Positions 1-26,795 of a DNA stretch of 26,795 nucleotides are shown piece by piece. Position numbers and translations under genes: made by a program. Positions within the stretch are counted from its first letter, which is position 1, and every line of letters starts with the position of its first letter. The notes below the pieces were generated by a model. It was not told the origin of the DNA and searched no databases. It saw only the letters and a program-made list of their open reading frames with translations. Source of the stretch: a virus; the IMG/VR virus record IMGVR_UViG_3300042336_000195, positions 1-26,795 of that record; one strand, given 5' to 3'.

Positions 1-841
1 TTATTAAATCACTAAGCATTAATTTTAAAATAGCCGGACGATATCTATGAGCAGGTTTTGAATTATGAGGGCCTTTTGTTTGATATAACATTTTATCTTG
101 CGGATTCCATTCAAATGTTAATTCAGGCCATATAGGTTTTTTAGTACGAAGACTTAACATATTCCCATCAGATGTTTGACAGTTACCACAATGTCCCATA
201 GCTGCTGATTCAAACTCGTGTGTTCTATATGGTAACCACCACCAATCATATTTGTTATCTACTGGTAATATTACTTGATCGCCTTCCATTAATTTAATAT
301 CCGGACGACCTGCTAATTTACGAGCTGCTTCGTTTTCTGCATGTATTCTTTGTTCAGCTGCAGTTGCATTAGTAATAAGATTATCAATTTGTGTAGTAGC
401 TGGTCTAATTGCTTTAACTAAATCCTTCATATACTGTGAATCAGCATATTCTGATGTAAAGAAATGTGCTAGTTCATTGTTTAATGAATTAAAATCAGTA
501 AATTGATACTGGCCAATCATTGCAGCAAACTTACCTGCAAACTTAGGATCGTTCTGTTTATAATAAGTTTCAAGTAATGACAAGTACCATTGCATTGCTT
601 GTTCAGATGGTTTTGCACCCGACTTAAATGCTTGTTCGGCAAAACCAACTAATGCTGCTAATTGAGTTTCATCAAGTACACTTGGATCGCCCGGAATTGC
701 AGGTACTGCAGGCCCCCATTGTGTTTCTGGCTTTTCTGGAAAGCCTGCTCGCATTTGAGCAAATTCTTTATGTAGTTTAGCAACTTTAGTATCGTATGCT
801 TCAAACAGATTTATTGTTTCGTATAATTCGCGTAACCGCAT
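1..841 (-). CDS. Conserved phage protein of unknown function, 3' end cut by window edge
   Basis: An open frame runs from ATG at 841 to the left edge without a stop, giving at least 280 residues. I read it directly from the minus strand; the protein begins MRLRELYETINLFEAYDTKV. The first half is helical and rich in Ala and Gln. The later half has a Trp-rich segment (KYDWWWLPYR), then a Cys/His motif MGHCGNCQTSDGN followed by LSLRTKKP and a TFEWNPQDKML segment. From memory, the 'GHCGN...LSLR' pattern recurs in hypothetical proteins of marine T4-like phages; I cannot assign a function. The Cys/His cluster could bind metal. The start has a good ribosome site (AAAGGA, spacing about 7) and a late-promoter-like octamer upstream at 869-876, so it is probably a late gene transcribed separately from gp41. 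Confidence 0.8.
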   Translation of the reverse strand, partial: MRLRELYETINLFEAYDTKVAKLHKEFAQMRAGFPEKPETQWGPAVPAIPGDPSVLDETQLAALVGFAEQAFKSGAKPSEQAMQWYLSLLETYYKQNDPKFAGKFAAMIGQYQFTDFNSLNNELAHFFTSEYADSQYMKDLVKAIRPATTQIDNLITNATAAEQRIHAENEAARKLAGRPDIKLMEGDQVILPVDNKYDWWWLPYRTHEFESAAMGHCGNCQTSDGNMLSLRTKKPIWPELTFEWNPQDKMLYQTKGPHNSKPAHRYRPAILKLMLSDLI

Positions 842-868
842 CGTAAATCCTTTAAAATATATTTTTAG

Positions 869-876
869 TATTTATG
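869..876 (-). promoter_or_regulatory. Late-promoter-like octamer CATAAATA
   Basis: The minus strand reads CATAAATA, one mismatch from the T4 late -10 element TATAAATA. It lies just past the gp41 stop codon. Transcription starting about 6 nt downstream would give a 22-nt leader carrying AAAGGA before the ATG at 841. The sequence match is direct; the activity is inferred. Confidence 0.5.
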
Positions 877-2277
877 CTAAAAATCGTCTACGTCTAAATT
901 GTTTATTAGGTCTCTTAATGCAGTGCTTTGTATTCCTGCTGTTACTTTTGGACTGCTTTCTGCTTCTACTGTATTTCTGTTTTTAATAGAGTTTAAAAGT
1001 GAACTACCCGCTGATAATGTACTAGCATTACCATAGCCTTGATCTTCTTCTAAGTCTGTAATGCGCAATGTATCGATGTCATATTCTAAATCAATCTTCA
1101 TGCCAACGCCGGAACTACTACGTGTTTTCATAAGCTGAATTTGATATCTACCACGCTCACGCATTGCTCTACTTGTAAAGATACCAAACACGTTATCTGC
1201 AGTTTGAATTTTACTTAACCCGCCTGAGATATGACTATGGTCAAATTCTACTTCTTCTACTGCACCTCTATTAAGCTGTGCCGCAGTAACAAACACACAT
1301 TGTTTTTCTACTGCTAAGTTTCTAAGTTCTTCTGATACATATTTGTCTTTAATGAATAAGTCTGCCGGGCTAATCTTTTTACTCATTGGCATTAACAAGT
1401 CTAAGTAATCTACTAGCAATACGTCAACTTTTCTATCTGTTTTAATTTCATACTCTTTTAAGTATGATCTAATATCGTTAGCAGTCTTACCTGATGGCAT
1501 ATATTTTACTTGTAATGACCCGGACTTCTTACCAATCATTCTAACTTTAAGTTCTACATCTTCAATGTTCTTAAATACTTCTCTAGTTGAAATACCTGTT
1601 ATCATACTATCAATACGCATTGATACAAGTTCTTCACTAAGCTCTAGTGTAAGGTAAACTACATTAAGTCCTGCTAGTGCCCAGTTAACACCTAAGTTAG
1701 CTAGGAATAAACTTTTACCTGCACCTGAACCACCTGCAAATATATTAAGCTCACCTCTGTTCATACCACCAAACAGTTTGTCATCCATGTTCTTCCAACC
1801 AGTAGATACTTGGCCATTCTTATCCTTAATCTTCATAAGTCGTTCACGTGGATTAGCAAAGTAATCGGTACCTAAGTCTTTTTGCAAACCAATTTGCACT
1901 GCTTGTTTAATTTTGTCTTCAACTGGACCATACTCGCCTTTTTCAAGTAAGTCAGCTGATTCATTAATCGCACGTTCAAGACCTTTGTGTCTAATAAACG
2001 TTTCAAAGTCATTAAGTAACCAATCATAATGTTCTTCTTTAAGTCCTTCTACAGGTTTAAAGTCACCTTGTGTAGCAGCATTAACAATTTCAAGTGTTGG
2101 CATTACGTTATGTTCGTCAACATAGCTGTTTATAAAGTCTGCCGGTTTTTGTAATTTGCGATCAAATAATCTATGATCAAAAATAGATTGGCATCTAACA
2201 AATGTAGCGGCATCACTTATCATCATTTCTAAATATAACTTTTGTATATCATAACCATAGTCTACGTTTTGTGCCAT
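877..2277 (-). CDS. gp41: Replicative DNA helicase gp41 (DnaB-family)
   Basis: This 466-residue protein is the T4 gp41-type hexameric 5'-3' helicase that unwinds the fork and works with primase gp61. An N-terminal helical region (about 1-150) precedes the RecA-like motor. Walker A is GGSGAGKS at 182-189, followed by the VVYLTLELSEE segment typical of the DnaB family. Walker B is VDVLLVDYLDLL at about 284-295. An AAQLNR element lies further on, where DnaB proteins have a Gln-containing motif. Length is close to T4 gp41 (475). The ATG directly abuts the TAA of the preceding carbamoyltransferase gene. gp41 genes of related environmental phages are known hosts of split inteins (established knowledge); this one is intact and has no intein. 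Confidence 0.95.
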   Translation of the reverse strand: MAQNVDYGYDIQKLYLEMMISDAATFVRCQSIFDHRLFDRKLQKPADFINSYVDEHNVMPTLEIVNAATQGDFKPVEGLKEEHYDWLLNDFETFIRHKGLERAINESADLLEKGEYGPVEDKIKQAVQIGLQKDLGTDYFANPRERLMKIKDKNGQVSTGWKNMDDKLFGGMNRGELNIFAGGSGAGKSLFLANLGVNWALAGLNVVYLTLELSEELVSMRIDSMITGISTREVFKNIEDVELKVRMIGKKSGSLQVKYMPSGKTANDIRSYLKEYEIKTDRKVDVLLVDYLDLLMPMSKKISPADLFIKDKYVSEELRNLAVEKQCVFVTAAQLNRGAVEEVEFDHSHISGGLSKIQTADNVFGIFTSRAMRERGRYQIQLMKTRSSSGVGMKIDLEYDIDTLRITDLEEDQGYGNASTLSAGSSLLNSIKNRNTVEAESSPKVTAGIQSTALRDLINNLDVDDF

Positions 2278-3219
2278 TTAATATCCTTTAATTTCAATAT
2301 GTTTAGAAGTATTATTACCCCAAACAAGCCGTTGTTTTGTGTGCCACAATATTGCACCAATTGCACTACTAGGGTCACCTGGATTAGGTAAACTCCAAAC
2401 TTTTTCCCAATTGTGTAACGATTTTTTATTAGCTGAACTGTTCATTGCACAGCCGCCCATGTATACTAAATTATACGACTTTGTGAGTTGAAATGCAACC
2501 TCAAGAACTCCATATAGTTGTTCTTCAAATACCTTTTGTACTGCTGCTGCGATATCAGTTTGATCTTGTAAGTTCTTTATAGGATGTGGCCAATCTAGTA
2601 CACCTCTGTGTAAGTTGCGAGTAAGTTTAACTGTTCCATTAAAATAACTCTTTACTGTATTATAATATCTAGCCGGGTCTCCAACTTCTGCAGACAATTG
2701 TAATAGATGCTCTTGTTGTATTGGCGTAAACCCAATTAGTTGTGTAAATGCTGAGTAGAATAAACCTAAACTATTTGGATAAGATGCTGACCAAACTTTT
2801 GTTAAGTTATCACCTTTGCCGTGCCAAATAGTAGCACATTCAAACTCACCAATTGCATCTAACACCACTACTGCAGCATCAGTAAACGGACTGGTATAAT
2901 AACCGGCTGCAGCATGACTAGCATGGTGTTTAGTATACGTAAGTGGAATATGACTAAGGCCGACCTTCTTTAAATGCGCAGTCGGTAATGATGACATATC
3001 AAATGCTGTACTGTATTGTCCTGCATATAGTTGTCGACCTTTCTTAATCCATGGATTTTCGTACCAATAGATACGATCAGGTCTTCCGTGCATTAGTGCA
3101 AGATCTATACTTGATTCAAGTATATCGTTAGAATTATCAATTTGGAAGAACTCTAGCTTATCAGTAATAACTGCTATGCTAGAGCCATGATTTAATGCGT
3201 TTATGCCCCAACTAATCAT
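2278..3219 (-). CDS. NodU/CmcH-type carbamoyltransferase, N-terminal (Kae1-like) domain only
   Basis: This 313-residue protein matches the N-terminal ASKHA-fold domain of the NodU/CmcH/TobZ O-carbamoyltransferases. The start MISWGINALNHGSS resembles the ATP-binding 'G...HD(S/A)S' motif. TKHHASHAAAGYY (H98, H99, H102) resembles the metal-binding HHxxHA motif. VVVLDAIGEFECATIW and YMGGCAMNSSAN match later nucleotide-binding elements. Full-length enzymes are about 550-600 residues. The C-terminal domain of that family is absent here, with no frameshift or flanking remnant, so this is a short form rather than a broken gene. Such genes are common in marine T4-like phages; the substrate is unknown, and modification of a nucleotide, sugar or virion glycan are guesses. 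It overlaps the 37-residue gene by ATGA and abuts gp41. Confidence 0.8.
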   Translation of the reverse strand: MISWGINALNHGSSIAVITDKLEFFQIDNSNDILESSIDLALMHGRPDRIYWYENPWIKKGRQLYAGQYSTAFDMSSLPTAHLKKVGLSHIPLTYTKHHASHAAAGYYTSPFTDAAVVVLDAIGEFECATIWHGKGDNLTKVWSASYPNSLGLFYSAFTQLIGFTPIQQEHLLQLSAEVGDPARYYNTVKSYFNGTVKLTRNLHRGVLDWPHPIKNLQDQTDIAAAVQKVFEEQLYGVLEVAFQLTKSYNLVYMGGCAMNSSANKKSLHNWEKVWSLPNPGDPSSAIGAILWHTKQRLVWGNNTSKHIEIKGY

Positions 3220-3329
3220 TTGTATATAAACGGGTCTCGTTTACGGAGTTCTTCAATACGTTTATTGTATGCACGATCTTCTTTCCACTTAGTGTATGGT
3301 CGTAGTATAATCTCTAAAAGTTTTTTCAT
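3216..3329 (-). CDS. 37-residue conserved microprotein
   Basis: A short frame of 37 codons fills the gap between primase and carbamoyltransferase. It begins MKKLLEIILRPYTKW and ends LRKRDPFIYK. Its ATG overlaps the primase stop (ATGA), and its own TGA overlaps the carbamoyltransferase ATG (ATGA). GAGGT lies upstream as ribosome site. The composition is a short hydrophobic N-terminus followed by a highly basic helix and a 'RDPFIYK' end. From memory, small proteins ending in this way occur in other marine T4-like phages. The double overlap argues strongly that it is translated. Function is unknown; a small nucleic-acid or membrane-surface binding peptide is possible. Confidence 0.75.
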   Translation of the reverse strand: MKKLLEIILRPYTKWKEDRAYNKRIEELRKRDPFIYK

Positions 3330-4309
3330 AGTGTTACCTCTTTAAAAAATTGTTTTGCTCTTAATTGAATCTTAAGTGCGTAGCTTTGTTTTGCATTAAT
3401 AATTAGCCACAGTGTAGTTAGTCTACCTAGTTTAATGACAGCGTCATTTACATCTTTAATCCCTACAGGCCATTCTGGCATACTAACAGACCAACCATAT
3501 TCAATAGCCTGTTCTACAGTAGCTGGGCCTTCGTGATCCCTATCTGGTACTAATATAATTTCCTTGTTTAATCGTTTAAGTAGCCAATCTTGTTTATCTT
3601 TAATTTGTGAACCAAGTATAGCACAGCCGTCTATACTAATTGCATCAATTGGGCCTTCGCATACAATAACAAATGTACGTTCATAAGATTGTCTATCTAA
3701 GTTAAAAACAAAATTTGGTTGTTGCTCTGAGAAGTACCGTGGGTTCTTATTTGAACCAATGCGTCTTGCAGTGTATCCTACTAGTCTGTTTTCGTAGTAG
3801 TACGGGATAATCAATCGATCATTAAATCCAGTTTTAGGAGTCCAATGAAACGGGTAATCGTCTATACATAAGTTACGGTTGGCCATATATTCTAACACCG
3901 GAAATAATGGTTTAGGAATGTTATTTAAGAATGACCCAATCGGTGCTGCATCAATTGGCAGTGTGCGATTTTCAAACTTAGGTAACATTGTTTCTAGTAG
4001 TACAGTTTCAGATGCTTCTAGTCTAAAAGCTTCTAAACTAAGTTTAGAAATTTCTGAATCGCTCATATGCAAGTACCGCATAAAGTCTTTCATATTTTTA
4101 CTAATGTGCCGACCTGGTTGCCAACTAGCTTTAAAGCTACAATTGAAGCAGTGAAATGTAACTGCATCGCCATCGTTTACAATAAATCCGCCACGATACC
4201 GGGTATCCTGGCAACACGGAGCGTTGCCAGTTATCCATCCACTTGGAGTTTTTTTAGTTCGTCTACCAGATTGCCAGTACATTAACAATGTATCTGTAAT
4301 AAGGTTCAT
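3326..4309 (-). CDS. gp61: DNA primase gp61 (DnaG-like)
   Basis: This 327-residue primase makes RNA primers for lagging-strand synthesis in complex with gp41. The N-terminus holds a zinc-binding domain: adjacent Cys at 32-33 and FHCFNCSFK with Cys at 54 and 57. The TOPRIM catalytic core follows: FVIVCEGPIDAIS with E218, then LVPDRDHEG with D256 and D258, the expected metal-binding acidic residues. Length is close to T4 gp61 (342). The gene is two short genes away from gp41, its helicase partner. Only a 32-nt gap separates it from the upstream virion-like gene. No clear ribosome site is seen just before the ATG. Confidence 0.92.
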   Translation of the reverse strand: MNLITDTLLMYWQSGRRTKKTPSGWITGNAPCCQDTRYRGGFIVNDGDAVTFHCFNCSFKASWQPGRHISKNMKDFMRYLHMSDSEISKLSLEAFRLEASETVLLETMLPKFENRTLPIDAAPIGSFLNNIPKPLFPVLEYMANRNLCIDDYPFHWTPKTGFNDRLIIPYYYENRLVGYTARRIGSNKNPRYFSEQQPNFVFNLDRQSYERTFVIVCEGPIDAISIDGCAILGSQIKDKQDWLLKRLNKEIILVPDRDHEGPATVEQAIEYGWSVSMPEWPVGIKDVNDAVIKLGRLTTLWLIINAKQSYALKIQLRAKQFFKEVTL

Positions 4310-4341
4310 AATAGGTATGTTTAGTTTAAAAGTATATTATA

Positions 4342-5148
4342 CTACCAAACGGTTACTTTGTCAACAGTACCGGTTGGATTGATTGGACTATTGCCTTGGT
4401 ATAATACTCTAAAATATTTAAAATCTGCAACATCAACGTTGTCAAATGTGATAGGAGTTGAGCTTGGTGCAACAATAGTTCGTTCTGCTAACTTAACTGC
4501 GTGTAGGTACGAATTAACACTAATAGTTGATGCAGTAGTAGCTTCTAACCATACTTTACCAATAAACCCAGTTATTGAAATTTCAAATGATAATTGTGTA
4601 GTTGGCACTGCTTCGTAAAACGTAGCAGGAATTGAACTAGTATGTTTTACAACATTGCCCATATAATCAATTTCGCCGCTAAACGTATTATAAATTTTTT
4701 CATTTCGGAAAGTTGGCATTGCGTTGCCAATAAGTTCAACTGTACCAACTGCGCCAAACTTAGTATCAGCATACAGCATAACATCGGCGCCATCCTTAAC
4801 TGCACTAACACTATATGTTAAAAATTGGGGAGTAAGATCAACAAGATCTTCTTGTGGTATAGTAACTTTAGCAATTCCTTTTTTATCAACAATTGGAGCA
4901 ACTGCGTATGGACTGTTAGGTAGGGCATTGCCAGAAACATCCATAAGGTTTAGTTCAATTACACTTAACGTAGTTAAGTCAATTCGTTTTTGATCTGCGT
5001 TCTTAATATCGAACTCAATGGTATTATCAATACCATTATAAATTTTTACATTTCTTTGATACACTGATGTGAACTCCACTGTAAATCCAACCAGATCGGC
5101 GATAAGTTCGATTCGGTTTGGGTATAAATAACTTGATATTTTTTGCAT
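4342..5148 (-). CDS. Predicted virion/baseplate-associated protein
   Basis: This 268-residue protein has no catalytic motif. It is rich in beta-strand-type sequence with regular Thr/Val/Ile alternation. It begins MQKISSYLYPNRIEL and has VYQRNVKIYNGIDNTIEFD near residues 30-48, resembling an Ig-like or upper-baseplate type N-terminal domain (inference). The ATG at 5148 is preferred over an in-frame TTG at 5154 because AAAGGA sits about 8 nt upstream. A late-promoter-like CATAAATA at 5168-5175 would start a 14-nt transcript leader holding that site. Together with its composition this suggests a late structural gene lodged among replication genes. The exact role is unknown. Confidence 0.7.
   Translation of the reverse strand: MQKISSYLYPNRIELIADLVGFTVEFTSVYQRNVKIYNGIDNTIEFDIKNADQKRIDLTTLSVIELNLMDVSGNALPNSPYAVAPIVDKKGIAKVTIPQEDLVDLTPQFLTYSVSAVKDGADVMLYADTKFGAVGTVELIGNAMPTFRNEKIYNTFSGEIDYMGNVVKHTSSIPATFYEAVPTTQLSFEISITGFIGKVWLEATTASTISVNSYLHAVKLAERTIVAPSSTPITFDNVDVADFKYFRVLYQGNSPINPTGTVDKVTVW
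5123..5130 (+). promoter_or_regulatory. Exact T4 late-promoter octamer TATAAATA for the plus-strand gene
   Basis: The plus strand reads TATAAATA exactly, inside the 5' coding part of the divergent minus-strand gene. Transcription from about 5136 would give a leader of about 37 nt before the ATG at 5173. The match is direct; promoter activity is inferred. Confidence 0.45.
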
Positions 5149-5167
5149 TGGCAATATCCTTTATATA

Positions 5168-5175
5168 TATTTATG
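5168..5175 (-). promoter_or_regulatory. Late-promoter-like octamer CATAAATA
   Basis: This minus-strand match overlaps the ATG of the divergent plus-strand gene. It would start a transcript at about 5162 with AAAGGA at its very 5' end, 14 nt before the ATG at 5148. Activity is inferred from sequence and position. Confidence 0.45.
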
Positions 5176-5544
5176 GCAAACTTAAGAGATAACATAGAAC
5201 AAAATTTACCGTTTATTAGTGTGATTACTTACGGCAACGATGAATATGTTGGTATAATTACCAACCAAGATCAGTACGTAACAAGTTTCTACGACTTAAA
5301 CGCAATACTATCAGCTGACGATAAAGTAACGTTTTTAGAGATAGGCGAGATATGGTGGTGGGAATCTAATCGACAATTTCCAATATCTATATTTTGCAGA
5401 GAAGAACTGCAACCATTTAGTTATGCAATTAAAACATTTAATAGCAAAGATACTCGTATAATATTAGGTCCAGTAGTTAATTTAATGAACCTAACAGTTA
5501 AACGAGTTAAACGTAAATCTGTTCAACTCGTCCGAAAACCTTAA
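5173..5544 (+). CDS. Conserved phage protein of unknown function, the only plus-strand gene
   Basis: This 123-residue protein begins MANLRDNIEQNLPFISVITY. It is mostly beta-strand-like in the first half, with a Trp cluster (EIWWWES) near the middle and a strongly basic C-terminus (VKRVKRKSVQLVRKP). That layout would suit an RNA-, DNA- or polymerase-binding small protein, but I do not recognise a named family. The ATG at 5173 is chosen over an upstream TTG at 5143 because the protein reads naturally from there; no Shine-Dalgarno sequence is visible. Its stop overlaps the stop of the convergent DnaE-like gene (shared TTAA at 5541-5544). The opposite strand holds no competing gene, so the strand flip is real. 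Confidence 0.75.
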   Translation: MANLRDNIEQNLPFISVITYGNDEYVGIITNQDQYVTSFYDLNAILSADDKVTFLEIGEIWWWESNRQFPISIFCREELQPFSYAIKTFNSKDTRIILGPVVNLMNLTVKRVKRKSVQLVRKP

Positions 5545-6098
5545 ACCTCTTCACAAATTAAATTCATCTGCACTACAATCGCCATTGCATAAGCAATTGC
5601 ATGCGATTTACGGAATGCATACCCGGCGTCAGCGTCTGAGTGTTCCCATATGTCTGTCATCACCGTAGTCCATTCTTTCCCAATCAAATAGCGTTTCGCT
5701 GGCCTTATCATCGCCAGGACTGCAGCTAATTGTTCCACGGAAGTCGGCTGCATCTGTTTCAGAATATCTATGTGCCCGTTTATATGAAATAGTAGATTTA
5801 CAAAGTCTTCTTGAAGTAATAGTTCCCATATTGGTTCAGTTCCCATTAAATGTAGTAGATGGTCGTTATCTCGAATGTCTTTATATATCATAACATTGAG
5901 AAAATCAATTTTAAAATAACCTCTGTCTTCAGCTTCTTTATAGTCAATTGTACTCACCCCAGTTACTGGATTGTGTGGTATATTGTGACAGTAGATGCCT
6001 GTATTGTGTTTTTTTTGAATACTAATAGCTGCCGTAACATGTTTTAATTTTGACAGTGCTAGATCTCTATTAGCAAAGTCAATGTCAATATCCGGCAT
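5541..6098 (-). CDS. Miniature DnaE-like protein (DNA polymerase III alpha catalytic motifs)
   Basis: This 185-residue protein reads as a condensed bacterial Pol III alpha core. It opens with PDIDIDF (residues 2-8), the motif that carries the first two catalytic aspartates in DnaE (here D5 and D7). Then come HNTGIYC (compare DnaE H-A-A/G-G-V) and EDRGYFKIDFLNV with D65, matching the 'GLVKFDFLGL' motif of the third catalytic Asp. Later segments HIDILKQMQPTS and MIRPAKRY match 'LIKRLQP...FRPG', and YAFRKSHAIAYA matches 'GFNKSHSAAYA'. PHP, most of the fingers and all C-terminal domains are missing. The full enzyme is about 1160 residues. The ATG at 6098 is chosen because GGAGG lies 10 nt upstream. 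Whether it polymerises, binds the host clamp or replisome, or acts otherwise is unknown. Confidence 0.75.
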   Translation of the reverse strand: MPDIDIDFANRDLALSKLKHVTAAISIQKKHNTGIYCHNIPHNPVTGVSTIDYKEAEDRGYFKIDFLNVMIYKDIRDNDHLLHLMGTEPIWELLLQEDFVNLLFHINGHIDILKQMQPTSVEQLAAVLAMIRPAKRYLIGKEWTTVMTDIWEHSDADAGYAFRKSHAIAYAMAIVVQMNLICEEV

Positions 6099-6156
6099 AG
6101 GTGATGAACCTCCAATGATAATCTGGTTTTGTTTCAATCGCAATATTTATGCTCAT
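6085..6156 (-). CDS. Possible 23-residue leader peptide upstream of the DnaE-like gene
   Basis: A frame of 23 codons starts at ATG 6156, overlapping the TGA of the zinc-finger gene (ATGA), with a strong AAGGAG about 9 nt upstream. Its TGA at 6087-6085 lies just inside the next gene, whose ATG is at 6098. The peptide begins MSINIAIETKPDYHW and has no recognisable domain. It may serve translational coupling, or be a chance frame downstream of a good ribosome site. Confidence 0.35.
   Translation of the reverse strand: MSINIAIETKPDYHWRFITYAGY
6144..6151 (-). promoter_or_regulatory. Late-promoter-like octamer CATAAATA
   Basis: The minus strand reads CATAAATA. Transcription from about 6138 would skip the 23-residue leader frame and give the DnaE-like gene a 40-nt leader with GGAGG. 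Activity is inferred. Confidence 0.4.
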
Positions 6157-6845
6157 AGATTACTCTCCTTAACTACAGTTTTTACAAGCTCTACGTCAGC
6201 TGATCTATGTTTAAACTTGTTAAACCAAAACGGTATATCTAATACACTGCTCACTGCTGCAAGTTGTTCATCGTTAAATCGTTTTATCATTAATTTGCCA
6301 GTATTTGAATTTAACACAATCCACGGACTAATCTTTCCATCTTTAATATCATACATTGCTCTATTTAAACTTACATATGAAAAGTAATGATTCCATTGTG
6401 CGTTATTTGCATCACCCCAATCTAACATGTGATTAATGCTACGTTCTAACGCAGTTTCTACTGATTCAGTTTTAATTAAATCTACAACATACTTGTCGTA
6501 TAACTCATCTCTACACCAATGATCTAACTTAGTGCCACTAGTTACTACAAACACAATAAACTTGTCAGGATACAACGGTTTTACGTTACTAACAAAACTT
6601 CCAAACTTAACAAACGCATTATAATACGGACTTTTGCAAAAGTTTTCGTATGTCTTTACACCATGAAAGCTTTGTGTTTTTTGAAAAAATATGTTGTATG
6701 TTTCGAACCCTATCACTACATGTTTTTCTTTTTGTGCCAATGCTCTACGCTTTGATTCACATACATGAACCATAAGAGTAGATTCTTTTACAAATTTACT
6801 CTTGCAGTACTGGCATTCAAATGGTTTAGGCTGTAAACTCATCAT
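6153..6845 (-). CDS. Zinc-finger-containing conserved phage protein
   Basis: This 230-residue protein has an N-terminal C2H2/C2HC-like finger, FECQYCKSKFVKESTLMVH followed by VC, at about residues 9-29. The rest is a larger alpha/beta domain, including YPDKFIVFVVTSGTKLDHW and SPWIVLNSNTGKLMIKRF. A zinc finger in a phage replication-region gene suggests nucleic-acid or protein binding, possibly transcription control, but no named family is recognised. From memory, similar finger-headed proteins occur next to uvsW regions in other marine T4-like phages. Its ATG overlaps the stop of the 160-residue gene (ATGA), with a second ATG immediately after, so the start may be 6842. It overlaps the possible leader peptide downstream by ATGA. 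Confidence 0.75.
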   Translation of the reverse strand: MMSLQPKPFECQYCKSKFVKESTLMVHVCESKRRALAQKEKHVVIGFETYNIFFQKTQSFHGVKTYENFCKSPYYNAFVKFGSFVSNVKPLYPDKFIVFVVTSGTKLDHWCRDELYDKYVVDLIKTESVETALERSINHMLDWGDANNAQWNHYFSYVSLNRAMYDIKDGKISPWIVLNSNTGKLMIKRFNDEQLAAVSSVLDIPFWFNKFKHRSADVELVKTVVKESNL

Positions 6846-7324
6846 TTAAGTTTCTTTTTAATATCTTTATCTTCAAATCCGTAGTCTTTAGCTAACTTAG
6901 TTATTTCTTTAGTCGGTGTTAGTTTTGCTAACATTTCAACTTCTTGCATCTTCATAGCAGGATTAAGCTCGGCTAAAAACTGTACTTTCTTATTATCGTT
7001 ACCGTCTTTCTTTTTGTTGCCAAGCCATTCATGAAAGAATGTTTTCTCTCCGTTAAAACTACACATACATAACAATAACCATAATAATTTTGAATGTTCT
7101 TTTGACAACAAGAACCAATTTTTGTTATAGTATTCGTTTACTGATATTACAAAGTGTTTTTGTATTTCCGATGATTGACCTTTAACATTGCTAATGTATC
7201 TATTTAAAATAAACAATTCACCCTTAAGGCCTTTTTGATTTACTTCATCAAGTTCGTCCCATAACTCGCGAATGTTCATATCTACTGCTTGAATCTTTTC
7301 TTTTAGTTCTACTTTATCACTCAT
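6842..7324 (-). CDS. Conserved phage protein of unknown function, 160 residues
   Basis: The protein is strongly helical and charged. Lys/Glu-rich ends flank a hydrophobic centre (KLLWLLLCMCSFN) preceded by NEYYNKNWFLLSKEH. The C-terminus carries KEITKLAKDYGFEDKDIKK, which looks like a short helix-turn-helix-type helical pair. No catalytic motif is visible. The position in the replication block, joined by ATGA overlaps on both sides, suggests a small DNA-metabolism or transcription accessory protein. A clamp-loader small subunit or late-transcription coactivator are guesses that I cannot support by motif. Confidence 0.7.
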   Translation of the reverse strand: MSDKVELKEKIQAVDMNIRELWDELDEVNQKGLKGELFILNRYISNVKGQSSEIQKHFVISVNEYYNKNWFLLSKEHSKLLWLLLCMCSFNGEKTFFHEWLGNKKKDGNDNKKVQFLAELNPAMKMQEVEMLAKLTPTKEITKLAKDYGFEDKDIKKKLK

Positions 7325-7962
7325 GCTGCATCCTCGTCATCAATAATTGGTACTATTGCCGCTTCAAAAGACACAACGGTCCTAGTACCGGTTCCGTTCC
7401 ATGGATATGTAAGATGTGCTAAACAACTTGGAAACACTACAAGGGTACCAGGCGATGTATCAGTTTTCCATGTATCTTGCATAACAAATCTAGATATATC
7501 TTTAATTTGCGGCATTTTTAAAACAAATTGACCGTCGGAAGGGTTACTGTTAGCATCAAGACTAGGTGTGCTAATATAAATGTTGCCACTAATATTACTA
7601 CCTAGATGGCTATGCATGGTTTGATAATTTCCTGATGTTTGCTGGGTAGTCCATACATTTGTAATTACTGGTTTACATATTTTCAAATCAGTTGTACCAG
7701 TTTGCACAGTTACTAAATCCATGTACTCTTGACACACTGTCTCTAACCAAACAATAAGCCAATTAATATCAAGTTCAACTTTTGCAGGGTACATTTGAAT
7801 ATGAGATCCGCCCACTAAACTAACAAATGGATTATCAGCTTCGTGTAACTCGGGATGCAAATGTAATTGATTGGTTAAATTAAATAACTTGCTAAATTCA
7901 ACAGGCGGAACTTGATCCGCTGCAATAATAGTTGGGGCAAAATACGCTACTTTAAATGCCAT
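7321..7962 (-). CDS. 2-oxoglutarate/Fe(II)-dependent oxygenase
   Basis: This 213-residue protein fits the phage 2OG-Fe(II) oxygenase family with a double-stranded beta-helix core. MHSHLGSNISGNIYI (H117, H119) gives the first iron-binding part in the 'HxH...SGxxY' form used by this phage family. FPSCLAHLTYPW gives the distal His (H183), and GTRTVVSFEA supplies the Arg (R194) expected to bind 2-oxoglutarate. Such enzymes hydroxylate proteins or modify nucleic acids and are frequent in marine T4-like phages; the substrate is unknown. AGGA lies about 7 nt before the ATG. The gene overlaps the next one by ATGA. It ends with an acidic tail (IIDDEDAA). Confidence 0.85.
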   Translation of the reverse strand: MAFKVAYFAPTIIAADQVPPVEFSKLFNLTNQLHLHPELHEADNPFVSLVGGSHIQMYPAKVELDINWLIVWLETVCQEYMDLVTVQTGTTDLKICKPVITNVWTTQQTSGNYQTMHSHLGSNISGNIYISTPSLDANSNPSDGQFVLKMPQIKDISRFVMQDTWKTDTSPGTLVVFPSCLAHLTYPWNGTGTRTVVSFEAAIVPIIDDEDAA

Positions 7963-7970
7963 ATATAATC

Positions 7971-8477
7971 CTATAATAATTTATCTAAATGTATCATCTC
8001 ACTCTGACGAGAAACTTCTTTAACAAAATATACACATTCTGGTTGATCTTTATTCTGTAAAGGAGTTGCTAATAAATGGCCAACTTTCATTTTTGGAAAG
8101 TACCATTTAACATCATTGTAAAAATTTATAATTTCAATTTTTTTAAATTCAATTCTAAAATCAGATATTGGATTAAACACAAGTGCATCAAATCCTCTAT
8201 CATTTAAACTAGTTAATGGTAATATTTCAATGTGAGTTGCACTACTACCATCACCTACTGCAATGCACCAATCAATTGGCATAGTTACTTCGCTGTCACC
8301 AATCTTTAATACAATAGCCGGAGCGTTAAACGATTCTAAATATATTAGCGGCATAAAAAAGAAATCCGGTTCTTGCGGATTGCTATTATCTAAAATGCCA
8401 AATCGCATACTGTCGTCTACTTCGTCAGGCAGGTTATTTAAAGAAAACGATTGATTATTTACTGTGAGTATATTCAT
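7971..8477 (-). CDS. Conserved phage protein of unknown function, 168 residues
   Basis: The protein is rich in beta-strand-like sequence, with a central MPIDWCIAVGDG...IEILPLTSLNDRGFDALVFNP stretch that I remember as conserved among marine T4-like phages. A C-terminal KMKVGHLLATPLQ...CVYFVKEVSRQ segment follows. No catalytic motif is recognised. The ATG at 8477 overlaps the UvsW stop (ATGA) and is preferred to an in-frame TTG at 8483. It is co-translated with uvsW, so a recombination or replication accessory role is possible, but that is only context. Confidence 0.75.
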   Translation of the reverse strand: MNILTVNNQSFSLNNLPDEVDDSMRFGILDNSNPQEPDFFFMPLIYLESFNAPAIVLKIGDSEVTMPIDWCIAVGDGSSATHIEILPLTSLNDRGFDALVFNPISDFRIEFKKIEIINFYNDVKWYFPKMKVGHLLATPLQNKDQPECVYFVKEVSRQSEMIHLDKLL

Positions 8478-9937
8478 TTCCAATCTACCTTATTAATTTC
8501 AAATTCATATTTTGCATCTTTATAGAATTTCTTTCTTTCTGTTAAGTGTTTTTTAGCATACTTGCAGGTACTAGTAATATCATAAATTTGCACAAAATCT
8601 TTATCATGTGCCTTTCTAATTCCTCTACCAATACTTTGAATAACTCGTGTAAAACTTTTACCCGATTCAATTAACACCAAATTAAAAATTCTTGGAATGT
8701 TAATACCTACTGCTGCTACCCCATACGTTGCTACGATAATTTTGTTTGTTGATGTTTTAATTTCGTCGTACTCTGTTTTTCTATCTTTTGTTTTTACATT
8801 ACCTGATACAAATACTGCATCTGGGATATTTTCAATTAACAACTTGCCACTTTCAATTCTACCAACTAACACTAACGTATTGCCAGTTTCTGCAATAGTC
8901 TTAATAGTATCGCTAATAAACATCATTCGATCTTTATTAGTAACTTGATATGTTATTTCATCCGAATAAGATCTAAATGATGGCAAGTCGATCAGTTGTA
9001 ATACCTTAACATGGCACGCTGATAGCACACCTGCATCTTGTAATTCGTGTGCTTTAATGCCTCCAATGACAGGACCTATACTTGCAAATATTTGTTCGTA
9101 TTCAAACTTTTCTTTAGGTATAGTACCAGTTAATCCCCACCGGATTGGTGCATTACATAAGTTGTGAGTAAGTAAATTCTTTAACACATCAGCTTTTGCC
9201 ATATGCACTTCGTCTACAATTACTGCACAAACACCGTCTAAAAATTCTGCTAATGTTATAATATCGTGTTCTAAGTTTTTACTTTTCTTATCTAATATAT
9301 TAAGACTTTGCCAGGTGCATATAGTATGTGTTTTGTTTAAATCTTTTTTATCGCCATAATACATACCTACATCTAAATCAACGTTTACAAAATCTTCATG
9401 AGTTTGTTCAACTAAACTTTTGTTTGGTACAATGACTATTGTACGACCTTGTGACTCGCATATATGTGCCAGTGTAGCAGTTGTAATTGTCTTACCTGCA
9501 CCTGTTGCAATTTCTTGTAATGCCTGCGGTTGTTGTAAAAACTTGTTAACGGCGTCTACTTGATAATCTCTTAACATAATAGGTTTACCAACATCATTAT
9601 GTCCTACTGGCCATACTTTGCCTAAGTCTGCCCAATATGTTTCAGTAATTGGTGTAAAATCTAAATTAAATGGTTTACGCAAATCTTCAATGTCGTCTAT
9701 TGCAACTCCCATCTTATTAAGTATTGCAAGTATCGATTCTAAGTTGTTTAAGTAACCGGTACCGCCTATACCAAATAAGCTAACTGTACCATCCCATCTG
9801 CCCAACTTAAACGAAGGTTGATATCTAGCATACGGCACTTCATATTTGAATGCACTTGCTAGCTTCTTCCTTGCATCTAATGGTAAATGTTCAAACTTAA
9901 TATTAACTTCATCTTTTATAATTAGTTTGACTCCCAT
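8474..9937 (-). CDS. uvsW: UvsW-type SF2 DNA/RNA helicase
   Basis: This 487-residue helicase matches T4 UvsW, which drives branch migration, fork regression and R-loop removal as replication shifts to the recombination-dependent mode. An N-terminal UvsW-type domain (about 1-110, with ARYQPSFKLGRWDG) precedes two RecA-like domains. The Q-like motif LRDYQVDAV is near 122-130. Walker A is ATGAGKT at 144-150, DEVH at 242-245, and LTGT near 269-272. QSIGRGIRKAH forms motif VI. Length is near T4 UvsW (503). AGGAA lies close to the ATG. The 5' end overlaps the 404-residue gene by 16 nt, and the 3' end overlaps the next gene by ATGA. Confidence 0.93.
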   Translation of the reverse strand: MGVKLIIKDEVNIKFEHLPLDARKKLASAFKYEVPYARYQPSFKLGRWDGTVSLFGIGGTGYLNNLESILAILNKMGVAIDDIEDLRKPFNLDFTPITETYWADLGKVWPVGHNDVGKPIMLRDYQVDAVNKFLQQPQALQEIATGAGKTITTATLAHICESQGRTIVIVPNKSLVEQTHEDFVNVDLDVGMYYGDKKDLNKTHTICTWQSLNILDKKSKNLEHDIITLAEFLDGVCAVIVDEVHMAKADVLKNLLTHNLCNAPIRWGLTGTIPKEKFEYEQIFASIGPVIGGIKAHELQDAGVLSACHVKVLQLIDLPSFRSYSDEITYQVTNKDRMMFISDTIKTIAETGNTLVLVGRIESGKLLIENIPDAVFVSGNVKTKDRKTEYDEIKTSTNKIIVATYGVAAVGINIPRIFNLVLIESGKSFTRVIQSIGRGIRKAHDKDFVQIYDITSTCKYAKKHLTERKKFYKDAKYEFEINKVDWK

Positions 9938-11136
9938 TTGTTCCTCGTTTCTATAATTGGTTCTACGTGCGTATACGATATGATTAAATCACTGCTATTC
10001 GCATACACTGCAGTTTTGCTATGTCTTAGTGTATTTTTAATACAAAGAACACTCATTGGTCTCCAAGTTTCTTTAAGGAAGAATTTTGGTAATTTACCAC
10101 CAAGCACTGCTGCAACCTTTGTATTATTGTTTAGTACACTATTATACTGTCTTTTTCCAATCCCGTCATTAAACATTTTTCCATCGGGTGTATTATCTAA
10201 TCTAAAATGGAATCCAATGTTATCAGTGATGCCGTGATCAGTTAGCGCCTGAGATAACTCGTTAAACTGTGTTATGGTTGTAAAATCAGTTGATTGTTCA
10301 AATACTACTAATAACGGAAATCGTTGTAGCTCTACTAATGATGCAACTACATTGGATATTGAATATGTATTACTATCAATCCAAACTTTAGATTTTTCAC
10401 GGGTTGCAATTTGTTTAGTTAATTCATTAGTAGTCTGGCATTCAACAGTTGTTGAATATTGATATCTTAGTCGTCTATCAACTATGATGGTAGGATCATT
10501 AGATTCTAAATCTTTTGAAATAAGGGTTTGAAATCTAGTATGTTCTAATTTGTGTACATCGTACATATCTTTAAAATCTTGTTTATCCCATAGTCTAATT
10601 GTGTTGTAGTAATCTCGTAACTCTAATTCAACTTCAAACTTATAAGGATCTAATAGTTGTATAATAGTTACAAGATTAGATTCAGTAAAATCTGCATAGT
10701 ATAACGATCCGGATTTAACTTGCCATAACACATCAGACAGCGGTTTTAATTCATTACGAATCGTACTTGAAAACGTAAAATCAATTGCAATTACACCAGT
10801 ATAGTTTTCTTTTAACACATTAATGTTAATTTGGTCAGATCCTGCAGGAATATGATATATGCGTTTTACCTCTGGTAATATACGAAATGATTTCTTCCAT
10901 AATGGGTTATTGATATAATCTGCATAGTGTTCATTAGCTAACAGCATAAATGGCGCGTAAATTTCATTGCTTATTATTTGAAGTAATAAATTACCTTGTT
11001 TTTCGGTAATGTATGTATCAGTTTGCATTGCAGTATGTAAACTTTGCAATGTACGGCTATCTCTTGATGAGAACGGAAGAGGGGTTGTCATAGCTTCGAG
11101 AAATACAAAATGAAGCAGATTGTCAATTGTGTTCAT
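9922..11136 (-). CDS. Conserved protein of unknown function between uvsY and uvsW
   Basis: This 404-residue protein is soluble, alpha/beta in character, with no signal peptide or membrane segment. No Walker A, zinc or nuclease motif is apparent. Segments worth noting are KVWIDSNTYSISNVVASL followed by RFPLLVVFEQ (a Rossmann-like strand pattern), and the C-terminal LPKFFLKETWRPMSVLCI followed by KTAVYANSSDLIISYTHV. Its tight position between the recombination mediator and UvsW, with a 16-nt overlap into uvsW, argues for a role in recombination or replication. AGGTG is 9 nt before the ATG. A hairpin lies just upstream. I do not recognise the family. Confidence 0.75.
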   Translation of the reverse strand: MNTIDNLLHFVFLEAMTTPLPFSSRDSRTLQSLHTAMQTDTYITEKQGNLLLQIISNEIYAPFMLLANEHYADYINNPLWKKSFRILPEVKRIYHIPAGSDQININVLKENYTGVIAIDFTFSSTIRNELKPLSDVLWQVKSGSLYYADFTESNLVTIIQLLDPYKFEVELELRDYYNTIRLWDKQDFKDMYDVHKLEHTRFQTLISKDLESNDPTIIVDRRLRYQYSTTVECQTTNELTKQIATREKSKVWIDSNTYSISNVVASLVELQRFPLLVVFEQSTDFTTITQFNELSQALTDHGITDNIGFHFRLDNTPDGKMFNDGIGKRQYNSVLNNNTKVAAVLGGKLPKFFLKETWRPMSVLCIKNTLRHSKTAVYANSSDLIISYTHVEPIIETRNKWESN

Positions 11137-11156
11137 GTGTTATACACCTAAAGTAG

Positions 11157-11177
11157 TGACGGGCACTAAGCCCGTCA
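11157..11177 (-). promoter_or_regulatory. Intercistronic hairpin upstream of the 404-residue gene
   Basis: TGACGGGC and GCCCGTCA form a perfect 8-bp stem with a 5-nt loop. It lies just after the uvsY-like stop and about 20 nt before the next start. No U-run follows on the minus strand, so simple Rho-independent termination is unlikely. RNA processing, stability or translational control is possible. Confidence 0.55.
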
Positions 11178-11184
11178 TGTTAGT

Positions 11185-11640
11185 TTAAAGGGTTGCGTCT
11201 TCCATGCCTGCACATCTTAATCGTATAATATTACTTAATGCATACGATTTTTGATCTAAGGCTTTTGTAATACCCAACCATTGATTTCTTATTAACGCAA
11301 ATTCATTTATAATTTTTTCATACTCGATTACTTCATCTTCGCCTTCTACATATTTTTCACAATCACGACTGCTTAATGCCCTTGCGTATGTTTCTAAATA
11401 CTTTCTAAAGTGATAACTCTTTAATCGTTTAAGTTCAATATTAAGGAACTCTAGGATAGCTTCAATTTCTTGAAGCTGTCCATATCTGTGTTCTACAATG
11501 CCAGGCATTGCTGCAGATGCCTTTTCTACGTTTCCTGCTATTTTACATTCTTTTTTGGCATCTGTCAATTCTGATTCAAAGTGCAAAATACCATCCGGTA
11601 GTCTAGTAATGTCTCTAGTAATTATACCGTACCAACTCAT
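11185..11640 (-). CDS. uvsY: UvsY-like recombination mediator
   Basis: This 151-residue helical protein has the layout of UvsY, which loads UvsX onto gp32-coated single-strand DNA. MPGIVEHRYGQLQEIEAIL followed by LNIELKRLKSYHFRKYLE resembles the N-terminal 'H.kY...E...LK.LK...yY' part of UvsY. A C-terminal EKIINEFALIRNQWLGITKAL and SYALSNIIRLR resembles the T4 end with a Trp, a paired helix and an 'A-I/L-x-x-I-x-x-x-R' ending. Length is similar to T4 UvsY (137). Its position just downstream of uvsX supports the call. The match is by pattern, not strong identity. Its ATG overlaps the stop of the small upstream gene (TAATG), and GGAG lies just before it. Confidence 0.6.
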   Translation of the reverse strand: MSWYGIITRDITRLPDGILHFESELTDAKKECKIAGNVEKASAAMPGIVEHRYGQLQEIEAILEFLNIELKRLKSYHFRKYLETYARALSSRDCEKYVEGEDEVIEYEKIINEFALIRNQWLGITKALDQKSYALSNIIRLRCAGMEDATL

Positions 11641-11873
11641 TAAAACTCCAAGTCATTGTAGCCGTCATCTTCGTCTTCATTGTCTTCTAAATAATAGTTA
11701 ATTGCTTGGTCTAACGTAGGATCAATTCCAGTAGCACCTAAAAAGGTGCGATCAGTTGATCCAAAGTCTGCTAATAATTCAATAAATCTTTCAGCAGCAA
11801 TTTCTGCTTGTTTCTTATCAATGTAATCTGCAAATAATAACCATACATCAGCAATTTGTGTTTCATTCAACAT
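11640..11873 (-). CDS. Small acidic conserved protein downstream of uvsX
   Basis: This 77-residue protein begins MLNETQIADVWLLFADYIDKK and ends with an acidic tail (NEDEDDGYNDLEF). It is helical with no catalytic motif. From memory, a near-identical small gene follows uvsX in marine T4-like phages. The start at 11873 is chosen over a frame beginning at 11918 because a strong GGAGG lies 7 nt upstream. It overlaps uvsX by 11 nt and the uvsY-like gene by TAATG, so the three are translated together. An accessory role in recombination is inferred from context only. Confidence 0.75.
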   Translation of the reverse strand: MLNETQIADVWLLFADYIDKKQAEIAAERFIELLADFGSTDRTFLGATGIDPTLDQAINYYLEDNEDEDDGYNDLEF

Positions 11874-12951
11874 TATCGTCCTCCGTAACGTAATTGTCAA
11901 TATCGTCTGCATCATCAATAATATCTAATAATACAGGTTCGTCAGTAAATTCGGCCATTGCTCGTTCAAGGGCGCCGTTAGCATTACTTTCCCACTCTTT
12001 ACGGTATTGTTTAATTTCAGTACCGTCAGTAGCCACGTATTTAAGTCTATTACCATCTTTTTTCAAAATGTTCTTTTTTTCAAATAAATCAACTAATCCG
12101 CTAAATGGATTCATACCGGTTGTATATGGAATTTTAATTTGTAGTGTTTCAAATGGTTTAGCATAACGTGTTTTCATAATCTTACAAGAGGCACGAATAC
12201 CATTTACTTCACTAACTTTGTTACCGTCTTCGTCTTCTTTTAGTTTAAGTTTTTTCATTGCTACTACAATGCTTGATGCATAAACAAATCCTTGACCACC
12301 TGATATTTTATCATCAGGATCAAACATATCTTGACTTGCATACGTATGATTAGTACATACTAATCCAACGTTGTGACTACCAAACATATTAACACAATTA
12401 CGAACAAGTGCAGTAAGTGCTTTAGGTTTACGACCCATATCACCTTTTAAATCACCTGCTTCAAATTGATTAATATCAGTCGGAGTTAGTAACATACCTA
12501 AAGAATCTACTACAAATAATACTTTTGGTTTGTCTTCCATTGCTTTGTATTCTTTCATAAACTCACTAATAGTTTTAGCTACATCGTCAATCATAGCCAT
12601 ATTAAGTTTAAGAAGTTTTTCTTCAGTAGTATCTACACCTAATGCGTGTAGCCATGATTCGTCAAGTGCGTTTTCTGAATCAATTAGTACTACGTATATT
12701 CCTTGTTCTTGTGCATTTTTAACAATGTTACCTGAACAAATATAACTTTTGCCTGCACCTGACTCGCCTGCAAACACAGTTACTTTACCTAGTGGAATGC
12801 CTTTATGGAAGTCTGAACTAATAAGGTAGTTAAGTGCATAATTGCCGGTACCAACCCAATCAGTAGGATCATTAAAGCCTACGCCTAAGCCGTCAATACT
12901 TTTTGTTAGAGTTTTTCGAAATTTTGTTAAATCAAAGGGTTTTGTTGCCAT
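11863..12951 (-). CDS. uvsX: UvsX RecA-family recombinase
   Basis: This 362-residue protein is the strand-exchange recombinase that drives T4-type recombination-dependent replication and repair. Walker A is GESGAGKS at 62-69. YVVLIDSENALDESW follows near 86-100, and Walker B is VLFVVDSLGML at about 144-154. The L2-type region includes NVGLVCTNHTYASQDMFD and then KISGGQGFVYASSIVV. It ends in an acidic tail (IIDDADDIDNYVTEDDNVE). Length is close to T4 UvsX (391). The ATG at 12951 has AGGAG about 7 nt upstream, so an upstream in-frame extension to 12981 that would run into the hairpin is rejected. The gene lies directly after gp32, its DNA-coating partner. Confidence 0.95.
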   Translation of the reverse strand: MATKPFDLTKFRKTLTKSIDGLGVGFNDPTDWVGTGNYALNYLISSDFHKGIPLGKVTVFAGESGAGKSYICSGNIVKNAQEQGIYVVLIDSENALDESWLHALGVDTTEEKLLKLNMAMIDDVAKTISEFMKEYKAMEDKPKVLFVVDSLGMLLTPTDINQFEAGDLKGDMGRKPKALTALVRNCVNMFGSHNVGLVCTNHTYASQDMFDPDDKISGGQGFVYASSIVVAMKKLKLKEDEDGNKVSEVNGIRASCKIMKTRYAKPFETLQIKIPYTTGMNPFSGLVDLFEKKNILKKDGNRLKYVATDGTEIKQYRKEWESNANGALERAMAEFTDEPVLLDIIDDADDIDNYVTEDDNVE

Positions 12952-12970
12952 GGTTATACTCCTAATAATG

Positions 12971-12998
12971 TAACGTAGCAAGACCCCTTGCTACGTTA
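12971..12998 (-). promoter_or_regulatory. Perfect hairpin between gp32 and uvsX
   Basis: TAACGTAGCAAG and CTTGCTACGTTA form a perfect 12-bp stem around a 4-nt loop (GGGT on the RNA strand). It starts 12 nt after the gp32 stop and ends about 20 nt before the uvsX start. No U-run follows, so it looks like an RNA-processing, stability or attenuation element rather than a standard terminator. Confidence 0.65.
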
Positions 12999-13010
12999 AT
13001 CACTGTTGTG

Positions 13011-14006
13011 TTAAGCGCCGCGATTTCTAATTTTTGCTAAGATATCAGCTGCTCTTGAATCACTTGCAGGTGCTGATTCAGCTACTGCAGGCTGTGGAGT
13101 ATAGGTAGTAGCAGGTTCATCCCAAGGCATAGCTTCTTCGGGTGCATGTACTACGGGTGCAACAACTGGAGCTACTGTAGCAGTAGGAGTTGCAGATGAT
13201 GTAGATTCGTCTGCTGAAATACCATACGGTCTAAAGTATTTGCCCCAACGTTCGACATCATATGCTTCACCATTTACTGATGCTTCAAACATTTCCATCA
13301 TAACTTTGAGTTCAACTTCATTTGGTTTTTTAGGTAAGTATTCTGATAAGTCAGTTAAACCAAATTTATCAATTGCTGCACGTTCTTCTTCACTCAATGG
13401 ACGTGTGCGTCTGCTCCATGTTGATGTAGAGTAATCTGCATAACCACCTTTAGAACCAACTTTTAAACGGAAGTCAAAGCCGTTAACGTAGTCTGTAGGT
13501 AATTCTGTAAACTCGTCATCAAGTAATGCTGCATGAATTAATTTATAAATTTGTGGTCCAATAACAAATCTGCGGATTGGATTTTCTGGTTTTTCTTTTT
13601 CGTCTAAGCCATCTTCAGGAACAAAGCCGTGGAAGATATATGACTTCTTTTTCCAGTATTTACGGCCCATTTCTTCTAATGAAGGATCTTTAAACCAAGG
13701 ACGAACTTCTGAAAGAATTGGACATACTGCACCGTCGTTGTACATTTCAACGCATGGAACATTTACTACTACTGGTTTGCTATCGGTACGACCTTTGATA
13801 CCTGCGAAAGGTAATTTGATTACAGAACGTTCAGCCCAGAAAAAAGTATTGTTTGGGTTGCCGTCTGGTAAGAATCTAAAAACTGCTTCACCGCCATTTT
13901 TAATAGTCCAGAAAGGATAAATTGATTTATCACCGCCTGTGTTGCTATCTGTGCTACGTGTTTCTGCCGCTTTTAATTTTGCTCTGATTTCTGCTAAAGT
14001 TGCCAT
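13011..14006 (-). CDS. gp32: Single-stranded DNA-binding protein gp32
   Basis: This 331-residue protein is the T4 gp32-type protein that coats single-strand DNA in replication, recombination and repair. The basic N-terminal segment (MATLAEIRAKLKAAE) is the cooperativity region. The OB-type core runs from about residue 27 to 250, with FWTIKNGGEAVFRFLPDG and later YIFHGFV, RRFVIGPQIYKLI and FDFRLKVGSKGGY. The zinc region is weak: VPCVEMYNDGAVCPIL keeps two Cys. A Pro/Ala/Thr-rich linker leads to a short C-terminal SDSRAADILAKIRNR end in place of the strongly acidic T4 tail. The ATG at 14006 is preferred over one at 14039, which would sit inside the leader hairpin. AGGA lies 9 nt upstream. Confidence 0.92.
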   Translation of the reverse strand: MATLAEIRAKLKAAETRSTDSNTGGDKSIYPFWTIKNGGEAVFRFLPDGNPNNTFFWAERSVIKLPFAGIKGRTDSKPVVVNVPCVEMYNDGAVCPILSEVRPWFKDPSLEEMGRKYWKKKSYIFHGFVPEDGLDEKEKPENPIRRFVIGPQIYKLIHAALLDDEFTELPTDYVNGFDFRLKVGSKGGYADYSTSTWSRRTRPLSEEERAAIDKFGLTDLSEYLPKKPNEVELKVMMEMFEASVNGEAYDVERWGKYFRPYGISADESTSSATPTATVAPVVAPVVHAPEEAMPWDEPATTYTPQPAVAESAPASDSRAADILAKIRNRGA

Positions 14007-14033
14007 ATTATAATTTCCTATTGTGTTTTGAGT

Positions 14034-14061
14034 TAACACACAGGTTTTACCCTGTGTGTTA
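14034..14061 (-). promoter_or_regulatory. Hairpin in the gp32 leader
   Basis: TAACACACAGG and CCTGTGTGTTA form a perfect 11-bp stem with a 6-nt loop, 28 nt before the gp32 ATG. In T4, gp32 represses its own translation through a structured mRNA leader (established knowledge). This hairpin is in the right place for similar control; that is inference. No U-run follows it. Confidence 0.6.
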
Positions 14062-14157
14062 TATAGCCTATGTGTTTTATTACTAATATTTTTTTATGTT
14101 TTATACTTTAATATATAATACCTTACTTTTAAAGTATGTGCATATTATATACTCTAT

Positions 14158-14165
14158 TATTTATA
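14158..14165 (-). promoter_or_regulatory. Exact late-promoter octamer TATAAATA upstream of gp32
   Basis: The minus strand reads TATAAATA exactly. A transcript from here would carry a leader of about 145 nt including the hairpin. T4 gene 32 also has a late promoter in addition to earlier ones (established knowledge); use of this site is inferred. Confidence 0.5.
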
Positions 14166-14200
14166 TGAGCAAGTGAAATCTTTCACTTTTTCAATTTATT

Positions 14201-15046
14201 TTACCAATTCACTAATTGTACTATTCTAGCTAAACTTTCGTCTTCACCAAATGTAACAGATTCTTTTACAGGTGTTGTTAATGAAGCAGGTGGATTATTT
14301 AAGTAATCTGTTTTTGGAGCATATGCATCCGGTGAAGTTGGTAACACCTTGTCATATGCCTGTGCAGTCGTAGTAGGTGACAATACGTTGTTAAATGGCT
14401 GTGCAGTTGGGTTATTTAAATTAGGTGCCGGTTCAGTTTGTCTATTAGTAGCAACCGATTGATTTAACGAATTATTCATTGAATCGGTTTTAAATTGTGC
14501 TTCATATGCATCACTAGTATTTTGATCCATAATTCCAGTCGGTTGCAACGGCCAACCTTTTGCCATTAACGCTTGCTGAATAGCAACTACTTTAGGATCT
14601 GATTGTTGACGCTGCATTGTCGGCGGAGTTACTTTTGGAGCAGTATTTCCAGTTGGCGGAGTAACTTTTGGAGCAGTATTTCCAGTTGGCGGAGTAACTT
14701 TTGGCGCAGCTGGTTTTAAACCAGTCCAACCAGGCGGGGGTTGAATTCCTGCAGCAGCCAGTGCCTGCATAGTTTGCGGTCCAATGTCACCGTCGACAAC
14801 TAATGGCTGTCCGTCAAGTTGTTTATGGCTTGTCTGGAATGCGCTAACTTCTGCATCAGTTTGCGGCCATTTGGATTTAAACTCGTTTTCTCTACCTCTA
14901 AGGTCATTTTCTCTACCTCTAATGTCATCTTCTCTACTTTTGTATTCGTTTCCATTTGCGTCTGTACGTGCAAGTTCATACAACGCTAATGATTCGTTTA
15001 ATTTATTAACCCTTGATAAGAGCGAGTTTTCTGTAATCTTTTTCAT
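14201..15046 (-). CDS. Repeat-containing protein with peptidoglycan-binding-like segments; possible internal virion protein
   Basis: This 281-residue protein begins MKKITENSLLSRVNKLNES and ends SVTFGEDESLARIVQLVNW. Both ends resemble those of the next upstream gene. After the N-terminus come three heptads (SREDDIR, GRENDLR, GRENEFK). Then PLVVDGDIGPQTMQALAAAGI resembles the PG_binding_1 repeat, followed by an 11-residue repeat PKVTPPTGNTA and a second such segment, VVAIQQALMAKGWPL. The rest is Pro/Asn/Thr-rich and probably disordered. In T4, packaged internal proteins carry an N-terminal capsid-targeting peptide cut by the prohead protease; a similar role here is inference. A cell-wall-binding virion protein is the alternative. 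AGGA precedes the ATG. Confidence 0.75.
   Translation of the reverse strand: MKKITENSLLSRVNKLNESLALYELARTDANGNEYKSREDDIRGRENDLRGRENEFKSKWPQTDAEVSAFQTSHKQLDGQPLVVDGDIGPQTMQALAAAGIQPPPGWTGLKPAAPKVTPPTGNTAPKVTPPTGNTAPKVTPPTMQRQQSDPKVVAIQQALMAKGWPLQPTGIMDQNTSDAYEAQFKTDSMNNSLNQSVATNRQTEPAPNLNNPTAQPFNNVLSPTTTAQAYDKVLPTSPDAYAPKTDYLNNPPASLTTPVKESVTFGEDESLARIVQLVNW
14622..14708 (-). repeat. 33-bp in-frame tandem repeat (2.6 copies)
   Basis: Units start at 14622, 14655 and 14688, the last one partial. They encode PKVTPPTGNTA and differ by one base between the first two copies. The repeat forms a Pro/Thr linker between the two peptidoglycan-binding-like segments and could vary in copy number by slippage. 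Confidence 0.85.
14890..14941 (-). repeat. 21-bp in-frame tandem repeat
   Basis: Two near-identical 21-bp units (14890 and 14911) and a partial third encode the heptads GRENEFK, GRENDLR and SREDDIR. The pattern suggests a charged helix. Confidence 0.75.
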
Positions 15047-15049
15047 CTG

Positions 15050-15655
15050 TTATCCTCGTGCTAGCTGAATGATTCTAGCTAAACTTTCTTCTTGTTTAAA
15101 TGTAACATCCTCTGCTACGCTATCAGTCGGCTTAAGAACAGTGCTACGTGGTCCATGCGGTGTTTGAAAGAACTGTCTCGGATATGCCGGTTCTCCATTA
15201 AATTTACGTCTAAACTGTGATGTACGATCAGAATCTTGTGGATTGTTAGTAAAGTCTCCATTGAATGTTTCAGGGCTGTAATACGGGTCGTAGAATGCAT
15301 CTTCTTTACTTGGTTGGAAAGGTCTTTCACCTTTAGGATTAGGAGGCATAAATGGACGTTCGAATGCACGTTGCTTTGCAGTATCGTCTAGACTTTCTGG
15401 TTCATCTAATTGCTGTGGTGCTGGTTGCGATGTTGCAGGCGGAGCATTACCAAACGCTCGACGTATTGTGTCTATATCAGCAGGTGTAGCTGCTCGTCCA
15501 TTTGGAGCTACACCGTTAGCTGGTTGATTTTGAGATCGACCGAATAACTGTTTCAATTCAGCCTGTGACCCTACGCGTTCACCTTCATGTATGTGTATCG
15601 ATTCTAATAACGACTTAACGGAATTTAGAAGAGCGGTTTCTAAAGTTTTTTTCAT
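15050..15655 (-). CDS. Possible internal virion protein sharing terminal motifs with its neighbour
   Basis: This 201-residue protein begins MKKTLETALLNSVKSLLES and ends DVTFKQEESLARIIQLARG. The gene just downstream begins and ends in the same style, so the two appear related at their termini though not in the middle. The centre is Pro/Gln/Asn/Phe-rich with FERPFMPPNPKGERPFQP and several aromatic-Pro motifs, and is likely disordered. No enzyme motif is visible. Shared end motifs on unlike middles fit capsid-targeted or protease-processed internal proteins (inference). The ATG lies 41 nt inside the 3' end of the large virion gene, and the stop is 3 nt before the next start. Confidence 0.72.
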   Translation of the reverse strand: MKKTLETALLNSVKSLLESIHIHEGERVGSQAELKQLFGRSQNQPANGVAPNGRAATPADIDTIRRAFGNAPPATSQPAPQQLDEPESLDDTAKQRAFERPFMPPNPKGERPFQPSKEDAFYDPYYSPETFNGDFTNNPQDSDRTSQFRRKFNGEPAYPRQFFQTPHGPRSTVLKPTDSVAEDVTFKQEESLARIIQLARG

Positions 15656-17942
15656 AATTATTTCTCATTGTTTTGTGCATTTTATGTTTATCAATGCTAT
15701 CAAATTTACGTCTGCCACCAAATCCCTGTAGCTCTTTCATCAACATTGCAATGTCTTGACCGTCATCATCTTCAGGTTCTTGGTTGCCTAATCCGGCTAG
15801 TCTTAATACATCAGTCTGTTCTTGATCGTCTGAACTTGGATCTAATTTATTAACTTTTTGCATTACATATTTTACATCGTCGTCTGATGCATTGCTGTAT
15901 TCGTCATCTTCATAGTTTTTCTTAATAATAATTTTAACGCGTGTTCCGCCAACTGTAAAGTTACGGTCTTCTGCATTCCAAAATCCTATAATTGATCTTA
16001 AAATTTGATTAACACCTGAAATGTTTTCTTCTTCCGGTTCACCACCTTCTTGATCATTATCTTCTACTTCATACTCGCCAAATCCCGCTTCACTAGGTGT
16101 CATTCCACTTTCTCTAATAAGATCACGGATTGTCATACCTTCTGCAATTGGAGTATCTAAGTTAGCACCCGCAGCTTTAGCTTTAATAAACTTAGCTTTC
16201 ATTTTAGATTTTTTAGGATTAATTCCTTCTGCAACCGGTGCTGCTGGTGGTTCTTCACCCGGTGCTGCTGGAGGTACTTCACCTTCTTCACCCGGTGCTG
16301 CTGGAGGCACTTCACCTTCTGCGCCTAATTCACCTTCTGGAGGCATACCGCCACCTAAGTCTGGAGGCATACCACCTAACCCGCCACCTAACCCGCCACC
16401 TGCATCCGGCATTGGAGCACCTGCATCTGGCATCGGAGCACCTGCATCCGGCATTGGAGCACTAGGTTCAGTCGGTACCGCAGGGGTGCTGTCTGCATCA
16501 GGACCAATTTTTAATTGAATTGCTACGTCTGGATCTCGTTGCGTAATATAATTTTGAAGTATTGCACGTATATCTAAATCTGCGTCAACTGTTTTGAGAG
16601 AATCAAAAAAAGCAGGATCATTAATTAACCCTTCTAATTCTTCGGCTGCACCTTCTCCATACGCACCGTTAAGCAACGGTTGTGCTAGTAGATCATTCAA
16701 CTTTTCAATTGCAGCATGCTTAGATGTTAACGACTGACTAAACAATTCATCTTTGTCTTCATTCATAAGATGATTAATAAATGACTCAAATGCAAGCTCT
16801 GGATCAAGTTCTTCTTTCTTATGACTTTTATAGCCTTTGTTTTTCATTGAGTGTGCTAATGCCCAAGGATTATCAATTTCCTTGTGTTTTTTCATTGCTT
16901 TAACAGTACCTTCCCATCCTTTAGGTGCAGCTTCATCCATAAAGTAATCTGAAGATAATTCACAAACTGGCAACTCACTTTCGTCTACAATGTTATATAA
17001 GAACGGAAATACTGTTTTCATTTCTTCATTAAATGTGCGAACAGTTAGGCGTTCAATCCAATCGTTCATAACAGTTTCCGGTATTACTCTTTCTTCTGTT
17101 GTAGTAAATGATTCTGCAAATTGTTGATAGTAAGCCGGACGTTGTAAGCTAACAATTTCTTTTTTAACTGCATCAATGCGTTCAATTACACGCGTTGTAA
17201 CGTCGCCCATTGCTTCTGATATTTGTGATTGGCGACTAACATATCCTTTAAACTTACGTAAACTTGCTAATTCTTCGCTAAGTTTAGTAATATGTTTACC
17301 AATATCATCATACGGGATACCACCGTGTTTAATGTGTTCTGCTAATGCACGAGCACCGGGTAAGTGTTTATATGGATATTTGAATCGTTCGCCGTCTGCA
17401 TTTTCAATGTATATACATTCAATATGCATTGTACGGCCTGCAGCTAACTCTGGATTAACAGGTTGAGTATGTTTAACTATTAAACGAGCCTCGCCTAAGT
17501 CTTGGTAACTTATTCTAGAAGTACCAAACATTTTACTTTCCATCATTTGTTGTTCCTTGGGTTTTGCTTGAAACTGGTAGTCTCGTTTGTCTAAGTTGCT
17601 TTTTCCAATGTTTTGTACATCAAAGTTTAATAAGCGATGTTTAGCAAAGTTTCTAAATGATCGAATGAATTTGTATGCGTTATGGTGGGTCGTATCAGAA
17701 TCGTTGTCTACTAAATCCCCACTAACTTGCACTACAACTCCGTCGTCTTTATCTAAAGTAATAGTAATAGTTCCAAGTGGTTTGTCATCTTCAGTATACT
17801 CAAACTCAAAGAATCGTGCTTTTGGAATATCAACTTTTTTACTCAGTACTGCTGCGTTCTCGTCTCCCATCGTAATGTCTGAAAAACGTGTTTGTATTTT
17901 ACCATAAAGGTCTAAAGCAATTTTATCTAAATTATTGTCCAT
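15615..17942 (-). CDS. Large predicted virion protein with disordered Pro/Gly-rich centre
   Basis: This 775-residue protein has a conserved N-terminal half. It includes SYQDLGEARLIVKHTQPVN and then IENADGERFKYPYKHLPGARAL, which I remember from structural proteins of marine T4-like phages. APKGWEGTVKAMKKHKEID (about 345-360 of the longer reading) is a short helical motif seen in other phage virion proteins. A low-complexity region follows with PMPDAGA repeats and PPAAPGEE repeats. A basic patch (KKSKMKAKFIKAKAAG) and acidic segments come next, and the tail is basic. The ATG at 17942 is preferred because GATAAATA lies exactly 5 nt upstream. An in-frame GTG at 17957 overlaps the terminase stop (GTGA) and would add 5 residues. 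No Shine-Dalgarno sequence is visible at either. Confidence 0.75.
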   Translation of the reverse strand: MDNNLDKIALDLYGKIQTRFSDITMGDENAAVLSKKVDIPKARFFEFEYTEDDKPLGTITITLDKDDGVVVQVSGDLVDNDSDTTHHNAYKFIRSFRNFAKHRLLNFDVQNIGKSNLDKRDYQFQAKPKEQQMMESKMFGTSRISYQDLGEARLIVKHTQPVNPELAAGRTMHIECIYIENADGERFKYPYKHLPGARALAEHIKHGGIPYDDIGKHITKLSEELASLRKFKGYVSRQSQISEAMGDVTTRVIERIDAVKKEIVSLQRPAYYQQFAESFTTTEERVIPETVMNDWIERLTVRTFNEEMKTVFPFLYNIVDESELPVCELSSDYFMDEAAPKGWEGTVKAMKKHKEIDNPWALAHSMKNKGYKSHKKEELDPELAFESFINHLMNEDKDELFSQSLTSKHAAIEKLNDLLAQPLLNGAYGEGAAEELEGLINDPAFFDSLKTVDADLDIRAILQNYITQRDPDVAIQLKIGPDADSTPAVPTEPSAPMPDAGAPMPDAGAPMPDAGGGLGGGLGGMPPDLGGGMPPEGELGAEGEVPPAAPGEEGEVPPAAPGEEPPAAPVAEGINPKKSKMKAKFIKAKAAGANLDTPIAEGMTIRDLIRESGMTPSEAGFGEYEVEDNDQEGGEPEEENISGVNQILRSIIGFWNAEDRNFTVGGTRVKIIIKKNYEDDEYSNASDDDVKYVMQKVNKLDPSSDDQEQTDVLRLAGLGNQEPEDDDGQDIAMLMKELQGFGGRRKFDSIDKHKMHKTMRNNYEKNFRNRSSKFR
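16399..16461 (-). repeat. 21-bp in-frame tandem repeat (3 copies)
   Basis: Units at 16399, 16420 and 16441 encode PMPDAGA three times. Copies 1 and 3 are identical and copy 2 differs by two silent changes. They lie in the disordered centre of the large virion protein. Confidence 0.85.
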
Positions 17943-17947
17943 GTTTA

Positions 17948-17955
17948 TATTTATC
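17948..17955 (-). promoter_or_regulatory. GATAAATA exactly 5 nt before the ATG of the large virion gene
   Basis: The minus strand reads GATAAATA, then TAAAC, then ATG. If it works like a T4 late -10 element, the transcript would start on the start codon. It overlaps the stop of the downstream terminase fragment. Confidence 0.45.
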
Positions 17956-19063
17956 ACATATTAGAGGAAACAAATATTGGTAGAGGTGCTTCCCAGTCCT
18001 CAATTCGATCTTCAATCCGCATTTTTTCAAATACTAAAGGATCCCATTCTGCTAGTATATCAATCATTCTTACTATTAATAATAATGCTGCTACTAAATC
18101 GTCGTGTTGTCCCGGTTTACCTTTAAAACTAATTCCATGTGCAATGAAAGATTTTAATTCGGTTATTAACGGTTTGCTATTAATTACCATCTTATCTTCT
18201 TCAACAAAAAATTTTAATTTTGAACATGCAGCAATTTTATTATTAAAGGTTGTATTAAATCCTTTGCGGAATTTTCGAACATGCCCTTTTCTGCCCGGCT
18301 CGCTCACAAATAATCCCGGAAATGTTTCTTCTCCTAAGTTGTCAATTACTACTAATGCGCTTTCGCCTACTGTATTATTTTCTACCGACCAATATATTGA
18401 ATTATATTGATCAGCACCAATTTCGTCTTGTACATATAATAATATATCTCTAAATAACTTTACCTGTCCTTGTATAGGAGTAATGTTATGATGCCATTCT
18501 GCAACTTGCACCATTGATGGTAATTCAAAAACAGTAATAGCCGAATAGTCGCCTCCTGTACCTAAACTAGGATCTAATGCAATTAAATATAAATTACCTG
18601 CAGTTGGTGTTTTATACCATCGCACTTGCCCCATTTTCATCATAGGTTCTTTACCATACAGCTCAACTAACTTCAAACTGTTTATAAGAGTTTCGTCGTA
18701 TACTAAAAATTCGCAATTTTTGATTAGAACGTTATTTGCATAATACCTGTGATTCTGTTCAACATTAAACAGATCGTATACTGGTTCTTCATCTAACAGC
18801 CACTTAACAGACACGACATTATCAAGTTTGCCATTAACTAAAATTTTTTGTTTAGGCAATAATAATCTACCTTCTATCGGTTTAAACCCATTAAGAAAAT
18901 ATTTATGATCAGGAGTGCTTTTAAGTGAATGACGTTGTGTAGTTACATGAAGTATCTTTTTAACACCTTTAACTAAGATTCCGTCAAACTTGCTCCAGCC
19001 GGTGTCAGTTAGCACTGTTAATCCTAACTTATTTTTTATTAATTCTTCCGCGTGTAAATCCAT
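17954..19063 (-). CDS. gp17: Terminase large subunit, C-terminal fragment: C-intein plus nuclease domain
   Basis: This 369-residue product has a 116-residue C-intein followed by 253 residues of gp17 nuclease. The nuclease begins at CEFLVYDETL. LIALDPSLGTGGDYS supplies the first catalytic Asp, SVENNTVGESAL the Glu and GQHDDLVAALL the final Asp of the RNase H-like headful nuclease. After trans-splicing to the upstream fragment it would cut concatemeric DNA and join the ATPase motor. The ATG at 19063 is chosen over the TTG just before it; AAGGAA lies about 10 nt upstream, inside the 3' end of the homing endonuclease gene, which it overlaps by 35 nt. The stop overlaps a GTG start of the next gene. 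The fragment cannot act alone in packaging, because the ATPase is on the other piece. Confidence 0.93.
   Translation of the reverse strand: MDLHAEELIKNKLGLTVLTDTGWSKFDGILVKGVKKILHVTTQRHSLKSTPDHKYFLNGFKPIEGRLLLPKQKILVNGKLDNVVSVKWLLDEEPVYDLFNVEQNHRYYANNVLIKNCEFLVYDETLINSLKLVELYGKEPMMKMGQVRWYKTPTAGNLYLIALDPSLGTGGDYSAITVFELPSMVQVAEWHHNITPIQGQVKLFRDILLYVQDEIGADQYNSIYWSVENNTVGESALVVIDNLGEETFPGLFVSEPGRKGHVRKFRKGFNTTFNNKIAACSKLKFFVEEDKMVINSKPLITELKSFIAHGISFKGKPGQHDDLVAALLLIVRMIDILAEWDPLVFEKMRIEDRIEDWEAPLPIFVSSNM
18716..19063 (-). other. C-intein fragment of an atypically split intein (blocks B, F, G)
   Basis: Residues 1-116 of the downstream terminase piece. LKSTPDHKYF carries the block B TxxH (T50, H53). 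VYDLFNVEQNHRYYANNVL is block F, and LIKN|C is block G, with terminal Asn and +1 Cys. The penultimate residue is Lys rather than the usual His. The long C-part contains nearly everything but block A, as in the AceL-TerL type of natural split intein (named from memory). Confidence 0.9.
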
Positions 19064-19808
19064 CAAGTTCTGTTCCTTCTTTAAATTGTTTGTTAATTAC
19101 TCCATTATTATACCAACACATGCCTCTCTTTGATATTTGTAATCTAGGAAGTCTTCCCTTAACAAATCCGTCAGGGCATATATCTTTATAGGTCTCAATA
19201 ACTCCATTATTAAACCATTGTTTGTCTTTTGCTGATCCAGGTTTTCCTTTTTTGGAGTCACTTATTTTTTTTGCTCTTATAGGACATTTGTTAAACTCAT
19301 AATAACCTGGTTGGCTTCTAACTAACAGTTGAGTTTCTCTTTCAGATTCAGACCATTTAGTACCTAATGTACGTCCACCAATTCCTGGACGAGCGATACC
19401 TTTATTATATGGAATAGTTCCTTTTCTCTGAATACTCATTAATTGTTTGGTTTCTTCAGTATGTTTAAATCCAGTACACCCATCTCCGCCTAGTGTTTTA
19501 TTTGTTAACGGGCCGGCATGATCAATTAATCGGCCGTACTGGTTAATCAGATCAGTTTCAAGAGCCTTTGCTGCAGCATCTGTTAACTCAGTTTGATACA
19601 TTTCTATAACCGGAGTTAGATTTTGCGCGACTAATCTAGAAATTACCGCAACTTTTAAATGATTACACGTAGTTTCTGCAGTTTCTGATAAATGATCTTT
19701 ATATCGCCTACCGTGGCCCTTCCCAATATAAAACGGTTGATTTGCTAAAATACTCATATAACTTACTGTGATGTTAATTGGGGTTTTATAAATATATACA
19801 TAATACAT
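19029..19808 (-). CDS. GIY-YIG homing endonuclease inside the split terminase
   Basis: This 259-residue protein starts MYYVYIYKTP, the 'GIY' half of the motif. ANQPFYIGKGHGRRYKDHL gives the 'YIG' half with the catalytic Arg region, and LETDLINQYG supplies the Glu. GFKHTEETKQLMSIQRKG is a NUMOD3-type DNA-binding motif. The tail holds two copies of a W(F/Y)NNGV...GF.(K/R)GR module (KQWFNNGVIETYKD and MCWYNNGVINKQFKE), probably DNA contacts. An earlier in-frame ATG at 19823 would add five residues. 19808 is preferred because the GIY domain begins there and GATAAATA lies 5 nt before it. The 3' end overlaps the C-intein start by 35 nt. It is free-standing, not fused to the intein. Confidence 0.9.
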   Translation of the reverse strand: MYYVYIYKTPINITVSYMSILANQPFYIGKGHGRRYKDHLSETAETTCNHLKVAVISRLVAQNLTPVIEMYQTELTDAAAKALETDLINQYGRLIDHAGPLTNKTLGGDGCTGFKHTEETKQLMSIQRKGTIPYNKGIARPGIGGRTLGTKWSESERETQLLVRSQPGYYEFNKCPIRAKKISDSKKGKPGSAKDKQWFNNGVIETYKDICPDGFVKGRLPRLQISKRGMCWYNNGVINKQFKEGTELDGFTRGRINKK

Positions 19809-19813
19809 GCTAG

Positions 19814-19821
19814 TATTTATC
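19814..19821 (-). promoter_or_regulatory. GATAAATA exactly 5 nt before the homing endonuclease ATG
   Basis: The minus strand reads GATAAATA, CTAGC, ATG. No Shine-Dalgarno sequence is present. In T4 the intron homing endonuclease I-TevI is also made from a late promoter (established knowledge), so late control here would be in keeping; it is not proven. Confidence 0.45.
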
Positions 19822-19834
19822 ATTTCGTCATATA

Positions 19835-20761
19835 CTATGAACTTAATAATCGCATAATATCGCCCATTGTTAGTTTTTCAATTTTTCCAGATGGCCATTT
19901 AACAGTTACAACTGAATCATGCACAATACAACCGTATTCACGTCTAAATTTTTCCTCACCTATACGACCAAGCTCTTCTTGTTTCCATGCATCGTCACGA
20001 TCTGGATGATCCCACCAATCTGATCTAAATCCAGAAAAACCGTTAATGCCAACTTTGTCTGCTTTCTCATTGCCAAACTCGTCAAAAAACTGTTGACTTT
20101 CTTTCCATATAGTAGCAAATTGATCTTCGTCACTATTTGGTGTAGATGTAATAATACAACGTCCACCAGTTGCTAGTGTGGGTGATATAGAAGTCCAAAA
20201 TTCTTCAGCAATGTTAGGTTGTAAGAACGCAAACTCATCGCAATACAATAACGAAATAGACATACCTCGTCCTGTAGTACCAGTAGTAGTTTGACTTACA
20301 ATACGAGAACCGTTATCAAACTCCATAGACCCTTTATTATAACTTACTACCCCTGCACGTAAGAAGTCCGGACATAGTTCGTATCCGTATCGTATACGTT
20401 GCATAATCTCTTGAGCACCAGTATATTTGTGCGCTGCAATTAGAATAGTTTGATCTGGATGAAACATTGCAAACCATAACAAGTACGCAGATGCACAGGT
20501 TGTTTTACCACTTTGGCGAGGTAACATATTAATATTAAACCGATGTGCATGATAACAATTTAACAAGTTAACTTGATAATCAAATGGTTCAAATAATAAT
20601 TTACCTTTTACTGAATGCTGAATGTGAAAGAAGTGTCTTGAGAAATAAAGATACCCAACTGCTGGATCAGAGCACATTTGTAAATCAATAATCTGTTGTT
20701 CTTCAAATCGTTCAGTTTTATGTGCTTTTTTTGTTAAAACACCGTCAAGACTTTTACCCAT
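19835..20761 (-). CDS. gp17: Terminase large subunit, N-terminal fragment: ATPase domain plus N-intein
   Basis: This 308-residue product has 277 residues of gp17 ATPase followed by a 31-residue N-intein. Walker A is MLPRQSGKTT at about 79-88. Walker B is LLYCDEF at 171-177 with the catalytic Glu, and the coupling motif is TSTPNS at 205-210. The extein ends EEKFRREYG. The next residues, CIVHDSVVTV, are intein block A, and the fragment stops after MRLLSS. Joined to the downstream piece it gives about 530 residues, in the range of T4-like gp17 (610 in T4). AAAAAGGA precedes the ATG. A strong terminator lies just upstream, so the gene probably has its own promoter. Confidence 0.95.
   Translation of the reverse strand: MGKSLDGVLTKKAHKTERFEEQQIIDLQMCSDPAVGYLYFSRHFFHIQHSVKGKLLFEPFDYQVNLLNCYHAHRFNINMLPRQSGKTTCASAYLLWFAMFHPDQTILIAAHKYTGAQEIMQRIRYGYELCPDFLRAGVVSYNKGSMEFDNGSRIVSQTTTGTTGRGMSISLLYCDEFAFLQPNIAEEFWTSISPTLATGGRCIITSTPNSDEDQFATIWKESQQFFDEFGNEKADKVGINGFSGFRSDWWDHPDRDDAWKQEELGRIGEEKFRREYGCIVHDSVVTVKWPSGKIEKLTMGDIMRLLSS
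19838..19930 (-). other. N-intein fragment, 31 residues (block A only)
   Basis: It begins with Cys1 in CIVHDSVVTV and ends at a TAG after LLSS. It lacks block B, whose TxxH is on the other fragment. Common split inteins such as DnaE have about 100 residues in the N-part, so this break between blocks A and B is atypical. Position 4 is His where many inteins have Gly. Confidence 0.88.
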
Positions 20762-20789
20762 AATAATCCTTTTTGTATTATGTATTTAC

Positions 20790-20817
20790 AAAAAAAAGCG
20801 GACAATATGTCCGCTTT
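20790..20817 (-). terminator. Rho-independent terminator upstream of terminase
   Basis: On the minus strand AAAGCGGAC and GTCCGCTTT form a 9-bp stem with a 5-nt loop, followed by a run of U. It ends the upstream virion-gene transcript before terminase begins. Confidence 0.85.
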
Positions 20818-20839
20818 ATGATTATATTATAAGTAGCTG

Positions 20840-21316
20840 TTAGTGTTTTCGAGATTTTACATCTTCATATAACGAAAACAAGTTAGTAACTAATGATTCA
20901 TGAAAATGATTACGTTGTGGATTTTCTCCACCATTTGTTTTTAGAGCGCCGCCTTTTTTGCTTGCTAAATCATCACCAGTAAAAATTACTGCGTCTCTAT
21001 CAAACACTTTTGATCCTTGATCACCGGGTATAGAATTTTTAAAACTATCACCGATTACAATTTCTGCATCGTCGGAATTATCTGGCATGTCTTTAGGTTC
21101 AGTATCTGAATCTCCGCCAATGCCTTTTAATATATTCATTAAATCGCGAATGCCGTCTGCACCTTTACTATTAATAGTAACGTTCATGTTTAATGATTCT
21201 TCAGGAGGAGGTCCACCTTGAATAATAGCTGCCGGCATATCGCCGCATTCTTGAATAGAAGGATCACACCCTTCATCAATGTCTTGCATTGTTTGCATTA
21301 ACTTTTTAAAATCCAT
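20840..21316 (-). CDS. Predicted internal/virion protein, acidic and mostly disordered
   Basis: This 158-residue protein begins MDFKKLMQTMQDIDEG. MNVTINSKGADGIRDLMNIL followed by KGIGG is the best-ordered segment; I recall similar segments in marine T4-like virion proteins. An Asp/Glu-rich middle follows. The C-terminus HESLVTNLFSLYEDVK again has the 'ESL..(N/I)..L' style end seen in nearby proteins. No enzyme motif is visible. The ATG overlaps the preceding stop (TAATG), so it is coupled to the 207-residue gene. A terminator lies 22 nt after the stop. Confidence 0.72.
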   Translation of the reverse strand: MDFKKLMQTMQDIDEGCDPSIQECGDMPAAIIQGGPPPEESLNMNVTINSKGADGIRDLMNILKGIGGDSDTEPKDMPDNSDDAEIVIGDSFKNSIPGDQGSKVFDRDAVIFTGDDLASKKGGALKTNGGENPQRNHFHESLVTNLFSLYEDVKSRKH

Positions 21317-21939
21317 TAAAATTTCCCTAATTTAGAAGTTGGCAATGTAACGCTTCTAGAACCAAGTACACTTGATGAGCTAGATTTTTTATCAACTTTA
21401 ACAGTTGCTGATTTATCAACAGGTGCTTTTTTTGCTAATAGTTTGTCGTTAACGCCTTTATATTGATCACCTTGATGCTTAACTTTTCCAAGTTCTTTTA
21501 ACAACGCCATTTTTTGTGCCTCTCCAACTAAGTTTTGATTACATTCTTTATCGTAATCTTTACCTAATATTGATTCGCCTGATTTGTTATCATATGCATG
21601 ATTAAGATCTTGTTCTTCTTGTTCTTTAAGATTACGAACTCTAATACAGCTTTCATGTAATCCTAATGAGTCTGCTGCAATTTGTCTTATTTGAAAACTA
21701 GTTGCAGGATAAGTTAGTACTACATCATATGTTGTAGTGCCAATATTTTTGTGATCAGGAAAGTCAACTTGTGTTTCCTGAATAGGTGTGCGTGATCCTG
21801 TAGAGAATGATTCTACAGTAAATCTTTCTAAAGCACCTTTAAGTTTACTAATTTTTGAATCATCAAGTTCTTCAACGACTTTAATTTTAAACTCGTACAC
21901 TTGTTTTGATTCTAATAAATATTGTCTAAATGATTTCAT
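21316..21939 (-). CDS. Predicted virion protein with capsid-targeting-like N-terminus
   Basis: This 207-residue protein starts MKSFRQYLLESKQVYEFKIK. The first 11 residues resemble the T4 capsid-targeting peptide of internal proteins (MKTYQEFI-type, from memory). A mixed alpha/beta domain follows, with TPIQETQVDFPDHKNIGTTT and LTYPATSFQIRQIAADSLG and CIRVRNLKEQEEQDLN, which I remember as conserved in marine T4-like phages. The tail is Lys/Ser-rich and probably disordered. Function is unknown; packaging within the head is inferred. AAGGA sits about 8 nt before the ATG, and a late-promoter-like AATAAATA is just upstream. Confidence 0.75.
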   Translation of the reverse strand: MKSFRQYLLESKQVYEFKIKVVEELDDSKISKLKGALERFTVESFSTGSRTPIQETQVDFPDHKNIGTTTYDVVLTYPATSFQIRQIAADSLGLHESCIRVRNLKEQEEQDLNHAYDNKSGESILGKDYDKECNQNLVGEAQKMALLKELGKVKHQGDQYKGVNDKLLAKKAPVDKSATVKVDKKSSSSSVLGSRSVTLPTSKLGKF

Positions 21940-21957
21940 AATGTATCCTTGATATTA

Positions 21958-21965
21958 TATTTATT
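21958..21965 (-). promoter_or_regulatory. Late-promoter-like octamer AATAAATA
   Basis: It overlaps the stop codon of the 159-residue gene. A transcript from about 21952 would have a 13-nt leader carrying AAGGA before the ATG at 21939. Activity is inferred. Confidence 0.45.
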
Positions 21966-22440
21966 TCATATTCTTTAATTTTTCGATAAGACTATTACGG
22001 TCTGTAACAATAAATCCTTCGCCTGAAATATTAACGCCGTTGTCTTCCGGATGGCTATCGTTATCCATCTTTTGTTTTTTAAGTTGAAGTTCGATCATTT
22101 TAAGTTTTTTATCAATTTTTGCTGATTTAGCATCAATTGCATTTTTAAGCATACTTGCTGCTACTTCAAAAACCCGACCACTATATCGAGCTTCAACGTT
22201 CATACCTAAATCCATTAAGTCGTCATATGCATCAGTTGCACGTTGTGCTAACGCATCAAATTCTGAGTCACTTACATCACCTAATCCTTTTACTTGTGGT
22301 AAGGCTGCTGAAATTTTATCAAACTCATCAATGTCTCTAAATAATGGTACTGCAGTTGCTGGAGGTGGGGGTGCGTCGGCTTCTTTTATAATAGTCTTAC
22401 TTTCTGGTAAATTTAGGAGCTCTTCCAATTTGCGTGTCAT
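21961..22440 (-). CDS. Predicted virion-assembly protein, 159 residues, helical
   Basis: The protein begins MTRKLEELLNLPES. A Pro-rich hinge (DAPPPPATAVP) follows, then a helical acidic segment (FDALAQRATDAYDDLMDLGM followed by NVEARYSGRVFEVAASML) and a basic coiled-coil-like stretch (KSAKIDKKLKMIELQLKKQK). I recall this kind of protein near gp17 in marine T4-like phages. Its size and coiled-coil character would suit a small-terminase (gp16-like) role, but without a DNA-binding motif that I can identify this is only a suggestion. GAGGA is about 8 nt before the ATG. Confidence 0.7.
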   Translation of the reverse strand: MTRKLEELLNLPESKTIIKEADAPPPPATAVPLFRDIDEFDKISAALPQVKGLGDVSDSEFDALAQRATDAYDDLMDLGMNVEARYSGRVFEVAASMLKNAIDAKSAKIDKKLKMIELQLKKQKMDNDSHPEDNGVNISGEGFIVTDRNSLIEKLKNMK

Positions 22441-22470
22441 GAATTATCCTCATATAGTATACTATTTAAG

Positions 22471-22911
22471 TTATTTAGAACCGTTATGAAAAATATCATT
22501 TTCATTTATAACTCTAAATACTAATCCATGTTGTTTGCAATATATCATTGCTGCAGCCCACTTGGCTTGATTTTTGATATATTGTGCTTGATTGTATCTG
22601 TTTTTACCAACTCGTTCTAAAATATGCTGGCTTGCAGGTTTTATTTCAATTACTTCGTTGTGTATTATATGATTTTTATCTACATATTGAATAAAGAAAT
22701 CTGGGAGATAGATTGTGTTACGATTAGTTAATGGATCTCTATATGGTATAGTTATTGCTTCACTTGCCCACTTTTGTATAGCAGGATTAGTGTCACACAT
22801 TTGCATAAAGCTCATTTCCCAAGAACTTCGATAGTATGGAATTTTAGTTCCTACATATTTTCCTGGATTCTTCGGAGTATATTTACCTTTAGCAAATTTA
22901 CGACTACTCAT
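22471..22911 (-). CDS. gp4: Head completion nuclease-like protein gp4
   Basis: This 146-residue protein matches T4 gp4 (also called gp50/65), needed to finish heads before tail joining and similar in fold to TnsA-type nucleases. YRSSWEMSFMQMCD supplies a Glu (E32), IYLPDFFIQY an Asp (D71) and NEVIEIKP the E-x-K (E89, K91). PAIQKWASEAITIPY is the characteristic segment between them. Length is close to T4 gp4 (150). The ATG overlaps the stop of the preceding gene (ATGA). Confidence 0.87.
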   Translation of the reverse strand: MSSRKFAKGKYTPKNPGKYVGTKIPYYRSSWEMSFMQMCDTNPAIQKWASEAITIPYRDPLTNRNTIYLPDFFIQYVDKNHIIHNEVIEIKPASQHILERVGKNRYNQAQYIKNQAKWAAAMIYCKQHGLVFRVINENDIFHNGSK

Positions 22912-23270
22912 ACTAATACATTTCTTATTTCATAAGTATTTTCAGGTACTGCAATTCGAAAACCAATTAAACTTGTCTTTTGTCGGTATGCATTAATAAC
23001 CTGTGCTACAATCTGATTTAGTTGAAGTGCCGGAAATGATTTAAGTGTATCAAGTAACTCAAATACGTTTACATTATCAAGCCTTGCTTGGTTTAATAAC
23101 ACAATCGCAGTAGTTCTTGCACTAGTTATATCAAAATCTCTGCGTTGGAAAAAGCCAACAACTGCATCGATTTCCCCTGCAGGAAACGTAACTTCTGTTT
23201 GATAGTACCTATCAAAGAATTGTTTAATTTCTATTTCTTTAGTAGTGTCTAATGGTAAATTTGTAATCAT
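22908..23270 (-). CDS. Small conserved structural-region protein
   Basis: This 120-residue helical protein begins MITNLPLDTTKEIEIKQFFD. It contains FPAGEIDAVVGFFQRRDFD and then TAIVLLNQARLDNVNVFELL, and ends in VPENTYEIRNVLV. I remember near relatives in marine T4-like phages, always close to gp4 and tail genes. It is linked by ATGA overlaps to the tube-like gene upstream and gp4 downstream, so a baseplate or tail assembly role is likely but unproven. Confidence 0.77.
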   Translation of the reverse strand: MITNLPLDTTKEIEIKQFFDRYYQTEVTFPAGEIDAVVGFFQRRDFDITSARTTAIVLLNQARLDNVNVFELLDTLKSFPALQLNQIVAQVINAYRQKTSLIGFRIAVPENTYEIRNVLV

Positions 23271-24286
23271 ATAACGTTTGCATACCCCGGAGATCTTCCT
23301 GTTGGTGTAGTTGTTGGTGCAACAGTAGTTGTAGTATTTGTTTGAGTTGCAGTAGTTGCAGTTGACCCAGTCTGTGGCACATTAACACCATTAGTATTAG
23401 TTGCTACATTTTGATATAACGTAGGATTTACTGCTGTAGTTGCTGTAGTTTTAACAACATTAGTAGCCGCTACATTATCAGTAGATGCTGAAAACCCAGG
23501 CGATCTACTAAAAGTAGGTGACGTACTAAGGTTGCGAGGGTATTCTGAAGTTAATGGTGACGGAACCCAATCATAATGAACTGCACCAAACCCTTCCATC
23601 TGTCCACTATCAACAAACCCAGTATCGTAATGCACTGCTTCGTATGCAATTTTCATATCAAAATTGTGTGCTATATTTTGAGAATATTCTAATTTATTAC
23701 CCATCCAACCTACGATAATTGGATTAACTAATCTATAACTAACATATTCATGTCTAGCCATTTGATATATAGTGATGTAATTAAAGAACGGAGCAACTCG
23801 ACCGTTGTAACCATATGGACTAGTTATAGCCGACGATGCTTTTGTAGCATTTTTACTATATGCGCCCTTTGCTGTTGCAACCGACGGATCAGCATAATGA
23901 TATCGATAGTATGCTTGCCAAACTTGGTTTATTAATCCCATATTATCGTCATGAAATAAAATGTTAACATCATTATACTTATGTTGATATTGGACTACTT
24001 TTTTTCGGTTATACTGATTAAGTACTTCTGAACTAACAGTATACCCAGGCAAATCTGCAGATTTAACTAACAGATTTATTTCTTCTTTTAATGTTTTTAA
24101 TACTTTTATATTAATATTCTTAGCCGAAAGTGCAGGCCAGTTGATATTAAATGCAACATGGAATAAGAACTTGTTTTTAGGTAATAATCTGAACTGGTCG
24201 TCAACAAACGTCCGTGATGCATGTTGCTGGCATCTGATCTGTTCAACAGGATCGGCTGTTAAGTATTTGGTTTCGATGAATGACAT
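23267..24286 (-). CDS. Tube-like baseplate/tail structural protein with disordered C-terminus
   Basis: This 339-residue protein has a tail-tube-type N-terminal domain. KNKFLFHVAFNINWP is followed by LVKSADLPGYTVSSEVLNQY and then KYNDVNILFHDDNMGLINQV, the order seen in gp19 and in T4 baseplate tube proteins gp48 and gp54. The C-terminal third is Thr/Ala/Val/Asn-rich and probably disordered. It may be the first ring of the tube or a baseplate cap. The ATG at 24286 has no Shine-Dalgarno sequence, but GATAAATA lies exactly 5 nt before it. Confidence 0.78.
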   Translation of the reverse strand: MSFIETKYLTADPVEQIRCQQHASRTFVDDQFRLLPKNKFLFHVAFNINWPALSAKNINIKVLKTLKEEINLLVKSADLPGYTVSSEVLNQYNRKKVVQYQHKYNDVNILFHDDNMGLINQVWQAYYRYHYADPSVATAKGAYSKNATKASSAITSPYGYNGRVAPFFNYITIYQMARHEYVSYRLVNPIIVGWMGNKLEYSQNIAHNFDMKIAYEAVHYDTGFVDSGQMEGFGAVHYDWVPSPLTSEYPRNLSTSPTFSRSPGFSASTDNVAATNVVKTTATTAVNPTLYQNVATNTNGVNVPQTGSTATTATQTNTTTTVAPTTTPTGRSPGYANVI

Positions 24287-24291
24287 ACATA

Positions 24292-24299
24292 TATTTATC
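24292..24299 (-). promoter_or_regulatory. GATAAATA exactly 5 nt before the tube-like gene
   Basis: The minus strand reads GATAAATA, TATGT, ATG. It lies just after the terminator that ends the gp18-gp19 transcript, so a promoter is needed here. Confidence 0.5.
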
Positions 24300-24333
24300 T
24301 ATTTGATAAACTGCATACTTAATATACTAGTCA

Positions 24334-24362
24334 TAAAAAAGCCCGTTTGCACGGGCTTTTTA
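24334..24362 (-). terminator. Rho-independent terminator after gp19
   Basis: GCCCGT and ACGGGC form the core of a stem flanked by A6 and T6 runs, extending the pairing to 12 bp around a TTGC/GCAA loop. It is symmetric enough to act in both directions; on the minus strand it ends the tail sheath-tube transcript 13 nt after the gp19 stop. Confidence 0.92.
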
Positions 24363-24374
24363 ATTGGTTGCTTA

Positions 24375-25007
24375 TTAAGTACCGCTGCCACCACCGCCCA
24401 TAAGGCTTGTTCCGGGAACACGCGCAGTGTTTGGATCACCGATAGCACCACCTGCAGTTTGAATACAGTTATCTGGTTGTACAGAAATTGTAATTTCTAC
24501 TGCGCCAGCATCAGAATAAATTAACTCGTTAAAGTTACTTGATTGCAAATAACAACCGTAACATTCCCAAGTTTCTAAGATGTTAGCTTCTGTAAAGTTA
24601 CCTGCGTTACCACCATCTAAAACACTAATGGTCATTTTGAATTTATAATCACCTGCAGCAGCAGCTGAACTTTGTTCAAAAAAGTCAAATTGTTTCTGAT
24701 TTTGTTCGCCAATAACTTTGTTAACAACACCTGATGAATCGTCACGTATGTTAATCGAAATTGGTTTCCATGTAGGTTTCCCTGCATAGTTAATTTTACT
24801 GTTGTAAACTTCGATTACTTTGTTTTCAAATTCAACTTGTGGTCTTGCAGCTTTTACAATTTGTTTTGTCAACTCAGTAGTATCTTGAGACACGCCTAAG
24901 CCGTCAAAAGATACTTTGAATCTATATTTAAGTTTAGGCATTAATAAGCCTGTATTATCACTCCCATTAATTGGAACTGAAAAGTTTGATAATGATGCAA
25001 TTGACAT
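24375..25007 (-). CDS. gp19: Tail tube protein gp19
   Basis: This 210-residue protein forms the inner tube of the contractile tail. LMPKLKYRFKVSFDGLG near the start, KIVKAARPQVEFEN-type text (QIVKAARPQVEFENKVIEVY) and WKPISINIRDDSSG match the gp19 fold. A WECYGCYLQSSNFNELIYS segment and VEITISVQPDNC follow. The C-terminus ends in a Gly-rich tail (MGGGGSGT), longer than in T4 (163 residues). GGAG lies 7 nt before the ATG. It follows gp18 after only 13 nt and is followed by a strong terminator, so sheath and tube are likely made from one transcript. Confidence 0.93.
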   Translation of the reverse strand: MSIASLSNFSVPINGSDNTGLLMPKLKYRFKVSFDGLGVSQDTTELTKQIVKAARPQVEFENKVIEVYNSKINYAGKPTWKPISINIRDDSSGVVNKVIGEQNQKQFDFFEQSSAAAAGDYKFKMTISVLDGGNAGNFTEANILETWECYGCYLQSSNFNELIYSDAGAVEITISVQPDNCIQTAGGAIGDPNTARVPGTSLMGGGGSGT

Positions 25008-25020
25008 TTATTTTCTCCGT

Positions 25021-26795
25021 TTATCCAAGACCTTTAATTTCACCGGTGTTTTTCAAACGTAATGGAATGTAAATGAATTCCACTGCTTTTGTCGGTTCAA
25101 TTGCGATATCAAGGTACAATTCGCTGCGATCGATTCTTGCAGGTGTATTATTAGAACTATCACATACTACAACATAGTCATACAATGCACGTTGTCCCAT
25201 CAATTCAAGTAACATAGCTTCAGCAGCATGTTTGATTTGTTTACGAGTTGCTTCGTCGTTTGGTTCAAACAAGTACGGTCTAGCTAGCAAACTAAATTGT
25301 CTACGTAAAAATACTACTAAACGAGCAACATTAATACGATCTAATGAACTTGCATTTGATGCACGAGTATATTGGCCAAAGTTTACTAATCCAGAACCTG
25401 CAATAAATGTAATTGGATTAACTTTAACTTCTGCTAATGTATCACGTTGACCGGCATTTAATGCAACTGTTTTAAATTCACCACCGGCATCAACATACCC
25501 AACTGCAGTTGCGTTATTAATAACACCTCTTGAAGTACCCGCAGGTGCAAACCAAGGATAGCTAATATTATCACTTAATGCAATAGTACGTAAGATCATG
25601 TAACTTGGCGGAACTACAATGTTATTTCCAATGTTGTCACTTGTGTAACCCCATGGATAAAAGAACGCCATGTATTCGTCACTTGATGCTAAACCGTAAT
25701 CGTTGTCCTCAACTGCTAGTGCAACGTTTTTACCCCAGTTGCTTAATGAAGTTGCATCTGCTGTTAAACGAGCAGGTGTATCAGCAACAACAAATGCAGT
25801 AATTCCGCGATCGTAGTTTAAAATTTTCATTTCGCCTACTAATTCTGGATAACCCGGACATGCAATTAAGTTGAATACATTTAACTCTTCTTCACGAATT
25901 GCTTGGTTTTTGTTTACTAACGCTTGCATAGATTGAACAACTACTTTGCGCTGTGCATGACGGCCAAATGCGCCTGAACCATCTTCATTGTTAGCAGCTT
26001 CACTAACCCAAACATTTTCGTTGTAGTTAATCATTGATTCGCTACCGGTTCTCAAGTTACGATCTAATTTGTTAACATATTTTTTTGCATAACGTTTTAC
26101 GTTAAATCCGCTTCTACGCAAGTTCCACAACAACATACCTTTTGGATATAATGCAGGATTTGGAGCATCAAAGTCTAAGAAATCTGCAGCTACGCGAGCT
26201 TCGTCACTTAAACCAGACCCGCCTAACAATTCAACAATTGTTGATGGATTTGGTGAAACACCATTTGTGTTCCATCTTGCATCGTCGAATAAAATACCGT
26301 TTTCAGTAGTTTGATCAGTTTTGTCAACTAATTCCCACTGTTTAGTAAAGTTAATGTATTTGTAAATTTGTGGATAATTTTCAGTATCTGAAGAATCAAT
26401 CCATAAATCACCTTCTACTAATGCAGTTTTATCAGATTGTAATGTTGGTTTTGTTGCGCTAATGATTGGACCTTTTGGATCAGTTGCACCTTCACCTTGA
26501 CCGTGATCAAAGTTACGATACGCTTTCCAACGTTTATTCCCGTCATTTATCATAATATCAACATCATCTCTGTTAGCATCATACCATAATTGACCATCAA
26601 CTGGATTACCTAATGGTGCATTTTCACTTGACACTACAAACGATGCAGACCGATCAATGTTGTATTCAGTCCACAAACTTGCAATGTACATGTTAGCAGC
26701 ATTCGTACTATTAGTTTGTCGGTGATAGAAATTAGTTGTATTAGTTGGATCAAACATTTTACGGATTGCGTAAGGCGGTGCGTCAACAAATAAAA
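25021..26795 (-). CDS. gp18: Tail sheath protein gp18, 5' end cut by window edge
   Basis: The frame is open to the right edge: upstream of the ATG at 26757 it continues through ...FVDAPPYAIRK without a stop, so the true start lies outside. At least 590 residues are present. The C-terminal part is typical of contractile sheath: SGLVNFGQYTRASNASSLDR, then INVARLVVFLRRQ, FEPNDEATRKQIKHAAEAML and DIAIEPTKAVEFIYIPLRL, which builds the conserved sheath core. The central FNLIACPGYPELVGEM followed by AFVVADTPA matches the other core half. An insert near the N-terminus, with repeated 'G.LW.D' patterns (VDGQLWYDANRDD, VEGDLWIDSSDTE), is likely a surface domain. Confidence 0.93.
   Translation of the reverse strand, partial: LFVDAPPYAIRKMFDPTNTTNFYHRQTNSTNAANMYIASLWTEYNIDRSASFVVSSENAPLGNPVDGQLWYDANRDDVDIMINDGNKRWKAYRNFDHGQGEGATDPKGPIISATKPTLQSDKTALVEGDLWIDSSDTENYPQIYKYINFTKQWELVDKTDQTTENGILFDDARWNTNGVSPNPSTIVELLGGSGLSDEARVAADFLDFDAPNPALYPKGMLLWNLRRSGFNVKRYAKKYVNKLDRNLRTGSESMINYNENVWVSEAANNEDGSGAFGRHAQRKVVVQSMQALVNKNQAIREEELNVFNLIACPGYPELVGEMKILNYDRGITAFVVADTPARLTADATSLSNWGKNVALAVEDNDYGLASSDEYMAFFYPWGYTSDNIGNNIVVPPSYMILRTIALSDNISYPWFAPAGTSRGVINNATAVGYVDAGGEFKTVALNAGQRDTLAEVKVNPITFIAGSGLVNFGQYTRASNASSLDRINVARLVVFLRRQFSLLARPYLFEPNDEATRKQIKHAAEAMLLELMGQRALYDYVVVCDSSNNTPARIDRSELYLDIAIEPTKAVEFIYIPLRLKNTGEIKGLG

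What the first reader, a model, noticed from the sequence alone, without database searches (positions are those of the whole stretch)
18716..19930. Terminase split by an atypical split intein with a free-standing GIY-YIG endonuclease in the gap
Seen directly: one gene ends in terminase ATPase plus 31 residues of intein block A, and another starts with blocks B, F and G before the terminase nuclease. A complete endonuclease gene lies between. A break between blocks A and B is rare; the AceL-TerL intein from Antarctic lake metagenomes (from memory) splits similarly at what looks like the same terminase site. The phage would depend on trans-splicing to package DNA, and the endonuclease has no intein domain of its own. 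A very short N-intein is also unusual among natural inteins.
Basis: partly seen in the sequence, partly recalled or inferred. Interest (0 to 1): 0.92.

Follow-up and report, generated by a model that had tools for sequence, protein, structure and literature searches.

The report
Phage packaging motor in spliced pieces
A bacterial virus encodes its DNA-packaging enzyme as two separate proteins that carry the two parts of a self-splicing joiner, with a mobile DNA-cutting gene between them; related viruses break the same enzyme at up to three places, so its assembly probably depends on protein splicing.

Summary
The large terminase is encoded as an N piece (277 terminase residues plus a 31-residue N-intein) and a C piece (116-residue C-intein plus 253 terminase residues), with a free-standing homing endonuclease gene between them. 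The 1,215-bp insert sits exactly at REYG|CEFL. Eight other contigs carry it between both flanks; close relatives have the site empty and in frame. Three divergent allele types carry a 99.2-99.8% identical insert between 87-94% identical flanks, as recent homing would give. The kind is known (AceL-TerL and GOS-TerL inteins, 'fractured genes'). Splicing itself was not tested.

What appears new is scale and layout. Relatives break the terminase at three motif sites, ten contigs at two or more, one at all three. In cultured phages pieces lie about 26-170 kb apart. Contiguous, split, endonuclease-bearing and endonuclease-less forms coexist; nuclease domains are swapped over a conserved tail.

Before the endonuclease start lies an 'echo' of the beginning of the C-extein, against a gene-start motif. 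It occurs in 23 of 26 endonucleases of the window's kind and in 17 of 25 gaps at the Walker B site. This resembles the autorepressor operator of I-TevI; binding is inferred, not shown.

The parts
19931..20761 (-). N-extein of the large terminase, residues 1-277 (ATPase part), ends REYG
   Evidence: Pfam Terminase_6N E 2.5e-18; PHROG 36964; 100% in L003 and L005
19838..19930 (-). N-intein, 31 residues from Cys1; stop codon at 19835-19837
   Evidence: other members of the site have 30-34 residues
19824..19841 (-). extein echo: copy of the start of the C-extein, encodes FIVYDE in a shifted frame; overlaps the N-intein stop codon
   Evidence: 14 of 15 core bases equal to C-extein bases 10-25; (not significant over the whole insert)
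19814..19821 (-). gene-start motif GATAAATA, 13 nt before ATG 19808
   Evidence: T4 late promoter TATAAATA is recalled
19029..19808 (-). free-standing homing endonuclease, GIY-YIG head and NUMOD3 tail (ORF can also start at 19823)
   Evidence: Pfam NUMOD3 above and LEM-3_GIY-YIG below cut-off; PHROG 314 homing endonuclease E 6.3e-10; alignment
18716..19063 (-). C-intein, 116 residues, ends Lys-Asn before Cys+1
19074..19078 (-). AAGGA, possible ribosome-binding site of the C piece, 10 nt before ATG 19063
   Evidence: read from the sequence
17957..18715 (-). C-extein of the large terminase, 253 residues (nuclease part), starts CEFLVYDE; stop at 17954-17956
   Evidence: PHROG 36964 E 1.3e-51; T4 gp17 nuclease 3c6a E 8e-14; Pfam Terminase_6C below cut-off

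Best explanation
A T4-like phage carries a mobile composite element in its large-terminase gene: an atypically split intein (31 + 116 residues) with a free-standing homing endonuclease gene in the break. N and C pieces are translated separately, the two intein parts meet and fold into one intein domain, which cuts itself out and joins the exteins into a 530-residue terminase; the phage then needs this trans-splicing to package DNA. The endonuclease cuts intein-less terminase genes at or near the insertion site, and repair copies the whole 1,215-bp unit, so the element spreads. Shown: the exact insertion, the empty sites, an insert far more alike than its flanks, conserved intein residues, purifying selection, and the intein fold of a contiguous relative (predicted). 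Inferred: splicing, DNA cutting, and that the echo before the endonuclease gene is an operator by which the endonuclease limits its own late expression.
For: Exact 1,215-nt insert against 113 gap-free loci; insert 99.2-99.8% identical where flanks are 86.6-93.9%; dN/dS (NG86, against L145) 0.010 N-intein, 0.046 C-intein, 0.097 endonuclease; invariant Thr and His of block B, VYD of block F and C-terminal Asn in 30 inteins of the site; the contiguous relative L168 is predicted at pLDDT 95 with best solved match VidaL intein, Z 21.1; endonuclease-less splits keep the intein; cultured phages have unlinked terminase pieces ending or starting in intein parts; echo counts.
Against: No splicing or cutting was measured. 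The residue before the last Asn is Lys instead of the usual His. The two-part complex of the window itself was not modelled. The break lies between the ATPase and nuclease domains, where two subunits might work unjoined. The GIY-YIG head is below the Pfam cut-off and the endonuclease model is weak (pLDDT 64; no PDB match at E 0.001). The window's echo is not significant in a search of the whole insert.
Confidence: 0.85

Rival explanations
1. Genes in pieces without splicing: the ATPase and nuclease domains work as separate subunits, as recalled for a ribonucleotide reductase broken by the endonuclease gene mobE, and the intein parts are remnants.
For: The break falls between the two domains. 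A genes-in-pieces reductase that retains function is cited in PMC3322345 (reference list seen).
Against: Both intein parts are under purifying selection and keep their key residues across 30 members, also where the endonuclease is lost (L187, L194, L203, L282). In relatives the breaks at Walker A and Walker B lie inside the ATPase core, where unjoined halves are hardly thinkable.
Confidence: 0.08
2. An RNA-level or decayed arrangement: an intron, a frameshift or a pseudogene rather than a protein-splicing element.
For: The authors of Campylobacter phage IBB_35 read an endonuclease next to their terminase as lying in an intron (PMC3322345, passages read); ICP1 terminase is joined by RNA splicing (PMC10448857, passages read).
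Against: No Rfam family at E 1 or better in 17900-20800; intein blocks in frame on both sides; purifying selection; pieces far apart on opposite strands in two cultured phages.
Confidence: 0.02
3. The echo is a scar of how the endonuclease gene arrived (a copied scrap of the C-extein), without a function.
For: At Walker B the echo begins at or near the first base of the C-extein (base 0 in L172 and L178) and in L173, L192 and L201 it is read in frame with the N-intein, as a copied scrap would be. There it fits its own extein no better than those of relatives (P 0.66).
Against: It recurs at two sites with different endonuclease families and mostly abuts the gene-start motif; it is kept in 23 of 26 endonucleases with the same tail and in neither of the two others at the site. 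At the window's site it fits its own extein slightly better than others (P 0.03, not corrected for kinship).
Confidence: 0.4
4. Assembly chimera that joins two genomes.
For: All material is metagenomic and eight further contigs end within the insert.
Against: Eight other contigs with both flanks, the same junctions and empty alleles; the same layout in many divergent relatives.
Confidence: 0.01

Closest known systems
AceL-TerL, GOS-TerL and the consensus Cat-TerL atypical split inteins (PMC11766414, PMC13014065, passages read; the original papers are not held)
   Same: Split intein in a phage large terminase, short N-intein (25, 37 and 30 residues there, 31 here), split after the first helix
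   Different: Sequence similarity to the solved CatC is weak (E 0.04); GOS-TerL starts with Ser; splicing is measured there, not here; multiple breaks and the echo are not mentioned in the passages read
Fractured genes; AceL NrdHF with an intervening GIY-YIG gene (PMC7891396, passages read; Dassa 2009 not held)
   Same: Host gene split by a split intein into two genes with a free-standing endonuclease gene between
   Different: NrdHF is a class 3 intein split at the usual place (98 + 48 residues)
PolB split intein of Pseudomonas phage MIJ3 with HNH gene orf154 (PMC6892783, passages read)
   Same: Split intein with a separate endonuclease gene in an essential gene of a large phage
   Different: Other gene; the motif blocks reported there place block B in the N part, so the split is of the usual type
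I-TevI and its operator in the T4 td intron (PMC2988022, passages read)
   Same: Sequence like the homing site directly before the endonuclease ORF, at a late promoter
   Different: Group I intron, not an intein; binding and repression are measured there; the echo covers only the C-extein side
Terminase inteins of Salmonella phage Maynard (PMC3868846) and Campylobacter phage IBB_35 (PMC3322345), passages read
   Same: Intein in the same gene in cultured phages; IBB_35 has an endonuclease gene beside it
   Different: Maynard's is an intein interrupting one coding sequence; IBB_35's authors read intein plus intron

Membership tests
Split intein (class 1) | Cys or Ser at position 1, block B TxxH, blocks F and G, C-terminal Asn or Gln, nucleophile at +1 | tested here: met
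   Cys1, TPDH, VYDLFNVEQNHRYYANN..KN|Cys
Split intein (class 1) | His before the C-terminal residue (usual, not universal) | tested here: not met
   Lys in the window; Lys or Ser in the relatives listed
Split intein (class 1) | Intein (Hint) fold | tested here: met
   For the contiguous relative L168 only: pLDDT 95, VidaL intein Z 21.1; the window's two parts together were not modelled
Split intein (class 1) | Trans-splicing activity | not testable with these tools
   Needs protein work
AceL/GOS/Cat TerL split inteins | Large terminase as host and N-intein of about 25-37 residues split after the first helix | tested here: met
   31 residues; 30-34 in the other unfused members; published sizes
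AceL/GOS/Cat TerL split inteins | Sequence relation and same insertion site | tested here: inconclusive
   CatC (6dsl) E 0.043 with the window C-intein, 6e-4 with the Walker B one; C-E follows the intein in both CatC and the window
Fractured gene | Two genes with split-intein parts and a free-standing endonuclease gene between them | tested here: met
GIY-YIG homing endonuclease | GIY-YIG domain plus DNA-binding modules | tested here: inconclusive
   NUMOD3 above cut-off, GIY-YIG 23.3 bits against 27; motif in 4 of 26 endonucleases of the site; no PDB fold match at E 0.001
GIY-YIG homing endonuclease | Cuts the empty site and drives copying of the element | not testable with these tools
   Only the sequence pattern of spread was tested
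I-TevI-like autorepressor | Sequence like the homing site directly before the endonuclease gene, at a promoter | tested here: met
   14 of 15 bases in the window; 23 of 26 relatives of the endonuclease; GATAAATA at -13. That the motif is a promoter is inferred
I-TevI-like autorepressor | Binding to and repression at that sequence | not testable with these tools
   Needs purified protein and a reporter

The most novel reading that the evidence does not exclude
Endonucleases in split-intein gaps regulate themselves as I-TevI does in an intron. Each sits behind an operator that copies the C-extein half of its homing site, set against the phage's late gene-start motif; at the window's site this operator carries the stop codon that ends the N-intein. 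Installing this control unit, not random breakage, would be what fractures the gene. The terminase is a main host: up to three breaks in one gene, so that four proteins must be spliced to build one packaging motor.
Probability: 0.45. Interest if true: 0.8.

Novelty: new variant of a known kind. Interest (0 to 1): 0.68.

Why it matters
If right, an essential viral motor depends on one to three protein trans-splicing reactions, and the life cycle of such elements (contiguous intein, split, endonuclease gained, swapped, decayed, lost) can be read from one gene. The echo gives a directly testable account of how the endonuclease is kept in check and why intein genes break at this place. The family also supplies dozens of candidate naturally split inteins with N parts of about 30-40 residues, a class sought for protein labelling. 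Cultured phages with unlinked pieces, such as Salicola phage SCTP-2, make the dependence on trans-splicing testable.

Tried and rejected
Assembly chimera, pseudogene and intron readings were tested and set aside. A free search of the window's whole insert for the extein copy was not significant (score 25; 17 of 200 shuffles as high); only the junction region and the comparison with relatives carried it. The motifs used for counting were chosen after seeing examples, so their value rests on the background counts (strict: 0 hits in 16,151 and 22,507 residues; relaxed: 2 in 16,151). In one search, 6 of 27 gaps at the window's site and 9 of 24 at Walker B reach P 0.01; the others do not; 0 of 7 Walker A gaps do. 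L145's copy at the window's site does not match its own C-extein better than chance (P 0.49). Whole-window enrichment of [TG]ATAAATA is absent (4 seen, 5.2 expected); the motif matters by position only. A fold search with the endonuclease model found nothing at E 0.001 or better. A first intein alignment misplaced the N-intein rows and was replaced by one without them. One paper search ('AceL' alone) returned only unrelated papers. Rows dropped: L265; L249, L307, L327 and L330 for want of a found C-extein start; L247, L320, L323, L326, L327 and L330 as neighbouring sites. The scans had row or locus limits, so the variant numbers are not a census; the lists were cut at the best 80.

Searches for a terminase with several split inteins or for such an operator in an intein showed none in the listings; the library lacks most subscription journals, and the papers on fractured genes, GOS-TerL and Cat-TerL are not held.
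Full report
What is there. The window is a whole IMG/VR virus record of 26,795 bases from a T4-like myovirus: UvsX, UvsY, DnaB-like helicase, single-strand DNA-binding protein, tail sheath and tube. The three genes of interest lie on the minus strand. The N piece (19835-20761) is terminase residues 1-277 plus a 31-residue N-intein. The C piece (17954-19063) is a 116-residue C-intein plus 253 terminase residues. Between them lies one endonuclease ORF (19029-19823) that overlaps the start of the C piece. One intact PHROG terminase profile is matched up to position 629 by the N piece and from 626 by the C piece.

It is a clean insertion. Counted from the splice junctions the insert is 1,215 bp. 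Of 134 loci with both flanks, 113 have a gap of 0, 19 loci from eight contigs (L003, L005, L006, L007, L008, L009, L019, L059 and re-fetched copies) have the same insert, L001 is the window read in reverse, and L145 has two inserts. Eight more contigs begin or end inside the insert (L004, L010-L013, L060, L061, L065). The nearest empty alleles (L014, L015, L016, L018) read through the junction in frame.

It has moved recently. L003 and L005 are identical to the window throughout. In L006, L007, L008, L009, L019 and L062 the insert is 99.2-99.8% identical, while the upstream terminase is 88.4-93.9% and the downstream terminase 86.6-93.1% (only 97 nt in L062, 250 in L019), with the change at the insert borders. 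In L007, L019 and L062 some 600 nt upstream are also near 100%, as co-conversion would give. By their figures these six fall into about three independent allele types. Against L145, dN/dS (NG86) is 0.010 for the N-intein, 0.046 for the C-intein and 0.097 for the endonuclease.

It looks like a working intein. In an alignment of 30 inteins of this site the Thr and His of block B, the VYD of block F and the C-terminal Asn are invariant. A relative with the intein in one piece (L168) was predicted at mean pLDDT 95. Its best solved match by Foldseek and by VIA-align is the VidaL intein (E 1.7e-9; Z 21.1, 1.6 A over 131 residues), itself atypically split (PMC13014065). The window's own two-part complex was not modelled.

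The terminase is broken at three places in this phage group. Scans with the Walker B, Walker A and window-site inteins were sorted into non-redundant variants (recounted). At the window's site there are 33 split and 2 contiguous variants. At Walker B (SLLY|CDEF), after removing neighbouring sites, there are 28 split and 3 contiguous. At Walker A (RQSGK|T) there are 9 split and 9 contiguous. Ten contigs have two or more splits: Walker B plus window site in L145, L166, L170, L194, L282 and L295; Walker A plus Walker B in L258, L261 and L268; all three in L187. In L187 four proteins would have to be joined by three splicing reactions. These are metagenome contigs, mostly fragments.

Cultured phages have unlinked pieces. 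In Salicola phage SCTP-2 the terminase is encoded by gp534 (429 kb, minus; ends in a 43-residue N-intein), gp267 (256 kb, plus) and gp224 (216-218 kb, minus). The intein part at the end of gp267 is longer than usual, so its pairing with gp224 is less certain, and gp224 holds a further contiguous intein at another site. In Campylobacter phage PC5 the N piece (PC5_00142, 99 kb, plus) and the C piece (PC5_00114, 72-74 kb, minus) lie about 26 kb apart and are split at a neighbouring site. Pieces on different strands and far apart leave protein splicing as the simplest way to one protein. In Agrobacterium phage Atu_ph07 the Walker A pieces are adjacent without an endonuclease gene.

A life cycle can be read. 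L180 (split, endonuclease) and L184 (one open frame, none) share the same N-intein DNA as printed. L187, L194, L203, L282 and L292 keep the split at the window's site with little or nothing in the gap. In L203 and L292 the tail of a lost endonuclease is still readable after, or fused to, the N-intein. L163 and L194 have shortened gaps at Walker B; in L194 an endonuclease fragment is readable. At the window's site 26 endonucleases share the NUMOD3 tail, but 4 have a GIY-YIG head and 22 an HNH head (by motif; Pfam on 25 of them: HNH in 20, NUMOD3 in 20, GIY-YIG in 3). At Walker B the usual HNH type and forms with another nuclease end (L187, L201) share their front part. Pairwise distances of endonuclease tail and C-intein correlate at r 0.69, of C-intein and terminase at 0.59, of tail and terminase at 0.56 (25 members), a modest difference.

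The extein echo. At the end of the N-intein and before the endonuclease start lies a copy of the beginning of the C-extein. In the window TAGTATATGACGAAA stands against TAGTATACGACGAAA; in L286 the aligned stretch is 38 nt. Counted as an encoded peptide motif it is present in 16 of 28 gaps with more than 200 nt at the window's site and 17 of 25 at Walker B; in 1 of 5 and 0 of 3 splits without an endonuclease (the one is L203, which keeps an endonuclease tail); in 0 of 2 and 0 of 3 contiguous inteins; background 0 hits in 16,151 and 22,507 residues. With a looser motif it is in 23 of 26 NUMOD3-tail endonucleases and in neither of the two others (expectation 0.009 per region). Members are related, so these are not independent events; the two sites are. 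Walker A gaps show none (0 of 7 at P 0.05).

The echo runs into a gene-start motif. GATAAATA lies 13 nt before ATG 19808, as it does before two other window genes (24286, 17942); six other NATAAATA of the coding strand do not. In 33 loci of the group the motif peaks at -13 (40) and -12 (17) of 662 candidate ATGs, and ATAAATA occurs 144 times on the coding strand against 17 on the other; 88 lie within 60 nt upstream of 385 genes against 15.6 in shuffles. It resembles the T4 late promoter TATAAATA (recalled). [quoted passage not shown] The echo has the same layout. I therefore propose that it is an operator made of the C-extein half of the homing site. The rival is a scar of the endonuclease gene's arrival, which the in-frame echoes of L173, L192 and L201 favour.

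What is known. Atypical split inteins in TerL (AceL, GOS, Cat) are published (PMC11766414, PMC13014065, passages read), as are fractured genes with an intervening GIY-YIG gene (PMC7891396, passages read) and a PolB split intein with an HNH gene (PMC6892783, passages read). So the window itself is a new member of that kind. The multiple breaks, the nuclease swaps over a constant tail and the echo did not turn up in the searches listed under Tried and rejected, in a library that lacks most subscription journals.

Limits. No activity was measured. The GIY-YIG domain rests on a motif and a sub-threshold Pfam match. Sequence similarity to CatC is weak. Homing is read from sequence patterns, and the operator from position and similarity alone.

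Noticed in passing
window 24299, 19821, 17955 (-) and 33 loci of relatives: A group-wide motif [GT]ATAAATA stands 12-13 nt before many ATGs. If it is a late promoter, these messages would be almost leaderless.
   Followed up: partly
L184 and L174, Walker B intein, just after the N-intein region: Contiguous inteins carry a short perfect inverted repeat where split relatives have the endonuclease gene (read), perhaps a trace of fold-back repair when the gene was lost.
   Followed up: no
window 5541-6143 (-): A 200-residue ORF (TTG start) matches PHROG 11778 'DNA polymerase' over nearly the whole profile; its PDIDIDF and KSHAIAYA motifs recall bacterial DNA polymerase III alpha, but it is far too short to be one.
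   Followed up: no
Walker B inteins, e.g. L145 near 4581: Many end in His-Gln before Cys+1 (SHQ|C) instead of His-Asn.
   Followed up: no
L181, L204, L208, Walker B gap: The gap holds an unrelated 125-residue ORF in L181 and 2-4 kb of other ORFs in L204 and L208, so the break can host other cargo.
   Followed up: no
L163, L169, L177, L183, L193, L194, L204 and L039, Walker A site: Contiguous inteins with inserts of about 0.8-1.0 kb that start with Ala instead of Cys after GK, as class 3 inteins do (recalled).
   Followed up: no
L241 (SCTP-2 record 214500-221500): gp225, which looks like a relative of the Walker B HNH endonuclease, still lies next to the C piece gp224, while the N-intein partner gp267 is about 38 kb away on the other strand, as if a rearrangement broke the locus inside the split.
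   Followed up: partly
record of L008 (372,016 bases): Two more relatives of the window endonuclease (38% and 41% identity over about 90-100 residues) lie elsewhere in the same record.
   Followed up: no
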